Shown: positions 1-64,000 of the stretch, piece after piece
Layout of the letters: the number at the start of each line of letters is the position of its first letter
How positions within the stretch are numbered: the stretch's first letter is position 1
Assembly (NCBI GenBank): GCA_900314495.1
Contig: OMVJ01000013.1
Span: 1 to 64,000 of the forward strand
Reading direction: 5' to 3'
DNA length: 64,000 nt
From: an uncultured Olsenella sp.
GTDB lineage: Bacteria > Actinomycetota > Coriobacteriia > Coriobacteriales > Atopobiaceae
Notes under the pieces: generated by a model
The model's database searches: none
What the model saw: only the letters and a program-made list of their open reading frames with translations
What the model was told of the DNA's origin: nothing
Position numbers and translations under genes: made by a program

Positions 1-40
1 CCGCGACGACGAGTAGCACCTGGCCCAACTAGCCCACACG

Positions 41-157
41 AGCTACCCCACAACCGGTCGCTTTCGGTTGTGGGGTAGCTCTTTTTCTTGATAAATTCGC
101 AGGTAGATGCACCTATCACGCTTTACCCCACAACCGAACCGAGTCGGTTGTGGGGTA
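41..157. repeat. Two-hairpin repeat element, copy A
   Basis: Two perfect palindromes share one stem sequence. Hairpin 1 has 16-base arms at 41-56 (AGCTACCCCACAACCG) and 65-80 with loop GTCGCTTT. Hairpin 2 has 13-base arms at 124-136 (TACCCCACAACCG) and 145-157 with loop AACCGAGT. They are separated by 43 bases containing TTCGCAGGTAGA. A second copy with the same stems, the same 8-base loop length and a related spacer lies at 62765-62883. It sits beyond the 3' end of the sirtuin gene. Hairpin 1 is followed on the plus strand by a T-rich run, so it could terminate transcription, but the conserved spacer and the distant copy point to a dispersed repeat family. Confidence 0.9.
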
Positions 158-203
158 GCCTCCCTAGGAATCGCTCCCGAGAGCCGCTCCCCAGAGCGGT
201 ACT

Positions 204-1148
204 CTACCGCAACTCCGCAAGCGTACTCGCAATGTCCCCGTCCAGCAGGGCCGACTGGGGCAGGATCTCCTTCGGCGCCGCGGCCTGGCCCAGGTTGAGG
301 CAGGCGTACGTGGCACGCGGGTTGCGAGCGGTGTACTGCCAGAAGGGGTACTTGATGATGCCCGGCGTGTTGTAGCCCACGCCCAGCTCCAGGAAGAGCA
401 CGCGCGACCGCGAGTATTCCTGCATGAAGTTGGCATACAGCTTGGCGTGCCGGTGCCAGCCCTCGTCCTCCACGAAGGTGTCGTCGCTACGCAGGTTCAT
501 GCTCATGGGTTTGCCGCACACAGGGCAGTGGGGAACGCACTCCTCCGGCACCGCCATGGCCGGGGTCACGCCCTCGGGCAGGGTCAGCTCGCCGTCATCC
601 GCAATGGAAAAGCCCTGGCACTTGAGCATCTCCTCAACCACCGCGCGGTTGTCATACGTCTTCTGGTGGCAAGGCTCGGAGCACTGCCACAGGCCGTAGT
701 CACCCTGGGTATAGAACAGGCGGTCCTTGCTGAAGCCCGCGCGCTGGAAGCAGTGGTCCACGTTGGTGGTCAGCACGAAGTAGTTCTTCTCGCGCACGAG
801 GTCAAGAAGCTGCTGGTAGGGCCCATCGTCCGGCAAAGCCACGTAACGATTGATGTAGATGTACCTGCTCCAGAAGGTCCAGAACTCCTCCAGCGTGGCA
901 TAGGGGTAGAAGCCGCCGGAGTACATGTCCGCAAAGTGGTACTTGTCCCCGAAGTCACCGAAGTAGCGCTGGAACCGCTCGCCATCGTAGGCCAAACCTG
1001 CCGCCGTGGAGAGGCCAGCACCGGCCCCAATGACCACGGCATCGCACTCGTCCAGCGCCTTGCGCAGCCGCGCCAGGGACTCCTCGCGCGTGGGAACCTG
1101 CGCCCTCGCTGCCGCACCCTTGCTGCCCCATCCAAACACAGCCGCCAC
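204..1148 (-). CDS. SIR2-family NAD-dependent protein (class M sirtuin-like)
   Basis: This 314-residue protein has the Rossmann NAD motif GAGAGLSTAAG (residues 41-51) and the sirtuin motif TTNVDHCFQRAGF (about 127-139). Paired cysteines that could bind the structural zinc are in WQCSEPC (about 155-160) and HCPVCG. The position that normally carries the catalytic His-Gly reads GDYGLWQC, with Gln near residue 155. As I recall the family, that substitution marks the sirtuins linked to macrodomains, which remove or add ADP-ribose on lipoylated carrier proteins, rather than classical deacetylases. No macrodomain, GcvH-L or lipoate ligase gene is adjacent. The start is GTG at 1148 behind an AGAGGA sequence. 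Downstream lies the two-hairpin repeat. The fold is secure; the activity is inferred. Confidence 0.82.
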   Translation of the reverse strand: MAAVFGWGSKGAAARAQVPTREESLARLRKALDECDAVVIGAGAGLSTAAGLAYDGERFQRYFGDFGDKYHFADMYSGGFYPYATLEEFWTFWSRYIYINRYVALPDDGPYQQLLDLVREKNYFVLTTNVDHCFQRAGFSKDRLFYTQGDYGLWQCSEPCHQKTYDNRAVVEEMLKCQGFSIADDGELTLPEGVTPAMAVPEECVPHCPVCGKPMSMNLRSDDTFVEDEGWHRHAKLYANFMQEYSRSRVLFLELGVGYNTPGIIKYPFWQYTARNPRATYACLNLGQAAAPKEILPQSALLDGDIASTLAELR

Positions 1149-1269
1149 CTATCCTCTCGCCTTAGTATCACTGCAAAACAGTATGCGGGGATACTCCGCG
1201 CAGCGAAAGAAGGCACTTTGAAGTCAGCTGGTTACCGGGAGGTAAGTGTGCAAGCTGGCAGAATCATCC

Positions 1270-2856
1270 TCACTCCAGCGGATTGTCCTGCGCATCAAGC
1301 CGCTCGATAGTGCAGTCATGCCGCTTGGTCCGAGCGTCATACGTAATGCCTGCCAACACGAGCGGGGTACCCAAGTCCCGCAGAACCTGCGGGTAATCCC
1401 GTTGATGCGCTTGGGCCAATGCGGTCTGGGCAGGCTTGTTCCACTTGAGCTCCACCAGAAGGGCGGGAAGGCGAGAACCGCTACGGGGAACATAGGCAAC
1501 TTCCGCCACACCGTGACCACTCGGCAGTTCCTCCACACGGGCGTACTCGTCTATGGCCGAAAGGAGAGCCATCTTTACCACAGAGCGCAAGGACTGCTCG
1601 TCGTTGTAGAACAGAGGGGTGGTTTCGCGGTCATGAACGCGCTGGATGCCCGCCGCGACGGCGGCCTCGTCGCCAGCTATCAGGCTCTGCAGAAGCGCGT
1701 CAGACTCCCGCACTGCCTCGACAAGCCGCGGATGTGCGCTCGCCGCAACGCTGCGAACGAATTCCCGGCGCACCTCCTCGTTGGGAATCCGCACCGTGCG
1801 AGAGCCCTCCTCGTACACCAAATAGCCTAAGTGCACCAGGAGCGTGAGCACGTCGTCGCGGCTGCGGATGCTGGTCAGGTCGTTCTGGAAGGTTCCTGGA
1901 TCGACGGGGAGCGATTCGCCGCCTATCATGCGCACGATGTCATCCTGCAAGTCTTGGAAGTTCATCTCGATGTAGGTGCGAAGAGACTCATAGGTCTCCG
2001 AACTCGTCCAATAGGAGTCGACCACGCCATTCTCGCAAGCCTGCATGACGGAGTACGGTGCGTAGACTTCACCAGCGCCCGGCAGGTCATACCCGTCGTA
2101 CCAGCGCCGCAGTTCTTCCAAGTCCAGACCGTGCCGGCTGGCAAGGGTCGCCACCTCATTGGCGGTGAAGCCTACGTAGGGCGCATACGCCCCCGGCCGC
2201 ACCATGGTGAACTCGCGGAAGTCAGTCAGCGCAGACTGGGTGCCGTAGCGTTTGATGGGTAGGATGCCCGTGAGGTACGCCGCAGCCACGGCATGCGGGG
2301 TGAAGTTGGCATTCTTGAAGAGCAGCCGCAAGAGGCGAACGTAGGATTCCTGTGCGGACGCGTTCGCCTTGTCCTCACGGAAGACGGCGTCCCACTCATC
2401 GATGACAAAGACGAACTTGAGGCCGGAGGCCCGGACGGATCCAAGAATCGACTCGGTTAGTGAGGCATCCTCAGGTAGCAACGGCCATTGTTCGCGAAGC
2501 TCGCGGACGAGCGCACTCTCCACAGCCGGCACGATGTCTGCACCGGACGCGCCCACGAAGGCAGTCATGTCGAGGTGGATCACGTTGTAAGCATTCAGAT
2601 GCCGCTCGTAGTCTGGCGACGACGCAACCGCAAGGCCCTCGAAGAGCCCATGCGAGTCACAGCCACAGCAATAGTAGGCAACCAAAGACTCCGCAGCGAA
2701 CGACTTGCCGAAACGGCGAGGCCTACTCACGCACACAAAGCGCCGCGTGGTGCCAAGAGAGGTGTTCACCAAGGCTATAAGACCGGTCTTGTCAACGTAC
2801 TCGCCGGCACGGATGAGCGAGAACCCCTCATTGCCCGGGTTTACGTAAACACCCAT
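1270..2856 (-). CDS. AAA-ATPase-like protein with C-terminal PD-(D/E)XK nuclease-like domain
   Basis: This 528-residue protein belongs to the widespread AAA-ATPase-like plus PD-(D/E)XK (DUF1703-type) family. Near the N-terminus, SRPRRFGKS replaces a canonical Walker A loop. FVFVIDEWD is the Walker B strand, and LLVELKW near the C-terminus supplies the E-x-K of the nuclease-like fold. Start: the ATG at 2856 is preceded by GGGAGGTAGGC, a better ribosome site than the GTG at 2880. A distant paralogue lies at 7334-8929. These proteins occur in multiple copies in anaerobic gut and oral bacteria; their function is not settled, and defence or mobile-element roles have been proposed. Nothing around it proves either. 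Confidence 0.85.
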   Translation of the reverse strand: MGVYVNPGNEGFSLIRAGEYVDKTGLIALVNTSLGTTRRFVCVSRPRRFGKSFAAESLVAYYCCGCDSHGLFEGLAVASSPDYERHLNAYNVIHLDMTAFVGASGADIVPAVESALVRELREQWPLLPEDASLTESILGSVRASGLKFVFVIDEWDAVFREDKANASAQESYVRLLRLLFKNANFTPHAVAAAYLTGILPIKRYGTQSALTDFREFTMVRPGAYAPYVGFTANEVATLASRHGLDLEELRRWYDGYDLPGAGEVYAPYSVMQACENGVVDSYWTSSETYESLRTYIEMNFQDLQDDIVRMIGGESLPVDPGTFQNDLTSIRSRDDVLTLLVHLGYLVYEEGSRTVRIPNEEVRREFVRSVAASAHPRLVEAVRESDALLQSLIAGDEAAVAAGIQRVHDRETTPLFYNDEQSLRSVVKMALLSAIDEYARVEELPSGHGVAEVAYVPRSGSRLPALLVELKWNKPAQTALAQAHQRDYPQVLRDLGTPLVLAGITYDARTKRHDCTIERLDAQDNPLE

Positions 2857-2908
2857 GCCTACCTCCCACTCAGTCGCCACGAAACCATGGCGCCATCATA
2901 GGACGAAA

Positions 2909-2946
2909 ACGCCCCTCGGCGCCACCGGAATGGCACCGGGGGGCGT
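2909..2946 (-). terminator. Terminator of the MetE-like gene
   Basis: Arms beginning ACGCCCC (2909) and ending GGGGCGT (2946) pair over about 15 bases with a few wobbles. On the minus strand the stem is followed by TTTTCG. It lies 26 bases past the MetE-like stop codon. Confidence 0.7.
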
Positions 2947-2971
2947 ACGATGAGACACTCTGCTTCCCGCA

Positions 2972-4111
2972 CTACTCTCCCCACACCTGCTGGGCCACAC
3001 GGCGCACCAGGGCAATCTTTGCCCACTGCTCCTCCTCGGTCAGGTTGTTGCCCTCCTCGGTGGAGCTGAAGCCGCACTGGGTGGAGAGGCGCAGACGCTC
3101 CAGTGGCACGTACTGGGCGGCCTCGCGGATGCGCGCGATCACGTCCTCCTCGCGCTCCAGCTCCGGGAACTTGCTGGTCACGAGGCCAAGCACCACCGTG
3201 CGCCCGTACTTCTGAGCCTGTGCCAGCGGCGCGAAGTCACCCGAGCGGTCCGAGTCGTACTCCAGGAAAAAGCCGTCGTAGTTGGCCTGGAACAGGTAGG
3301 GTGCCACGGGCTCGTAACCGCCGGAGCTGAACCAGGTGCTGCGGAAGTTGCCGCGGCACACGTGCGTGGTGATGGTCATGTCGGCCGGCTTGGCCTCCAG
3401 CGCCAGGTTGATGGTGTCCACGTAGCGCTGCTGCAGGGCCTCCAGGTCTATGCCCTGCTCCTGGTAGGCGGCCCGCTTGCCGGCGTCGCAGAGCTCGCCC
3501 CAGCTGGTGTCGTCGAACTGCAGGTAGCGACAGCCAAGGTCGTAGAAGGCGCGAATGGCGTGCTGGTAAGCAAGGGCAATGTCGCGGGAAAGCGCGTCCT
3601 CGTCCTGGTAGCGCTCGATGGGCTGGTAGGTGGCCTTGCCGCGCACGCAGGGAATGAGGTGCAGCATGGAGGGAGCAGGGATGGTCAGCTTGGTGGAGTA
3701 GCCGGCCGCGATGTGCTGCAGGCGCGCGAAGGCGTCCAGGAAAGGGTGGTCCGCCGGGAAGTCAACCTTGCCGGTAAAGCGCAGCTGGGCACCCTTGGGC
3801 TTGGGACCCTTGAACTCCACGGACCAGTTCTTGGTGTCCACGCGCTCCACGCCCTCCAGCGCCTCCAGGAAGTCCAGGTGCCACATGGCGCGGCGGAACT
3901 CGCCGTCCGTCACGGCGCGCAGGCCGGCCGCCTTCTCCTTGGCAACCAAGTCCGCGATGGCCAGGTCCTCCTGCATGGCCAGCGCGGTGCGGCTGAGCTT
4001 GCCGGCGGCAAAGTCTGCACGCGCCTCCTTCAGGCTTGCCGGCCGCAGGAAGCTGCCGACGATGTCGTAGGTGTAAGGCGGCTGGGCGATTGTAGTCGTG
4101 GTGTCTGCCAT
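2972..4111 (-). CDS. MetE-like cobalamin-independent methyltransferase (YxjG/YxjH type)
   Basis: This 379-residue protein matches the C-terminal catalytic half of cobalamin-independent methionine synthase, as in the stand-alone YxjG/YxjH proteins. The start VGSFLRP, TDGEFRR, the metal-ligand region TTHVCRGNFR and the late LSTQCGF cysteine are in the usual order. It lacks the N-terminal folate half of full MetE (about 750 residues), so the methyl donor may differ. A role in methionine formation or methyl salvage is inferred. The ATG at 4111 has AGAAGG upstream. The two LysR genes lie upstream on the same strand after a 109-base gap; that position suggests control by the nearer one. Confidence 0.85.
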   Translation of the reverse strand: MADTTTTIAQPPYTYDIVGSFLRPASLKEARADFAAGKLSRTALAMQEDLAIADLVAKEKAAGLRAVTDGEFRRAMWHLDFLEALEGVERVDTKNWSVEFKGPKPKGAQLRFTGKVDFPADHPFLDAFARLQHIAAGYSTKLTIPAPSMLHLIPCVRGKATYQPIERYQDEDALSRDIALAYQHAIRAFYDLGCRYLQFDDTSWGELCDAGKRAAYQEQGIDLEALQQRYVDTINLALEAKPADMTITTHVCRGNFRSTWFSSGGYEPVAPYLFQANYDGFFLEYDSDRSGDFAPLAQAQKYGRTVVLGLVTSKFPELEREEDVIARIREAAQYVPLERLRLSTQCGFSSTEEGNNLTEEEQWAKIALVRRVAQQVWGE

Positions 4112-4220
4112 GGTGGTTCCTTCTCCCCGTTCGTGACGCTCTCGTTTGACGGAGAAGATGATGCACCCGCGCCGTTTTCAAAGGAACTATCGATGCTCTA
4201 TTGTCTGCCATAGCCTGACG

Positions 4221-5138
4221 CTATGCCTCTGCCATGTATTGGCTCACGTACTCGCGCAGGATCTGCAGGTAGCGCTCCGCCGCCGGCGAGAGGGGCCTGC
4301 GCGGCTGGTGGATGTAGCCCAGCTCCATGGTGCCGCCGCCCTCCAGCGGCACCGCAACAATCTGGTCTCCGTTGAGGTCCGTGGAGAGGATGCCGGAGGA
4401 GATGGTGTACCCGTCCAAGCCAATGAGCAGGTTGAAGAGGGTCGCGCGGTCCGTAACAACGATGGCCTTGTCCACGGGCTCCGTGATGTGGGGCTCCTCC
4501 GCAAAGTAGAAGGAGTTGCGCGCGCCCTGGTCGTACGAGAGGCGCGGGTAGGGCGCCAGGTCCGCCAGCGTGACGGACGCACGCGCCGCCAGCGGGTTGC
4601 TGCGGCTCACGAACACGTGCTCGCGGGCCTGGAACAGGGGCTCAAACCGCAGCTCCGCGTCGCGCACGGCGCTGGTGAGCACCTCTCGGTTGAAGTCGTT
4701 TCGGTAAAGAACGCCCAGCTCAGAGCGTTGCAGGCGCACGTCCTCTATGGTGCCGAAGGTGGTTCCTTCGCGCAGGCTGAACTCGTAGCGGCTGGCGTCG
4801 TGCTCACGCACCAGCTGGGCAAAGGCGTTCACCACGAAGGCGTAGTGCTGGCCAGACACGGCGAACACTCGGCGAGGCGGCCTGCCGTGCTTGTACTGCT
4901 CCTCCAGGAGGTCCGCCTGCTCCACCACTTGGCGCGCGTACGAGAGGAAGCGCGTGCCGTCCTCCGTAAGGGTTACGCCGCGGCTGGTACGCTCGAAGAT
5001 GGTGATGCCCATCTCCGACTCCAGCTCGCCAATGGCCTTGGAGAGCGACGGCTGTGCAATGAAGAGACGTCCCGCCGCGGCTGTGATGGAGCCCGCAGCG
5101 GCAACCTCAACAACGTACCTGAGCTGCGTCAACGTCAT
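4221..5138 (-). CDS. LysR-family transcriptional regulator
   Basis: This 305-residue LysR regulator has an N-terminal winged helix-turn-helix (MTLTQLRYVVEVAAAGS, then AQPSLSKAI) and a periplasmic-binding-fold effector domain. The start at 5138 overlaps the stop of the upstream LysR gene by ATGA, which indicates translational coupling. Its effector domain is strikingly similar to that of the LysR protein at 17525: both have an AVS-Q-HYAF segment, an S-E-(L/I)-G-(V/I)-LY segment and a DGYTIS motif. The target is probably the MetE-like gene just downstream. A role in sensing a sulfur metabolite is inferred from this neighbour and the paralogue's neighbour. Confidence 0.9.
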   Translation of the reverse strand: MTLTQLRYVVEVAAAGSITAAAGRLFIAQPSLSKAIGELESEMGITIFERTSRGVTLTEDGTRFLSYARQVVEQADLLEEQYKHGRPPRRVFAVSGQHYAFVVNAFAQLVREHDASRYEFSLREGTTFGTIEDVRLQRSELGVLYRNDFNREVLTSAVRDAELRFEPLFQAREHVFVSRSNPLAARASVTLADLAPYPRLSYDQGARNSFYFAEEPHITEPVDKAIVVTDRATLFNLLIGLDGYTISSGILSTDLNGDQIVAVPLEGGGTMELGYIHQPRRPLSPAAERYLQILREYVSQYMAEA

Positions 5139-6046
5139 GCCCCTACCCCCTTTTCGGTCGCGGCGGAAGGCGAGTCGCCCGCCAGTTCCTCCCGCACGCA
5201 CGCGATGAACGCCTTCGTGGCCGGTGACGCCTCCGCCATGGACGGCACGGCGATGCCCAGTTCCAGCGGCTGTGGCGGGTCAAACGGAACCAGTGCCACA
5301 CTCCCCTCCCAGCGGTTGCAGATAAGCCGCTGGTTCATACTGACGCCCAGGCTGGCCTCCACCATGCGGTAGGTGGAGTAGGCGTCGCGCGTGGAGAAGC
5401 GAATGTCCGGCTTGAGGTCGTACTTGCGAATGAGCCGGTCGATGTCAGTGTCCTGGCCAGGCATGGTGATGATGAAGGGCGCCCCGTCGAAGGCGTGCAC
5501 GGGGAAGGCCTCGGCGCCCGCAAGCGGGTGGTCCGCCGGCAGCCACGCCACCTGCTCGTCTTCCACCAAGGGAATCCAGTCGCAGCCAAGCGCAGGGTCC
5601 GGCCGCGGTGCAAAGCAGCAGTCCACGCTCTTCTCCCCCAGCCAGCGACCCAGCTCCTGGTTGGAGCCCTCGCGCAGGCGCACGCGAACCTTGGGGTAGG
5701 CGTGGCCAAAGCGCCTAAGCACCGCCGGCAGCACCGTAGCGGACACGCTGAAGTAGCTGCCAACGGAAAGCACGCCCCGCAGGATGCCGCGGATTTGGCT
5801 GGAGGCCTCCTCCGCGCTGCGCTCCGCACGCACCACCTCGCGAAAGAGCGGCTCCATGTCGCGGCCGTTCTCCGTGGGGACCACGCCGCGCGCGGTACGC
5901 ACCAGCAGCGTGAAGCCCACCTCTTGCTCCAACGAGCGAATCATCCGCGTGATGCCCGGCTGCGTGTAGCCAAGGGTCCTGCCCGCCGCCGTCAGGCTGC
6001 CCTGCTCGGCAGCGACAAGAAAGGCCTCGCATTTGATTGCGTCCAT
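5135..6046 (-). CDS. LysR-family transcriptional regulator
   Basis: This 303-residue LysR regulator starts MDAIKCEAFLVAAEQGS with recognition helix region YTQPGITRMIRSLEQE. The ATG at 6046 has a GGAGG about nine bases upstream. It overlaps the next LysR gene by four bases, so the two regulators are made from one message. Its effector domain differs from those at 4221 and 17525, so the pair probably senses two signals. The divergent neighbour is the threonine-aldolase-type gene at 6212; LysR genes often regulate divergent targets, so that gene is a second candidate target. Confidence 0.9.
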   Translation of the reverse strand: MDAIKCEAFLVAAEQGSLTAAGRTLGYTQPGITRMIRSLEQEVGFTLLVRTARGVVPTENGRDMEPLFREVVRAERSAEEASSQIRGILRGVLSVGSYFSVSATVLPAVLRRFGHAYPKVRVRLREGSNQELGRWLGEKSVDCCFAPRPDPALGCDWIPLVEDEQVAWLPADHPLAGAEAFPVHAFDGAPFIITMPGQDTDIDRLIRKYDLKPDIRFSTRDAYSTYRMVEASLGVSMNQRLICNRWEGSVALVPFDPPQPLELGIAVPSMAEASPATKAFIACVREELAGDSPSAATEKGVGA

Positions 6047-6211
6047 GGTCGCACCGCCTCCTTCGCGATTTGGCTCTCAAGCTATCACATTCCGTTATGC
6101 CGCTGATGATATTCTGGCGCTTCTATTATGTCTCTTACGCTTATACAATGCACTTGTCAGCAACAAAGCGCAGGTCACGGCCACCGCCGCCCCAGCAGAA
6201 AGGACCCCGTC

Positions 6212-7267
6212 ATGCAGGAAGTAACACAGAAGCTCTTCTTCGCATCCGACTACCAGGAGGGTTGCCTCCCGCAGATTCTGGACCGCTTGACCACCACCAA
6301 CATGGAGCACGCGGCTGGCTACGGGCTGGACCCGCACAGCAAGCATGCGCGCGAGCTCATCCGCACGGCCTGCGGCACTCCCGAGGCGGAGATCCAGTTC
6401 CTGGTGGGCGGCACGCAGGCCAACGAGGTCACCATCGCCTGTGCCCTGCATCCCTGGCAGGCTGTGGTCGCCGCCACCAGCGGACACGTGAGCGTGCACG
6501 AGGCGGGCGCCATCGAGGCCGGCGGCCACAAGGTCATAGAGCTGCCGCAGCGCGAGGGCAAGATCAATGCGCAGCAGGTAGAGGCCTGTGCCGAAGCGTG
6601 GGAGACGGACGGCAACCGTGACCACATGATCCAGCCCGGCATGGTCTATGTCTCGCAACCCACGGAGTGCGGCACGCTCTACACCCGCGCGGAGCTGGAG
6701 GCCCTCTCTGCCGCCTGCCACGCGCACGGCATGCTGCTCTACGTGGACGGCGCTCGCCTGGCCTACGCCCTGGCCGCGCCAGAGAACGACGTGACGCTGA
6801 CGGACCTGGGACGGCTGTGCGACGCCTTCTACATCGGCGGCACCAAGTGCGGCGCCCTCTTCGGTGAGGCAGTGGTCGTGCCGCACCCGAGCACGATTCC
6901 CCACTTCTTCACCCAAATCAAGCAGCACGGCGCGCTGGTCGCCAAGGGGTTCGTGACAGGCAAGCAGTTCGAAGTGCTGTTTGAAGACGGACCAGACGGC
7001 TGTCTCTACCAGCGCTTGGGTGCACCCGCCATCGCGGCGGCCCAGCGCATCAAGGCCGCGCTCGCACAGAAGGGCATCCCACTGGCCATGGAGAACCCCA
7101 CCAACCAGACCTTCCTCGTGGCGGACCAGGCCCTGCTCCAGCGGCTGGACGGACGGGTGGAGTACGGCTTCTGGGAGCGCGTGGACGAGGATCACACCAT
7201 CATCCGCTTCGCGACCAGCTGGGCCACCGACGAGCGGGACGTGGACGCCCTCCTCGGCCTGCTATGA
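6212..7267 (+). CDS. Threonine aldolase-family PLP enzyme
   Basis: This 351-residue fold-type I PLP enzyme resembles low-specificity L-threonine aldolase, which cleaves threonine to glycine and acetaldehyde. FLVGGTQANE is the cofactor phosphate-binding region, LYVDGARLAYAL carries the conserved Asp, and YIGGTKCGALF holds the Schiff-base Lys. The ATG at 6212 follows AGAAAGGA; an in-frame upstream start at 6128 is rejected because its extra residues look non-coding. The stop is followed at once by a pair of palindromic repeats that may terminate transcription. A related beta-eliminating lyase function cannot be excluded. Confidence 0.86.
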   Translation: MQEVTQKLFFASDYQEGCLPQILDRLTTTNMEHAAGYGLDPHSKHARELIRTACGTPEAEIQFLVGGTQANEVTIACALHPWQAVVAATSGHVSVHEAGAIEAGGHKVIELPQREGKINAQQVEACAEAWETDGNRDHMIQPGMVYVSQPTECGTLYTRAELEALSAACHAHGMLLYVDGARLAYALAAPENDVTLTDLGRLCDAFYIGGTKCGALFGEAVVVPHPSTIPHFFTQIKQHGALVAKGFVTGKQFEVLFEDGPDGCLYQRLGAPAIAAAQRIKAALAQKGIPLAMENPTNQTFLVADQALLQRLDGRVEYGFWERVDEDHTIIRFATSWATDERDVDALLGLL

Positions 7268-7325
7268 GACAGTTGGGGACGTTTCCCAACTGTCATATGA
7301 CAAAAGGGAAACGTCCCCCTTTGTC
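7268..7325. repeat. Pair of REP-like palindromes
   Basis: The first palindrome (7268-7294) has arms GACAGTTGGG and CCCAACTGTC. The second (7299-7325) has arms GACAAAAGGG and CCCCTTTGTC around AAACGT. Related palindromes built on GGGAAACGTCCCC or GGGGGACGGTTC occur at 8998, 19136, 21860, 21930 and 26722. The first starts directly after a stop codon. Confidence 0.85.
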
Positions 7326-7333
7326 CGCCCTTG

Positions 7334-8929
7334 TCACTCGGCGATGCACCAGTCATCATCGATGGTGCGGGCCACCTCGGAGTAGACCACGCCTACCTTG
7401 GTCACGTGCTTGTCGCTCGTCGCGTAGGGGATGAGGCAGCCCTTGCCATCGATTTGCGCGATGGCGTCGGCGGACGTGGGGCGGTCTGCGTCTGCCTCGC
7501 GGTACTTGAGTTCCATGACGTAAGTCGTGCCCGGTGCCTCTATCACCACGTCAATGCGACCCGTCGCCGTGCGGACCTCGGTCTGGACGTTTGCCCCCAC
7601 CAGCCTGAGGATAAGGTAGAGCTGTGCCTGGAAGGCTTTCTCGTCCTTGGCCGCCAGGTCGTAGGGTATGCCGGCGAGGAAGGAGCGCAGCTCGCGTAGG
7701 GCCGCATCCATGTCACCGCCGCGCAGCAAGGCACGGCTGAAGCGGAACACGAACCCGTCCGTCTCCACGTCGGACTTACCCGTGTAGAAGGGGATGAGTG
7801 TCTTGGAGAGGCCCTCTGCCACCTCGGCGTTGGGAATCCCGAGCGTAAAGGCCTTGAGCAGCGGATCGTAGTCCTTGATGGTAAGGTAACCGGTCTGGTA
7901 CATGAAGGGAACAGGATCGGCCATCCCCTCGGTGGGGGCGTCAAAGGAGGATGCCGACACTTCCACCCCCTCCAGCTCCGGGAGCGTGGTATTGGAAGAG
8001 CGCAGCAAATTGACAAGTGCGTTCGGCGTGCCGGAACCGAACCAGTAGGAGTCGAGGTTCCTACGATCGAAGGCGGTGACCAAGCTGAACGGGTTGTAGA
8101 CCTCGGCCGGCTCCCGGGTGAACCGGTAGCCGTCGTAGTGCCTGCGCAGCTCCTCGCGGCATTCGGCGGACGTCATGCCCAGCTCGCCCGCAAGCCAGGC
8201 CACGTCGGGCGCGAGCGGTCCGTCCAGCTCCTCCGCCGTGATACCGCAAATGCCGCCGAACTGGGGGTCCATGCTCACGTTGACCAGGTTGTTGAGCTCA
8301 CTGAAGATGCTGAGCTGGCTGAACTTGCTGATGCCGGTGAGAAAAACGAAGGAGAGGTAGGGTTCGCACGCCTTGAGCGGGGAGTAGAACTCCCGCATGA
8401 TCTCGCGGAAGCGTTGCAGACGCTCAGGATCGTGCATTACGTTCAGCAACGGCGCATCATACTCGTCAACCAGGACTACGACGCCCTGGTCGCTCGTGGT
8501 GGCCGCGCGCCGCACAAGCGACTCCACCCGGGGCGACCAGCCTGTTATTCCCTCCTCGCGTCCGTAGATCGCTTCCATGCGGCCCAGGACCATGTCGAGC
8601 TCCCCGGCGAGCCCTTCCTCGCTGGAAGATTTGCAGGTGGATAGGTCGAGCCTGACGACGGGGTGTACAGGCCACTCCTCGCGCGTGTCGAGCCGCTCGA
8701 TGGCGAGGCCGGAGAAGAGGTCCTTGCGGCCCTGGAAGTAGGCCTCCATAGTGGAGACCAGGAGCGTCTTGCCAAAGCGGCGGGGACGGCTGAGGAAGCG
8801 ATAGTCGCCGCCGGCATTTATGAGGTTCCAGATATAGTCGGTCTTGTCCGCGTAGAGATAGCCCTCCGTGCGAATCTTTTCGAATACCTGCACCCCCACG
8901 GGGTATCGGTGCGGCGCGTCGGTGTACAT
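7334..8929 (-). CDS. AAA-ATPase-like protein with C-terminal PD-(D/E)XK nuclease-like domain
   Basis: This 531-residue protein is of the same family as the one at 1270. SRPRRFGKT near residue 50 is the P-loop-like motif, VVVLVDEYDAPL is the Walker B region, and YVMELKYREAD near residue 490 is the nuclease-like E-x-K strand. The ATG at 8929 follows AGAGGAGGG; the longer GTG start at 8953 is less likely. The gene is bracketed by near-identical REP-like palindromes at 7299-7325 and 8998-9027, so it may have moved or been inserted as a unit. Its function is unknown. Confidence 0.85.
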   Translation of the reverse strand: MYTDAPHRYPVGVQVFEKIRTEGYLYADKTDYIWNLINAGGDYRFLSRPRRFGKTLLVSTMEAYFQGRKDLFSGLAIERLDTREEWPVHPVVRLDLSTCKSSSEEGLAGELDMVLGRMEAIYGREEGITGWSPRVESLVRRAATTSDQGVVVLVDEYDAPLLNVMHDPERLQRFREIMREFYSPLKACEPYLSFVFLTGISKFSQLSIFSELNNLVNVSMDPQFGGICGITAEELDGPLAPDVAWLAGELGMTSAECREELRRHYDGYRFTREPAEVYNPFSLVTAFDRRNLDSYWFGSGTPNALVNLLRSSNTTLPELEGVEVSASSFDAPTEGMADPVPFMYQTGYLTIKDYDPLLKAFTLGIPNAEVAEGLSKTLIPFYTGKSDVETDGFVFRFSRALLRGGDMDAALRELRSFLAGIPYDLAAKDEKAFQAQLYLILRLVGANVQTEVRTATGRIDVVIEAPGTTYVMELKYREADADRPTSADAIAQIDGKGCLIPYATSDKHVTKVGVVYSEVARTIDDDWCIAE

Positions 8930-8997
8930 GGGCCCTCCTCTCTGAGTCTCCACTCATTATATCGAGCAGGCGTCGCCCACGAGATATAGGCCCAACC

Positions 8998-9027
8998 GTG
9001 ACAAAAGGGAAACGTCCCCTTTGTCAC
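8998..9027. repeat. REP-like palindrome
   Basis: Arms GTGACAAAAGGG (8998-9009) and CCCCTTTGTCAC (9016-9027) flank AAACGT. It is almost identical to 7299-7325 on the other side of the AAA-like gene. It ends two bases before the histidine phosphatase stop and may also act as its terminator. Confidence 0.85.
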
Positions 9028-9028
9028 G

Positions 9029-9652
9029 TCACCGGTGGAGGAACTGCTCGGCCGTTTGTGGCAGGCGCGTGAGCTCAATGCGGCCGTCCACGGCGTCCAG
9101 CACGGAGATGCTGGCGTTGGGCACCAGGGTCGTGCGGCTGAGGATGGCCTTGCGCAGCGGCCCACCCGGATAGTAGTTCAGGAACACGTACCGGAAGAGC
9201 GAGCCGTGGGCCACCACCAGCACGTTCTGGCCGTCCTCGCTCTCCTCGTACATGCGCTGGAAGGCCCGTGCCACACGCTCCCGCACCTGGCTGCCCTTTT
9301 CTCCCCCCACGGGCGAGAAGTCCTGCCTCATGTAGCAGCCCAGGAACTCGTGTGCGTGCTCCTTGTGCGGAAGGCCGTCTATGCTGCCGAACTCGAACTC
9401 GCGCAGGTCTTCCAAGGGCTGCACGTCCACGTCGCGCCCGGCCAGCACGATGCGCGCCGTTTCCATGGCACGCCCTAAGGGAGAGCTGTAGCACCGCGTG
9501 ATGTCCACGCCCATGAGCGCCCGCGCCGTGGCCTCAATCTGCGGCTTGGACTCCTCCACCAGCGGAGAGTCCACCAGACCGCCCTGGATGATCCCGTCAC
9601 GGTTGAACTCCGTGCGACCGTGGCGAATGTAGTAGAACCTCACGTGCTTCAT
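9029..9652 (-). CDS. Histidine phosphatase (phosphoglycerate mutase) family protein
   Basis: This 207-residue protein has the phosphohistidine motif YYIRHGRTEFN at residues 7-17 and the second catalytic histidine in VVAHGSLFR. These define the branch of broad-specificity phosphatases and cofactor-dependent mutases. The size is that of small phosphatases such as CobC/PhoE-type enzymes, but the substrate cannot be told. The ATG at 9652 with GGAAGGG upstream is preferred over the in-frame upstream codon at 9793, whose extra 47 residues show no family similarity. Confidence 0.85.
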   Translation of the reverse strand: MKHVRFYYIRHGRTEFNRDGIIQGGLVDSPLVEESKPQIEATARALMGVDITRCYSSPLGRAMETARIVLAGRDVDVQPLEDLREFEFGSIDGLPHKEHAHEFLGCYMRQDFSPVGGEKGSQVRERVARAFQRMYEESEDGQNVLVVAHGSLFRYVFLNYYPGGPLRKAILSRTTLVPNASISVLDAVDGRIELTRLPQTAEQFLHR

Positions 9653-9755
9653 CGGAGCCCTTCCTCGCACCTTCCTTATCGGCAGCTCACGCAATTCTAG
9701 CCGATGCGTGGATTCGTCCCACGTGAGGGCCCCGTAAGGTCGCAAGCCGCACAAA

Positions 9756-9787
9756 CGGGGCGCGAAGCCAGCCGGCCCCGCGCCCCG
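9756..9787 (-). terminator. Probable terminator of asrABC
   Basis: Nine-base arms CGGGGCGCG (9756-9764) and CGCGCCCCG (9779-9787) lie about 30 bases past the asrC stop. There is no clear T-run, so termination is inferred from position and stem strength. Confidence 0.45.
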
Positions 9788-9817
9788 CAACACGCTCGGT
9801 TCCTTGCCGCGAGTTCC

Positions 9818-10807
9818 CTAGACCAGGTCGTTCTCGCGCTCGTAGTGCTTGCCGTCCCAGTACACGCGGTGCGCCACCTGCGCCTTGGGACCAAGCTCCA
9901 CGCCCTTGAGCGCCCAGTCGCAGAACTCGTCAAAGCCCGTGCGGTCCACGATGTAGCCTATGTGCTCCTTGCCCTCGGGCTTGGACTCGTCGATGTACTC
10001 GTCTATGTAGGCATAGGTGTTCTGCACGATCTTGATGATGGAGTCCTCGTCCACCCAGCGCAGCCAGTCCTGCGCAAGCCTGGGGTTCTGCTTGCCCGTG
10101 CGGCCCATGATCTTCACGCGGAAGTAGTGCTCTGGACTGCGGGTCCAGGCGCGCGTGGGGCAGTAGTTCACGCACACGCCGCAGCCAATGCACTTGTCCA
10201 CGTCACGCACGATCTTGCCGTTGACCACGCTGAGCGCGCCCACGGAGCGAGAATTGCAGTACTTGACGCATGCCTTGCAGGTAACGCAGCGGTCCGGGTT
10301 GTACTGGGGCTCCGTCATGCCAATGATGCCAAAGTCGTTCAGAGCAACGTGCGCGCAGTCGTTGGAGCAGCCCGTGAAGGCCACCTTCACGTGCCGGTTG
10401 TTGGGGAAGATGGCCTGGTCCATGCGCTGGGCAAAGGCCGTGGTGTCATAGCAGCCAAAGGGGCACAGGCGGGCACCGGGGCAGGCCACGATGTTGCGCG
10501 TGCCACTGGCCATGTAGCCGTGGTCCTTGTCTTCCTGGTTTATGTTCGTGTGCTCGATGATGGGCTTCAGGCGCTCCTGCACCTTGGGCATGTCCTCCAG
10601 GCTGATGCCGGGAATCTCCACGCCCTGACGGTTGGTGAGGAAGATCTCGCCATTGCCGAAGTCCTCCGCAATCTGCGCGATGCGCACCATGTCCTCGGCC
10701 TTTACCAGGCCGCCGGGAATGCGCACGCGGCTTGCGGTTTCCCCGCGGACCTTGCTCTGGCGGAAGGCGTTCTTCTTCAACGCCTTGACGTTGATGTCCT
10801 GAGTCAT
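9818..10807 (-). CDS. asrC: Anaerobic sulfite reductase subunit C (siroheme)
   Basis: This 329-residue catalytic subunit reduces sulfite to sulfide. Siroheme/[4Fe-4S] ligands are seen in CPGARLCPFGC and TGCSNDCAH. Two additional ferredoxin clusters follow in CVTCKACVKYC and CIGCGVCVNYCP. This is the domain order of AsrC: nitrite/sulfite reductase halves with an inserted 2x[4Fe-4S] domain. It is the last gene of asrABC, 13 bases after asrB. The C-terminal part includes a tail rich in charged residues. The enzyme acts in the cytoplasm with electrons passed by AsrA and AsrB. Confidence 0.95.
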   Translation of the reverse strand: MTQDINVKALKKNAFRQSKVRGETASRVRIPGGLVKAEDMVRIAQIAEDFGNGEIFLTNRQGVEIPGISLEDMPKVQERLKPIIEHTNINQEDKDHGYMASGTRNIVACPGARLCPFGCYDTTAFAQRMDQAIFPNNRHVKVAFTGCSNDCAHVALNDFGIIGMTEPQYNPDRCVTCKACVKYCNSRSVGALSVVNGKIVRDVDKCIGCGVCVNYCPTRAWTRSPEHYFRVKIMGRTGKQNPRLAQDWLRWVDEDSIIKIVQNTYAYIDEYIDESKPEGKEHIGYIVDRTGFDEFCDWALKGVELGPKAQVAHRVYWDGKHYERENDLV

Positions 10808-10820
10808 TGCAATCGCCCCC

Positions 10821-11729
10821 CTAGTCCAGCATGTCCTTGGACTCTATGTAGTTGAAGACCGGGCCGTCCAGGCACACGTAGCGCGCGCCGATGCGGCAGT
10901 GGCCGCACTTGCCCATGCCGCAGCACATCTTGCGCTCCTGGGAAAGCCAGATGTTCTTCTCCTGCAGACCCAGCTCCAGCAGGCCCTTGACGGAGAAGCG
11001 CATCATGGGCGGCGGGCCCACCACAATGGCCTGCGCCGTTGCGGGGTCGCGCAGGGGCAGGTCCGGAATGTACTTGGTGACCAGGCCGATGTTGCCCTCG
11101 TAGCCCTCCGGCGCACCGTCCACGGTGAGGATGAGGTCCAGCGCGTCCGCCCAGCGGGCAAGGTCGTCGCGGAAGAGCATGTCCGCCGGGGACCGGAAGC
11201 CCACGATTACGTGCTTGTCCTTGGCGTCAGCCGCGTGGGAGAGTGCCTCCACCACGCCGCGCACCGGGCTGACGCCCGTGCCGCCGGCAACCACCACTAC
11301 CTCGCCGTCCATGAACATGCTGGTGTCGAAGCCGTTGCCGTAGGGGCCGCGCAGGAGCACCTCGTCGCCCACGCCGTAGCCCTCGAAGAGCTCACCCGTT
11401 ACGCGGCCCACGTTGCGGATGGTCAGGTCTATGGAGCGACCGGGCTCGATGCCACTGACGCTGATGGGCGCCTCGCCGTACTTGGGAATGGAGACCTCGA
11501 AGAACTGGCCCGGGCGCACGTCACCCGTGAACTCCATACGGAAGGTGTGCTCGCGCGCGGTGTGCGAGACAATCTGCAGGATCTTCGCAGGCCACGGCAC
11601 GTAGGGGTTCTCGGCGGGAACGGCGGCGGGACCGGGGGTCATGCGGGGCACGCCAGAGAAGAGGCCGCCCTCCTCGCAGGTGCAGGAGCTGGTGTCAGAA
11701 CAGGTGCAGGAGCTAGTCATTGTTACCAT
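10821..11729 (-). CDS. asrB: Anaerobic sulfite reductase subunit B (FAD/NAD(P)H, 2Fe-2S)
   Basis: This 302-residue subunit is a ferredoxin-NADP reductase-like electron carrier. A flavin-binding beta barrel (about residues 45-125), a nucleotide-binding half starting VVVAGGTGVSP, and a C-terminal cluster motif CCGMGKCGHC match AsrB and PyrK. The N-terminus carries an unusual doubled cysteine motif, SSCTCSDTSSCTC, encoded by a 24-base in-frame duplication (11677-11714). Two nearby starts compete: 11729 and 11720. GGAGG lies upstream of both with imperfect spacing. The gene overlaps the asrA stop, consistent with coupling. Confidence 0.93.
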   Translation of the reverse strand: MVTMTSSCTCSDTSSCTCEEGGLFSGVPRMTPGPAAVPAENPYVPWPAKILQIVSHTAREHTFRMEFTGDVRPGQFFEVSIPKYGEAPISVSGIEPGRSIDLTIRNVGRVTGELFEGYGVGDEVLLRGPYGNGFDTSMFMDGEVVVVAGGTGVSPVRGVVEALSHAADAKDKHVIVGFRSPADMLFRDDLARWADALDLILTVDGAPEGYEGNIGLVTKYIPDLPLRDPATAQAIVVGPPPMMRFSVKGLLELGLQEKNIWLSQERKMCCGMGKCGHCRIGARYVCLDGPVFNYIESKDMLD

Positions 11730-12747
11730 CCCCCTCCGCGGCGCAGGCGTCCGCGAGCTTGTTCACGGCCGCGGCAAAGTTGATGTACTCGGGGCACACG
11801 GTGGTGCAGCGGCCGCAGCCCACGCACATGTCGTAGCCAAAGCGGCGACGGAAGTCGTACACCTTGTGCAGCACCTTGAAGCGCATGCGGTCACCTGCGG
11901 TGCGGCGGTACTGGCCGCCGCCGGCCACGTTGGTGTAGCCGTCCACCATGCAGCTAGCCAACACGCGGCGCCTCTCGCCCACCTTGCCGTTGTCTGTGTA
12001 GAACACGTCTTGCATGGTGTAGCAGGTGCAGGTGGGGCACACAAAGTTGCAGCGGCCACACTCTATGCAGCGGGCATCGTACTCCTTCCACAGGTCGGAC
12101 TGGTAAACGGAGTTGGGAACCTCCTCGGGTACCGTGACCTGCGTTTCATTGGAGGTGACGTGCGCCGGCGTGACGTCCTGCTCCGCCGCGGCGAAGGGTG
12201 CCACAAGCTCCGCAAAGTCTGCAGCCGGGACGTCCATCAGGACCTGGCCCTCCGGCGAGAAATCCACGGAGAGGTCCCACGAGCCCTCGGGCGCCACGTT
12301 GGAACCCATGCTCACGCAGAAGCAGTCCTCCTGGCTCTCCGCACAACCGATGAGGGCAAAGCGCACGTGCTCGCGTATGCGGTCGTAGAACCAGTCCGAG
12401 CTGGCGCCACTCTTCTGGTACATCTGGTCCAGGCGGCGCAGGGCGTTCAGGTCGCATGCGCGCAGGAACACCAGAACGTCACGCTGATCCTGCGGCGGCA
12501 CGGTGGTCTGCCCGTCCGTGAAGTAGAAAAGCGTTTGCGAGAGCGGTGTCAGAATCTCCTTGAACGCGTAGTCGGACCTCTTGTTCCACTCAATCTGGTC
12601 CGCCGAGGTCACGAAGTCGTAGCGCACGACGTCCGTGTCCGTAAAGCGACCCTCCCCCACCTTGAGCACGGGTGCCCACAGGCGCATCCGGCCACTCAGG
12701 GCCTCAACCGCCTTCTGGAACCCGTCCATGCTTAGCGCGTAGCCCAT
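11713..12747 (-). CDS. asrA: Anaerobic sulfite reductase subunit A (ferredoxin-like)
   Basis: This 344-residue subunit delivers electrons within the AsrABC complex. Two ferredoxin-type cluster motifs are clear in the C-terminal third: CIECGRCNFVCPTC and CVGCGRCTTVCPE. The rest resembles the 4Fe-4S hydrogenase/sulfite reductase A family. The ATG at 12747 has AAGGAGAGG upstream. It is the first gene of the operon; a 145-base gap separates it from the ABC transporter genes upstream on the same strand, so it may have its own promoter. Confidence 0.94.
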   Translation of the reverse strand: MGYALSMDGFQKAVEALSGRMRLWAPVLKVGEGRFTDTDVVRYDFVTSADQIEWNKRSDYAFKEILTPLSQTLFYFTDGQTTVPPQDQRDVLVFLRACDLNALRRLDQMYQKSGASSDWFYDRIREHVRFALIGCAESQEDCFCVSMGSNVAPEGSWDLSVDFSPEGQVLMDVPAADFAELVAPFAAAEQDVTPAHVTSNETQVTVPEEVPNSVYQSDLWKEYDARCIECGRCNFVCPTCTCYTMQDVFYTDNGKVGERRRVLASCMVDGYTNVAGGGQYRRTAGDRMRFKVLHKVYDFRRRFGYDMCVGCGRCTTVCPEYINFAAAVNKLADACAAEGDGNND

Positions 12748-12778
12748 GGACCTCTCCTTGCCTTTGTGCGGCTATGTA

Positions 12779-12796
12779 GACGCCTCCCCAGGCGTC
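12779..12796. promoter_or_regulatory. Small inverted repeat in the asr leader
   Basis: GACGCC and GGCGTC are perfect six-base arms around six bases, about 32 bases upstream of the asrA start. It could be an operator or leader hairpin. No regulator can be assigned. Confidence 0.3.
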
Positions 12797-12892
12797 ACAT
12801 TCCATTGTCCACCAAAACAGTACGAAGAATGTTAACGATGTGGTTAGCTTGGAAGAACGGATGTCCTAGGTGGCAGCCGGGCGTGGCACCAG

Positions 12893-13654
12893 TCATTTGC
12901 AGGGCACGTAGCCGTACACGGCGCCCGGCACATCCGTGCGCGCCACGGTCACGCCCAGGCAGGCGCGCAGCAGGTCCGGCTTGGCGGACAGCTCCGAAGG
13001 CGTACCCGTTGCCACAACCTTGCCGTCACCAACCAGCACCAGCTCGTCGCAGGTGGAGAAGGCCGACGCCACGTCGTGCGTGGCCATAACCACCCCGCGG
13101 CCGCCGGCGGCCAGCTTGCGCAGCAGGCGCGCAAGCTCTACCTGGTGCGCCAAGTCCAAGTAGGTACCCGGCTCGTCCAAAAGGAGCATGGGTGCGTCCT
13201 GCGCCACCACCATGGCCAGGTAGGCGAGTTGGCGCTCGCCGCCGGAGAGCTCAGGAAGCTCGCGGCCCGCCATGCCATCCACGCCAACCGACCGCATGGC
13301 CTCCTCCACGCGCAGGCGATCCTGGTCGCCCAGCACCTTGGAGGCACTCATGCGCGCAAACCTGCCGTGGCTGACCAGCGTGCGCACGCTCATCTGCGGC
13401 ACTGCCAGGCTCTGCGGGAGGTAGGCCACACGGCGGGCTCGCTCAATTCGCTGCAGGTCAGAGACCTCGTTACCGTCCACCAGCACGCTCCCCTGGTAGG
13501 GGCCCAGCGCGCACACGGCCTTCAGCAGCGTTGACTTGCCCGAGCCGTTGCGCCCCAAAAGGCCACACACCCTGCCCTCGCGCAGGTCCAGGGCATCCGC
13601 CCGCAACACGACGCGCCCGTCGTAGCCGGCACAGAAGTCGCGAACGCAAATCAT
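12893..13654 (-). CDS. ABC importer ATP-binding protein (FecE/BtuD type)
   Basis: This 253-residue ATPase has Walker A GRNGSGKST (residues 34-42), signature LSGGERQL, Walker B MLLLDEPGTYLD and the switch histidine in ATHDV. It is the energy subunit for the permease and lipoprotein genes upstream, with which it overlaps by ATGA at 13651-13654. The family imports iron-siderophores, haem or cobalamin. The longer in-frame extension to 13897 lies inside the permease gene and is rejected. Substrate: see the binding protein at 14654. Confidence 0.92.
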   Translation of the reverse strand: MICVRDFCAGYDGRVVLRADALDLREGRVCGLLGRNGSGKSTLLKAVCALGPYQGSVLVDGNEVSDLQRIERARRVAYLPQSLAVPQMSVRTLVSHGRFARMSASKVLGDQDRLRVEEAMRSVGVDGMAGRELPELSGGERQLAYLAMVVAQDAPMLLLDEPGTYLDLAHQVELARLLRKLAAGGRGVVMATHDVASAFSTCDELVLVGDGKVVATGTPSELSAKPDLLRACLGVTVARTDVPGAVYGYVPCK

Positions 13655-14697
13655 GGCCGCCACCCCCGCCTGCGACGGGCCAGCAGCCACACAAAGAAGG
13701 GGGCGCCCACGAACGAGAGGACCAGGCCCACCGGCAGCTCGTACGGGAAGAAGAGCACCCGCGCCGCCAGGTCCGCGGCCAAGAGCAGGCACGGCCCCCA
13801 CACCAGGCAAAGGGCCGCGCAGCGCCGCACGCCGGAGCCCGCCATCCGCCGCACGGCATTGGGCACAATCAGCCCCACAAACCCGATCACACCACAAAGC
13901 GAGACCGCCACGGCGGCCAGCGCGGCCGAGGCAACCACTGCCAGCATGCGCCAGCGGGCCACGTCCAAGCCCAGGCCGGCCGCGGTCTCGTCCCCCAAGG
14001 GCAGGAGCTCCAGCCCGCCGGAAAGCGCCGCCACGGCGGCCAGCGCGGCCAGCAGCACGGGAAGGGCTGCCATCACCTGCGCCGTTGTCACGTTTTGCAG
14101 CCCGCCCAGCGTAAACGAGACCCTATCCACCACCAGGTCCGGCCGCACCGTCACAATGGCGTCGATACCTGCAGAGAAGAGCGAGCTCACGGCCACACCC
14201 ACAAGCACCAAGGTGGAGCGGGCCGTGCCCGTGGCGCGGGAGATGCCCCACACCAGCGCCGCCGCCAGCATGGCACCGGCAAAGGCAAGCCCCAAACGAG
14301 GCGCCGCCATCCCCGGGGCCACCAACGCGGCCAGCAGCACGGCCAGGCCCGCGCCAGAGTTCACGCCCATGAGGCCCGGCGAGGCAAGGTCGTTGCCCAA
14401 CGCCACCTGCAGCGTCAGGCCACTCACCGCAAGCGCCGACCCGCAGACGAGCGCCGCCGCAACGCGGGGCATGCGCACCTGCCACAGCACCAGGCGCGCC
14501 GCCGGGGCACCGCCGCCTGTCAGCGCGGCAACCATGTCACCTGCGCCCACGGCGGCGTTGCCAACCAGCAGCGACGCGACCACCAGCGCCGCCAGGCAGG
14601 CCATACCCACTGCGACCTGCGGCGCAATGCCCCTTCGTAGGTCCGCGCCCTCACTACGAACCAAAGACGACCCCGTATGCGTACTCGTAGGCCTCAC
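13651..14697 (-). CDS. FecCD-family ABC importer permease
   Basis: This permease of up to 348 residues has about nine or ten hydrophobic segments and the FecCD hallmarks VAAALVCGSALAVSGLTLQ and LMGVNSGAGLAVL. These proteins carry iron-chelates, haem or cobalamin across the inner membrane. The ATG at 14697 overlaps the binding-protein gene by 44 bases; a TTG at 14664 would reduce the overlap. It sits between its partner genes. Confidence 0.92.
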   Translation of the reverse strand: MRPTSTHTGSSLVRSEGADLRRGIAPQVAVGMACLAALVVASLLVGNAAVGAGDMVAALTGGGAPAARLVLWQVRMPRVAAALVCGSALAVSGLTLQVALGNDLASPGLMGVNSGAGLAVLLAALVAPGMAAPRLGLAFAGAMLAAALVWGISRATGTARSTLVLVGVAVSSLFSAGIDAIVTVRPDLVVDRVSFTLGGLQNVTTAQVMAALPVLLAALAAVAALSGGLELLPLGDETAAGLGLDVARWRMLAVVASAALAAVAVSLCGVIGFVGLIVPNAVRRMAGSGVRRCAALCLVWGPCLLLAADLAARVLFFPYELPVGLVLSFVGAPFFVWLLARRRRGWRP

Positions 14698-15640
14698 CCC
14701 AGCGGGCGTTGGGCTTGTACTGGAAGAGGTCCTTGGGCAGCACTTCCACGCGGTTCTGAGCCACCGCCGTCAGGCTGGACCAAGCCGGCTTGTCCTCGAA
14801 GGACTCCTTGTAGGCCTGAAGGGCCTTCTCGTTCTCGCCCTGCGGGACCACGAAGATCCACGTGGGATCGGCGGCCACAATGGCCTCCACGGAGAGGTCA
14901 TCCAGCGCGGTCGAGTCGTCCGCCACGTTGGCAAGCTGCATGTCAGTCAGGATCTCGCAGGCGAAGTAGTCCTGCTTCAGCACCTTGTTCTTGGTCGCGC
15001 TCACGCGGATTGCCAGGTAGGTGGCACCGTCACCGGCAACCTCGCTGGATGCCGCGGCATCCTTGGCGCGCTGACGCACGTCCTCCACCTGGGACTCCGC
15101 GTCCACAACGTTGCTCTGCCACAGGTCGTCGCGTCCGGTTGCCGCCGTGAGGTCGGCCATGGCCGCCTGGTAGTCCTCAAAGGACTCGATGGCGGCCACG
15201 TAGGTGGCAATGCCGCTGGCGTCCAGCGCCTCCTTCAGGGAGACGTGCGCCGGCATGTCCGGCGTGAGCATGACGACGTCGGGCTCCAGCGCCACGACCT
15301 GCTCTTGGTTGGGCTTGGAGATAGTGCCCACGGAGGTTGCGCCCTCCGCGCCCTCGAGCTCCAGGCCGTCCTCCGTCACGCCCACCAGCGTGCCGCCTGC
15401 CAGCGTCCACAGCTCGCCCACGCTCTTGGAGAGGGCGACCACGCGAGCGTCCGCGCCCTTGGAGAAGCCCTCCGGCGCCGTCCCGCCGGAAGCCGCAGAG
15501 AATCCCGCCGCGGAACCACCCTCCGCCGTGGAGCCGGTTGCCGCGGCCGACCCACCGGCACCGCTGGAACCACAGCCCGCAAGCACGACGGCAGGCACCG
15601 CGCCGGCAAACAGGCCCACGAAACTTCTTCTGTTGAGCAT
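14654..15640 (-). CDS. ABC importer substrate-binding lipoprotein (iron-chelate/haem type)
   Basis: This 328-residue lipoprotein has a short basic N-terminus, a hydrophobic stretch and a lipobox VVLAGC at about residue 23. A Ser/Gly/Ala linker and a type III (helical-backbone) binding fold typical of FecB/BtuF proteins follow. It captures ligand outside the membrane for the permease and ATPase downstream. The start at 15640 is set by the signal peptide. Its place between two siroheme reductase loci suggests an iron, cobalt or tetrapyrrole ligand, which is inference. Confidence 0.88.
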   Translation of the reverse strand: MLNRRSFVGLFAGAVPAVVLAGCGSSGAGGSAAATGSTAEGGSAAGFSAASGGTAPEGFSKGADARVVALSKSVGELWTLAGGTLVGVTEDGLELEGAEGATSVGTISKPNQEQVVALEPDVVMLTPDMPAHVSLKEALDASGIATYVAAIESFEDYQAAMADLTAATGRDDLWQSNVVDAESQVEDVRQRAKDAAASSEVAGDGATYLAIRVSATKNKVLKQDYFACEILTDMQLANVADDSTALDDLSVEAIVAADPTWIFVVPQGENEKALQAYKESFEDKPAWSSLTAVAQNRVEVLPKDLFQYKPNARWGEAYEYAYGVVFGS

Positions 15641-15663
15641 GAGCAATTCCCCAAATTCTCTTA

Positions 15664-17268
15664 TCACTTCACTCCAGATGCCCCTCCCCCGGGCACCACC
15701 TTCCTGGCAGCCGGCTTCTTCTCGGGCAGGGCGTACGCGGCAGCCATGGCTCGCAGCTCGTCGGCGTGACCCTTGAACCACTCGTTGAAGTCCATGCCAG
15801 AGGCATCCACCGCGCGCCCCAGCTCCACCAAGAAGGCGGGAATGTCAGACGCGAGCATGGTGCACTCCTCCGGTGCAATCCGCTCGCATCCCTGAGCGCA
15901 AGAGCCGCCGATGGAAAGTGCGAAGGCGTCGCACATCTCTCCTTCGACCTTGCGCCGCATGCCGCGCCAGCCCAGCGCGGCGATGGGCGAGTCACCGCAC
16001 GAGCTCATGCAACCGCTCACGCCCATGCAGGGCAGGGCACGTGCGGAGAGGCCAGCCTCCCGAACGGCGGCAACGCATTCCCGCATCAGCTCCTGGGAAT
16101 CCGCCACGCCGATGTCGCACCGACGGTGGCCGACGCACGTGGATGACGCCTCGAAGGGGGTTCGAGCCCCGTCGAGCGTCGCCTCCAGCACCTTCCAGGC
16201 CTCTGCGGATGACAGGTTGACCACATAGAGGCCGCCGTGGGGAGTCAGCCTGAACTCAACGCAGTCCCAGGGTTCCGCCAGCGCAACCAAGTTCTGCAAC
16301 GCGCCCACAGAAAGATAGCCACCCATGGGGTGGTAGCGAACGGCAAACAGACCCGGCTGCCGCTGCGCCACCACGCGCCAGTCGTGCGGCGCCGCTCCGC
16401 CGTCGCCAGCCTTCTGGATTGGGGGGAAGCTGGGCGCCAGCGGCACGTCCAGGCCGCCCGCCTCCTCCAGCGCCGCCACGCGCGCACGGTATTCCTCCAG
16501 CAGCTGGTCGGCACCCATGCTTTCCTGCAGGAAGCGGCTGCGTGACTTGGCGCGGAGCGTCCTGTTGCCACGCTCGGAGAAGAGCTCCAGCATGCCTAGG
16601 GCGTGGTACACCACCTGGGTTGGCGCGACGGACTCCGCCGCCATGAGGCCCATGCGCGGCTTGATGCCCATGCCGCCCGCAATCCACACCTGGAAGGTCC
16701 CGTCCGGGTTGGCCATGAAGCCGAGGTCCTTCATGGTCACGTGCGTCTCGTCCTCCGCGGAGTCGGCAAAGCCCACCTTGAACTTGCGCGGCAGCGGAGA
16801 GACGCCGACGTGGTGCAGGTAGCACTCCTCGGTCGCCAGTGCGTAGGGCAGCACGTCGAAGCGCGACTCGTTTGAGAGGCCCGTCAGCGGCGGAGCGGAG
16901 ACGTTGTTGGGGTTGTCCCCACCGGCGCCAAAGGTCACGATGCCAGCGTCCAGCAGGCGCAGCACCAGGCGACGAGCCGCGTGCGAGTCCAGGTCGTGGA
17001 TCTGCAGCGCTTCGCCGGTGGTGATCTTCAGTTGTTCCAGCCCGTAGTAGCGGCAACACTCCACGACGGCACGCGCGTGCTCCACCGAGAGCCGCCCACC
17101 GGGAACGCGGATCCTCAGCATCTGCAGGTCGCCGCGCTGCAGGTAGCCACCAAAGCTGGTGGAGACGGCCTTGAATCCCTTGGCGTCCAGCTCATCCGCG
17201 TCGTACTTGTGGGAAGCGTCCTCCAGCTTCAGGAAGTCCTCCCTGAAGCGGCGTTCCTCGTCTGCCAT
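15664..17268 (-). CDS. Siroheme-dependent nitrite/sulfite reductase
   Basis: This 534-residue protein has the two ferredoxin-like halves and two siroheme domains of assimilatory nitrite/sulfite reductases. The cluster-binding cysteines are present as CVGHRRC (C-x5-C) and GCMSSCG (C-x3-C). It lacks extra ferredoxin or flavin domains, so an external donor is needed. Whether sulfite or nitrite is used cannot be read from sequence; the adjacent asr genes favour sulfite. It is the first gene of a run with the ABC importer (24 bases to the lipoprotein gene). The LysR gene at 17525 is divergent. Confidence 0.88.
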   Translation of the reverse strand: MADEERRFREDFLKLEDASHKYDADELDAKGFKAVSTSFGGYLQRGDLQMLRIRVPGGRLSVEHARAVVECCRYYGLEQLKITTGEALQIHDLDSHAARRLVLRLLDAGIVTFGAGGDNPNNVSAPPLTGLSNESRFDVLPYALATEECYLHHVGVSPLPRKFKVGFADSAEDETHVTMKDLGFMANPDGTFQVWIAGGMGIKPRMGLMAAESVAPTQVVYHALGMLELFSERGNRTLRAKSRSRFLQESMGADQLLEEYRARVAALEEAGGLDVPLAPSFPPIQKAGDGGAAPHDWRVVAQRQPGLFAVRYHPMGGYLSVGALQNLVALAEPWDCVEFRLTPHGGLYVVNLSSAEAWKVLEATLDGARTPFEASSTCVGHRRCDIGVADSQELMRECVAAVREAGLSARALPCMGVSGCMSSCGDSPIAALGWRGMRRKVEGEMCDAFALSIGGSCAQGCERIAPEECTMLASDIPAFLVELGRAVDASGMDFNEWFKGHADELRAMAAAYALPEKKPAARKVVPGGGASGVK

Positions 17269-17353
17269 GGCCAGCCCCCTCGCCCTTCTCCCCGTGGCGC
17301 TTTTGCCCAGCCACCACCAGGTCAGCTCTCCCTGCCAACCATTCTAGGTAGTA

Positions 17354-17374
17354 CTTCTTAGCTATTCGTAAGTG
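17354..17374. promoter_or_regulatory. Candidate LysR box in the divergent control region
   Basis: In the 256-base gap between the siroheme reductase and the LysR gene, ACTT-TTA and TAAGT form an imperfect dyad around GCTATTCG, of the T-N11-A kind bound by LysR proteins. The rest of the gap shows no clear signal. Confidence 0.35.
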
Positions 17375-17524
17375 TTCACACAGGTGTTTCCACATGGCAG
17401 CAGTCCTGCGCCGCGCTGGGGCGCGCTACGAGCGCAACAGGTGTAGACTGTATCCCCGTTAGCGTTTCTAGTAATACCAACGCACCGCACCAATTGGGCG
17501 CGGACCACACACGGAGGAAACACC

Positions 17525-18463
17525 TTGACCCTGCAGCAGCTCCGCTACCTCATTGCCATCGCCGAGCACGGCTCCATGAACGGGGCGGCGCAGGCGCTCT
17601 ACGTCTCTCAGTCCAACCTGTCCACCGCCATAAGGGACCTGGAGCGGGAGTTCGGCATCACCATCTTCACCCGCTCCAACCGCGGCGTCACGCTCACCAA
17701 CGACGGCACGGAGCTGCTGAGCTACGCGCGGCAGATAGTGGAACAGACGGACATGCTGGAGGAGCGCTACGCCAGAGGCACCTCACACCAGACTCGCCTG
17801 GCGGTCTCCGCCCAGCACTACGCCTTCTGCCTGCAGGCCTTCATCAACGTGCTTGAGCAGACTGACGCGGACTCCTACGACTTCATCCTGCGCGAGTGCG
17901 CCACGCACGACATCATCGAGGACGTGCGCACCTTCCGCAGCGAGATTGGCATCCTCTACCTGGACGACTTCAACCAGCGCGTGCTGGGCAAGGCCATAGA
18001 CGACGCCGGCCTAACCTTCACACCGCTCTTCGACGCGCAGGCCCACGTCTTCGTGAGCGAGAACCACCCGCTGGCGGGGCGAGACATCGTTCGGCCGGAG
18101 GACCTGGCACCTTTCCCGCGCTACAGCTTCGAGCAGGGCACCACCAACTCCTTCTATTATTCCGAGGAGCCTCTGGGCTTCCTGCCGCACTCCAAGAACA
18201 TCCGCTTCAGCGACCGCGGCACGCTGAGCAACCTGCTGGCACAGTTCGACGGCTACACCATCAGCACGGGCGTCCTTTCCAGCGAGATGCTCCACGGCGT
18301 GGTGGCCATTCCACTGGACGTGGAAGAGACCATGCGCGTCGGCTACATAATGCAGGCGCAGCTCCTGCCCAACGAGCTGCTGCAGCGCTACATTGCCGAG
18401 CTCTGGCACGTGATCGAGGCCAACCCCACCGTGGAGTCTCACCACAAGGGAAAGCGCCGCTAG
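17525..18463 (+). CDS. LysR-family transcriptional regulator
   Basis: This 312-residue LysR regulator starts with TTG at 17525, supported by GGAGG eight bases upstream. The N-terminal helix-turn-helix includes YVSQSNLSTAIRDLERE. The effector domain closely parallels that of the LysR at 4221, with AVSAQHYAF, SEIGILY and DGYTISTG. It is divergent to the siroheme reductase operon, which is its most likely target. The shared effector domain suggests both paralogues sense the same or a related sulfur compound; this is inference. Confidence 0.92.
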   Translation: MTLQQLRYLIAIAEHGSMNGAAQALYVSQSNLSTAIRDLEREFGITIFTRSNRGVTLTNDGTELLSYARQIVEQTDMLEERYARGTSHQTRLAVSAQHYAFCLQAFINVLEQTDADSYDFILRECATHDIIEDVRTFRSEIGILYLDDFNQRVLGKAIDDAGLTFTPLFDAQAHVFVSENHPLAGRDIVRPEDLAPFPRYSFEQGTTNSFYYSEEPLGFLPHSKNIRFSDRGTLSNLLAQFDGYTISTGVLSSEMLHGVVAIPLDVEETMRVGYIMQAQLLPNELLQRYIAELWHVIEANPTVESHHKGKRR

Positions 18464-18473
18464 TCGCACCTGG

Positions 18474-19115
18474 CTAGTCGCGCGGGTGCGGGTCCATGAA
18501 GTTGGTCCACTCGGGCTTCTCCAGCTCCGGCAGGCCAAACTGCTCCTTGCCCAGCGCGATGGAGCGAATGAGGAAGGCCATGTTGCGGCCCAGCATGCGC
18601 ATGGTCTGCATGCCCTCCACGTCGCGCCGCACATCGTCTGGCGTGTACCCATGCACGCTGTTCCAGTAGCGGCTGGAGGCAACGGGCATCTGCGAGATGG
18701 TGAAGTACTTGTTTAGCTGGTCAAACGTTGCCGAGGCTCCCCCGCGGCGGCAGCTGACCACGGCCGCGCCCACCTTCATGCGCTTCTCGAAGTTTGACGC
18801 GTAGAAGAGGCGGTCCATCACGGAGGTGATCGTACCCGAGGCGGAGGCGTAGTGCACGGCCGTGCCCACCAACAGGCCGTCAGCAGCCTCGAACTTGGGA
18901 ATGAGCTCGTTCACGATGTCGTCGATGGCGCAGCGGTTGTGGCTGGTGCAGTAGCCACAGGCCATGCAACCGGCGTTGTTCTTGAGGCCGCACCAGACGG
19001 TCTCGGTCGCGACGCCATTGGCCTCCAGCTCCTTGGCGACCTCCTCCAGCGCCGTTGCGGTGCAGCCCTTGCGGTGCGGGCTGCCGTTGATGATGAGAAC
19101 GTTCAAGTCTGACAT
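18474..19115 (-). CDS. NADPH-dependent FMN reductase / flavodoxin-like protein
   Basis: This 213-residue flavodoxin-fold protein has the FMN phosphate loop LIINGSPHRKG near residue 8 and the iron-sulfur-flavoprotein-like GCMACGYC segment. Such proteins reduce flavin, quinones or nitro compounds with NAD(P)H. The cysteine pair may bind a cluster, as in iron-sulfur flavoproteins, or may be a remnant. The ATG at 19115 is chosen because residues upstream of it read through repeats. It converges on the LysR gene with an 10-base gap. Confidence 0.85.
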   Translation of the reverse strand: MSDLNVLIINGSPHRKGCTATALEEVAKELEANGVATETVWCGLKNNAGCMACGYCTSHNRCAIDDIVNELIPKFEAADGLLVGTAVHYASASGTITSVMDRLFYASNFEKRMKVGAAVVSCRRGGASATFDQLNKYFTISQMPVASSRYWNSVHGYTPDDVRRDVEGMQTMRMLGRNMAFLIRSIALGKEQFGLPELEKPEWTNFMDPHPRD

Positions 19116-19135
19116 GTGGCCTCTCCATTCCACGA

Positions 19136-19164
19136 TGAGACAGGGGGACGGTTCTAGTGTCTCA
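19136..19164. repeat. REP-like palindrome
   Basis: TGAGACA (19136-19142) and TGTCTCA (19158-19164) flank GGGGGACGGTTC. This core is the one seen in many dispersed REP-type repeats that accompany RAYT-class Y1 transposases. It lies 21 bases upstream of the FMN reductase start. Confidence 0.75.
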
Positions 19165-19322
19165 CAGCGACGAGGGGTCCGGGCAACAGCCGAGCGATTG
19201 TGACCGCGAGAGAAACTTTGGCACCTCGTGGCAATTGCCCCGAGTCGCGCACGCAGGAGTTCGAACGCCACGAGTTCGGGCGGCACGCCACCACGCGGGA
19301 CCCTGCTCGGTGCACCTGCCCT

Positions 19323-19379
19323 CCGCGGTTCGCGCTGTCCCCCGCGGTTCGCGCTGTCCCCCGCAGTTCGCGCTGTCCC
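19323..19379. repeat. Three tandem copies of a 19-base unit
   Basis: The unit CCGCGGTTCGCGCTGTCCC occurs at 19323-19341 and 19342-19360, then once more with one change (G to A) at 19361-19379. It lies inside a 550-base stretch (19116-19668) without a convincing gene. Confidence 0.9.
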
Positions 19380-19470
19380 ACGGAATCTGAGACAGCCCCG
19401 AGGCCAAGAGAGGCCACTTTTGTCCGAGATTCTGGGGGCCACGCTCTCATCGGAAACGCGGCTTCGTGAC

Positions 19471-19530
19471 CCACGGAATTTTGGACAAACCAGGGCCCCA
19501 CGGGGGCCAAACTTGTCCGAGATTCCATGG
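19471..19530. repeat. Imperfect 60-base palindrome
   Basis: CCACGGAATTTTGGACAA (19471-19488) pairs with TTGTCCGAGATTCCATGG (19513-19530) at 15 of 18 positions, with a GC-rich inner stem. A related half, TTGTCCGAGATTCTGG, occurs around 19419. The cluster 19136-19530 looks like stacked repeat elements. Confidence 0.7.
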
Positions 19531-19610
19531 ACCACGCATATTGGCGTCGGGCGGACAAGCACCACGACACAAAGTTCGTGTGCAAGAAGCCCTTTCCGAA
19601 GCCATAAACG

Positions 19611-19634
19611 CCCCCGGACCCGCAGGTCCAGGGG
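19611..19634 (-). terminator. Hairpin after the small membrane protein gene
   Basis: CCCCCGGACC and GGTCCAGGGG pair around CGCA with one wobble. It lies 35 bases beyond the stop of the small ORF on the minus strand. No strong T-run follows. Confidence 0.4.
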
Positions 19635-19668
19635 CATCAGCGATCACACCAGTGAGAATCGCGCCTTG

Positions 19669-19812
19669 TTAGTGCAGGGCGAACAGGGAGGCAATAACGG
19701 AAATTGCAAGCACCAGAAGCGCGAGGCGCTGGGCGTCCTTTACGACGTCGCGTGCACCGGCATCGTAGGTGCCAGGAAGAAGATGCTTGCGAGAGATAGC
19801 TACTGCGTTCAT
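19669..19812 (-). CDS. Small hypothetical membrane protein, 47 residues
   Basis: The reading frame encodes a polar N-terminal half (MNAVAISRKHLLPG) and a C-terminal hydrophobic helix at about residues 29-45 ending SLFALH. A GAGGA sequence eight bases before the ATG and a hairpin downstream argue that it is a real gene in a repeat-rich stretch. The orientation would be a tail-anchored or single-pass peptide. It matches nothing I recognise; it could be a regulatory small protein. No signal peptide or cysteine is present. Confidence 0.5.
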   Translation of the reverse strand: MNAVAISRKHLLPGTYDAGARDVVKDAQRLALLVLAISVIASLFALH

Positions 19813-20031
19813 GCTTGTCAGTCCTCTTTCATCGGACGTGGTTTTACCGTTCGCCGATAGTTTTCTCACACTCACGGAGCAATATACTAGTTTAATCGCG
19901 ATTTTCGTATCTCATACACACATCGATTAGTTCATTGTGATAAGCGGCTGATGATTGATTACACAGTTCATGCGAGCACCTCGCAACGCCGCAGTTGCAT
20001 GGCTTGAACGCGCACACAGAAGCCGTACCAC

Positions 20032-20808
20032 CTAGGACTCTTGCTGCCGTGCTGCCACCGCGTACCAGGCCAGCCACGTGCAATACGCCAGCAAGGCATA
20101 CGGCACAAGGAAGCCCGGATCTCCCAGCAGGCCATAGAAGAACTGGAAGGGCGGGTTGTCCAGCGCCGTGGTCACGAAGAAGAAGTTCGTGTCGAAGACG
20201 GGGTTGGCGAGGCGGAAGAGTGCGCCGAACGCCAGCACCGCCACGACGGGAATCCAGCTGCGGCGAACGCTGGGACAGAAGTCCCCGCCCAGCACCGGCG
20301 CCCATACGCACACCAACAGCAGCGCGTGCTCCGCAAAGCCGCCCAGTGACGCGTAGGTGAACATGGGGCAGTAGCCCCAACCCGGAAAGAGCAGGGCAGA
20401 GATGCCACCTGTGGCACCCCAGGCGAAGAGCAACTCCCCCACCGGCTCGGCCGCACGGGAGCTGCACGTCAGCGCATAGAGGAGCGCCAGCATCTCGCAC
20501 AGGTTGCAGATGTGGAGGGGCCAGAAGATGGGGCTCATGAGTCCCAAGGCAACCATGGTCAGGTCGCGTGACGCCAGCAGAGCCAGTGGGACGCTTGCGC
20601 ACGCCAGCAGCATGCGCCGGCGTGGAGAACCCCAGGCAAGGCCGCGGGGCAAACGACGATAACGCCGTAGCAGCAACGCAACCACCAGCAGGCAGCACGC
20701 CAAGACCAGCAGGTGCTCCCGCCCAAAGGTCGCAAAGCCCCGCCCGCGCTGAAGCAGAATCGGCTCCGGCGTGAAGAAGACATGCAAATCCTCCGCAATC
20801 GCGCTCAC
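20032..20808 (-). CDS. YwaF/TIGR02206-type integral membrane protein
   Basis: This 258-residue protein has about seven hydrophobic segments and a conserved patch PLHICNLCEMLALLYA, typical of the YwaF (TMEM164-like) family of unknown function. It begins with GTG at 20808, chosen because GGGAGG lies six bases upstream; the longer frame to 20910 lacks a ribosome site. Downstream to 19813 there is about 220 bases of AT-richer DNA with no clear gene. Confidence 0.8.
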   Translation of the reverse strand: MSAIAEDLHVFFTPEPILLQRGRGFATFGREHLLVLACCLLVVALLLRRYRRLPRGLAWGSPRRRMLLACASVPLALLASRDLTMVALGLMSPIFWPLHICNLCEMLALLYALTCSSRAAEPVGELLFAWGATGGISALLFPGWGYCPMFTYASLGGFAEHALLLVCVWAPVLGGDFCPSVRRSWIPVVAVLAFGALFRLANPVFDTNFFFVTTALDNPPFQFFYGLLGDPGFLVPYALLAYCTWLAWYAVAARQQES

Positions 20809-20946
20809 GCTCCACCTCCCATCAACGGGGAAGATTGTAGAGCGATGTCCCCGAATGACAGCTACGCATACGCCAAAGGGGCCGCCGACCATGCCGACGA
20901 CCCCAAGCAACAGTGAGTCATTTAGGGCCTGACCCCAACTGTCTCA

Positions 20947-21819
20947 TCAGACCAACAGCGCTGCGCCCATGAGACCCGCGTCCCCGCCGCACTGGGCCAG
21001 CGCAAAGGTAAGGGACTCGTGGTTCAGCACCAGCTCGCAGGCCTTCTCGTGCACCAGGTCCACGAAGTCGGGGTTGTACAGGGCAACCGAGCCGCCGAAC
21101 ACGAACATGTCCGGGTCCACCACGCAGTTGATGTTGCAGACACCGCGCGCCAGCATGGTTGCCGCGTCGTCCACGACCTCGCAGGCAACCTCATTGCCCT
21201 CGCGCCTGAGAGCGAAGACCTGCGCCGCGTCCACCTGCATGCCCAAACGTTCGCTGGCCATGCGCCCGATGGCTGTGCCGGAGGCCTGGTCCTCCAGCGC
21301 GCCCGCGTTCATGCCGGGGCGCACGGAGGGGCGATCAGCGACCACCATGTTGAAGACCTCGGCCGCGCATGAGTGCGAGCCGCCCACGATGCGCCCGCCC
21401 AGCACGTAGGCCGCGCCCACACCCGTGGACACGGTAAGGTACACCACGGAATCTAGGCCCTTGCCAGCGCCTAGTAGCGCCTCGGCCAGGCCGGCCACGT
21501 TGGCATCGTTGTTGAGCACCGCACGGCAACCCAGCCGGTCCTCGAACCACCTGGCAATGTCGAAGCCCTCCCAGCCGGGCAGGTTGGGCGGGTTGAGGAT
21601 GCGCCCCATGGCGAAGTCCAGAGGACCCGGGCAGCCAATGCCCACGCCCTCGTAGGAGGTGTCCCAGCCCTCGATCGCACGGGCCAGGCGCTCCAAGTTG
21701 CCAGCCGGGCCCAGGTTGTGGTCGTTGGGCATGGCCTCCTTCTTGACCAGCGTGCCGTCCTGCTCGAACGCCGCCACGCGAAGCTGCGTGCCGCCGATGT
21801 CGATTCCTATGCGCCTCAT
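20947..21819 (-). CDS. ROK-family sugar kinase
   Basis: This 290-residue protein has the N-terminal phosphate loop IGIDIGGTQLR, the catalytic-region NNDANVAGLAEA and the second phosphate segment LTVSTGVGAAYV of ROK kinases. The usual zinc-binding CxCGxxGCxE motif is absent: the segment after the catalytic region reads AAEVFNMVV and continues without cysteines. It is downstream of the beta-glucoside PTS operon but separated by repeats and a terminator, so co-transcription is doubtful. It may phosphorylate glucose released by the GH1 enzyme, or a related hexose. Confidence 0.82.
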   Translation of the reverse strand: MRRIGIDIGGTQLRVAAFEQDGTLVKKEAMPNDHNLGPAGNLERLARAIEGWDTSYEGVGIGCPGPLDFAMGRILNPPNLPGWEGFDIARWFEDRLGCRAVLNNDANVAGLAEALLGAGKGLDSVVYLTVSTGVGAAYVLGGRIVGGSHSCAAEVFNMVVADRPSVRPGMNAGALEDQASGTAIGRMASERLGMQVDAAQVFALRREGNEVACEVVDDAATMLARGVCNINCVVDPDMFVFGGSVALYNPDFVDLVHEKACELVLNHESLTFALAQCGGDAGLMGAALLV

Positions 21820-21859
21820 TGCAAATCCCTCCCGAAGGGTTTGGTTCGTCTCGTTCAGA

Positions 21860-21888
21860 TGAGACAAAAGGACCGTCCCCCCGTCTCA
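21860..21888. repeat. REP-like palindrome
   Basis: TGAGAC and GTCTCA flank AAAAGGACCGTCCCCCC, another member of the dispersed family. A partial, non-palindromic remnant (ACCCCAACTGTCTCA) also sits near 20933-20947 past the ROK stop. Confidence 0.7.
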
Positions 21889-21895
21889 AAAGAAA

Positions 21896-21926
21896 GGGGC
21901 ACCTGGGTTGGAATTCCAGGTGCCCC
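21896..21926 (-). terminator. Terminator of the beta-glucoside PTS operon
   Basis: GGGGCACCTGG (21896-21906) and CCAGGTGCCCC (21916-21926) form a perfect 11-base stem with a nine-base loop. On the minus strand it is followed by TTTCTTTT. It lies 38 bases past the IIA stop. Confidence 0.85.
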
Positions 21927-21929
21927 GTG

Positions 21930-21958
21930 TGACAGAAGGGAAACGTCCCCTTTTGTCA
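21930..21958. repeat. REP-like palindrome
   Basis: TGACAGAAGGG and CCCCTTTTGTCA flank AAACGT between the IIA stop and the terminator. It is nearly identical to the elements at 7299 and 8998. Confidence 0.8.
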
Positions 21959-21963
21959 TGTCG

Positions 21964-22323
21964 CTACTTGGCGGCAAGCTTCTGGTACACGTCCAGCAGG
22001 TCCTCGGCAAACACGCGGAAGGTCTCGGCCTGCATCAGCTGGTCCTCTGCGTGCACCAAGAGCAGCGGCACCTTGGTGGAACCCATCTTGGAGGCGTCCT
22101 CCTGCAGCAGGCCCATGTGCACCTCGTGCCCCTGCAGGTAGATCTCGTTGCCCTCCCCGATCATCTTCTTGGCTTCGTCGAACTCACCCTCCTTGGCCTT
22201 GTTGATGGCCTCGATGTAGTTGGACTTGGCGCACCCCACGGTGGAGATGATCTGGAAGCAGGCCTCTTCCATCTGCTCGATCTCAGGGTCAATCTCGGGC
22301 TCGGTCACAATCTCGTCTGCCAT
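21964..22323 (-). CDS. PTS lactose/cellobiose-family IIA component
   Basis: This 119-residue IIA protein is an all-helical trimeric type. The phosphorylated histidine lies in LLLVHAEDQLM near residue 90, and the helix bundle start QIISTVGCAKSNYIEAI is typical of ChbA/LacF. It passes phosphate from HPr to the IIB protein encoded 10 bases upstream. TAAGGAGAG precedes the ATG. About 15 acidic residues extend the N-terminus. Confidence 0.93.
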   Translation of the reverse strand: MADEIVTEPEIDPEIEQMEEACFQIISTVGCAKSNYIEAINKAKEGEFDEAKKMIGEGNEIYLQGHEVHMGLLQEDASKMGSTKVPLLLVHAEDQLMQAETFRVFAEDLLDVYQKLAAK

Positions 22324-22333
22324 GGTTCTCTCC

Positions 22334-22636
22334 TTAGGCCTTCATCGCGTCGAGGGCCATGTCGATGACCTTCTTGGCATCCATGCGCCCGTAGGCTGCC
22401 ATGGGAATGACGACGACGGGCGTCTTGCCGTCGGCGGCGTCCAGGGCGTCCTTCTTGGCGTAGGAAATCTGGGGGCCAAGGAGCAGGACGTCGGCGTCCT
22501 GGACCTTGTCCAGTGCCTTGGCCAGCGGGCCGGCCTCAATGTCGGCGTCGATGCCGCGGGCCTTGGCCTCCTTCTGCATCTTCTGGACGAGCAGGCTGGT
22601 GGACATACCGGCGTTGCAAGCGAGCAGGATCTTCAT
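22334..22636 (-). CDS. PTS cellobiose-family IIB component
   Basis: This 100-residue IIB protein has the phosphocysteine loop LLACNAGMSTS with Cys7 and a flavodoxin-like fold. It takes phosphate from the IIA protein and gives it to the sugar bound by the IIC permease. The ATG at 22636 follows GAAAGGGG; the longer frame to 22747 is intergenic. About 200 bases separate it from the IIC gene. Confidence 0.93.
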   Translation of the reverse strand: MKILLACNAGMSTSLLVQKMQKEAKARGIDADIEAGPLAKALDKVQDADVLLLGPQISYAKKDALDAADGKTPVVVIPMAAYGRMDAKKVIDMALDAMKA

Positions 22637-22837
22637 GGTGTTTCCCCTTTCCGGCGGCCACCCGTGGGTGGCTGCTCTTCTCGTCGGCTCCAGGCCGACG
22701 CTCAAAACGAATGACACTAGCAGCAATACAAACTCTTGGTTCCGCACGTGGAGTGGAGTACCTGGGGGCGCGGTGGTCGGGTTGGGCTGGCACGCCGCGC
22801 CCCGCTAGGAAGGTGGTCCTGGCTGGGGCCTGAGGGA

Positions 22838-24277
22838 TTACTCCTCGGCGTCGGCCAGCATCTTGGCCTGGGCGCGCTCGTAGGCCTTCATGAAGGGCAG
22901 GTAGATTGCCATGCCCGCAGCGACCTCGATAACCTGCCAGATGACGGCCACCACACCGTTCATGCCGCCGCCCACGGCCAGGAAGCCGGAGACGAAGACC
23001 GGGGTGGTCCAAGGAACCATGACCACGCAGGGAGCGAGGATGCCAGCACAGGTGAGGGCGTAGGTGAGGCCGATGAAGAGGTCAGGGATGAGCACGAAGG
23101 GGATGATCAGGGGCAGGTTGTAGACAAGGGGGTAGCCGTAGATGACGGGCTCGTTGATGTTGAAGATGGAAGGAAGGATAGCGAGCTTGGCGACCTCCTT
23201 GGAGGCCTTGTTCTTGGAGAAGAGGAAGGTGTCAAGCAGGAGCATGAGGGTGCAGCCGGAGCCACCGATGAGGGCGAAGGTGTTGATGATCTGCATGTTC
23301 ATGTAGTGGTCCGCGGGGATGGGCTGGCCGGCGGCGAAGAAAGCCATGTTCTCGGTGATGAGGACGGTGAGGATGGGCTCGGCCAGGACGCCGGAGATAG
23401 TGGACTGGTGAATGCCCAGGCAGAAGAGGAGGTTGGCGAAGGTGTAGATGATGATGACCGCCCACGGGCCGGCGTTCATGACGCCCTTGAGCGGGGCGGC
23501 GACGCCGAGCGCGATCAGGGTCATGAGGTCGGTGGCCCAGAGGCCCTTGAGGAGGGCGGCGACGAGGCCGAAGACTGCCATGGTGAGGAGCATGGGGATC
23601 ATGACGTTGAAGGACTCGGCAACCGCGGGAGGAACGCCCTCGCCCAGGTTGACCTTGAGCTTCTCGTTCTGGGAGAACTTGATGAAGAGCGTGGTGGCAA
23701 TGAGGCCGATGATGATGGCGCCGAAGAGGCCATTGGTGCCGGTGTTGCTGAAGGCGAGCACGCTGGAAGCGTCAACGCCGCTCAGGGCGTAACCATCGGG
23801 CAGGCTCAGCTTGCCGGCAAGGTCGGTGAGGGCGAAGCTCAGGGTCTCTGCCGTCTTGTCGTTGGCGTTGGTGGCATACAGGAAGTTGCCCACCGTTGCC
23901 ATGACGGTCTGCGGCATCATGATGACCAGGGCGGAGATGCCCACGATGACGCAGGAGAGCGGGTTCTCGAAGCGCTTGTTCTTGGCGAAGCAGTAGCCCA
24001 CCACGCCGGCGAGAAGGATGGATGCGATGCTCAGCGTGCCTTGGGTGATGGCGGCACCCCACGCCTGTACGTTCGCCAGCGCCGTGCTGCCTGCGGGCCA
24101 GAACAGCGGGAACACCACGTTGTTGATGAGGACCGCGATGCCGGCCATGATGTAGATGGGCATGACGGTTGCGAACGCGTCGCGCAGCGTGCGCAGGTGG
24201 ATCTGGTTGCCAACCTTTGCGGACCACATGGAGAACTTCTCCAAGAAGCCCATCTTTTCCTCTGTCTCTTCTGCCAT
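22838..24277 (-). CDS. PTS cellobiose-family IIC permease
   Basis: This 479-residue membrane permease has about ten hydrophobic segments. The family landmark FNINEPVIYGYPLVYN (residues near 370) is the conserved sugar-binding loop of lactose/cellobiose IIC proteins. It starts with a cytosolic N-terminus and transports a beta-glucoside that is phosphorylated during entry. GGAAGGAA precedes the ATG. Downstream lies a gap before the IIB gene; upstream lies the GH1 gene. Confidence 0.93.
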   Translation of the reverse strand: MAEETEEKMGFLEKFSMWSAKVGNQIHLRTLRDAFATVMPIYIMAGIAVLINNVVFPLFWPAGSTALANVQAWGAAITQGTLSIASILLAGVVGYCFAKNKRFENPLSCVIVGISALVIMMPQTVMATVGNFLYATNANDKTAETLSFALTDLAGKLSLPDGYALSGVDASSVLAFSNTGTNGLFGAIIIGLIATTLFIKFSQNEKLKVNLGEGVPPAVAESFNVMIPMLLTMAVFGLVAALLKGLWATDLMTLIALGVAAPLKGVMNAGPWAVIIIYTFANLLFCLGIHQSTISGVLAEPILTVLITENMAFFAAGQPIPADHYMNMQIINTFALIGGSGCTLMLLLDTFLFSKNKASKEVAKLAILPSIFNINEPVIYGYPLVYNLPLIIPFVLIPDLFIGLTYALTCAGILAPCVVMVPWTTPVFVSGFLAVGGGMNGVVAVIWQVIEVAAGMAIYLPFMKAYERAQAKMLADAEE

Positions 24278-24372
24278 TTCTTCCTTCCTTCCGGGGATAC
24301 TCCCCTATTGTCTGGGCTGGACGCCCACATTGCCATTGAAGTCCGGCGGGAGGCTTTCCGCCGCAGGTGCCA

Positions 24373-25803
24373 CTACGCCTCGAAGACCTTGTGCGTGGCC
24401 GTCACGCGCCGGAGCCAGTCAGCGCTCTTCTTGTAGTGGCGCTGGTAGCCCTCCTCCAGGTTCACCTCCACGAAGCCGTAGCGGTTCTTGAAGGCGTTGT
24501 TCCAAGACCAGTTGTCGATGACCGCCCAGTAGTGATAGCCGCGGCACTTGGCACCGTCGTCGATAGCCTTGGCAACCCACTTCAGGTGGTCGCGCACGAA
24601 CTCCACGCGGTAGTCGTCCTGGATGGTGCCCTCGGCGTCGCGGTTCTTGTACTCGCCCTCGATGCCGATGCCGTTCTCGGAGACGAACCACTCCAGGTCT
24701 GGGTAGTCGCGCTTCATTGTCATGGCGAAGTCGTAGATGCCCTGGGGGTAAATCTCCCAGCCGCGGGACTTGTTCATGACGGCGTCCGGCCAGACGTACT
24801 CCTCCGCAAAGACCGGGTTGCCGTGCTCGTCCGTGGTGCGGCTGGGTGCCTGCACGCGGGCCGGGTGGTAGTAGTTGAAGCCCAGCCAGTCCACGGGACC
24901 CTGCGCGATGACCTGCTCGTCACCGGGACGGACGCCCAGGTCGTAGCCTCCGCGCTTGAGGTCTGCCAGGATGTCCTGCGGCAGGTCGCCCTTGGTAACC
25001 AGGTCCAGCCACCAGCGGTTGTCGATGCCGTCAACGATTCGCACGGCCTCGAGGTCGGCCTCGGAGGGATTCTCCTTGGTGTAGGGCGGCGTGAAGCAGT
25101 TGATGAGGCCAATCCTGGCGTCGGAGCGCACGGTGCCAGCTGCCTGCAGCTGGCGGAACGCATTTGTGGCCAGGCCGTGGGCCAGGGTGATGCCGTACTG
25201 CACGCGGCGGGCCTCCGCGAAGTCTGCGTGGTAGGGGTACCAGACGGCGTTGGTGTGGCGCTGCTGCGGCTCCACGATGGGCTCGTTGAAGGTGAACCAG
25301 TGCTTGACCTCCTGACCGAACTCCGTGAAGGCCGCTCGGGCGAAGTTGGCGTAGGCCTCCACGACCTCGCGGTTCTGCCAGCCGCCACGACGGAAGAGGT
25401 AAGCCGGCATGTCGAAGTGGTAGAGGTTCACGAAGAGGTCGATGCCCGCCTCACGGTAGGCGGCCAGCAGCTCGTGGTAGTAGCGGGCACCCTCAGAGTT
25501 GATCTGGCCGTCGGCGTCCATGAGGCGGCTCCACTGGAACGAGGTGCGCACGGACTGGAAGCCCAGGTCCTTGAAGATCTTGATGTCCTCGCCACGGCGG
25601 TGGGTGCCGTCGTTGCCGGCATAGGACCCCACCCGGTTATGGAACTTCGTGATGTCCAGGTCAGACGCCAGGTCCCACATGTTCTGGAGCTTGCCACCCG
25701 CCTTGTAGGCGCCCTCCGTCTGAGGGCCGGACATCGCTGCGCCGAAGAAGAAGTCCTCCGGCAGCTGCGCCACCGCCTTCTCCTCGGCCTGCGTATCGCT
25801 CAT
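24373..25803 (-). CDS. GH1 6-phospho-beta-glucosidase
   Basis: This 476-residue enzyme has the GH1 acid/base motif TFNEP and the nucleophile motif SENG (WFVSENGIG). Its PTS neighbours imply that it hydrolyses an intracellular 6-phospho-beta-glucoside such as cellobiose-6-phosphate. The ATG at 25803 has GAGAGGAG upstream; the in-frame extension to 25896 covers the promoter. It heads the operon GH1-IIC-IIB-IIA. The divergent GntR protein is the likely repressor. Confidence 0.93.
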   Translation of the reverse strand: MSDTQAEEKAVAQLPEDFFFGAAMSGPQTEGAYKAGGKLQNMWDLASDLDITKFHNRVGSYAGNDGTHRRGEDIKIFKDLGFQSVRTSFQWSRLMDADGQINSEGARYYHELLAAYREAGIDLFVNLYHFDMPAYLFRRGGWQNREVVEAYANFARAAFTEFGQEVKHWFTFNEPIVEPQQRHTNAVWYPYHADFAEARRVQYGITLAHGLATNAFRQLQAAGTVRSDARIGLINCFTPPYTKENPSEADLEAVRIVDGIDNRWWLDLVTKGDLPQDILADLKRGGYDLGVRPGDEQVIAQGPVDWLGFNYYHPARVQAPSRTTDEHGNPVFAEEYVWPDAVMNKSRGWEIYPQGIYDFAMTMKRDYPDLEWFVSENGIGIEGEYKNRDAEGTIQDDYRVEFVRDHLKWVAKAIDDGAKCRGYHYWAVIDNWSWNNAFKNRYGFVEVNLEEGYQRHYKKSADWLRRVTATHKVFEA

Positions 25804-25870
25804 TGTCTTTTCTCCTCTCTCATTCTTGATTAGATATGTCTTTTCGTTTCTGTGTTCATGTCTTAATGTC

Positions 25871-25898
25871 AATATACACATTTCTTTTCGTGACACAA
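25871..25898 (-). promoter_or_regulatory. Candidate promoter of the beta-glucoside operon
   Basis: On the minus strand TTGTGT (25898-25893) is followed after 16 bases by TATATT (25876-25871), in an AT-rich stretch between the divergent GH1 and GntR genes. A clear GntR operator palindrome was not found. Confidence 0.4.
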
Positions 25899-25995
25899 CA
25901 ACTATTTTCTATTGATTTTTAGCGGTATGATTTTGGCGGTGAACGTGTCTTTGGACTCGCACAGGGTCATAATTGGCATGTCAAAGGAGGACAGC

Positions 25996-26718
25996 GTGCT
26001 GAAGTACGAATCCGTTGCGGACGACATCGTCCAGAAGATCTCTGCGGGCAACTACAGGCCCAACGACAAGCTGCCCACCACAGAGGAGCTGTGCGAGCAG
26101 TACCAAGTGAGCAAAATCACCATCAAGAAGGCCATGGACGAGCTTGAGCAGCGCGGCCTGGTGGCGCGCAGGCGCGGGTCCGGCACCTTTGTGAAAGGCA
26201 TTGTGCCCGTGGGCAAGAACGCCCCCGAGGGCTGGAGCATGTCCTCGCAGATGACGGGCTTCAAGAACGAGGCCCTGGCGGAGGGCCATACCCCATCGAC
26301 CAAGGTCGTGGAGTTCGCGGTTGAGCACCCTGACGCCATGGTGGCAGAGGCCCTGGGCCTAGATGCCGACGAGTTCGTGTACCGCATCTGCCGCGTGCGC
26401 CTGAGGGATGACGTTCCGCTCGTGATCGAGCACACGTGGATGCCCATCAACGTCATCCCAGACCTGCGCATGAAGCACCTGGAGGACTCCATCTACAACT
26501 ACATCGAGAATGACCTGGGGCTCAAGATAGCCAGCGCGCACCGCACGGCCGAGGCTGTGGGAGTGAGCGAAGAGGAAGCGCCGCTGCTGGACGTTCCGGC
26601 GGGAAGCCCCTGCCTGCAGGTTGAGCAGGTGGGCTTCCTGGACGACGGCCAGCCGTTCGAATACTCCATCTCCCGCCACGTGCGGGGCTACAAGCTGTTC
26701 ACCATCTCCACCCACTGA
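25996..26718 (+). CDS. GntR/UTRA-family transcriptional regulator
   Basis: This 240-residue regulator has an N-terminal winged helix-turn-helix (LPTTEELCEQYQVSKITIKKAMDE) and a C-terminal UTRA ligand domain. The UTRA domain usually binds a sugar phosphate. Start choice: GTG at 25996 has AAAGGAGG five bases upstream, while the ATG at 25978 has no ribosome site; the GTG is preferred. It faces the GH1-PTS operon and probably represses it until a phosphorylated beta-glucoside arrives. Confidence 0.9.
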   Translation: MLKYESVADDIVQKISAGNYRPNDKLPTTEELCEQYQVSKITIKKAMDELEQRGLVARRRGSGTFVKGIVPVGKNAPEGWSMSSQMTGFKNEALAEGHTPSTKVVEFAVEHPDAMVAEALGLDADEFVYRICRVRLRDDVPLVIEHTWMPINVIPDLRMKHLEDSIYNYIENDLGLKIASAHRTAEAVGVSEEEAPLLDVPAGSPCLQVEQVGFLDDGQPFEYSISRHVRGYKLFTISTH

Positions 26719-26721
26719 TGA

Positions 26722-26796
26722 GTCAAGAGGGGACGTTCCTCTTTTGTCACAGGGCGACCGTGGCACAAGAGAAACGTCCCCCGTCACGCCCCTGTC
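26722..26796. repeat. Degenerate REP-like elements
   Basis: Two diverged members of the palindrome family fill the gap between the GntR stop and the ABC gene stop: AAGAGG-GGACGTT-CCTCTT (26725-26743) and a second with GAAACGTCCCCC (26771-26782). Both convergent genes probably end here. Confidence 0.6.
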
Positions 26797-28599
26797 TCAC
26801 TCCAGGAAGTTGCCGGTCTGGCGGTTCCAGAGGGCGGCGTATTCGCCGCCCTTCTCCACCAGCTCGTGGTGGGTGCCGTCCTCAACGATCTTGCCGTCCG
26901 CGAGCACCACAATGCGGTCCAGTGAGGCCACGGTACTGAGCCTGTGTGCCACCACTATGGACGTGCGGCCGCGCATGAGGTTCTCCAGCGCGCCCTGCAC
27001 GGCAGCCTCGGACTCGGAATCCAGCGCGGAAGTCGCCTCGTCCAGCACGAGGATTGGCGCGTCGGCCAGGATGGCACGGGCAATGGCTACGCGCTGGCGC
27101 TGGCCACCGCTCAGCTTTATTCCGCGCTCGCCCACCATGGTGTCGAACCCCTTGGGCAGCCGGTCAATGAACTCCAGCGCGTTGGCCAGGCGCGCAGCCT
27201 CGCGAATCTCCTCCTCCGAGGCGTCGGGCCTGCCGTAGGCGATATTCTCGCGAATGGAGCGGTGGAAGAGCAGGGCCTCCTGTGGCACATAGGCAACCTG
27301 CCTGCGCAGGGACTGCTGCGTACAGTGGCTCACGTCCTGGCCGTCCACCAGAACCCGCCCCTGCTGCACGTCATCCAGGCGCAGCAGCAGCTTGGTGAGC
27401 GTAGTCTTGCCTGAGCCCGAGCGACCCACCAAACCAACGCGCTGACCCGCGGGAATGCCAAGGTTCAGGTCTTGGAACACGTCGTCATCCACCGCGGAGT
27501 CCGCGTAGTGGAAGCCAATGTGCTCGAAGTCAATGCGGCCCGCCGTGACCTTCAACGGCTGCGCATCCGCGTCATCCTGCACCAGGGTGGGCGCGTCCAG
27601 CACGTGAGTCATCTCCGCCGCGTCGCCAAAGGCACGGTTGATGCGCTGCATCATGGAGTTGAAGTAGTTGAAGCGCATGGTCAGGTTGTAGGTGTAGGTG
27701 AACATCATGACCAGCGTGCCCGCGCTGATGCCGAACCACGCGTTGCCGCCGCTCACGAAGATGGACGCGATGAGCATGATCACCGTGATGAGGAAGGAGG
27801 TGGTGAAGCCCCGCCGCATGGTGGCACGCATGTTGCGGTTCTCTGCCGCCATGGCCTCCTGGTCGGCCGCGGTGAAGAGGCCGCGCTCGTAGTCCTCACG
27901 CCCGTAGGTCTTGACGGCCAGGATGTTGGTCACGGCATCGCTGAGCACGCCGCTGAGCCTGTTCTGAGCCTTAGACGCCTGGGACGAAAGGGGTAGGATC
28001 CGCTTGTACATGCGGTAGGCAATGAGCACGTACAGCACCATCATGCCTATGAGGATGAGCACGAACGTGGGCGCCGCCGGTGCCAGCATGGCGATGGTAA
28101 GCACCACGGACGCCAGCGTTGGGTACAGCGAATAGGTCACCACGTCCACTAGGCCCGTGTACCCACTGACGAAGCGCGAGGTCTGGCTCACCAGGGAGCC
28201 ACCGAAGCGGCTGGTGTGGAAGGTCATGGATTGGTTGGACAGCGTGTCAAAGCACAGGCGCGACAGCTGGTAGTTACCGTTTATCTCCAGCTTGTACACG
28301 GAGTAGTCCTGCAGCTTGCTGAGCGTCTGGCCCACGGCGTTCACCAGCAGGAGCGCCAGGATGTAGGGGCCGAAGACCTGGAGCACCTGGTCCGCCGCCA
28401 CGGGCCCCGCCTGCACGCGGTCCACGATGAGGCCCATGACATAGGTGTTTGCAAAGGTCAGGAGGGCCGTGTAGCCCACCGACGAGATGATGGACAGCGC
28501 GAACGCCCCCGGCTTCTGCCGCGTGACGCCCCAGAAGTAGTGCAGGGTGCGCCGGATGGTGGCACGATCGTTGCTGTCTGTGGTGCTACGCATGGACAT
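26797..28599 (-). CDS. ABC exporter (fused permease and ATPase, MsbA/LmrA type)
   Basis: This 600-residue half-transporter has six hydrophobic segments in residues 25-330. The ATPase domain has Walker A GRSGSGKTT, signature LSGGQRQR, Walker B ILVLDEATSALD and the switch VAHRLST. It would dimerise to export a lipid, peptide or drug. No partner half-transporter is adjacent, so a homodimer is likely. Two starts, 28599 and 28593, are possible; both lack a strong ribosome site. Confidence 0.93.
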   Translation of the reverse strand: MSMRSTTDSNDRATIRRTLHYFWGVTRQKPGAFALSIISSVGYTALLTFANTYVMGLIVDRVQAGPVAADQVLQVFGPYILALLLVNAVGQTLSKLQDYSVYKLEINGNYQLSRLCFDTLSNQSMTFHTSRFGGSLVSQTSRFVSGYTGLVDVVTYSLYPTLASVVLTIAMLAPAAPTFVLILIGMMVLYVLIAYRMYKRILPLSSQASKAQNRLSGVLSDAVTNILAVKTYGREDYERGLFTAADQEAMAAENRNMRATMRRGFTTSFLITVIMLIASIFVSGGNAWFGISAGTLVMMFTYTYNLTMRFNYFNSMMQRINRAFGDAAEMTHVLDAPTLVQDDADAQPLKVTAGRIDFEHIGFHYADSAVDDDVFQDLNLGIPAGQRVGLVGRSGSGKTTLTKLLLRLDDVQQGRVLVDGQDVSHCTQQSLRRQVAYVPQEALLFHRSIRENIAYGRPDASEEEIREAARLANALEFIDRLPKGFDTMVGERGIKLSGGQRQRVAIARAILADAPILVLDEATSALDSESEAAVQGALENLMRGRTSIVVAHRLSTVASLDRIVVLADGKIVEDGTHHELVEKGGEYAALWNRQTGNFLE

Positions 28600-28837
28600 G
28601 GGGCCGGCCTTCTAACGTGGTGTTCACTCTGTCGGGTGCCACATGGTACATCGAACACAAGTACCATCACGCAAGCAACAGAATTGGATGGCTCGACCGC
28701 CACTCGCCGAACGGCCGACTAACAACAGTGCCCGCGGGGAACAAGTATCCCACCTTATTCTTTGAGGATCGAAGTTCTCCGCAAGCCCTGTGGCACTGTT
28801 CGGCGCACCCCCGTGCGCATCCGTGGAAGGGAACGGC

Positions 28838-29470
28838 ATGAAAAGCAAAACGCACGCAAGCAGACACATCACTGCGGCAAGCCTCATATCCGCGCTCGCC
28901 CTGGCACTGTGCGTCACGTTCCTTCCCGCGTGTGGTGGGAGCACACCCGCAACGGGCAGCACCCAGCAGGGTTTGGCGCTGGAGAACGTGCAGGCGGACC
29001 AGTCGAACGCGGCCTCTGACGCCGAGGCGGATAACAGCAGCGCCTCGGACACCGCCGCCGACCTGCAGACGGACTCCGTTGCCACCGACCCGGCGGAGCG
29101 GAAGGCCCTTGCAGAGGCGGAGGCCACCGTCACCGAGGATGGCACCTACACCAGCAAGGAGGAGGTGGCCGCCTACATACACCTCTACGGAAGGCTCCCG
29201 CCCAACTTCATCAGCAAGACAAAGGCGCGCAACGCCGGGTGGGAAAGCTCCGAGGGCAACCTAGACGAGGTGCTGCCCGGCTACAGCATCGGCGGCAGCA
29301 AGTACTGGAACGACGACGGCGCGCTGCCAGAGGAATCCGGCCGCAGCTGGACGGAGTGCGACATCAACTACCAGGGCGGATACCGTGGCAGCGAGCGAAT
29401 CATCTTCTCAAACGACGGGCTCGTCTACTACACGTCGGACCACTACGAGACGTTCGAGCAGCTCTATTAG
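28838..29470 (+). CDS. Lipoprotein with C-terminal barnase-type ribonuclease
   Basis: This 210-residue protein has a signal peptide and a lipobox ending in Cys32 (FLPAC). A long Ser/Ala/Asp-rich linker (about 33-100) follows, then a barnase-fold domain (about 103-210). The catalytic residues of Bacillus barnase are all present by position: Lys127 (ISK), Glu173 (TECDINY), Arg183 and Arg187 (GGYRGSERI), and His202 (DHYETF). Barnase is normally freely secreted, so the lipoprotein anchor is unusual. GGAAGGG precedes the ATG at 28838. The barstar-like gene follows 26 bases later, which fits a nuclease-immunity pair. Targets (nutrient RNA or competitors) are not known. Confidence 0.9.
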   Translation: MKSKTHASRHITAASLISALALALCVTFLPACGGSTPATGSTQQGLALENVQADQSNAASDAEADNSSASDTAADLQTDSVATDPAERKALAEAEATVTEDGTYTSKEEVAAYIHLYGRLPPNFISKTKARNAGWESSEGNLDEVLPGYSIGGSKYWNDDGALPEESGRSWTECDINYQGGYRGSERIIFSNDGLVYYTSDHYETFEQLY

Positions 29471-29496
29471 GCCGCTGCCAGCTACCGGAGGCAACC

Positions 29497-29775
29497 ATGA
29501 GGGAACTAGTCGTGCGCGAGTCGGACTTTGCGGGAGCGAATGAGCTACACGCCTTCCTGCAGCAGGAGCTGGGTTTCCCCAGCCACTACGGCAGGAACCT
29601 CTCTGCCCTCAACGACTGCCTGGGCGACATCTGCACGCCCACCCGCATCGTGGTGGTGGGCCCGCCCAACCGTGCCGGAGACTGGCAGGAAGGGTTCCGC
29701 CGGGTCTTCGCGCGCCAGGCGCTGGAGAACCCCTACTTGGACGTAACCCTCTCGGAAGGTCACTTCTCCAGGTAG
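29497..29775 (+). CDS. Barstar-family ribonuclease inhibitor
   Basis: This 92-residue protein matches barstar in length and in the helix FPSHYGRNLSALNDCLGD. Barstar uses Asp35 and Asp39 of this helix to plug the barnase active site. Asp39 is kept (NDCL), but the Asp35 position is Ser (LSAL), and Trp38 is Asn. It probably protects the cell from the nuclease encoded just upstream before export. CGGAGG lies six bases before the ATG. Its last 16 bases overlap the 3' end of the opposite-strand HD gene. Confidence 0.88.
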   Translation: MRELVVRESDFAGANELHAFLQQELGFPSHYGRNLSALNDCLGDICTPTRIVVVGPPNRAGDWQEGFRRVFARQALENPYLDVTLSEGHFSR

Positions 29776-30395
29776 TTGCGCGCGGCCAGGTGGTGCCCGG
29801 CGTCGTCGGGCATGAGGTTGCCCTCCGCCACATTGGCGTCCAGACGCTCGTCTATGTAGTCCGCAAGCTCCGTGGAACCCAGGCGAGTCACCTCGTTCCT
29901 GCCACCGGGGCCTGCGCGGTGCACCCCGTGCGCCTTCCAGTCCTGGCCACCGTTGGAGTCGTTGAGCATCATGGGCTGCACGGAGTCCATGGCGTGCGCA
30001 AACCGGGCCTCCGGGGTCTGGTTGGCCTCGAACTCCTCCCAGATGGCGCGCAGGTCTGCGGCTTGGTCCTCGGGAAGCCGGCCGAAGAGCTTGTCCGCGG
30101 CCAGCTCCTCACGGTCGTGCTCGTCCGACTTGCCCGCCGTGTCATAGGCGTAGGTGTCGCCCGCGTATATCTCCACCAGGTCGTGTGTCAGGGTCATGAT
30201 CATCACATGGGCAATGTCCACGTCCTCGTTTGCATATTCGCGCAGCAGGTAGGCCGTGACCGTCATGTGCCAGGCGTGCTCCGCGTCGTTCTCGCGCCGG
30301 CCGTGGTTGGTCAGGTGCGTCTGCCGCAGGACGTTCTTCTCCTTGTCAATCTCCAGAATAAAGTCCCGCTGCCGGGCGAAGCGGTCACGGTCCAT
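29760..30395 (-). CDS. HD-domain phosphohydrolase (YfbR/HDDC2-like)
   Basis: This 211-residue protein has an HD metal-binding signature: His in ENDAEHAWHM and the HD pair in TLTHDLVEIYAGD. A further Asp in AMDSVQPMML completes the set. The family includes 5'-deoxynucleotidases that hydrolyse nucleoside monophosphates. The ATG at 30395 follows AAAGGAGG. It is convergent with the barstar gene and shares 16 bases with it. Substrate unknown. Confidence 0.85.
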   Translation of the reverse strand: MDRDRFARQRDFILEIDKEKNVLRQTHLTNHGRRENDAEHAWHMTVTAYLLREYANEDVDIAHVMIMTLTHDLVEIYAGDTYAYDTAGKSDEHDREELAADKLFGRLPEDQAADLRAIWEEFEANQTPEARFAHAMDSVQPMMLNDSNGGQDWKAHGVHRAGPGGRNEVTRLGSTELADYIDERLDANVAEGNLMPDDAGHHLAARNYLEK

Positions 30396-30539
30396 GGGTC
30401 GTCCTCCTTTGGGTCTGCACGTCTTCCGAACGCAAAACATGCCCAATCCTATTACTACTTGCAGTTTGCTTGACCACGTCTCGCCAAAATTGACGCACCA
30501 TAGAAACCACCCCTCAGCCCCTACGCACTTGGAGGCCCC

Positions 30540-31040
30540 ATGGCATTCAACAGCGGCTCCCCAGCACAGCCCGATTACGAGCTTCTTGCACGGCAGATCA
30601 AGGCCCTTACCGCGGGAGAGCCACATTGGCTCCCCACGCTGAGTAACGCGGCGGCACTTCTGTGGGAGTCTCTGGACCGCATAAACTGGGCCGGCTTCTA
30701 CCTTGTGGACGCGGGCGGGGACCTCGTTCTTGGGCCCTTCCAGGGCAAGATTGCCTGCATACGCATAAAGCCCGGCCGTGGCGTATGCGGAACCGCGCTA
30801 CAAACCGGCTCCCCCCAGCTCGTGCCGGACGTGCACGCCTTCCCTGGCCACATTGCCTGCGACAGCGCGTCGAACTCCGAGGCCGTGGTCCCGCTGCATG
30901 CAGCTGGCCGCGTCATTGGCGTGCTGGATGTGGACAGCCCGCAGCTGGAGCGCTTCTCCCCCGCCGACCTGGCGGGTCTCGAAAGCTACGCGCGTGCCAT
31001 TGAGGAAGCTGCGGACTTCAAAGGACTGCCACTTGCCTAA
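30540..31040 (+). CDS. Free methionine-R-sulfoxide reductase (GAF domain)
   Basis: This 166-residue GAF protein reduces free L-methionine-R-sulfoxide. Three cysteines, Cys73 (IACIRI), Cys83 (GRGVCGTA) and Cys107 (HIACDSAS), have the 10- and 24-residue spacing of the E. coli enzyme's catalytic and resolving cysteines. GGAGG lies four bases before the ATG. It likely repairs oxidised methionine when this anaerobe meets oxygen or hypochlorous acid. Confidence 0.92.
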   Translation: MAFNSGSPAQPDYELLARQIKALTAGEPHWLPTLSNAAALLWESLDRINWAGFYLVDAGGDLVLGPFQGKIACIRIKPGRGVCGTALQTGSPQLVPDVHAFPGHIACDSASNSEAVVPLHAAGRVIGVLDVDSPQLERFSPADLAGLESYARAIEEAADFKGLPLA

Positions 31041-31190
31041 ACGCCGCGCTGTGCAGGCTCTGTAAGGTTGCGCGCCGCAATCACCCATGCCTTTGCCGTC
31101 GTGCGGCCCATGCTTTATGCTTTGGCCCTGTAGGTCCATAGCCCGCATCGTTCCAACCGAGCAGAACTCGCAGAAAGTAGGTTGGTTCCC

Positions 31191-32069
31191 ATGAGAATCG
31201 TTCTTGCCGGCGCCTTCGGACACCTTGGGCAAGACGTCCTTTGCGCCGCCGTTCGCGACGGCCACGACGTCCTTGCAACAGACTTGCACGCAACCGCCCT
31301 TGACCCCGCCCATGTGCCCTCGCTCATCGGCCCCGGCAGCTGGACGGTGCAAGAGGCAGACCTGACCCAGCCCAGTCAGGTGCAAGGACTGTGCGAGGGG
31401 GCAGACGCAGTCATCACTACTGTGGGCCTGACCAAGGCCTCCCCCACCGCAAGCTGCTACGACATTGACTACCAGGCCAATCTCAACCTGCTCAACGAGG
31501 CTGAGCGGGCGAGGGTCAAGAAGTTTCTTTACGTCTCCGTCCTTAAGGCCGACGGCGACCCATCTGTTCCCATGCTCGATGCCAAGAACAGGTTCGAGCA
31601 GGAGCTGAGGGCCAGCGGCATTCCCTATGTCATCTTCCGGCCCACCGGCTACTTCTACGACATTGCCCACGTCTTCAAACCCATGGTAAAGAAGGGCAAG
31701 GTCACGCTGCTGAACCCCAACGTCCAGGCAAACGTGATCGACACGTCCGACCTTGCCAACTTCATGCTGGAGCACCTGCACGACACCGATCAGGCCTTCG
31801 AGGTCGGCGGCACGGAGACCTACACCTACGACCAGATTGCCCGCATTTTCTTTGCAGCCGCTGGCAAGAAGCCCAGCGTCAGACGCGCGCCGGCCTGGCT
31901 GTTCGATATCCTTGCCAGCATCGCGCGCCGCCGCAACAACGGCAAGGAAGCCGTCATCCGCTTCTCCAAGTGGACGCTTACGCACCCCATGGTGGCGGAG
32001 ATCCGCTACGGACAGAAGTCGTTCAAGGAGTACGTGCGGGACTGCTACTCCACGAAGGTTGGCGAGTAG
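31191..32069 (+). CDS. NmrA-like NAD(P)-binding oxidoreductase
   Basis: This 292-residue Rossmann protein begins MRIVLAGAFGHLGQDV, the atypical short-chain dehydrogenase NAD(P) loop. The mid-section KFLYVSVLKADGD and IFRPTGYF match NmrA/SDR-a5-like proteins. The usual catalytic Tyr-x3-Lys pair is not evident, so it may sense redox cofactor or act on an unknown substrate. The ATG at 31191 has only a weak AGTAGG site. It ends before a strong bidirectional terminator. Confidence 0.8.
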   Translation: MRIVLAGAFGHLGQDVLCAAVRDGHDVLATDLHATALDPAHVPSLIGPGSWTVQEADLTQPSQVQGLCEGADAVITTVGLTKASPTASCYDIDYQANLNLLNEAERARVKKFLYVSVLKADGDPSVPMLDAKNRFEQELRASGIPYVIFRPTGYFYDIAHVFKPMVKKGKVTLLNPNVQANVIDTSDLANFMLEHLHDTDQAFEVGGTETYTYDQIARIFFAAAGKKPSVRRAPAWLFDILASIARRRNNGKEAVIRFSKWTLTHPMVAEIRYGQKSFKEYVRDCYSTKVGE

Positions 32070-32081
32070 AACGCCACAAGT

Positions 32082-32119
32082 AGTGGGCCGCCTCCAGACT
32101 CTGCTGGAGGCGGCCCACT
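32082..32119. terminator. Bidirectional terminator
   Basis: Perfect 16-base arms AGTGGGCCGCCTCCAG (32082-32097) and CTGGAGGCGGCCCACT (32104-32119) lie between the convergent NmrA-like and oppF genes. Confidence 0.85.
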
Positions 32120-32161
32120 TGCAAGCCCGCCAATCTAGGGCGGCCAATCCGGCCAGGCGGG

Positions 32162-33331
32162 TTAGTCAGACCCACCGACCTTCATGTCCGGCAGCTTCTC
32201 GCCCTTGGCGGCAGCCTCCTCCGGCGTGTCGGGGTCGCTGGAGACGGGGTCCGCGTTCGCGTTGGCGCCACCATAGCCATAGGTGGGACGTGCGGCCTCG
32301 TACTGGATCTTGCGAGATATCTCCTGCACGTCGTCCTGCGTGGAGCCAACGTAGCGGTGGCACGCGCACCAGTGGTTGGGAAGAATCTCGTTCAGCTCCG
32401 GCGCGCCCACGTCGCACGCGCCCACCTTGGCGAAGCAGCGGCTGGCGAAGCGGCAGCCCGCAGGCGGGTCAATGGGGCTGGGCACGTCGCCCTGCAGAAT
32501 GATGCGCTTGCGCGAGAGCTTGGGGTCGGGCGAGGGAATGGCCGAGAGCAGAGCCTGCGTGTACGGGCACAGGGGCTCGTGGTACAGGGAGTTCTTGGGC
32601 GCGATCTCCATCAGCTTGCCCAGGTACATGACGCCCACGCGGTCGGACACGTGCTTAACCACGTTCAGACCGTGCGCGATGAACAGGTACGTGAGGCCGA
32701 AGTCGTCCTTCAGGTCTGCCAGCAAGTTCAGCACCTGCGCCTGAATGGACACGTCCAGCGCGGACACGGGCTCGTCGCACACGATGAGCTTGGGGTTCAC
32801 GCCCAGTGCGCGCGCAATGCCCACGCGCTGGCGCTGGCCGCCAGAGAACTCGTGCGGGTAGCGGTTCTTGAGCTCCGGGCGAATGCCCACGCGGTCCAGC
32901 AGCTCGTCAATGCGGCGGTCAATCTGGTCCGCCGGGACCACCTTGTTGGTGATCATGGGCTCCGCAATGATCTGCGAGACGGTCATGCGGGGGTCCAGCG
33001 ACGCGTACGGGTCCTGGAAGATGAGCTGGATGTCGGTGCAGAGGGCGCGGCGCTGCTTGGTGCTGTATGCGGTGATGTCGTTGCCCTCGAACAGAATGGT
33101 GCCGCTGGAAGGCCTGAGCAGGCCCACCAGCATCTTGCCAATGGTGGACTTGCCGCAGCCGGACTCGCCCACCAGGCCGAAGCACTCGCCCTTGTGAATC
33201 TTGAACGACACGTCATCCACGGCGCGCACGAACGAGGTCGGGCGGCCGAAGAAGTTGGAGGCGGCCACGAAGCTCTTCGAGAGGTGCTGCACCTCCAGCA
33301 GGACCTCGCGGTCATCCATATTCTCTGCCAT
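32162..33331 (-). CDS. oppF: Oligopeptide ABC transporter ATP-binding protein OppF
   Basis: This 389-residue ATPase has Walker A GESGCGKST, signature LSGGQRQR (here FSGGQRQR), Walker B KLIVCDEPVSALD and the OppF/DppF C-terminal motif with three cysteines (CRFASRCF and nearby). The C-terminal ~55 residues after CACHRYV are a low-similarity extension. It pairs with OppD to drive peptide import. It is the last gene of oppABCDF; its start is three bases from the oppD stop. Confidence 0.94.
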   Translation of the reverse strand: MAENMDDREVLLEVQHLSKSFVAASNFFGRPTSFVRAVDDVSFKIHKGECFGLVGESGCGKSTIGKMLVGLLRPSSGTILFEGNDITAYSTKQRRALCTDIQLIFQDPYASLDPRMTVSQIIAEPMITNKVVPADQIDRRIDELLDRVGIRPELKNRYPHEFSGGQRQRVGIARALGVNPKLIVCDEPVSALDVSIQAQVLNLLADLKDDFGLTYLFIAHGLNVVKHVSDRVGVMYLGKLMEIAPKNSLYHEPLCPYTQALLSAIPSPDPKLSRKRIILQGDVPSPIDPPAGCRFASRCFAKVGACDVGAPELNEILPNHWCACHRYVGSTQDDVQEISRKIQYEAARPTYGYGGANANADPVSSDPDTPEEAAAKGEKLPDMKVGGSD

Positions 33332-33334
33332 GCG

Positions 33335-34345
33335 TTACGCCTCCTTCTGGTCGGTGCCTGCGGTACCGGAGGTCACGTCGTCGTAAAGGAAGCAGCGTAC
33401 GCGGCGGTCGCCCTTGCCGGGCAGGTTCCGCAGCTGCGGGCGCTCCTTGCGGCAACGCTCCATGCAGCGCTCGCAGCGGTCCGAGAAGGGGCAGCCCGAC
33501 GGCATGTTCAGCGGGTTGGGCACCGTTCCCTTGATCGTGTACAGGCGCTTGGAGTCGTCGTCCTCAAGGCGCGGGATGGAGTTGAGCAGGCCCAGGGTGT
33601 AGGGGTGCAGGGGGTTCTCGAAGAGGGCGTACTTGTCCGCCTCCTCAACGACCTGGCCGCAGTACATGACAACAACGCGGTCGGCCACCTCGGAAACGAC
33701 GCCCAGGTCGTGCGTGATGAAGAGCACTGCCATGTTGAACTCGTCGCGCAGCTGGTAGATGAGGTCCAGGATCTGCGCCTGAATGGTCACGTCCAGTGCC
33801 GTGGTCGGCTCGTCGGCAATGAGCAGCTGGGGGTTGCAGGCCAGCGCCATGGCAATCATGACGCGCTGGCGCATGCCGCCGGACATCTGGTGCGGGTAGT
33901 CGCGGGCGCGGTCCTCGGGCGAAGGGATGCCGACGACGCGCAGCATCTCCACGGCGCGCTCCCAGGCCTCGTTCTTCTTCATGTCGGTGTGGGTCTGGAT
34001 TGCCTCCACAATCTGGTCTCCCACGCGGTACACGGGGTTGAGCGAGGTCATGGGCTCCTGGAAGATCATGGCGATCTTCTGGCCGCGCACCTGTTGCATC
34101 TCCTTCTCGGGCAGGGCCAAGAGGTCGGTGCCGTCGAAGGTGATGCTGCCGCTTGCCACGTGGCCCGGCTTCTGCAGCAGGCCCATGACGGAAAGCGACG
34201 TCACGGACTTGCCGGAGCCGGACTCGCCGACGACGGCAAGAATCTCGCCACGGTCGATGGAGAAGGTCACGCCGTCAACGGCGCGCACGATGCCCTTCCT
34301 GGTGGGGAACTCGGTCACGAGGTCCTTAACTTCAAGCAATGCCAT
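33335..34345 (-). CDS. oppD: Oligopeptide ABC transporter ATP-binding protein OppD
   Basis: This 336-residue ATPase has Walker [10 protein letters not shown], signature MSGGMRQR, Walker [13 protein letters not shown] and the C-terminal CERCMERC cysteine motif of the peptide family. It forms the ATPase pair with OppF. Three bases separate its start from the oppC stop. Confidence 0.94.
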
Positions 34346-34348
34346 GGT

Positions 34349-35299
34349 TTAGCGCCTCCTTGACTTGGGGTCGAAGGCGTCGCGGATGCCGTCGCCGAGC
34401 AGGTTGAACGCAAGGACCGTGAGGGTGATGGCAAGGCCCGGGAAGAACATGGCGTGCGGTGCCTGGAAGATGTAGTTGCGGCCGCGGCCCAGCATGTCGC
34501 CCCACTCCGCCTGGGGCGGCTGGACGCCCAGGCCAAGGAAGCCGAGTGCCGCGGCGTCCAGGATGGCGCCGGAGATTCCCAGCGTAGCGCGGACGATGAT
34601 GGACGGGGCGACGTTGGGCAGCACGTGACGGAAGATAATCTTGGCGTCGGAGTCGCCAGCCACGCGCGCGGCCTGCACGTAGTCGCTTGCCTTGACGGAG
34701 AGGACCTGGCTGCGGACGATGCGTGCGTACTCCGGAATGGACACCAGGCCAATGGCGATGACTGCCTTGTCGATGCCCTTGCCCAGCGCCGCCATGAAGG
34801 TGATGGCCAGCAGGATGGACGGGACGGCCAGCATGATGTCCATGCAGCGCATGATGATGGTGTCGGTCTTGCCGCCCTTGTAGCCGGCGATGGCGCCAAG
34901 CAGCACGCCCACCGTCAGCGAGATGGCGACGGAGATGATGCCCACGGAGAGAGAGATCTGAGTGCCGACCAGGATGCGGGTGAAGATGTCGCGGCCCTGC
35001 TGGTCACAGCCGAACCAGTGCTCTGCGCTGGGCGCCGCGAACGAGAGGGACAGGTCCTGCTCGTAGGGGTCGTGCGGCAGCACGGCCGGGAAGGCCAGCG
35101 TCACGAGGGCAATCAGCACCAAGAGGGCGATGTACACCAGGCTGACCATGGCGAGCGCGTTGTGCGAGAGCGAGTACCACACGTCCTTCCAGACGGACTC
35201 ACCCTTGACGGCCTGGGACTTCTGGTCCTCCGGGGCCGGAGTCGGGGTCTGGGCGCCCTTGAGGTCGTCCACGGTTGCTGCGGATTCTGCCATTGCCAT
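34349..35299 (-). CDS. oppC: Oligopeptide ABC transporter permease OppC
   Basis: This 316-residue permease has about six hydrophobic segments, an N-terminal cytosolic stretch rich in Pro and Gln, and the coupling loop YVQAARVAGDSDAKIIFRH. The start ATG at 35299 overlaps the oppB stop (TGATG); an ATG at 35293 is also possible. It forms the membrane channel with OppB. Confidence 0.94.
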   Translation of the reverse strand: MAMAESAATVDDLKGAQTPTPAPEDQKSQAVKGESVWKDVWYSLSHNALAMVSLVYIALLVLIALVTLAFPAVLPHDPYEQDLSLSFAAPSAEHWFGCDQQGRDIFTRILVGTQISLSVGIISVAISLTVGVLLGAIAGYKGGKTDTIIMRCMDIMLAVPSILLAITFMAALGKGIDKAVIAIGLVSIPEYARIVRSQVLSVKASDYVQAARVAGDSDAKIIFRHVLPNVAPSIIVRATLGISGAILDAAALGFLGLGVQPPQAEWGDMLGRGRNYIFQAPHAMFFPGLAITLTVLAFNLLGDGIRDAFDPKSRRR

Positions 35300-36318
35300 C
35301 ACCCCTCTTCCTGGCCGGAGTACTTGATGCGAGGATCAAGGTAGGCATAGATGATGTCCACGATCAGGTTGATGATGACGAAGATGACGCCGATCAGAAT
35401 GACCGTGCCCTGCACCACCGGGAAGTCGGACTTGAGGATCTGGTCAACCACGTACTTGCCGATGCCAGGCCAGGCGAAGACCGTCTCAGTCAGCATGGCG
35501 CCACCGAGCAGGCTGCCCAGCTGCAGGCCGATGACCGTGGTGATGGGGAGCATGGCGTTACGCAGCGCGTGGTGGCGGTTGACCTTGCCGTCGGGCAGGC
35601 CCTTGGCGCGCGCGGTGCGGACGTAGTCCTCGTTCAGGGTCTCCAGCATGGAGGAACGCGTCATGCGGGTGATGATTGCCATGGAGTAGAGCGAGAGCGC
35701 CAGCGCCGGCATGATGATGTGCCGTACGGCGTCGCCGAAGGCCTCCAGGTCACCGGAGAACAGCGTGTCAATGAGGAAGAGGCCGGTGCCACCCACGGGC
35801 GCCAGCATGGGGTCGATGCGACCGCCCGAGGGCAGAATGTGCAGGATGCCGGCGAACAGGATGATCATCAGCACGCCGGACCAGAAGATGGGCATGGAGA
35901 TGCCGACCAGCGCGAGGATCATGCTGAAGCCGTCGATGAAGGAGCCCTTGTGCACGGCGGAGACCACGCCAAGCGCCACGCCGATGACCGCGGCGAAGAT
36001 GATGGCCACCAGGGCCAGCTCCACGGTGGCCGGGAAGCGGCTCATGATCTCCTGCGTAACAGGGGCATGAGTGTAGTACGAGGTACCCAGATCCCCATGC
36101 AAGGCACCAAACAGGAAGTCGAAGTACTGCTTGAGCAGCGGTTGGTTCAGACCGTTGGCGTCACGCCAGGCGTTCATCTGCTCTGCCGTGGCGTGCTCGC
36201 CCAAGACGACCGGCGCGGGGTCCGGCGAGAACACGTGCATGATCAGGAAGACGACGATGGACAGACCCAGCAGGACGGGAATGGCCTGAAGCACTCGCTT
36301 CAGAATGAATTTCAGCAC
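35299..36318 (-). CDS. oppB: Oligopeptide ABC transporter permease OppB
   Basis: This 339-residue permease has six hydrophobic segments. The first begins after LKFILKRVLQ, and the coupling loop is YVRTARAKGLPDGKVNRHH. It starts with GTG at 36318, supported by GGAGGAAG at good spacing. It forms the membrane channel with OppC. Confidence 0.94.
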   Translation of the reverse strand: MLKFILKRVLQAIPVLLGLSIVVFLIMHVFSPDPAPVVLGEHATAEQMNAWRDANGLNQPLLKQYFDFLFGALHGDLGTSYYTHAPVTQEIMSRFPATVELALVAIIFAAVIGVALGVVSAVHKGSFIDGFSMILALVGISMPIFWSGVLMIILFAGILHILPSGGRIDPMLAPVGGTGLFLIDTLFSGDLEAFGDAVRHIIMPALALSLYSMAIITRMTRSSMLETLNEDYVRTARAKGLPDGKVNRHHALRNAMLPITTVIGLQLGSLLGGAMLTETVFAWPGIGKYVVDQILKSDFPVVQGTVILIGVIFVIINLIVDIIYAYLDPRIKYSGQEEG

Positions 36319-36479
36319 TTTTCTTCCTCCTCTCCTCAATTGGTAGTGTCGGTTGAAACATTTATCGCGATTAGCGCCACGACAGTGAATACTCTAGTCC
36401 CAAATAAGGCCCGGACCGTGCAGTTTGCCGCGGTCCGAGCCGTCTTGTAACAGTGGAACCTAATCTGGCTGCAATGCCC

Positions 36480-38096
36480 TTAGGCCTTGGTGCACTTCTT
36501 GAGGAAGGTCACGGCCGTGGGGTGGAAGACGAAGCCGTCAATGCCCGTCTTGTAGCCCAGCAGGTTCTGGGAGTGGGAGATGGGCAGCCACACCTGCTCC
36601 TGGGCGGCAAGCTGCTCGCACTGCAGGTACAAGTTGTCGCGGTCCTCGCCGTTGGGGGTGGCCAGGCCCTTGGCAATGAGGTCCTTGTACTCCTGGTTGT
36701 CCCAGCGGGCGACGTTCATGGTGTAGTCGTCAGCGGCCAGCAGGTTCATGAAGTTGTCCGGGTCGCCGTTGTCGCCGTTCCAGCCGTAGAAGCAGATGTC
36801 GTAGTTGCCAGCGGCCACGGCGTCCTTGTAGGACGTCCAGTCGTACTGGTCGATGGTCATGTTGACGCCGATCTTGGTCAGATAGCCCTGGATGGTCTCG
36901 GCCAGCGTGGTGCCACCCTTGCCGTTGTAGGGGCGCGGGTTGGAGTAGGTGATGCAGTGGATGTCGGTGATGCCCAGGTCAGAGCACTCCTGCTTGGCGG
37001 CGTCGGCGTCGTACTGGGTCTGCTGGACGTCCTTGTCGTAGGGGGCCATCCACACGGGCATGATGGAGTTGGCGTAGGTGGCGTAGCCGTTGTACAGGCT
37101 GTCGACCATCTCCTGGACGTTGATGGCCTTGGCGACGGCGATGCGCGCCTCCTTGGTCTTGAAGAGGTCCGACTGGGTGTTGAACGCCATGTAGTTGATG
37201 TTCATGCCGTCCATCTTGGCAATCTGGTCGCCGTTGCCAGTGACCTGGTCAACCATGGACTCGTCGATGCCGTTGATGATGTCGACCTCGCTGTTGCCCA
37301 GGGCGGTGACGCGGGCGGAGTTCTCGGTGATGATGCGGACGACCAGGTCCTTGGCCTTGCCGGGCTCGCCCCAGTAGTCGTCGTAGCGGGTCATCTTGAC
37401 GTCGGAGTTCTTGGTCCAAGAGACGAACTTGTAGGCGCCGGTGCCCACGGGGTTCTCCATGAGGGTGCCAGCCTCGGCCGCCGTCGGGGAGACGATGGGG
37501 GAAGCCATGCACATGGCCAGGTTGGCCAGGAAGGCGGAGGAGACGGCACGGAGGGTAATGACCAGGGTGGTGTCGTCCGGGGCCTCCACGGAGGCGATGC
37601 CGTTGCCGTCGGCCTCAGAGCCGAAGGTGAAGGCGGCGTAGGGCATGTCGTCCGTGCGGTTGGGCTCCAGCTGACGCTCCAGGGAGGCCTTGGCAGCGGC
37701 GGCGTTGAAGTCGGTGCCGTCGTGGTACTTGACGCCAGAGCGCAGGTGCAGGGTGTAGGTCAGGCCGTCGTCAGACACCTCGTAGGACTCGGCAAGACCG
37801 GGGACGATCTCGCAGGAGTCGTCGGCGTACTGCAGGAGGTTCTCGTAAATCTGGACCATGACCTGCGCGGACTCGCCGTCGTCAACGTACGCGGGGTCAA
37901 GACCGCGCGGGTCGGCGCCCTGGGCGAACGTGATGGTGTAGTCGCCCGCCGCGCCGGCAGCGGAGCCGGCCGCGCTGGAGCCAGCCTCAGAGGCGCGCTT
38001 GCTGCCGCACGCCGTCAGGAACGCGCTGGAGGCGGTGACGGCCGCCATGCCCTCGATGAACATCCTTCTGGACATCTGTGCCTGAGGAGTTTCCAT
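36480..38096 (-). CDS. oppA: Oligopeptide ABC transporter substrate-binding lipoprotein OppA-like
   Basis: This 538-residue family 5 solute-binding protein has a signal with a twin-arginine-like SRRMF and a lipobox FLTAC at about residue 31. It has the fold landmarks DPAYVDDGESAQVMVQIYENLL and the WYFQ-free C-terminal domain typical of dipeptide/oligopeptide binders. It captures peptides outside the membrane for OppBCDF. The ATG at 38096 follows GGAAGGAGAA. A 160-base gap to oppB may hold an attenuating hairpin, but I see no clear one. Confidence 0.92.
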   Translation of the reverse strand: METPQAQMSRRMFIEGMAAVTASSAFLTACGSKRASEAGSSAAGSAAGAAGDYTITFAQGADPRGLDPAYVDDGESAQVMVQIYENLLQYADDSCEIVPGLAESYEVSDDGLTYTLHLRSGVKYHDGTDFNAAAAKASLERQLEPNRTDDMPYAAFTFGSEADGNGIASVEAPDDTTLVITLRAVSSAFLANLAMCMASPIVSPTAAEAGTLMENPVGTGAYKFVSWTKNSDVKMTRYDDYWGEPGKAKDLVVRIITENSARVTALGNSEVDIINGIDESMVDQVTGNGDQIAKMDGMNINYMAFNTQSDLFKTKEARIAVAKAINVQEMVDSLYNGYATYANSIMPVWMAPYDKDVQQTQYDADAAKQECSDLGITDIHCITYSNPRPYNGKGGTTLAETIQGYLTKIGVNMTIDQYDWTSYKDAVAAGNYDICFYGWNGDNGDPDNFMNLLAADDYTMNVARWDNQEYKDLIAKGLATPNGEDRDNLYLQCEQLAAQEQVWLPISHSQNLLGYKTGIDGFVFHPTAVTFLKKCTKA

Positions 38097-38185
38097 CCTT
38101 GTTCTCCTTCCCCCACCCAACAGGCGGGTTTGCTTTGGTGCAATTTTGATGCAAAGTATGGCAACTGTACCAAATTGCCTATGCG

Positions 38186-38213
38186 GTAATATCGCGCCTT
38201 TTGCCCATGTAAA
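38186..38213 (-). promoter_or_regulatory. Candidate oppA promoter
   Basis: On the minus strand TTTACA (38213-38208) and TATTAC (38191-38186) are 16 bases apart, about 90 bases upstream of the oppA start. Confidence 0.35.
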
Positions 38214-38286
38214 GCAAGCGTAAATGCCCCTTTTTGCGACAGCGAAAGGAGCATTTATCCATTCAGAAACATTTAGGGCAAGAGTA

Positions 38287-38317
38287 TGACCGCTCGGCTC
38301 ACAAAACCGAGCGGTCA
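38287..38317 (-). terminator. Probable asnS terminator
   Basis: TGACCGCTCGG (38287-38297) and CCGAGCGGTCA (38307-38317) form a perfect 11-base stem with a nine-base loop. It is about 50 bases past the asnS stop on the minus strand. Confidence 0.65.
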
Positions 38318-38368
38318 CGGATTTATGCAAAATCTTACTTGTGCGACACCCTAGTTTGCCAGCACACC

Positions 38369-39796
38369 CTAGAAGTCCGCGTTGCCCACGGTGCGCGGGT
38401 GCGGCAGCACGTCGCGAATGTTGTCCACGCCCGTCAGGTACATGACCAGGCGCTCGAAGCCCAAGCCGTAGCCCGCGTGCTTGCAGGTGCCGTAGCGGCG
38501 CAGGTCGCAGTAGTACTTGTACTGGGCGGGGTCCATGCCAAGCTCGTGGATGCGGCGCTCCAGCACGTCCAGGCGCTCCTCGCGCTGGGAGCCGCCGATG
38601 ATCTCGCCGATTCCCGGAACCAGGCAGTCCGCCGCCGCCACGGTCTTGCCGTCGTCGTTCAGTCGCATGTAGAAGGCCTTGATGGCCGCGGGGTAGTCCG
38701 TGACGAAGGTCGGGCGCTTGAAGTGCTCCTCCGTGAGGTAGCGCTCGTGCTCCGTCTGCAGATCCACGCCCCAGCTCACCGGGAACTCGAACTTGTGGCC
38801 GGCAGCCTGGGCCTCCTCCAGAATCCTCACGGCCTCGGTGTAGGTCACGCGAGCGAAGTCCGAGCCGGCAACGTGCTCCAGGCGTGCCTTGAGCCCCTTG
38901 TCCACGAACTTGTTGAACATGTCAATCTCATCCGGGCAGGCATCCAGCACGTAGCGAATGGCGTACTTGAGCATGGCCTCCGCCACGTCCATGTCCCCCT
39001 CAAGGTCGCAGAAGGCCATCTCGGGCTCCAGCATCCAGAACTCCGCCGCGTGACGGCGCGTGTTGGAGTCCTCCGCGCGGAAGGTGGGGCCGAAGGTGTA
39101 CACGTCGCCGAAGCTCATGGCAAAGTTCTCGGCCTGCAGCTGGCCGGACACGGTGAGGTTGGTGGGCTTGCCAAAGAAGTCCTGGCTCCAGTCCACCGTT
39201 CCGTCTGGCAGCTTGGGCACGTTGGCCAGGTCCAGCGTGGTGACGCGGAACATCTCGCCCGCACCCTCCGCGTCGGAGGCCGTGATGATGGGCGTGTTCA
39301 CGTACACGAAGCCACGCTCCTGGAAGAAGCGGTGCAGGGCGTAGGCCGCCACGGAACGCACGCGGAACACGGCGCGGAAGAGGTTGGTGCGGCTGCGCAG
39401 GTGCTGCTGGGTGCGCAGGAACTCCCGCGTCTGGCGCTTCTTCTGCATGGGGTAGTCCGGCTGGGCCGCACCCTCCACCACGATCTGCGCCGCCTGCAGC
39501 TCGAAGGGCTGCGGACGGTCCGGCGTAAGCTCCAGCGTGCCGCTCACCACGAGCGCCGAGCCCACGGTAAGGGCGGCGACCTCCTCGTAGTTGGCCAGCT
39601 TGTCGCGGTTCATGACAACCTGCAGGTCCTTGAAGCAGCTGCCGTCGTTAAGTACGACGAAGCCGAAGTTCTTCATGTCGCGGACGGAGCGAATCCAGCC
39701 GGCAACCGTTACGGCCTTCCCGCCAAGCTCGTCCTTGTCCGCAAAAAGCTGCGCGATTCTCGTGCGATTCAAAGGGGCCCCCAATGCAAGACGCAA
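38369..39796 (-). CDS. asnS: Asparaginyl-tRNA synthetase
   Basis: This 475-residue class II synthetase charges tRNA-Asn. An N-terminal OB-fold anticodon domain ([19 protein letters not shown]) is followed by the catalytic core with motif 2 [21 protein letters not shown] and motif 3 [15 protein letters not shown]. The length matches bacterial AsnRS (about 466). The start at 39796 gives a short leader before the OB fold; an internal start cannot be excluded. It is monocistronic, with a hairpin past its stop. Confidence 0.96.
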
Positions 39797-39844
39797 GCAG
39801 ATTCATTAAGCCCCGTTACTGTATCGCAATTGGGCGCCCCGGGC

Positions 39845-40567
39845 CTAGTATTCGCCCTCGTTGAAGTCCTGGCACGCGTCCACGAACCGATGCACCAGCG
39901 CAAGCTGGGCCGGGCGCACGCGGAACATGGACTCCGGATGCCACTGGACGCCCCACAGGAAGCGATACTCCGGGCTGTAGACGGACTCCACCAGCCCATC
40001 CGTTGCGTACGCCATGGGGACCAGCTCCTTGGAGAGGTGCTTCACGCCCTGGTGGTGGCGGCTGTTAACCGCAAGGCGGGCGAACCCCAGCAGGTCCTTG
40101 AGGGGGCTTCCCGGAATGAGCATTACCTCGTGCGAGGGCCGCTCGAAGGAGTCCCAGTCCGGGTGGTGCAGGGAGCCGGGGCGCTGCTCCTCCAGGTCCT
40201 GGTAGAGGGAGCCGCCCAAAAGGACGTTCAGCAGCTGCATGCCGCGGCAGATGCCAAAGACCGGCTTGTCGTGCGCCAGGCAGTTCATGAGCACAAACTC
40301 CTCGAACTCGTCCCTGTCCAGCGCGTACAGGCCCTTGGTGCCGTAGCGCTCCTCGCCATAGCGGCGCGGGTCTATGTCATGGCCACCGGTGAACATGACG
40401 CCGTCGCAGTGGTTGCAGATATCCGCAGCAAGCGCCGCCGGTGCAGCCCACGGGAAGACCTCCACCTTGGCGCCGCAGGCCTCCAAGACGTCCCTGTAGT
40501 TTGGTGTGAGGACGGCATTGCCGTCCTCGTCCTGCCAGGAAGGCACGACGCCGATTGTTGGTTTCAT
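39845..40567 (-). CDS. Peptidase C26 / gamma-glutamyl-GABA hydrolase-like amidohydrolase
   Basis: This 240-residue class I glutamine-amidotransferase-fold enzyme has the nucleophile elbow FGICRGMQLLN with Cys107. The His-Glu pair lies in GVQWHPE near the C-terminus, and FTGGHDIDPRRY is the PuuD-like motif. It probably hydrolyses gamma-glutamyl amides of polyamines or similar compounds. The ATG at 40567 is preferred; extension to 40654 lacks a ribosome site. Confidence 0.88.
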   Translation of the reverse strand: MKPTIGVVPSWQDEDGNAVLTPNYRDVLEACGAKVEVFPWAAPAALAADICNHCDGVMFTGGHDIDPRRYGEERYGTKGLYALDRDEFEEFVLMNCLAHDKPVFGICRGMQLLNVLLGGSLYQDLEEQRPGSLHHPDWDSFERPSHEVMLIPGSPLKDLLGFARLAVNSRHHQGVKHLSKELVPMAYATDGLVESVYSPEYRFLWGVQWHPESMFRVRPAQLALVHRFVDACQDFNEGEY

Positions 40568-40706
40568 TCTTCCCCCGTCCCTCGAACGGAGAAGGATACC
40601 ATTCGCGTGTCGCATCATCAGGAAATGTTTCAATCCGCAACGTCGCACATACAATCACTATGCACATAATCCCAGCTAGCTGCTTGGATTTATGGGCAAG
40701 GGCGCC

Positions 40707-41615
40707 CTACGCCGTCAGAAAGACCATGGCAATGATGAGCGCGAATCCAGCCACGTCGGTTGGCGTGAAGACGGTGCCCAGGAACAGGACCGAGGTGACG
40801 GTTGCCACAACGGGCTCCGCCGTGCCCAGCAGGGTCGCGCGCATGCTGCCAACCTCCTTCAGCCCGTTCATGTAAAAGAGGTACGCGCCAAACGTTCCCA
40901 CCAGTATGGACAGCACCAGGAGCGCCACGCCCCTGGCATCAAGCGCGGGCAGGCACTCCCACGGGCGGGCGAAAAGTGCCAGCAGCAGGCCGGCGAACAG
41001 GAAGGCGAAGCCGTTCACCACCAGAATCCCCCACCGTTGGATGAGCCTGACTGGCTGAATGGACAGCAGGGACTGCCCAACGGCGGTGAGGATGCCCCAC
41101 ACCAGGCCCATCAGCGGGAGCGTCAGGGCGCCGGGGTTGCCGCCCGTGGCAATGAGGAAGGTGCCCACGAAGGCCAGCACCACGCCAACCACCTCCCGCG
41201 ACTTGGGCATGCGGCGGGAGCTCACGCACACGTACGCCAGCACGAACAGCAGGTTCAGGCTCTGCAGCACCGTGGCGGTGCCGGAGTTGGTCCACCGGAT
41301 GGCGTTCATGTACGCAACCTGCAGCAAGACGATGGTGCTGATTGCCGTGACGAGCATCCCCAGGAGCGCCCGCGGGCTCCGCACCGCGCCAGAGAACTGC
41401 TCTGGCGTGGCAAGCCGCGCGGCAACCAGGAAGAGCCAGAAGCTCCCCAGCTGCTTCACGCAGGTAAGCCACACCGGGTCCACGCCGTAGCCCTGCATCA
41501 GCTCCTGCGATATCGTTCCGTTGATCCCCCAGCAGGTGGCCCCCACCAGCACGAGTATGGTGCCGCGCAGGAGGCTCCCTTTGCGCGACGGCGCAGACGT
41601 CACTCCTTGCGCCAA
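40707..41615 (-). CDS. EamA/DMT-family transporter
   Basis: This 302-residue protein has about ten hydrophobic segments arranged as two EamA repeats. The first begins LVLVGATCWGINGTISQELM and the second LPLMGLVWGILTAVGQSLL. Substrates of such proteins include amino acids and metabolites, so the direction and ligand are open. The TTG at 41615 is supported by a GGAGG six bases upstream that lies within the end of the aldo-keto reductase gene, which suggests translational coupling. Confidence 0.9.
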   Translation of the reverse strand: MAQGVTSAPSRKGSLLRGTILVLVGATCWGINGTISQELMQGYGVDPVWLTCVKQLGSFWLFLVAARLATPEQFSGAVRSPRALLGMLVTAISTIVLLQVAYMNAIRWTNSGTATVLQSLNLLFVLAYVCVSSRRMPKSREVVGVVLAFVGTFLIATGGNPGALTLPLMGLVWGILTAVGQSLLSIQPVRLIQRWGILVVNGFAFLFAGLLLALFARPWECLPALDARGVALLVLSILVGTFGAYLFYMNGLKEVGSMRATLLGTAEPVVATVTSVLFLGTVFTPTDVAGFALIIAMVFLTA

Positions 41616-41616
41616 G

Positions 41617-42774
41617 CTACGCCTCCAGCTCCGCCGCCACGCGCTCCAGGTAAGAGATTATCGGCAGGCTCTGGGGGCAGGCAGCCTCGCACTGGCCACA
41701 CCGGATGCAGTCGCTAGCGTTCACGCCGGCCTTCCCGGCCACGCGCGCGTAGTCTCGCCTGGCGCCGGCCTCGTCCTCGAAGACCAGTTTCCGGTTCATG
41801 GCCTTGAAGAAGTCCGGGATGGGAATCTGCTGGGGGCAGCCGGCGGTGCAGTAGTGGCATGCGGTGCAGCGGAACTGGTCGCTCTCGTCCAGCGCCTTCT
41901 GGGCCGCGCGAATGGTCTGCAGCTCGGCCGCGTTCAGGGGCTTGAAGGCGCCGCTGCCCATGTAGCCCACGTTGTCCTGCACCTGCCGCAGGGTGCTCAT
42001 GCCGCTGAGCGTGGTGATGACGCCCGGCTGGGACGCGGCAAAGCGCACGGCCCAGCTGGCATAGCTCGCGTCTGGCCCAACCTGGGAGCTTCCCTGGTCC
42101 AGAATCTGCCGAACCTTGGCGGGCGGCGTCGCCAGCGTGCCACCCTTAATGGGCTCCATGATGGTGTAGGGCACGCCGTGCCTCTGCGCCACCTCTATGT
42201 TGCCGCGGCTCCAGACGTTGCTCTGCTCCCAGTCCGCATAGTTGACCTGCAGCTGAATGAACTCCACGTCCGGGTGCTGCGTCAGCAGGCGGTCCAGGTG
42301 CTCCGGCGAGCTGTGGAACGAGAAGCCCCAGTGCCGCACCAACCCCTGCTCCTTGAGGCCGCGCACCCAGTCCCACAGGCCGTAGGAGTCGTAGGTGTCG
42401 TTGTTGTTGGCCTGGATGGCGTGCAGCAGGTAGTAGTCAACGTAATATATGCCCATGCGCTGGCACGAGACCTCAAACTGGCGCTTGACCTGCTCCTCCG
42501 TCGGCTCGCCCAGCCAGGCGTTGGCCTTGGTGGCAATGGTGTATGCGTCGCGCGGGTAGCGGTCCACCAGCGCAAGCTTGGCCACCTTCTCGGACTCGCC
42601 CTTGTCGTACACGTAGGCCGTGTCAAAGTATGTGAGCCCCGCCTCCAGGAAGGCGTCCACCATGGCCTCGATCTGCTCTACGTCCATTGAGCCGTCCTCC
42701 AGCTTGGGCAGCCTCATGAGCCCAAAGCCCAGTTTGGGCGTGTCCTTGCCCAGATACGTGTCAGCGTATGCCAT
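41617..42774 (-). CDS. Aldo-keto reductase with C-terminal 2x[4Fe-4S] domain
   Basis: This 385-residue enzyme has an aldo-keto reductase barrel (catalytic Tyr and Asp in FDTAYVYDKGES, about residue 50; LLHAI) followed by a ferredoxin-like tail with CTACHYCTAGCPQ and CIRCGQCEAACPQ. The domain pairing is common in anaerobes, where reducing power may come from ferredoxin rather than NADPH. The ATG at 42774 has GAGAGGGG upstream. The EamA gene is coupled downstream. Confidence 0.92.
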   Translation of the reverse strand: MAYADTYLGKDTPKLGFGLMRLPKLEDGSMDVEQIEAMVDAFLEAGLTYFDTAYVYDKGESEKVAKLALVDRYPRDAYTIATKANAWLGEPTEEQVKRQFEVSCQRMGIYYVDYYLLHAIQANNNDTYDSYGLWDWVRGLKEQGLVRHWGFSFHSSPEHLDRLLTQHPDVEFIQLQVNYADWEQSNVWSRGNIEVAQRHGVPYTIMEPIKGGTLATPPAKVRQILDQGSSQVGPDASYASWAVRFAASQPGVITTLSGMSTLRQVQDNVGYMGSGAFKPLNAAELQTIRAAQKALDESDQFRCTACHYCTAGCPQQIPIPDFFKAMNRKLVFEDEAGARRDYARVAGKAGVNASDCIRCGQCEAACPQSLPIISYLERVAAELEA

Positions 42775-42903
42775 GACGTCCCCTCTCCCCGGCGCTCCCC
42801 AGCGCCCCGTTGATGGCCATACGGTAGCCCATTTGCCGCGCCGCCGCATGCGCGCGGGAGGCTACCGCCCCCTTACTACTCAGGCAGCACGAAAAAAATG
42901 ACA

Positions 42904-42961
42904 AATCCAAGCCATGCCGTTTGCGTTTTCGCAGTTGGCAAAAACCGGGATGCCTTGGATT
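42904..42961. repeat. Inverted repeat in the divergent gap before the gamma-CA gene
   Basis: AATCCAAGCCATGCC (42904-42918) and GGGATGCCTTGGATT (42947-42961) pair at most positions around a 28-base centre that holds GCGTTTTCGC. The gap 42775-43060 has no gene. It could be a regulatory hairpin or a dispersed repeat. Confidence 0.6.
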
Positions 42962-43060
42962 GGGGAATTTTTCTCAACAAGCAAAGTATCCCTGCACCCC
43001 CTTGGCCGTCGGGCGGACAATCTGGGTCACGCGAACACCTTGTGCGGGAGGTTTGGCACT

Positions 43061-43594
43061 ATGAGCAATGCTGAGATGGAAGATATCCATGGGACCAAAG
43101 TCCCCGTCATACGCCAGTCAGCCTTCGTGGCGCCAGGCGCGGTCGTGCGCGGTGACGTCTTCTTGGACACTGACGCGAGCGTCTGGTACAACGCCGTGAT
43201 CCGCGGTGACGAGGCACCCATCCGTATTGGCGAGCGCACCAACGTGCAGGACTGCGCGGTGCTGCACGTAAGCCCCACTGCGCCGCTGACCTTGGGGTCT
43301 GGCGTGACCATTGGCCATGGCGCCATCGTCCACGGCTGCACCGTGGGAGACAACTCGCTCATAGGCATGGGTGCCATCGTGCTGGACGGGGCCGTCGTTG
43401 GGAAAGACTGCATCATTGGCGCAGGTGCCCTGGTGACGCAGGGAAAAGTCATCCCCGACGGCTCGGTCGCCTTTGGCAACCCGGCCAAGGTCGTCCGCGC
43501 CATGCGGCCGGAAGACGTGGAGACCAACCGCCGCAACGCAGAGGCATACGTGCAGGAGGCCCGCAGGCTGAAGAAGCAGGGCCACAAGGCCTAG
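43061..43594 (+). CDS. Gamma-carbonic anhydrase-like left-handed beta-helix protein
   Basis: This 177-residue hexapeptide-repeat protein resembles YrdA/CaiE/gamma-class carbonic anhydrases. The metal-binding histidines appear in VLHVSP, IGHGAIVHGC in the expected order, after the RGDEAPIRIGERTNVQD motif. It would form a trimer with metals at the interfaces. Whether it hydrates carbon dioxide is unproved. GGGAGG precedes the ATG. Confidence 0.88.
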   Translation: MSNAEMEDIHGTKVPVIRQSAFVAPGAVVRGDVFLDTDASVWYNAVIRGDEAPIRIGERTNVQDCAVLHVSPTAPLTLGSGVTIGHGAIVHGCTVGDNSLIGMGAIVLDGAVVGKDCIIGAGALVTQGKVIPDGSVAFGNPAKVVRAMRPEDVETNRRNAEAYVQEARRLKKQGHKA

Positions 43595-43690
43595 CAGCCC
43601 GCACACGCGTGCCGCACAACGGTAGAATTGCAGGAGGCGTCTTCGCCGTGGTCCCCGCCACGGCACGCAACCGAACCTTGAGGAGGGGCC

Positions 43691-44725
43691 ATGCCTCAGC
43701 TGAACAAGACCACAGCCCGTAAGGTGATCAAGATCGCAGCCATCTCCGCTGCGGTGCCCGCAGCCGCCTTCGCGGGCTTCACCACAATCTCGCACGCCGT
43801 CTTCCACCGTTCCAACATGGCCACGGCGTCTGAGCAGTACCACTGGCTCAAGGGCACGCGCAAGCGCATGCAAGAGCCCCTCACGTGGGACAACTACATC
43901 CTGAGCAGCGCAGACGCCAACGAGCAGCGCTATTCCGTGCCCAAGGCGCTGGACTTCCACTTCAAGATGCTGGGCTTCCGCGTGCCCATAGAGGAGACGG
44001 AGGTCGCGGGGGCGCAGGTCTTCTGCCTCAACAGGCACGACATCAACGACCGCGCGGTCATCTACCTGCACGGCGGCTCCTTCCTGAGCCAACCCACCTC
44101 AAGCCACTGGCACTTCATCGACACCGTTGCCCGCAAGACCCGCGCGGAGTTCTTCGTGCCCCTGTACCCGCTCGCTCCGGTGCATCACTTCGAGGAGGCA
44201 TTCTCGCTTGTGGAGCAGCTGTACGACAAAGTGGTGCAGAAGTACGGCGCAAACAACGTGACCCTCATGGGCGACGAGGCGGGTGGCGGCCTGGCCGCGG
44301 GCTTCGCCGAGTACCTTGCCGCAGAGGGCAAGCCCCAGCCCGCGAACCTGATTCTCATCTCGCCCTGGGTTGACCTCTCCCTGGGCAACCCGCTGGTGAA
44401 CGAGCTGCAGCCCAAGGACCCCATTCTCTCGGCCTACGGCATGCGCAAGGTGGGCAAGCTCTGGGCAAACGGCCTCGACCTCAACGACTACCGCCTCTCG
44501 CCCGTCAACGGCGAGGTGCGCAGCCTGCGCAACGTGCTGGTCTTTGCCGGCACGCGCGAGATTCTGTACCCTGACGCGCGGCTCTTCTGCGACCGTGCCC
44601 GCGCCGCGGGCGTGCACGCGGAGTTCGTCGCGGGCCGCGGCCTCAACAACAACTTCCCGCTGGATCCCCTGCCCGAGGCAACCAAGGCAATCGAGAAGAT
44701 CTCTGACGCAATATCGCTGGACTAG
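43691..44725 (+). CDS. Alpha/beta-hydrolase-fold protein without catalytic serine
   Basis: This 344-residue protein resembles the hormone-sensitive-lipase/acetyl-esterase family. The oxyanion motif HGGS (residues 127-130) is present. The nucleophile motif GDSAGG is GDEAGG, with Glu196 instead of Ser, and the C-terminal histidine position reads NNNFPL. A hydrophobic stretch (about 13-33) near the N-terminus may anchor it. It therefore probably binds a ligand or protein rather than hydrolysing an ester. It lies 51 bases before pyrE and may share its transcript. GAGGAGGGG precedes the ATG. Confidence 0.85.
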   Translation: MPQLNKTTARKVIKIAAISAAVPAAAFAGFTTISHAVFHRSNMATASEQYHWLKGTRKRMQEPLTWDNYILSSADANEQRYSVPKALDFHFKMLGFRVPIEETEVAGAQVFCLNRHDINDRAVIYLHGGSFLSQPTSSHWHFIDTVARKTRAEFFVPLYPLAPVHHFEEAFSLVEQLYDKVVQKYGANNVTLMGDEAGGGLAAGFAEYLAAEGKPQPANLILISPWVDLSLGNPLVNELQPKDPILSAYGMRKVGKLWANGLDLNDYRLSPVNGEVRSLRNVLVFAGTREILYPDARLFCDRARAAGVHAEFVAGRGLNNNFPLDPLPEATKAIEKISDAISLD

Positions 44726-44776
44726 CCAAGGCGCCCACCGCAAGCCCACGCCCCACCAACCCATGGAAGGAACACC

Positions 44777-45457
44777 ATGCAAGACTACAAGCGCGAGTTC
44801 ATAGAGTTCATGGTCCAGAGCAACGTCCTCAAGTTTGGCGACTTCACGCTCAAGAGCGGCCGCAAGTCCCCCTTCTTCATGAACGCCGGCGCCTACGTCA
44901 CGGGTGCGCAGCTGCACAGGCTCGGCACCTACTACGCCCAGGCCATCCACGACAACTTCGGCCTGGACTTCGACGTCATCTTCGGCCCGGCCTACAAGGG
45001 CATCCCCATCTCCGTCGCCACGGCCATAGCCATGGACGAGCTGTACGGCAAGGAGGTCCAGTACTGCTCAGACCGCAAGGAGGCCAAGGACCACGGCGCC
45101 GACAAGGGCAACCTGCTGGGTGCGGAGCTTCACGACGGCCAGCGTGTGGTCATAGTGGAGGACGTGACCACCTCCGGCAAGTCCATTGACGAGACCTACC
45201 CCAAGATCAAGGCCGCCGCTGACGTGGAGGTTGTGGGACTCATGGTCTCGCTCAACCGCATGGAGGTCGGCAAGGGTGGCGTCGTCACCGCCCAGCAGGA
45301 GATCCAGGAGCGCTACGGCTTCCCCGTGGCCTCCATCGTGGACATGGCGGAGGTCACCCAGGCGCTCTACAACAAGGAGGTGGACGGCAAGGTCGTCATA
45401 GACGACGAGCTCAAGACCGCCATCGACAGCTACTACGCCCAGTACGGCGTCAAGTAG
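44777..45457 (+). CDS. pyrE: Orotate phosphoribosyltransferase
   Basis: This 226-residue enzyme transfers ribose-5-phosphate from PRPP to orotate to make OMP. The PRPP motif VVIVEDVTTSGKS and the N-terminal FTLKSGRKSPFFMNAG orotate segment are typical. GGAAGGAA precedes the ATG. No other pyr genes are nearby. The peptide-deformylase-like gene follows after six bases. Confidence 0.95.
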   Translation: MQDYKREFIEFMVQSNVLKFGDFTLKSGRKSPFFMNAGAYVTGAQLHRLGTYYAQAIHDNFGLDFDVIFGPAYKGIPISVATAIAMDELYGKEVQYCSDRKEAKDHGADKGNLLGAELHDGQRVVIVEDVTTSGKSIDETYPKIKAAADVEVVGLMVSLNRMEVGKGGVVTAQQEIQERYGFPVASIVDMAEVTQALYNKEVDGKVVIDDELKTAIDSYYAQYGVK

Positions 45458-45463
45458 GCGCTC

Positions 45464-45874
45464 ATGGAGCGGCCCATAGTCAAATCCAGGCTGCTGCTGT
45501 CACGGCCGTCGGTGGAGGCTACGCCCGCCGACGGCCCCATTGGGCAGGACCTGCTGGACACCCTGGCCGCGCACAAGGACGAGTGCGTGGGGCTTGCCGC
45601 CAACATGATTGGCCAGCTCAAGCGCATCATCGCAGTGGACGACAACGGCACGCCGCTCCTCATGTTCAACCCGCAGATCACGCAGCGTTCCGGCTTGTTC
45701 CAGACTTCGGAGGGCTGCCTTTCACTGCCGGGCCAGCGGCCGTGCGCGCGCTACCGCAGCATCACCGTGAGCTACCAGGACGCCAGCTTCCGCCCGCGCA
45801 CGCGGCGCTTCACGGGCTGGACGGCGCAGATCATTCAGCACGAGGTGGACCACTGCCAGGGCATCGTCATCTAG
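45464..45874 (+). CDS. Peptide deformylase-like protein
   Basis: This 136-residue protein has the three deformylase motifs: CVGLAANMIG, SEGCLSLPG and QHEVDH, with Cys and two His as metal ligands. Motif 1 carries Met in place of the usual Gln that stabilises the oxyanion, as in a group of short paralogues in Gram-positive bacteria. It is shorter than typical Def (about 165-185). It starts six bases after pyrE. It may deformylate a restricted substrate set; the activity is uncertain. Confidence 0.82.
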   Translation: MERPIVKSRLLLSRPSVEATPADGPIGQDLLDTLAAHKDECVGLAANMIGQLKRIIAVDDNGTPLLMFNPQITQRSGLFQTSEGCLSLPGQRPCARYRSITVSYQDASFRPRTRRFTGWTAQIIQHEVDHCQGIVI

Positions 45875-45916
45875 CGGCGCGTGGGGGGCGCAACCTGCCC
45901 TGGAGCCAACGGCGCC

Positions 45917-46645
45917 CTAGCGCACGTCGCGCATTGCCACCGTGGAGAACGAGAAGTAGTCGGGCCGGTGGCGCGAGCGCGTGTACTCGAACATGAGCCC
46001 CTCGGAGTCAAACACGTGGTTGGTCACCACGGCAAGGCAGTCAAAGCCCTCCAGGTCCAGGTAGCGCTCGTCATCCTCACCCACGGGCTCCACCGTCACC
46101 GTGCGCTTGCTCATGGCCACGTGCATGCCAAGGGGACCCTCCAGGTAGGCAAAGACGGACTTCTCCGCAATTTCGCGCGTCAGGCCAGGTACCGCCTGCT
46201 GCAGGAAGTAGTTGTCGTCCAGGATCAGGGCCTTGCCGTCAATGCGCCGCACGCGCTTCAGGTGCCACAGGCCCGCACCCTCGGGAAAGCCGGAATCCAC
46301 GGCCAGCCGCTCGTCACAGGCAACCTCCTCGAACACGGGGACCTCGGTCACGGTGTCAAGCCTGTTGCGCTGGGCGGCCTCTGCGAACGTCTCCAGACCA
46401 CCCAACTCAAACGGCGCGCGCTCGTGTGCCAGGTAGGTAACGCGCACGCCCTTGCCGTGCACCGGATGCACGTACCCCTGCTGCGCGAGCATGGCAAGGG
46501 CTCGCCGCACCGTGTTGTGGGAGCACTGGAACTTCTCCACCAGATGGCTCTCTGGCGGGATGAACGACTGGTAGGGGTACTCGCCCGACCTCAACGAGCT
46601 CAGCAGTGACTCGTAAATGTCCTTGTAGATAGCCTTCACCAGCAT
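45917..46645 (-). CDS. treR: GntR/UTRA-family repressor, TreR-like
   Basis: This 242-residue regulator has an N-terminal winged helix-turn-helix (FIPPESHLVEKFQCSHNTVRRAL) and a UTRA domain that in TreR binds trehalose-6-phosphate. It is divergent to the trehalose genes, and palindromes at 46949 and 46983 are the likely operators. The ATG at 46645 follows GAAGGGAC; the upstream codon at 46669 is less supported. Name assigned by context. Confidence 0.85.
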   Translation of the reverse strand: MLVKAIYKDIYESLLSSLRSGEYPYQSFIPPESHLVEKFQCSHNTVRRALAMLAQQGYVHPVHGKGVRVTYLAHERAPFELGGLETFAEAAQRNRLDTVTEVPVFEEVACDERLAVDSGFPEGAGLWHLKRVRRIDGKALILDDNYFLQQAVPGLTREIAEKSVFAYLEGPLGMHVAMSKRTVTVEPVGEDDERYLDLEGFDCLAVVTNHVFDSEGLMFEYTRSRHRPDYFSFSTVAMRDVR

Positions 46646-46942
46646 CCGTCCCTTCAGCCCACCAGGCAACCCCGCCGCACATGGCCACGCCGGCTAACAG
46701 CATGACCTCCGAGTGCGCCTCCACGCAGGTGGAATGGCAATTACAACACATATTCGCATAAGTAACGGGGCCACTCTACGCCTTTATACGCTATGGGGCA
46801 TATGTAGCGGGCGATTAGTTAACCCGCTATCCATAAATCTCACTCAGACGGTCAGCATTTCGGATCCTGCTCGCTGACCACAGGCACACGCAAGACCGCT
46901 TGCGGCCAAAAAACGACCTTTTGGAACAAAGTGAAATGTCGC

Positions 46943-46998
46943 TTGCCAACTTATTTGAATAAGTGTATCTTGTCCTTGTCGAAGTTATTCAAATAAGT
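46943..46998 (+). promoter_or_regulatory. treP promoter with two operator palindromes
   Basis: A -35 TTGCCA (46943-46948) and a -10 TATCTT (46966-46971) are 17 bases apart. The spacer is filled by the perfect dyad ACTTATT-TG-AATAAGT (46949-46964). A second copy, AGTTATT-CA-AATAAGT, lies at 46983-46998, just past the expected start of transcription, 34 bases centre to centre. The layout suits repression by the divergent TreR-like protein. The rest of the 430-base gap (46646-46942) shows only a short CGCAAG-ACCG-CTTGCG palindrome at 46889-46904. Confidence 0.75.
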
Positions 46999-47076
46999 TC
47001 GCCGGAGCACAGGGCACAGGCGAACGGCCCCGCGGGGCAAGGGGAGGCAGGCACCGCCTGCCGGGAAGGGAGCGAG

Positions 47077-49074
47077 ATGGGCAAGTACGCAGAGGATGCG
47101 GCTCAGCTGCTCAAGCTAGTCGGCGACAAGGAGAACATCGTTGCGGTCACGCACTGCATGACGCGCATGCGCTTCGCCTTGGCGGATCCGGCAAAGGCAG
47201 ACGTCAAGGCCATCGAGGCGCTGAAGTCCGTAAAGGGCAGCTTCACGCAGGCCGGCCAGTTCCAGGTAATCATCGGCAACGACGTCGCGGACTTCTACGA
47301 CGAGTTCGTGGCAATCTCCGGCGCACCCGAGGCCTCCAAGGCAGACGTCAAGGCGGCCGCGGCCGGCAACCAGAACAAGCTGCAGCAGGTCATGGGTGCC
47401 ATCGCGGAGGTCTTCGCGCCGCTCATCCCCGCCATCATCACCGGCGGCCTCATCCTGGGCTTCCGCAACGTTCTGGGCGACATGCCCTACTTCGGGCCGG
47501 ACGGCACCCAGACCCTGGCCAGCATGTCCCAGTTCTGGACCGGCGTCTACAGCTTCCTGTGGCTCATCGGCGAGGCAGTCTTCCACGTGGGCATTCCCGT
47601 GGGCATCTGCTGGTCCATCACCAAGAAGATGGGCGGCACGCCCATGCTGGGCATCGTCCTCGGCCTCACGCTCGTGTCCGGCCAGCTCATGAACGCCTAC
47701 GCGGTGCCCACCGCAACCGCGGCCGACTGGGCAACCCACACCTGGGACTTCGGCATCGCACAGGTCCACATGATCGGCTACCAGGCCCAGGTCATCCCCG
47801 CCATCCTCGCCGCCATCGTCTTCAACTACCTGGAGCGCTTCTTCAAGAAGATCACCCCGTCAATCGTCCAGATGATCGTGGTCCCCTTCTGCTCCCTGCT
47901 CCTGGGCACCATGGCCGCCCACTTCGTCCTGGGCCCCATCGGCTGGGCCATCGGCACCTGGGTTGGTAACGTGGTCATGGCAGGCGTCACCGGCGGCTTC
48001 CGCGTGATCTTCGGCGCCATCTTCGGCGGCCTGTACGCCCCGCTGGTCATCACCGGCCTGCACCACATGACCAACGCCGTTGACCTGCAGCTCATTGCCA
48101 ACAACGAGACCCTCGCCAACCCCGCCCTGCACGGCACGCCCCTCTGGCCCATGATCGCGCTCTCCAACATCGCCCAGGGTTCCGCCGTCCTCGCCATGAT
48201 CATCCTGCAGAAGCACGACGACAACGCCCAGCAGGTCAACATCCCCGCATGCCTCTCCTGCTACCTGGGCGTCACCGAGCCCGCCATCTTCGGCGTCAAC
48301 CTCAAGTACGAGTTCCCCTTCTTCTGCGCCATGATCGGCTCCTCCCTCGCCGGCATCCTCTGCACCGCCTTCGGCGTCCACGCCAACGCAATCGGCGTCG
48401 GCGGCCTGCCCGGCATCCTCTCCATCAACTCCGCCTACTTCGTCCAGTTCGCCATCTGCATGCTGGTTGCCCTCGTCGTCCCCTTCGTGCTGACCTTCCT
48501 CGTCGGCAAGCGCAAGGGCATCGACAAGCAGGCCGAGATGGCCGGCCGCGAGCAGGCCGCAGCCCTCGACGCCGCCGACCCCGACAAGGTGGAGGCCAAG
48601 ATCGCCAGCCTCACCATTGACGGCACCGTCCGCGCCGCCGTGTCCGGCACCGTGAAGCCCCTCGCCGACGTCAACGACGGCGTCTTCTCCTCCGGCATGA
48701 TGGGCCAGGGCATTGCCATCGACCCCACCGAGGGCCAGGTGCTCGCTCCCTGCGAGGGTGAGGTCGCGGTCATGATGAAGGAGTCCGGCCACGCCGTGGG
48801 CCTGCGCATGGCAAACGGCATGGAGGTCCTCATCCACATCGGCCTCGACACGGTGGACATGCAGGGTGACGGCTTCACCTGCCACGTGAACCAGGGCGAC
48901 GTGGTGCACCTGGGCGACCCGCTGATCACCTTCGACCGCGCCAAAATCGCCGCGGCCGGCCACCCCGACACCGTGATGGAGATCATCACCGAGCAGGGCG
49001 AGGCCAAGGACGTGAAGCTGGTAGAGACCGGCACCGCCAAGGCGGCCGAGACCACGGTCATCACCTTCGCGTAG
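47077..49074 (+). CDS. treP: PTS trehalose transporter IIBCA
   Basis: This 665-residue protein has IIB (Cys in VTHCMTRMRFAL near residue 27), IIC (about 100-480 with ten hydrophobic segments and the TEPAIFGVNLKYEFPF loop), and a C-terminal IIA domain of the glucose type (SGMMGQGIAIDP, then the phosphohistidine in VLIHIGLDTV). It imports trehalose and releases trehalose-6-phosphate. The fused IIA domain makes it independent of a separate glucose IIA. GGAAGGGAG precedes the ATG at 47077. The gene treC follows. Confidence 0.92.
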   Translation: MGKYAEDAAQLLKLVGDKENIVAVTHCMTRMRFALADPAKADVKAIEALKSVKGSFTQAGQFQVIIGNDVADFYDEFVAISGAPEASKADVKAAAAGNQNKLQQVMGAIAEVFAPLIPAIITGGLILGFRNVLGDMPYFGPDGTQTLASMSQFWTGVYSFLWLIGEAVFHVGIPVGICWSITKKMGGTPMLGIVLGLTLVSGQLMNAYAVPTATAADWATHTWDFGIAQVHMIGYQAQVIPAILAAIVFNYLERFFKKITPSIVQMIVVPFCSLLLGTMAAHFVLGPIGWAIGTWVGNVVMAGVTGGFRVIFGAIFGGLYAPLVITGLHHMTNAVDLQLIANNETLANPALHGTPLWPMIALSNIAQGSAVLAMIILQKHDDNAQQVNIPACLSCYLGVTEPAIFGVNLKYEFPFFCAMIGSSLAGILCTAFGVHANAIGVGGLPGILSINSAYFVQFAICMLVALVVPFVLTFLVGKRKGIDKQAEMAGREQAAALDAADPDKVEAKIASLTIDGTVRAAVSGTVKPLADVNDGVFSSGMMGQGIAIDPTEGQVLAPCEGEVAVMMKESGHAVGLRMANGMEVLIHIGLDTVDMQGDGFTCHVNQGDVVHLGDPLITFDRAKIAAAGHPDTVMEIITEQGEAKDVKLVETGTAKAAETTVITFA

Positions 49075-49137
49075 CATCAAACCAACCAACTGGGGCCGGC
49101 ACTTGCTGGCCCCATTCCCCTAGGAGGAGACAGCACC

Positions 49138-50841
49138 ATGGAAAGCACCCAGGAGCGCGTGCGTGAGCTCGGCAGCAAGGTCGTGTACCAGATCTACGTG
49201 CGCTCGTTCAACGACTCCAACGCCGACGGCATCGGCGACCTGCGCGGCATTACCCAGCGCCTGGACTACTTGGCCGGCCTCGGCGTGGACTACCTTTGGC
49301 TCACGCCCTTCTTCAAGAGCCCCCAGAACGACAACGGCTACGACGTGGCGGACTACCGCAGCGTGGAGCCCATGTTCGGCACCATGGAGGACTTCGACGA
49401 GCTCTCCCAAGAGGCCAAGAAGCGCGGCATCGGCCTCATGCTGGACATGGTGTTCAACCACACCTCCACCGAGCACGAGTGGTTCCAGAAGGCCCTGACG
49501 GGCGACCCCAAGTACCTGGCCTACTACAAGTTCGTGGACGCGGCGCCCAATGCCTGCGAGGAGGACCCCGGTGAGCCCCCCACCAACTGGGTGAGCAAGT
49601 TCGGCGGCAACGCCTGGCAGTACGTGCCCAGCCTCAACAAGTGGTACCTGCACCTCTTTGACCGCACGCAGGCGGACCTCAACTGGGACAACCCGGAGGT
49701 TCGCCACGAGCTGGAGGACGTGGTTCGCTTCTGGAAGGCCAAGGGCGTCTCGGGCTTCCGCTTTGACGTGGTCAACCTCATCTCCAAGCCGGCCGAGCTG
49801 CAGAACGACTACGAGGGCGACGGCCGCCGCTTCTACACCGACGGCCCGCACATCCACGAGTACCTGCAGGAGCTGGTGCGCGAGAGCGGCATTGACGGCA
49901 TGATCACCGTGGGCGAGATGAGCTCCACCTCCATCGCCAACTGCATTCGCTACTCCAACCCGGAGTGCCACGAGCTGGCCATGGCCTTCAACTTCCACCA
50001 CCTGAAGGTTGACTACGACCACGGCAACAAGTGGGCCCTGCAGCCGGCGGACCTGGGCGAGCTGCGCAGCCTCTTCAAGAGCTGGCAGGAGGAGATGACG
50101 GCGGCGGGCGGCTGGAACGCCCTCTTCTGGTCCAACCACGACCAGCCCCGCCCCAACTCCCGCTTTGGCGACGTGCAGAACCACTGGTACCAGACGACCA
50201 CGGCCCTGGCCGCCTGCACGCACATCATGCGCGGCACGCCCTACATTTACCAGGGCGAGGAGCTGGGCATGACCAACCCCGGCTTCACCAGCATTGACCA
50301 GTACCGCGACGTGGAATCCATAAACTACTACCGCATCCTGCAGGACGAGGGCAAGACGCCCGAGGAGGCCTTCCACATTGTGGCGGAGCGCTCGCGCGAC
50401 GACTCCCGCACGCCCGTGCAGTGGGATGCGACCCAGAACGCCGGCTTCACCACGGGCACCCCGTGGATCGGCGTGGCCAGCAACTACACCACCATCAATG
50501 CTGCCGCCGAGGTGGCGGACCCGCACTCCCCCTACGCCTTCTACAAGCACCTAATCGAGGTTCGCAAGGCCGAGCCCGTGATCCAGGAGGGCGACGTGCG
50601 CTTCGTGGACGCAGACCCGGGCACCGATTCCGAGGGCGTCATCGCCTACGAGCGCACGCTGGGCGCCACCCGCGTGTTGGCCATGACCAACCTCACCAGC
50701 CATGACTGCGCGCCGTTTGCCGCAAGCGTCGCCAACGGCGGCGAGGTGCTGGTCTCCAACTACGAGGGCGCGCCCCTAGCCCGTGAAGGCCGCCTGGTGC
50801 TGCGCCCATTCGAGACGCTGGCGCTGATCTGGCGCGGGTAG
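49138..50841 (+). CDS. treC: Trehalose-6-phosphate hydrolase (GH13)
   Basis: This 567-residue GH13 enzyme hydrolyses trehalose-6-phosphate to glucose and glucose-6-phosphate. The catalytic nucleophile Asp is in GFRFDVVNL, the acid/base Glu in TVGEMSS, and the third Asp in SNHDQPR. The TreC-type signature NWVSKFGGNAW and FNFHHLKVDY point to the phospho-substrate enzyme rather than oligo-1,6-glucosidase. AGGAGG precedes the ATG. It lies 63 bases after treP. Confidence 0.93.
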   Translation: MESTQERVRELGSKVVYQIYVRSFNDSNADGIGDLRGITQRLDYLAGLGVDYLWLTPFFKSPQNDNGYDVADYRSVEPMFGTMEDFDELSQEAKKRGIGLMLDMVFNHTSTEHEWFQKALTGDPKYLAYYKFVDAAPNACEEDPGEPPTNWVSKFGGNAWQYVPSLNKWYLHLFDRTQADLNWDNPEVRHELEDVVRFWKAKGVSGFRFDVVNLISKPAELQNDYEGDGRRFYTDGPHIHEYLQELVRESGIDGMITVGEMSSTSIANCIRYSNPECHELAMAFNFHHLKVDYDHGNKWALQPADLGELRSLFKSWQEEMTAAGGWNALFWSNHDQPRPNSRFGDVQNHWYQTTTALAACTHIMRGTPYIYQGEELGMTNPGFTSIDQYRDVESINYYRILQDEGKTPEEAFHIVAERSRDDSRTPVQWDATQNAGFTTGTPWIGVASNYTTINAAAEVADPHSPYAFYKHLIEVRKAEPVIQEGDVRFVDADPGTDSEGVIAYERTLGATRVLAMTNLTSHDCAPFAASVANGGEVLVSNYEGAPLAREGRLVLRPFETLALIWRG

Positions 50842-50893
50842 GAGCAGCGCGGCGCTTCGCACGCAAGAACCAACCATAAAGTTCAGCAACGAG

Positions 50894-50931
50894 ACGGCCC
50901 GTTCCGACTTTCTTGGGACGGGTCGTTTTTC
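50894..50931 (+). terminator. Terminator of the trehalose operon
   Basis: ACGGCCCGTTCC (50894-50905) and GGGACGGGTCGT (50915-50926) form a 12-base stem with two wobbles, followed by TTTTC. Confidence 0.88.
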
Positions 50932-51021
50932 ATATGGACAGTTCTCTCGTCAGCTAGGCAACACCCTAAGCCCCTTGTCGCCAAAAGCGAAAATTGGGAA
51001 AGAAAGCGAACGGCTAGCGCA

Positions 51022-51057
51022 GTGGCGCCCCGAGCCCACCAGGACTCGGGGCGCCAC
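51022..51057 (-). terminator. Terminator of the Zn/Cd P-type ATPase operon
   Basis: GTGGCGCCCCGAG (51022-51034) and CTCGGGGCGCCAC (51045-51057) are perfect 13-base arms lying just past the ATPase stop on the minus strand. A T-run is not obvious. Confidence 0.65.
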
Positions 51058-51074
51058 ATGCTGTTTCTCTTGGG

Positions 51075-52985
51075 CTACCTCTTCACCACGCGCAGGCAGC
51101 GCATGGCGTTGGCAACGCAGAGGCAGGCCACGCCCACGTCGCCGAAGACGGCAAGCCACATGTTGGCCAGGCCGAAGACCGCCAGCACCAGTATCAGCAC
51201 CTTCACGCCAATGGCGAAGATGATGTTCTGCCACACGATGCGCATGGTCTTGCGCGCCACGTGGATGGCAGTGGCAATGTTGGAGGGCTTGTCGTCCATG
51301 AGGACGATGTCCGCCGCCTCGATGGCGGCGTCCGACCCCATGGCGCCCATGGCAATGCCCACGTCCGCGCGCATGAGCACCGGCGCGTCGTTGATGCCGT
51401 CGCCCACAAAGGCCAGCTTGGCGTTCTGGGGCTCCTCGCCAATGAGCTTCTCCACCAGGGCCACCTTGTCTTGCGGCAGCAGCTGGGCGTGGTACTCGTC
51501 AATGCCCAGGTCCTTGGCCATGGCGGCGGCAACCTCCTCGCGGTCGCCCGTCAGCATGACGGTACGGCGTATGCCGGCCTCATGCAGGCCGCGGATGGTC
51601 TCCTGCGCGTCGTTCTTGGGGGTGTCCGCAATCACGATGTGACCCAGGTAGCGGCCGTCGCACGCAACGTGCAGCACCGTGCCCACAAGCTCGCACTCCG
51701 GCGCAGAAATGCCCTCGTCCGCCATGAGCTTGCCGTTGCCCACCAGCACGCGCTTGCCCTCCACCATGGTAACGACGCCACGGCCGCTGCGCTCCTCGCC
51801 CGCCTCTATGTGGGCGGAAGACACGTCGCCGCCAAAGGCCTCGCGCACGGATTTGGCAACCGGGTGGTCACTGAAGACCTCCGCCTTGGCGGCAAGTTCC
51901 AGCACGTCGTCCGGGTCGATGCCCTCGTGCGCATGAACGGCCACGACGCTGAAGGTGCCGTTGGTGAGGGTGCCCGTCTTGTCGAAGGCCACCGTGTCCG
52001 CCGAGGCCAGGACCTCAAGGTAGTTGGAGCCTTTGACCAGGATGCCGGCCTTGCTGGCCGCGCCGATGCCGCTGAAGAAGGAGAGCGGAACGGAGATTAC
52101 CAGGGCGCAGGGGCAACTCACCACCAGGAATACCAGGGCGCGCTGAATCCAGCCGGCAAAGGGCTGGCCCGTGAACAGCGGAGGGATGAAGGCCAGCACC
52201 AAGGCGGAGATGACCACGACGGGAGTGTAGTAGCGGGCGAAGCGCGTGATGAAGTTCTCCGTCCGCGCCTTGCGCTCGCTGGCGTTCTCCACCAGCTCCA
52301 GCACGCGCTGAACGGTGGAGTCGTCGTACTCCTTGGTCACCTGCACCGTCAGCGCACCAGTCAGGTTCACGCAGCCGGAGATGACCTCGCTGCCCTCCCC
52401 TGCCACGCGGGGCACGGACTCGCCCGTGATGGCGGCGGTGTCAACCTGGGAGGAACCCTCGATGACCACGCCGTCCAGCGGCACGCGCTCGCCGGGCTTG
52501 ACCACGATGGTGTCCCCAACGGTGACGTCGTAGGGGTCCACCTCCTCCAGCCTGCCGTCGCGCAGCAGGTTCGCGTATTCCGGCGCAATGTCCATCATGG
52601 CGCTGATGGAGTTGCGGCTCTTGTCCACGGCGTAGTCCTGGAACCACTCGCCCACCTGGTAGAAGATCATGACGGCCGCACCCTCGGCCATGTGCGGCTC
52701 CGCCTCTGGGAAGAAGACCAGCGCAAACGCGCCGATGGTGGCGATGGCCATGAGGAAGTGCTCGTCGAAGACCTGACCGTGGGTGATGCCGTGCCAAGCC
52801 TTCGCCAGCACGTCGTAGCCCGCAATGAGGTACGGAATCAGGAACAGCGCGAAGGAAACCCACAGGTCATAGGGGCTGGCCAGCCAGCTGGACAGCGGCA
52901 GCAGCTCTATGACAACAAAGATTGCGAGCGCAGTGAGAATACGCTTCAGCGTCTTCTTCTGCGACTTGCTCATGGTGGAACTCAT
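51075..52985 (-). CDS. Zn/Cd/Pb-type P1B ATPase
   Basis: This 636-residue heavy-metal ATPase has the TGES dephosphorylation loop, the CPC metal site in SCPCALVIS, the phosphorylated Asp in DKTGTLTNG, the HP motif (DHPVAKSV) and the hinge VGDGINDAP. It lacks an N-terminal metal-binding domain; a separate HMA protein is encoded immediately upstream. The neighbours, especially the CadC-like repressor, favour zinc or cadmium export over copper. AGGGAG precedes the ATG at 52985; a longer frame to 53039 crosses the intergenic region. Confidence 0.92.
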   Translation of the reverse strand: MSSTMSKSQKKTLKRILTALAIFVVIELLPLSSWLASPYDLWVSFALFLIPYLIAGYDVLAKAWHGITHGQVFDEHFLMAIATIGAFALVFFPEAEPHMAEGAAVMIFYQVGEWFQDYAVDKSRNSISAMMDIAPEYANLLRDGRLEEVDPYDVTVGDTIVVKPGERVPLDGVVIEGSSQVDTAAITGESVPRVAGEGSEVISGCVNLTGALTVQVTKEYDDSTVQRVLELVENASERKARTENFITRFARYYTPVVVISALVLAFIPPLFTGQPFAGWIQRALVFLVVSCPCALVISVPLSFFSGIGAASKAGILVKGSNYLEVLASADTVAFDKTGTLTNGTFSVVAVHAHEGIDPDDVLELAAKAEVFSDHPVAKSVREAFGGDVSSAHIEAGEERSGRGVVTMVEGKRVLVGNGKLMADEGISAPECELVGTVLHVACDGRYLGHIVIADTPKNDAQETIRGLHEAGIRRTVMLTGDREEVAAAMAKDLGIDEYHAQLLPQDKVALVEKLIGEEPQNAKLAFVGDGINDAPVLMRADVGIAMGAMGSDAAIEAADIVLMDDKPSNIATAIHVARKTMRIVWQNIIFAIGVKVLILVLAVFGLANMWLAVFGDVGVACLCVANAMRCLRVVKR

Positions 52986-53079
52986 GGCAAAACTCCCTAG
53001 AAAACCGCGGGCGGCACGTGACCGCCCGCGCGAAACCACAGCCTATCGTTGGAACCCGCTCCTTGGCGGGACACGGTGA

Positions 53080-53301
53080 CTAGTGAACGTGGACCTCGCA
53101 GTCCGGCTCGATGGCGTCGAAAATCTTGACGGACTGGGCCAGGATGTCCTGGAACTTGTCGTCGTCCGCGTCCAGGCGGAACTTGAGGGTCATGGCGTTG
53201 ACGCTCGCGTCGTTCACGCCGTCGATCTTGGAGATCTTGTCCTGGATCTTGCTTGCGCAGTTGGCGCAAATCTCCCCGCTCAGCTTGTATGCCCTCTTCA
53301 T
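53080..53301 (-). CDS. Heavy-metal-associated (HMA) domain protein
   Basis: This 73-residue metallochaperone-like protein has the CxxC motif ICANCASKI near residues 12-15 and a ferredoxin-like beta-alpha-beta fold. It ends in the acidic, histidine-bearing CEVHVH, which could add ligands. It probably hands metal to the ATPase that lacks such a domain. AAGGAAAG precedes the ATG. About 75 bases separate it from the repressor gene. Confidence 0.88.
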   Translation of the reverse strand: MKRAYKLSGEICANCASKIQDKISKIDGVNDASVNAMTLKFRLDADDDKFQDILAQSVKIFDAIEPDCEVHVH

Positions 53302-53376
53302 GGTGGTCTTCCTTTCCTTGGCCCGGCGCACCGGGCAGCCTATGAACCCTGCATGGATGCTGCCACGGGCAGCGCG

Positions 53377-53784
53377 TTACTCGCAGACGTGCGTCATGCC
53401 CTGCGAGAGCATGGTGTGAACGTGGTCGTCTGCCAGCGAATAGATGAGCTGCTTGCCCTGGCGCTTGAACCGCACCAGGCGGGCCTGCTTCAGAATGCGC
53501 AGCTGGTGGGACACGGCGCTCTGGGAGGTCTCCACCACCTCCGCGATGTCTCCGACGGAGAGGTCCTTGTCCATGAGCGCGAACAAGATCTTGATGCGCG
53601 TCGTGTCCGAGAAGACCTTGAACAGGTCCGCAAGGTCATAGAGGATCTCGTCATCAGGCATCTCTCCGGCAGCCACCCGCCACTCGGCCTCCCCGTCTTC
53701 AGGCGCGTCCGCCCCCGCGACGGATTCCGTGGCTGCCTCTGCTTTGGTTGGTGAAACCTTGGTCAGATCATCCTCGTAAGCCAC
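53377..53784 (-). CDS. ArsR/SmtB-family metal-responsive repressor
   Basis: This 135-residue winged-helix repressor has the recognition helix SVGDIAEVVETSQSAVSHQL. The C-terminal helix DDHVHTMLSQGMTHVCE has the D-x-H-x10-H-x2-E spacing of the zinc site in SmtB/CzrA. A CadC-type alpha-3 cysteine site is not evident, so zinc is the favoured ligand. GTG at 53784 is eight bases after GAGGGG; the GTG at 53793 overlaps that site. It heads the operon repressor-HMA-ATPase. Confidence 0.9.
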   Translation of the reverse strand: MAYEDDLTKVSPTKAEAATESVAGADAPEDGEAEWRVAAGEMPDDEILYDLADLFKVFSDTTRIKILFALMDKDLSVGDIAEVVETSQSAVSHQLRILKQARLVRFKRQGKQLIYSLADDHVHTMLSQGMTHVCE

Positions 53785-53813
53785 ACCAATCACCCCTCAA
53801 ATCTTTTCATATG

Positions 53814-53865
53814 CACATTTGTTCATGTGTTGACTTCAGTGTATACGCTAACGGCAAACTGTCAA
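53814..53865 (-). promoter_or_regulatory. Promoter and operator of the metal-efflux operon
   Basis: On the minus strand a consensus -35 TTGACA (53865-53860) and a -10 TACACT (53843-53838) are 16 bases apart. CACAT-GAACAA-ATGTG (53829-53814) lies where transcription should begin and is a good candidate for repressor binding. A further inverted pair, GTGTTGAC and GTCAACAC, brackets the promoter. Confidence 0.7.
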
Positions 53866-53922
53866 CACTCAATGCAAGATTATTGGCAGAAAGCCGCAGC
53901 AAATGTGCAAGCTGTTTGATTC

Positions 53923-53939
53923 GCCGCCAAGGGGGCGGC
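53923..53939 (-). terminator. Short hairpin at the PAP2 stop codon
   Basis: GCCGCC (53923-53928) and GGCGGC (53934-53939) pair across the PAP2 stop. It may terminate transcription; there is no T-run. Confidence 0.35.
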
Positions 53940-54436
53940 TACAAGACCCAGAAGCCCAGGATTCCGCAGGCCACGCCCACCAGCGCGCCCGCAACCACGT
54001 CGCGCGGCCAGTGGACCCCGCCCAGCACGCGCACCACGGCCATGGCAGCGCTCAACACCAGAAGCGCCACCCCCACCGGGGCGCACCAGGCCAGCCAGCT
54101 CATGGCAATCATGAAGATGGAGAACACGTGCCTGCTGGGGAAGGACCTTCCGCGCGTGTCCTTGTGGATGAGGGGATCGATGTCCAGTACCTCGTAGGGG
54201 CGCGGCCGGTTCAGCCGCGCGCGGGCCAGCGTCACCGCGGCGAACGAGGCGGCCGGAACCGCGATGGTCCTGGCAAGCCAAGCCATGTTGCCCGACGCCG
54301 CAACCAGGACCACAAGCAGCGGGTACAGCAGGTACCCCAGGTACGTGAGCAAGCGGTTGGCCAGGAGCAGCAGGCGCAGCAGCGCGGGACGCGCCCTCAG
54401 GGGCGCCGTCCAACGCGCATACTGCTCCGATGTCAT
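53939..54436 (-). CDS. PAP2-family membrane phosphatase
   Basis: This 165-residue protein has three to five hydrophobic segments and the PAP2 signature as ARLNRPRP, PSRH and VRVLGGVHWPRD. The PSRH histidine and the H-x3-D pair are intact; the first motif has Arg where Lys is usual. It probably dephosphorylates a lipid phosphate such as undecaprenyl diphosphate on the outer membrane face. The start ATG at 54436 is 24 bases past the HAD gene stop. Its ribosome site is weak. Confidence 0.85.
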   Translation of the reverse strand: MTSEQYARWTAPLRARPALLRLLLLANRLLTYLGYLLYPLLVVLVAASGNMAWLARTIAVPAASFAAVTLARARLNRPRPYEVLDIDPLIHKDTRGRSFPSRHVFSIFMIAMSWLAWCAPVGVALLVLSAAMAVVRVLGGVHWPRDVVAGALVGVACGILGFWVL

Positions 54437-54460
54437 TCCGACCCCGCCCCAGCGCCTGGC

Positions 54461-55276
54461 CTAGTAGGCGAACGGCCACTCGTCAGCCGCCAGCAGCTCG
54501 ATGGCCTGTGCCACGGCCCCGTCCTGGCAGGCGCCCGTGTGCCAGCGCGCGGCGGTAGTGGCCTCCTCCGTGGCGTTTGCCACGGCAACGGAGTTGGGCA
54601 CGTGCCTCAGCATGGAAAGGTCGTTGCCGGCGTCGCCAAAGACGACAACCTCCTGGATGGAGCAGCCTATGCGCTCGCACAAGAGGTCGATGCCGGTTGC
54701 CTTGTTGATGCCGGCCGGCATCACGTTGCTGAAGGTGGCCAACGCCACGTCAAAGTCCAGCCCTTCAACCTCCTCGTTCAGCCTGGCCACCAGCGCGCGG
54801 GTGGCCTCCTCGCCCTCGGCGCAGAACACGTTGGACTTGCCAATGCGGAAGTCCCTGGGCACGCCGTCCACCTTCACGCACGTCTCGGCGTAGCGCGGGA
54901 AGGACTTCTGCAGGGCGTCCTTCTCGCCGCAGACCAGGTAGGGGGTGTAGCCGTCAAAGCACAGGACGCCGGCTCCGGGCACGCCGCGAACGATGTCCAC
55001 CGTGTGCTCCAGGGGCTCCGGGTCAAAGAAGGCCTCGCGAATCTTCTGGCCGTCAAGGTATACCTGCAGGCCGTTGGTTGCCACCGCCGTTGCGTAGCAG
55101 GCGTCGTCACCGCCGAAGATGGGCATGACCCAGTCGATGCCGCGGCCGGTGCTCGGCCCGATGTGAATGCCGGCGTCCAGGGCCATGTGGAATGCCTGCC
55201 GCGTGCGCTCGTCCACCGTCTTCTGCCCGTGGGGCATGATCGTTCCGTCGATGTCAGAGAGAACCAGCTTGACCAT
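54461..55276 (-). CDS. HAD-superfamily Cof-type phosphatase
   Basis: This 271-residue protein has the HAD catalytic motif LSDIDGTIMP with nucleophile and general acid Asp8 and Asp10. The C2 cap domain is followed by the VVFGDAGNDLSML metal motif. Family members remove phosphate from sugar phosphates, pyridoxal phosphate or flavin nucleotides. The ATG at 55276 is preferred; the 98 extra residues upstream are not conserved. It is transcribed with PAP2. Confidence 0.9.
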   Translation of the reverse strand: MVKLVLSDIDGTIMPHGQKTVDERTRQAFHMALDAGIHIGPSTGRGIDWVMPIFGGDDACYATAVATNGLQVYLDGQKIREAFFDPEPLEHTVDIVRGVPGAGVLCFDGYTPYLVCGEKDALQKSFPRYAETCVKVDGVPRDFRIGKSNVFCAEGEEATRALVARLNEEVEGLDFDVALATFSNVMPAGINKATGIDLLCERIGCSIQEVVVFGDAGNDLSMLRHVPNSVAVANATEEATTAARWHTGACQDGAVAQAIELLAADEWPFAY

Positions 55277-55496
55277 CTCTTGTCCCTTCTCGTTGGCGCG
55301 AGCCATGCCCATGCGGCATGGGCGGCCACCGTCATTGCGCAGCCGAAACAACTTTACAGAATCTTGGCGGGAGGGTGCGGTCACAGGCGCGCTAATCAAC
55401 GCAAGTGCCACCGTATGATGCGTCCATCGTGCCACGCGAAGGAACATAATGGGCGTCGCACGAACGCACCGCACGTTCCACCAGAAGGAGAACCGC

Positions 55497-56480
55497 ATGA
55501 CCACACCCGACGCGCTTCGCGTCTTTGACCTGCACTGCGACACCCTGGACGCCCTTGCGATGAACGACACCGGCCCCTACGCCGACCTCGGGGTCGCCAA
55601 GGGCGGCACGCTTGGCCACAGTGGCCTCCAGCTTTCCGCCGACCGCCTGGCCGGCATGGCCTGGTGCCAGTGCCTTGCCATCTGGGTGCCAGACGACCTG
55701 CACGGCATCACGGCGCACCAGTGGTACCGCAAGGTGGCGGGCTGGTTCCTCGCGGACGTCCAGAGCGAGCCCCAGAGCGTGACCCGCGTCACGGATGCCA
55801 GCCAGATTGAGGCGAGCCTGGCGCCGGGCCACCTGACGGGCATGCTCACGGTTGAGAACGGCTCGCCCATCGGCCACGACCTGGGCGTCATAGACGAGTT
55901 CGCGCGCGACGGCGTGAAGATGGTCACGCTGACATGGAACGGCAAGAACAGCATCGCCAGCGGCAACGTCACGACGGACGGCCTTTCCTCCTTTGGCCGC
56001 GAGGTCGTGCGCTCGCTTGAGGAGCACCGCATCGCGGTCGACGTATCGCACCTGAACGACCACGGCTTCGCCGACCTGCTTGGCGTTGCCACGCGCCCGT
56101 TCGTTGCCTCCCACTCCAACTCCCGCGCGGTCTGCGACCACCCGCGCAACCTGACGGACGACCAGTTCCGCGCCATTCGTGACATGGGAGGCCTGGTGGG
56201 AATTAACTACTTCCGACAGTTCATCACCACGCGCGACGCCCCGGCGGATGGAGAGGTCACGTTTGACGAGCTCAGCGCCCACATCGAGCACTTCCTGAAC
56301 CTGGGCGGCGAGCGGGTGCTGGCCCTGGGCTCGGACTTTGACGGCTCCACGGTGCCCACCTGGCTCGACGGCTGCCAGCACGTCCCGGCCTTCCACGACC
56401 GCGTGGCTGGGCGCTTCGGGCAGAAGGTCGCGGACCGCATGTTCTTCCAGAACGCCCACGAGTTCTTCCTCAGGCAGTAG
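55497..56480 (+). CDS. Membrane dipeptidase (peptidase M19)
   Basis: This 327-residue dipeptidase has the M19 metal site: His and Asp in FDLHCDTL, Glu in TVENG, His in VDVSHLND and SHSNSRAVC. It hydrolyses dipeptides, including D-containing ones, in the cytoplasm (no signal peptide is seen). AGAAGGAGAACC precedes the ATG at 55497; the upstream start at 55449 is rejected. Confidence 0.93.
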   Translation: MTTPDALRVFDLHCDTLDALAMNDTGPYADLGVAKGGTLGHSGLQLSADRLAGMAWCQCLAIWVPDDLHGITAHQWYRKVAGWFLADVQSEPQSVTRVTDASQIEASLAPGHLTGMLTVENGSPIGHDLGVIDEFARDGVKMVTLTWNGKNSIASGNVTTDGLSSFGREVVRSLEEHRIAVDVSHLNDHGFADLLGVATRPFVASHSNSRAVCDHPRNLTDDQFRAIRDMGGLVGINYFRQFITTRDAPADGEVTFDELSAHIEHFLNLGGERVLALGSDFDGSTVPTWLDGCQHVPAFHDRVAGRFGQKVADRMFFQNAHEFFLRQ

Positions 56481-56562
56481 GCACCCGCGAGACGGCAAAC
56501 GCACCACCAGACGGCCAGCTCAACGGGTGCGCGGCAACCTTGGCCGCGCGCCCGCGATTGCC

Positions 56563-57411
56563 TCAGTCCACGGTGGGAAGGCCGGACCACAGCTCTCTTG
56601 GCTGGGGTGCGCGGTGTGCGGCAACAGCCTCGTCGAACTGGCGCAGCAGGAAGTCCCGGGCCTGGCGAACGTCGCTCGAGTCCACCGCAAGGCCCGTTCC
56701 CCTCAGTCGCGTGCGATACATGTGGAAGTCCACCTCAACGCCGTCCGCACGCATCTTTGCCACGAGGTCCGTAACTTCCTCGCGGGAAGGGTCTCCCATG
56801 CCGGTTATGACCGTCGCCGCCGGCGTGCCGGCAAACCCCCGCGCCCGCGTCAGGTCCGAGAGGCCCGCGTCCCACCCGCTGCCCAGCGTCGGGTAGAGCG
56901 GCATCTGGTAGGCCACGGCAACGTTTCCCTCGTCGCGCTCGAAGAGGCAGAGCTCCAGAGCGAGGTCGGCCGCAGGCCCCACCCCACCAACGAACAGCTG
57001 GTCAGAGGCTATGCCGTACATGCGGGCGTGGTCCAGGAGCCACAGCAGGGCCGCATGGCACTCCTCCCGCGAGCCCGGGTGGTCCAGCACCAGCACCACG
57101 CAAGGCCGATGCCCCACAAGGAGCTGGGCCACTTCCGCCCTGGCCGAGCCGCCCTCCGCGGGGTCATCGCCATGCAGCCACAGGATTCCGGGCACGCCAT
57201 ACGTGGCAGCCTCCGGCTCGAACAGCCGGGCGGGAATCGCGCCATCCCCCAGGGGAATCGCCACCTCCTCGCCGGGCTCGGGGGCGGGTTCCTCAAGAGG
57301 GTCCTCCGCCGGCGGCTCCGCGTCAGTCCGCCGGGCGTCGGCTTCGTCCGCGCAATCCGCATCCTTGCGACCCGCGTCCTTGCGCCCGAACAGGCGATTC
57401 AGAAGACCCAT
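56563..57411 (-). CDS. Degenerate alpha/beta-hydrolase-fold protein
   Basis: This 282-residue protein has an N-terminal charged, Pro/Glu-rich linker (about 10-50) and then an esterase-like core with LWLHGDD (78-83) resembling the HGGG oxyanion loop. The nucleophile elbow reads LFVGGVGPAADLAL, with Val144 in the Ser position. A catalytic His or Asp cannot be confidently placed. It is probably a non-catalytic member. GGAGG lies five bases before the ATG at 57411. It is convergent with the M19 gene and matches no named family that I recognise beyond the fold. Confidence 0.7.
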   Translation of the reverse strand: MGLLNRLFGRKDAGRKDADCADEADARRTDAEPPAEDPLEEPAPEPGEEVAIPLGDGAIPARLFEPEAATYGVPGILWLHGDDPAEGGSARAEVAQLLVGHRPCVVLVLDHPGSREECHAALLWLLDHARMYGIASDQLFVGGVGPAADLALELCLFERDEGNVAVAYQMPLYPTLGSGWDAGLSDLTRARGFAGTPAATVITGMGDPSREEVTDLVAKMRADGVEVDFHMYRTRLRGTGLAVDSSDVRQARDFLLRQFDEAVAAHRAPQPRELWSGLPTVD

Positions 57412-57670
57412 GTGAACCTCCACTACGGCAACAGCCCAAAGAACGGTCGTGGTTTCCTGGCAACTCGTGGGCAGACAACATGAGGCGCCCTTTTTGAGTG
57501 TACGTTTTACGGATGGTGGCCTCGGCTCAAGTGGGCAAACAGCGCCTCGGGCACACCTAGGTTGCGAGTTCCGTACACTCAATTTGGGTACCCAGTCTAC
57601 CAAATGGACCCGTGCCCCCGATTCCTGTCAGAATGGCATGACCCCGACTGTCCCAAGATGGAGGGCTCCC

Positions 57671-58588
57671 ATGCACGTAACCGAAGGCCGCATGCCTTAC
57701 CTCGGCTTCAGCACCTACTACCGCGTCGTCCGGCCCGACCACCCCGCGCCCGGCCGCGCGCCCCTCGTCCTGCTCCACGGCGGGCCGGGCTCAACCCACA
57801 ACTACTTCGAGGTCCTGGACGGCCTTGCGGACCTGGACGGCCGCACCCTCGTCATGTACGACCAGCTGGGCTGCGGCCTCTCGTGGGACGACGCCATGGC
57901 CGGGAAGGACGACCTCTGGCGCGACCTGGGCACCTGGGACCGGGAGCTCATCGCCCTGCGCGAGCATCTGGGGCTGGACGCCTGCCACCTGCTGGGCCAG
58001 TCGTGGGGAGGCATGCTCGCCATCGAGTACCTTGTGGACTACCGGCCGCAGGGCGTCCGGTCCGTCGTGCTTTCCAGCACGCTTGCGTCGTCGGCGCTCT
58101 GGGCCGAGGAGCACCACCGGATCCTGCGTCACTTCTTCCTAAAGGAGGACCAAGACGTTGTCGCGCGGGCCGAGGCCACGGGCCAATACGACGACCCCGC
58201 CTTCCGCGCCGTGGAGGCGCGCTTCATGCGGCTGTATTGCTCCGACCCGGCCTCCCCAAGTGACCCGGAGTGCGTGCGCCGGCCCAAGCGCGCGGGCCGC
58301 GAGTCCTACCTAGCCACCCAGGGCGACAACGAGCTCAAGGCCACGGGGGTCTTCCAAACCTGGGACTACTCCTCCCGCCTGGAGGAAATCCACACGCCCG
58401 CGCTCATAATCTCCGGCACTGAGGACCTCTGCACGCCTCGCGTTGCCAAGCAGATGGCGGACGGAATCCCAGGCTCGCGGTGGGAGCTCATGCCGGGCTG
58501 CCGCCACATGTGCTTCCTGGACGACCACGACCGCTACGTGGCGCTGGTCTCCGCCTGGCTCAGGGAGCACGACGCCCCACACGCCTAG
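57671..58588 (+). CDS. Proline iminopeptidase (peptidase S33)
   Basis: This 305-residue alpha/beta hydrolase has the oxyanion motif LLHGGPGSTHNY and the nucleophile elbow LLGQSWGGML. The catalytic Asp is in SGTEDLCTP and His in PGCRHMCFLD. Such enzymes remove N-terminal proline or other residues from peptides. GGAGG lies before the ATG at 57671; the earlier codons in frame (57449, 57638) lack support. It fits the peptide-use theme of this window. Confidence 0.9.
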   Translation: MHVTEGRMPYLGFSTYYRVVRPDHPAPGRAPLVLLHGGPGSTHNYFEVLDGLADLDGRTLVMYDQLGCGLSWDDAMAGKDDLWRDLGTWDRELIALREHLGLDACHLLGQSWGGMLAIEYLVDYRPQGVRSVVLSSTLASSALWAEEHHRILRHFFLKEDQDVVARAEATGQYDDPAFRAVEARFMRLYCSDPASPSDPECVRRPKRAGRESYLATQGDNELKATGVFQTWDYSSRLEEIHTPALIISGTEDLCTPRVAKQMADGIPGSRWELMPGCRHMCFLDDHDRYVALVSAWLREHDAPHA

Positions 58589-58690
58589 CCGGCTGTCCAG
58601 CGGCCCACGCACGAAAGGCGGGCGGGAGCCTGGCCCCCGCCCGCCTTCTTGACCACGCGTTTTGCGGCCTTGCGCCGTCGCGCAGGCCCC

Positions 58691-59626
58691 TTATGCCTGC
58701 AGCGCCTGGTAGGCAGAGCCGTACATGGCCGCCTGGTTGCCAAGGCTGGCCGGCAGGATGCGGGCGCTGGCGCTGGGCGCGAAGCAGTGCTCGTGGAAGG
58801 ACGCGCGCAGCTGGTCCGCAAAGAAGTCGAAGCCCTCGCCGACGCCGCCACCAATGAGGTAGAGCTCGGGGTCGATGACCGTGGAGATGATGGAGAGGGC
58901 AAAGCCCAGGTAGTCCGTCATCTGAGCGATGGCGGCCTCGGCGGCCTTGTCACCCTCGCGGGCGGCGTTGAAGACGGAGAGCGTGTCCGTCGGGCCGTCC
59001 AGCTTGACGGGTTCCTGGTTCTCGAACTCGCACTCCTCCTTGTAGATGCGCACGATGCCCTTGGCGGAGGCGTACTGCTCCAGGCAGCCACAGCGGCCGC
59101 AGCCGCACACCAGGGTCTCGTCGCGGTTCACCGTGATGTGGCCAATCTCGCCGCCGGCACCAAAGGCGCCCGCCACGAGCTTGCCGTCGCACACGATGCC
59201 GCCACCAACGCCCGTGCCCAGCGCAACCAGCACCATGCTCTTGGCGCCGCGCGCGGTGCCCTGCCAGAGCTCGCCCAGCGCGGCGGCATTCGCATCGTTC
59301 ACGAAGGCCAGCTTGGCCTCCGGGAACGCGCGGAGCAACGCGGCCTTGAGCCCGCTGGGGTCCAGCATGACGTTGGGCAAGAGGCCGACCTCGCCCTTTT
59401 CGTCAACGGGCCCCGGCACGTCCAGGCCCACGGCGACAACGTCCTCGGGGTCTCCCCCGTTGTTGTGGACGAGCTTCTTGAGTCCCTCCGTGACCTGCGC
59501 GAACGCAGCCTCGCTCACCAGAGACCCAGTCGGGACCTTGCTCACCGCCAGAAGCTGCCCCTCGTCGCTGAAGAGCCCCGCCTTGATGCTGGTCCCGCCC
59601 ACGTCAATGCCCAGAACGTATGCCAT
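58691..59626 (-). CDS. ROK-family glucokinase
   Basis: This 311-residue kinase has the phosphate loop LGIDVGGTSIKAG, catalytic Asp in FVNDANAAALGE, second phosphate segment ALGTGVGGG and the zinc motif CGCGRCGCLEQ. It phosphorylates glucose at C6, for instance the free glucose from TreC. The ATG at 59626 follows a weak GAGAGGGGC site. It is transcribed alone, divergent to the M32 peptidase gene. Confidence 0.93.
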   Translation of the reverse strand: MAYVLGIDVGGTSIKAGLFSDEGQLLAVSKVPTGSLVSEAAFAQVTEGLKKLVHNNGGDPEDVVAVGLDVPGPVDEKGEVGLLPNVMLDPSGLKAALLRAFPEAKLAFVNDANAAALGELWQGTARGAKSMVLVALGTGVGGGIVCDGKLVAGAFGAGGEIGHITVNRDETLVCGCGRCGCLEQYASAKGIVRIYKEECEFENQEPVKLDGPTDTLSVFNAAREGDKAAEAAIAQMTDYLGFALSIISTVIDPELYLIGGGVGEGFDFFADQLRASFHEHCFAPSASARILPASLGNQAAMYGSAYQALQA

Positions 59627-59934
59627 TTTGATGCCCCTCTCGCCCGTGCGCCGCGGCGCCTCGTTCGTCCGTCCACGTTCGTTCCGACACGAATCCACTT
59701 TCATTATGTGACGTGCGGGCTCGCAACGAGGCGCCGACGTAGGTGACCGCGCATCAGCATCCGCGGACGCGCGGCATTCCAAGGCTGACGGCACCGCCAC
59801 CGACGTGCGCCTTTCACGGCTTGACCACAAGGCGCAGAGGATTGCCCGGAATTCGCCACGCAGGGGCACGGGAGGGTAAACTCAACCTCACGAACAACTC
59901 GCGCGCGCCCGCGCGCTGCGGAATAGGAGAGCAC

Positions 59935-61671
59935 ATGGCAGACAACGCATCCAACGCACACAAGCCTCGCAAGTCGGCAAAGGGCGCGGGCAACCGCAGG
60001 CAGCCCGCGCCAAAGCGCCCTCCGCGCAAGACCTACCCGGCCAACGCGGCCATTGCCAACAAGGTTCCCTCCCCAGCCGACGCGCCGGTGCCGCCCGCAC
60101 CAGCTGCGCCAGCCGCGGCAGACTCCCCCGTCGCGCCGGCAACCCCGGCAATCTCTGAGGCAACCATCAAGTCGGACGTCGCCGCCATCGCAGACCTTGA
60201 GCGTCACCTCTACGCGCACCGCTACGCAGAGACGGGCATGTCCAGCTACGGCCTCACCATCGACCCGCCCAACGTCTCCGCCGACCGCGCGGAGGCCCTG
60301 GCCATCCTGGAGCAGGAGGACCACGACCTCCTGTGCACCAGCCGCATCGGCTCCACGCTGGAGCGCCTCACCCGCTGCTCCGACCGTCTGGACCCCACCA
60401 CCCGGGCGCAGGTGCGCATCCTGAAACGCGACCGCGACCGCCTGGTCAACGTCTCCAGCGAGGACCGGGCCGCCTTCACGCGCCTCACCAACGAGACCGA
60501 CTCCGTCTGGCGCCGCGCAAAGCTCAACAACGACTGGGACTCCTTCGAGCCCTACCTGGACCGCATCGTCGCCGCCATGAGGGGCCTCGCGAACCAGAAG
60601 GACCCTGGCGCCGACCCCTATGACGTCTGGCTGGACGAGTACGAGCAGGGCAGCAGCCGCGAGTTCTACAACCGCTTCTTCGCCATGGTCAAGGACTGCG
60701 TCGTGCCGCTGCTCATGGACGTCCGCACCAAGCGCCAGCCCAGCCGCGCCTGCATCGAGGGCCGCTTCGACGAGGGTCGCCAGTGGATGCTCGCCCGCGA
60801 CATCGCCATCCTGGAAGGCATCGACCTGGACTCCTACTGGCTCACCGCGACGGAGCATCCCTTCTCCGACGCGCTGAGCGTCAACTATGCCATCACCGCG
60901 GCGCACGTGCACCCGGACGACGTCTCTGCCAACGTCTTCACCATGCTGCACGAGGGCGGTCACAACCTGTACGAGCTCAACGTGGACCCCGCCTACAACC
61001 ACACCTCTCTGCGCGGTGGGACCTCGGCGGGCATGCATGAGGGCTCGTCCCGCTTCTTCGAGAACTACGTCGGGCGCAGCCGCGCCTTCGCGGGGCCGCT
61101 CCTCTCCACCATGCAGCAGCACTTCCACGGCCAGCTGGACCGCGTGACGCCACAGCAGTTCTACCTGGCCATCAACCGCGCAGAGCCGCAGCCCATCCGC
61201 ATGGACGCCGACGAGCTCACCTACCCTCTCCACATCCTCGTCAGGTACGAGATTGAGCAGCTGCTCTTCAGCGGGGAGGCAACGGAGGCAACGGCCAAGG
61301 ACGTGCCCACCCTCTGGCGCGACCGCTACAAGAGCTACCTGGGCGTTCGCGTGGCGGACGCCACCCGCGGCCCCCTGCAGGACTCCCACTGGGCGGACGG
61401 CCTCTTTGGCTACTTCCCCACCTACGCCCTGGGCGGCGCCTACGGCGCCCAGTTCCGCGACCAGATGATCGCAGACGGCGTGGATTGGGAGGGCACGCTG
61501 GAGAAGGGCGACCTGGCCCCCATTCGCGAGTGGATGCGCACGCGCGTCTGGCACTGGGGCCGCGCCAAGGACCCGGCGGACATCATCCAGGAGGCCTGCC
61601 ACACGCCCTTCGACCCCACGCACTACACCAACTACCTGACCAAGAAGTTCTCGTCCATCTACGGGCTGTAA
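59935..61671 (+). CDS. Carboxypeptidase Taq family protein (M32)
   Basis: This 578-residue metallopeptidase has the M32 zinc motif HEGGH at residues 339-343 and the family segments GMHEGSSRFFENYVGRS and DELTYPLHILVRYEIE. M32 enzymes remove C-terminal residues. About 75 extra N-terminal residues are basic and Pro/Ala-rich (PKRPPRK, then APAAPAAADSP), which is unusual because M32 proteins are about 500 residues. AGGAGAG precedes the ATG at 59935. The dtd gene follows 12 bases later. Confidence 0.92.
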   Translation: MADNASNAHKPRKSAKGAGNRRQPAPKRPPRKTYPANAAIANKVPSPADAPVPPAPAAPAAADSPVAPATPAISEATIKSDVAAIADLERHLYAHRYAETGMSSYGLTIDPPNVSADRAEALAILEQEDHDLLCTSRIGSTLERLTRCSDRLDPTTRAQVRILKRDRDRLVNVSSEDRAAFTRLTNETDSVWRRAKLNNDWDSFEPYLDRIVAAMRGLANQKDPGADPYDVWLDEYEQGSSREFYNRFFAMVKDCVVPLLMDVRTKRQPSRACIEGRFDEGRQWMLARDIAILEGIDLDSYWLTATEHPFSDALSVNYAITAAHVHPDDVSANVFTMLHEGGHNLYELNVDPAYNHTSLRGGTSAGMHEGSSRFFENYVGRSRAFAGPLLSTMQQHFHGQLDRVTPQQFYLAINRAEPQPIRMDADELTYPLHILVRYEIEQLLFSGEATEATAKDVPTLWRDRYKSYLGVRVADATRGPLQDSHWADGLFGYFPTYALGGAYGAQFRDQMIADGVDWEGTLEKGDLAPIREWMRTRVWHWGRAKDPADIIQEACHTPFDPTHYTNYLTKKFSSIYGL

Positions 61672-61683
61672 GGGAGCGCCGGC

Positions 61684-62166
61684 ATGCGTGCCCTGCTGCA
61701 GCGGGTGGAGTCGGCCTCCGTGGAGGTGGAGGGTCAGGTGGTCGGCGCCTGCGGGCGCGGCTTCCTGATCCTTCTGGGCGTCGGCCCCAACGACACGGAG
61801 GAGACCGCCCAGCGCCTGTGGACCAAGATTCTCAAGCTTCGGGTGTTCGCGGACAAAGACGGCAAGACCAACCTCTCGCTCGCCCAGGTGGCGGGCGAGG
61901 TCCTGGTGGTGAGCCAGTTCACCCTGTACGCGGACTGCCGCAAGGGCAACCGGCCCAGCTTCACAGGCGCCGCAGAGCCAAGCAAGGCGCAGGCCCTCTA
62001 CCAGCACTTCTGCCAGCTGGCCCAGAGGGACGTGCCGCACGTGGGCCGCGGCGTATTCGGGGCCATGATGCGCGTCTCGCTGGCAAACGACGGCCCCTTC
62101 ACCATCTGGCTGGACACGGACGAGCTGACCAAGCCGCACCACGCCCCAAGGGACAGCGGAACGTAA
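61684..62166 (+). CDS. dtd: D-aminoacyl-tRNA deacylase
   Basis: This 160-residue enzyme removes D-amino acids mischarged to tRNA. SQFTLYAD is the conserved active-site Ser-Gln-x-x-Thr motif. The normally conserved NxGP motif is NDGPFTIWLD. GGGAGCG precedes the ATG; it follows the M32 gene in one operon. Length is about 10 residues longer than the E. coli enzyme at the C-terminus. Confidence 0.94.
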   Translation: MRALLQRVESASVEVEGQVVGACGRGFLILLGVGPNDTEETAQRLWTKILKLRVFADKDGKTNLSLAQVAGEVLVVSQFTLYADCRKGNRPSFTGAAEPSKAQALYQHFCQLAQRDVPHVGRGVFGAMMRVSLANDGPFTIWLDTDELTKPHHAPRDSGT

Positions 62167-62258
62167 ACAATCTCAATCGTGGGGTGCCACGCACTCGCAG
62201 TTGTGGCATTATGCCCAGACGGGACCTGCACAATCCAAAGGGGAAGGAAAGTAATCCC

Positions 62259-62699
62259 ATGAGTCTCATGAGCGAATTCAAGGAGTTCATCAGCCGCGGC
62301 AACGTGATGGATATGGCAGTCGGCGTCATCGTCGGCGGTGCGTTCACCTCCATCGTGAGCTCCCTGACCGACAACATCATCAACCCGCTCATCACCGTCA
62401 TCACCGGCGGCAACGGCACGGAGGTCTCCGGCCTGGTCGTGCCCGGCACGCAGATCGACTTCGGCGCCTTCATCTCGGCCGTCATCAACTTCCTGATTGT
62501 GGCCTTCATCGTGTTCATGCTGGTCAAGGCCGTGAACTCGTTCGAGAAGACGGGCGCCAAGCTGCTGCGCAAGCAGGAGGAAGAGGCCGAGGCCAAGGCT
62601 GCCCCCACCTGCCCGCACTGCCTTGAGGAGGTCAAGGAAGGTGCCACCCGCTGCCCGCACTGCGGTGGCGAGATTCCCGGCGGTGCCCACGCGGCGTAA
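62259..62699 (+). CDS. mscL: Large-conductance mechanosensitive channel with C-terminal zinc ribbon
   Basis: This 146-residue protein has the MscL amphipathic N-terminus (MSEFKEFISRGN), the glycine-rich first helix DMAVGVIVGGAFTSIV, and the second transmembrane helix at about 72-95. Unlike typical MscL, it ends in two CPHC knuckles (Cys118/121 and Cys132/135), a zinc ribbon. The ribbon sits where the usual cytoplasmic helical bundle is. It may pack the pentamer's C-terminal bundle or respond to redox state. GGAAGG precedes the ATG. Confidence 0.92.
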   Translation: MSLMSEFKEFISRGNVMDMAVGVIVGGAFTSIVSSLTDNIINPLITVITGGNGTEVSGLVVPGTQIDFGAFISAVINFLIVAFIVFMLVKAVNSFEKTGAKLLRKQEEEAEAKAAPTCPHCLEEVKEGATRCPHCGGEIPGGAHAA

Positions 62700-62764
62700 G
62701 GCTACCGCACACGCTGGTCACTTGGCACTACCCCGCAACGCATCGCGCTACACGAATAACACAA

Positions 62765-62883
62765 CGCTACCCCACAACCGTTCGCTTTCGGTTGTGGGGT
62801 AGCGTCTTCTTCTCGCATTTCCGCAGATAGAAGGCTTTAACGCACGTTACCCCACAACCGAGGCCCTCCGGTTGTGGGGTAAC
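62765..62883. repeat. Two-hairpin repeat element, copy B
   Basis: Hairpin 1 has 16-base arms CGCTACCCCACAACCG (62765-62780) and its complement (62789-62804) with loop TTCGCTTT. Hairpin 2 has 15-base arms GTTACCCCACAACCG (62846-62860) and 62869-62883 with loop AGGCCCTC. The 41-base spacer holds TTCCGCAGATAGA. It matches copy A at 41-157 in stem, loop length, first loop (7 of 8 bases) and spacer. It lies between mscL and manA, and the manA frame runs into it. Confidence 0.9.
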
Positions 62884-63883
62884 AATCAGTACGCACCGTT
62901 ACGCATGGCAGAGAAGGCCGAGCACCCCGTGCCCGCCGGCGCCTACTCCGCGGGCACCCAGCTGCAAGGTCGCCGGAAGTCGCCGGCGCCAGGAAGTGGG
63001 AGCCCTTCTCCAGGTTCCACGTGCCGGCAGGCGTCGTCACGGTGCCACCCTCGCCCTCCACGACGGAGACGCAGACGAAGGGGTGCTCCTGCTTGAGCGT
63101 CGCGGTGGCACCCTTGGCAACGCGGACGCGAACGACGCTGAAGTTGGGGCAGCTCATGAGCTCGGTGATGCCGTCGACCTCCGGTGCCGTGACCTCGCCC
63201 GATTCCGGTGGCACAAGCGAGAAGTCCACGACGTCCAGCGTCTGGGGAATGTGCAGCTCGCGCGTGGTGCCGTCGGCCTGCACGCGGTCGTAGTCGTACA
63301 CGCGGTAGGTGACGTCGGACGACTGCTGGGTCTCCAGCACCATGGTGCCACCCTGGATGGCGTGGATGGTGCCCGGCTCGATGCGGAAGAAGTCGCCAGC
63401 CTTGATTGGCACGGTGTAGAGCATGTCGTCCCAGCGGCCCTCCTCGATCATCTTGGCCAGCTCGGCGCGGTCGTGGGCGTTCTGCCCGACCACGATGCGC
63501 GTGCCGGGGTCGGCCGAGAGCACGTACCAGCACTCGCGCTTGCCCAGGCTGCCGTTCTCGTGCTCGTTGGCGTAGGCATCGTCGGGATGGACCTGGACGG
63601 AGAGGTTCTCCTTGGCGTCCAGGATCTTGATCAGGAGCGGGAAGCGGTCGCCCGAGGCACCCGCAAAGAGCTGCGGCTCCTTGTCCCACAGGTCGGAGAG
63701 GTAGCGGCCGTCGTACGGGCCTCCCTCCACCACGCAGTCACCCGCGGGGTGGGCGCTTATCGCCCAGCACTCGCCGATGGGGCCATCGGGAATCTGGTAG
63801 CCAAACTCGGTCTGGAGCTTGCGCCCGCCCCAGATCTTCTCGTGAAACACCGGCTTCGGAAAAATGAGCTCGTCGTATGCCAT
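62837..63883 (-). CDS. manA: Class I mannose-6-phosphate isomerase, 3' end uncertain
   Basis: This open frame of 348 residues converts mannose-6-phosphate to fructose-6-phosphate. The zinc ligands are in LSVQVHPDD and the family fold is complete to SHFLAPATSGDL (residue 306). From residue 307 the frame becomes Arg-rich and passes into the two-hairpin repeat, stopping at 62837. In a neighbouring frame CSWVPAE is followed by a stop at 62943, giving a normal length of about 314. So either a frameshift lies near 62960, or the repeat has replaced the original end. The ATG at 63883 has a weak GGAAGGG site. Upstream (63884-64000) no gene is visible. Confidence 0.8.
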   Translation of the reverse strand: MAYDELIFPKPVFHEKIWGGRKLQTEFGYQIPDGPIGECWAISAHPAGDCVVEGGPYDGRYLSDLWDKEPQLFAGASGDRFPLLIKILDAKENLSVQVHPDDAYANEHENGSLGKRECWYVLSADPGTRIVVGQNAHDRAELAKMIEEGRWDDMLYTVPIKAGDFFRIEPGTIHAIQGGTMVLETQQSSDVTYRVYDYDRVQADGTTRELHIPQTLDVVDFSLVPPESGEVTAPEVDGITELMSCPNFSVVRVRVAKGATATLKQEHPFVCVSVVEGEGGTVTTPAGTWNLEKGSHFLAPATSGDLAAGCPRSRRRRARGARPSLPCVTVRTDCYPTTGGPRLWGNVR

Positions 63884-64000
63884 TGCGCTGATCCCTTCCC
63901 GGGGCTACCCACGGCGCGGAACCGCCGCAGACGCCACATCGCATATGCAACAAACCTTGGCATCATAATGGCGCAACTGACGGCGAAGAGAACAGCCACA

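Follow-up and report, generated by a model that had tools for sequence, protein, structure and literature searches.

A probably lipid-tethered barnase-family ribonuclease beside its barstar in an uncultured Olsenella sp., with a charge-reversed contact shared across a coriobacterial clade

In the textbook complex of Bacillus amyloliquefaciens barnase with its inhibitor barstar, barnase residues Lys27, Arg59, Arg83 and Arg87 meet barstar residues Asp35, Asp39 and Glu76 (PMC8837141; PMC2231411); Arg59 forms salt bridges with Glu76 and Asp35, and Asp39 contacts Arg83, Arg87 and His102. The interface residues are conserved among Bacillus guanyl RNases (PMC8837141). In the laboratory, barnase R59E harms binding, and a genetic selection showed barstar E76R to rescue it (Jucovic and Hartley 1996, as summarized in PMC10932960); according to the latter source, this R59E/E76R swap compensates only partially. 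Simple pairs of an RNase gene followed by a barstar gene are widely distributed, methanoarchaea included, in the account of Zhang et al. (2012; PMC3482391), the relevant passages of which treat such pairs as an early form of the toxin-immunity order and mention neither the type of anchor nor a reversed interface.

The window analyzed here, a stretch of 64,000 nucleotides from an uncultured Olsenella sp. (contig OMVJ01000013.1), carries a gene pair of the same two families as in B. amyloliquefaciens, in the order RNase then barstar that the simple pairs of Zhang et al. have, and retains the catalytic residues Lys27, Glu73, Arg83, Arg87 and His102 together with barstar Asp39. The RNase domain is 51% identical to B. 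amyloliquefaciens barnase over 101 residues, and the barstar 28% identical to its counterpart. Unlike the B. amyloliquefaciens genes, the inhibitor gene in the window lies directly downstream, and the RNase appears to be tethered (probably by lipid, with a long linker), whereas B. amyloliquefaciens barnase is free and Bacillus binase, balnase and balifase, of the same catalytic domain family, are secreted and untethered (PMC8837141). The interface differs as well: barnase Arg59 and Glu60 are both replaced by Asp, and barstar Y29, D35, W38 and E76 by H30, S36, N39 and R73, with D39 retained as D40. The exchange at positions 59 and 76 is identical in charge and in location to that of the laboratory pair, from which the window pair differs in being natural, in having Asp rather than Glu at 59 (Glu occurs in a related group) and in that Asp35 is mostly lost too. 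The gene pair is of a known kind; searches of the openly licensed literature found no account of a reversed interface in natural pairs.

Gene pair and encoded proteins

The RNase consists of a signal peptide (residues 1-31), a lipobox cysteine (Cys32), a linker (~33-103) and an RNase domain (~104-210). Its N-terminus runs from positive charge through a hydrophobic stretch to FLPAC, ending on Cys32, and the linker of ~70 residues that follows is of low complexity and abundant in Ala, Ser, Thr, Asp and Glu, with AlphaFold pLDDT mostly 30-40 over residues 31-80. The domain itself is modelled at pLDDT 95-98 over most of its length; it matches the PF00545 (Ribonuclease) profile with 60.3 bits against a cutoff of 24 (residues 109-209), and phmmer aligns residues 108-208 with barnase 8-108 (E 3.9e-32) at an offset of 100 residues. 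By this alignment Lys127, Glu173, Arg183, Arg187 and His202 correspond to barnase Lys27, Glu73, Arg83, Arg87 and His102, which are almost invariant in 137 homologues. The initial annotation had listed the signal peptide, the Cys32 lipobox, a linker of about 70 residues and these same five residues as intact; all of them are present, at the right coordinates, the lipobox in an atypical form with Pro at -2.

Compared with barnase Ser57-Asn58-Arg59-Glu60, the guanine-binding loop retains Asn158 and is changed at Trp157, Asp159 and Asp160. Residue 60, which recognises guanine in barnase, corresponds to Asp160 (codon 29315-29317) and is Asp in 31/48 RNases with an acidic residue 59 and in 3/84 of the others; the base preference of the acidic-59 RNases may be shifted.

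The barstar gene starts ~26-27 nt past the RNase stop and has a good Shine-Dalgarno-like GGAGG. Its product scores 39.3 bits against a cutoff of 23.4 with the PF01337 (Barstar) profile, is modelled at pLDDT 91, and is matched over its full length by barstars of the PDB (Z ~12 over 77-87 residues); the adjacent gene, earlier described as barstar-like, is thus above the family cutoff and is predicted to have the barstar fold from end to end. Arg73 falls within the last helix of the model (residues 62-77). No NCBIfam family scored above its cutoff for either protein, and scans for sigma-70 promoters and terminators gave nothing beyond chance. The juxtaposition of an RNase bearing a lipobox N-terminus with a barstar is confirmed as real and not a product of chance.

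Table 1. Coordinates of the RNase and barstar genes and of selected residues in the window
Feature	Position	Strand	Basis
Barnase-family RNase ORF, 210 aa	28838..29470	+	ORF and translation
Signal peptide with lipobox-like LPAC, Cys32	28838..28933	+	Sequence; window lipobox scan
Asp159 codon (barnase Arg59), acidic half of swapped salt bridge	29312..29314	+	Alignment; covariation with barstar 76
Barstar, 92 aa, cytosolic (no signal peptide)	29497..29775	+	PF01337; AlphaFold model
Ser36 codon (barstar Asp35)	29602..29604	+	Alignment
Asp40 codon (barstar Asp39)	29614..29616	+	Alignment
Arg73 codon (barstar Glu76), basic half of swapped salt bridge	29713..29715	+	Alignment

Distribution and biological use

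The host is a gut or rumen actinobacterium with a single PF00545 gene in its genome. PF00545 is present in 68/140 Atopobiaceae genomes and PF01337 in exactly those same 68 (Fisher p 1e-41, uncorrected for kinship), and in almost every Atopobiaceae pair the RNase gene comes first with the barstar gene adjacent to it; the exceptions are G082, with the genes 1.5 kb apart, G122, with a stop in the reading frame, and G075, with an extra unpaired RNase. At the G122 locus (L148) the RNase match contains an internal TGA and the barstar is still recognisable; this is probably a pseudogene. Almost all genomes have one copy, and within the largest genera with hits (g30, g34, g35) presence is approximately all-or-none. 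The initial annotation had pointed to Coriobacteriia as the place to look for the same fusion, and there it is common in Atopobiaceae; the same arrangement occurs beyond that family in Lachnospiraceae, Bacilli and rumen Methanobrevibacter.

In rumen Methanobrevibacter (L104-L109) a lipobox-like barnase is followed by a barstar, as at L108:2878-3336 and L108:3341-3673, and the pair adjoins a gene for a putative Methanobrevibacter adhesin-like protein, so it appears to lie in real archaeal DNA; simple barnase-barstar pairs of methanoarchaea are already mentioned in the passages on them in PMC3482391. One locus (L115) has a tandem duplicate of the RNase-barstar pair, both copies of which group at zero branch length. 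In seven others (L071, L072, L091, L092, L096, L031, L131) the barstar shares its reading frame with an additional, larger domain that looks like an enzyme, by eye for instance a HAD (L071), QueA (L096) or alpha/beta hydrolase (L031) relative.

No conserved operon partner was found among the pairs of the relatives: of the seven window neighbours only two recur, a gene for a GAF protein in the vicinity of two other pairs and one for an ABC ATPase in that of a single pair. A pair lacking conserved neighbours is the pattern of a mobile cassette, and it counts against the reading favoured below. As for carriage on mobile elements, neither viral contigs nor a set of 50,697 phage records contained a match, and among plasmids there were just four records, three or more of which are of megabase size. 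PADLOC matched no known defence system.

Evidence from copy number, distribution and domain content leans, not strongly, to nutrition over antagonism as the use of the enzyme, because the gene is single-copy, stable in large genera and lacks any part for delivery. The 5_nucleotid_C domain of common surface 5'-nucleotidases, which would be expected for full RNA scavenging, is missing from the genome. Were the pair instead a contact-dependent antibacterial toxin with its immunity protein, the RNase would be handed to neighbours and the barstar would guard kin, and the charge swap would represent a change of specificity. This fits the toxin-then-immunity gene order, which the window pair has in common with polymorphic toxin systems, as well as the exact coincidence of RNase and barstar in presence and absence and the occurrence of the pair in unlike genomic contexts and in archaea; the passages on simple barnase-barstar pairs in Zhang et al. 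(2012; PMC3482391) put them at the root of the polymorphic toxin order. Antagonism is nevertheless unlikely, albeit not negligibly so, in that the RNase domain and its linker, predicted to be disordered, are accompanied by no translocation, delivery or trafficking domain of the kind found in polymorphic toxins, almost every genome has one copy, presence is near-uniform within each of g30, g34 and g35, and several genera show little or no variation in their interface states; the same passages describe the simple pairs as having no notable polymorphism (PMC3482391). The more specific proposal that the swapped pair is orthogonal to canonical barnase-barstar, that the RNase is aimed at neighbours and that immunity passed to a different set of cells when the interface switched is more doubtful still.

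Probable membrane tether

The RNase N-termini of the 132 distinct neighbouring pairs comprise 81 with a lipobox cysteine, 49 with a hydrophobic segment but no lipobox, and 2 that are truncated. The 49 are mostly long and transmembrane-like, and some of them are possibly cleaved by signal peptidase I. On the tree the type of anchor changes 17 times or more while a tether is kept, and linker length ranges across pairs from 13 to 155 residues. The simplest interpretation is that the tether itself is important, whichever form it takes.

The window lipobox has Pro at -2, a form (LP[AG]C or VPGC) common to 12 relatives; strict published lipobox patterns are not known to permit Pro at this position. 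The genome encodes both Lgt (E 2.7e-73) and LspA (E 1.9e-35). Lipid attachment at Cys32 is likely but not certain, and the earlier proposal of a tethered extracellular barnase-family RNase beside a barstar gains plausibility from the two processing enzymes and from the conservation of a tether in relatives. An RNase cut near residue 33 by signal peptidase I, its lipobox unused, would instead be secreted free. The proline outside the strict patterns and the 49 relatives with no lipobox at all are compatible with this, but it is improbable given that 12 relatives retain LP[AG]C or VPGC, that most of the others have regular lipoboxes and the remainder long transmembrane-like segments, and that Lgt and LspA are encoded in the genome.

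In actinobacteria outside the Coriobacteriia (L164-L185), barnase-like or RNase Sa-like genes adjacent to a barstar mostly encode transmembrane or lipobox N-termini, and the six Streptomyces-type RNases, whose signal peptides are of the ordinary kind, lack a barstar next to them. A tether and a neighbouring inhibitor gene may be features that occur together.

Residues 59 and 76 of the interface

In the window pair, Arg59 is replaced by Asp159, Glu76 by Arg73 and Asp35 by Ser36, and the Asp39 side of the contact is retained on both proteins. The acidic barstar residue that would face Arg59, a feature of the B. amyloliquefaciens pair and not of barstars in general, is thus absent; Arg73 stands in its place, matched by Asp159. 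Neither the replacement of Arg59 nor the altered barstar interface figures in the initial annotation. The same correspondence runs through the 132 pairs: an acidic residue 59 is accompanied by Arg76 in 48/48, and Arg76 occurs in no other pair. Arg, Tyr or Lys at 59 is found with Asp or Glu at 76 in 67 pairs (66 without the reference pair), and otherwise with a neutral residue or a gap there. Barstar position 39, whose Asp fills the phosphate site of the RNase, is Asp in 123/124 pairs. Asp35 is mostly replaced (by Ala, Ser, Pro, Arg or Asn) where residue 59 is acidic, and in just three pairs otherwise.

After removal of gappy columns (e.g. barstar column 46), 59-76 has the highest mutual information of all 8,181 column pairs between the two proteins, whether APC is applied or not (z 12.1). 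Of 4,032 pairs scored for co-change on the tree it is again the top one, six branches being shared from 12 changes per site (p 1.7e-6). Acidic 59 accounts for four changes on the tree and Arg76 likewise for four, and a slower tree search agrees; an independent-pairs sign test has no power, since the acidic state switches independently no more than four times. It originated in a coriobacterial clade (support 98%), 48 of whose 53 members are acidic. Later departures led to Tyr-Asp (L040), Ile-Ile (L084, L142, L146) and Asn-Gln (L116), both proteins having changed each time. That the acidic state arose mainly once, with all 48 acidic members in one supported clade of 53, would allow the covariation to reflect common ancestry of that clade and not contact. 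Such an explanation is very improbable, as all three kinds of departure within the clade alter both sites to chemically matching pairs, 59-76 remains first in the branch-by-branch test, from which clade size is removed, and the two residues form a known structural contact with known compensation in the laboratory.

By these comparisons nature has evolved, across a whole clade, the same charge swap as was obtained by laboratory selection. Loss of Asp35 in the natural clade suggests a further adjustment of the swapped contact. Persistence of the contact through a change of chemistry is strong evidence that the window barstar would bind the window RNase at its active site, and the pairing of RNase and inhibitor is, by way of its co-evolved interface residues, much better supported than the initial annotation could have known.

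Probably, then, the pair comprises a surface-anchored RNase with a dedicated, co-evolved cytosolic barstar, and would serve to degrade environmental RNA, be it to feed the cell or to clear the RNA away, and not as a weapon against neighbours. The first gene would encode a guanyl-type RNase that is exported and lipid-anchored on Cys32, and the flexible linker of ~70 residues would hold it so that RNA is cut on the cell surface or immediately beyond it. Cytosolic barstar would plug the active site of RNase molecules that fold before export, thereby protecting the maker; it would do so through the retained core contact of Asp39 with Arg83, Arg87 and His102, and through a reversed Asp59-Arg76 contact in place of the peripheral contact of Arg59 with Glu76 and Asp35, Asp35 being removed. 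Processing of RNA inside the cell envelope, which is compatible with the envelope location only and for which there is no partner gene, conserved context or known substrate, can scarcely be credited.

Barnase and barstar serve as the standard model for how proteins recognise one another, and a natural clade with swapped charges and a linked change at Asp35 provides pairs that would allow direct measurement of specificity, the order of compensation and orthogonality. That lipid and transmembrane-like anchors have replaced each other repeatedly suggests that many barnases act while tethered to the cell, unlike the free enzyme of the textbooks.
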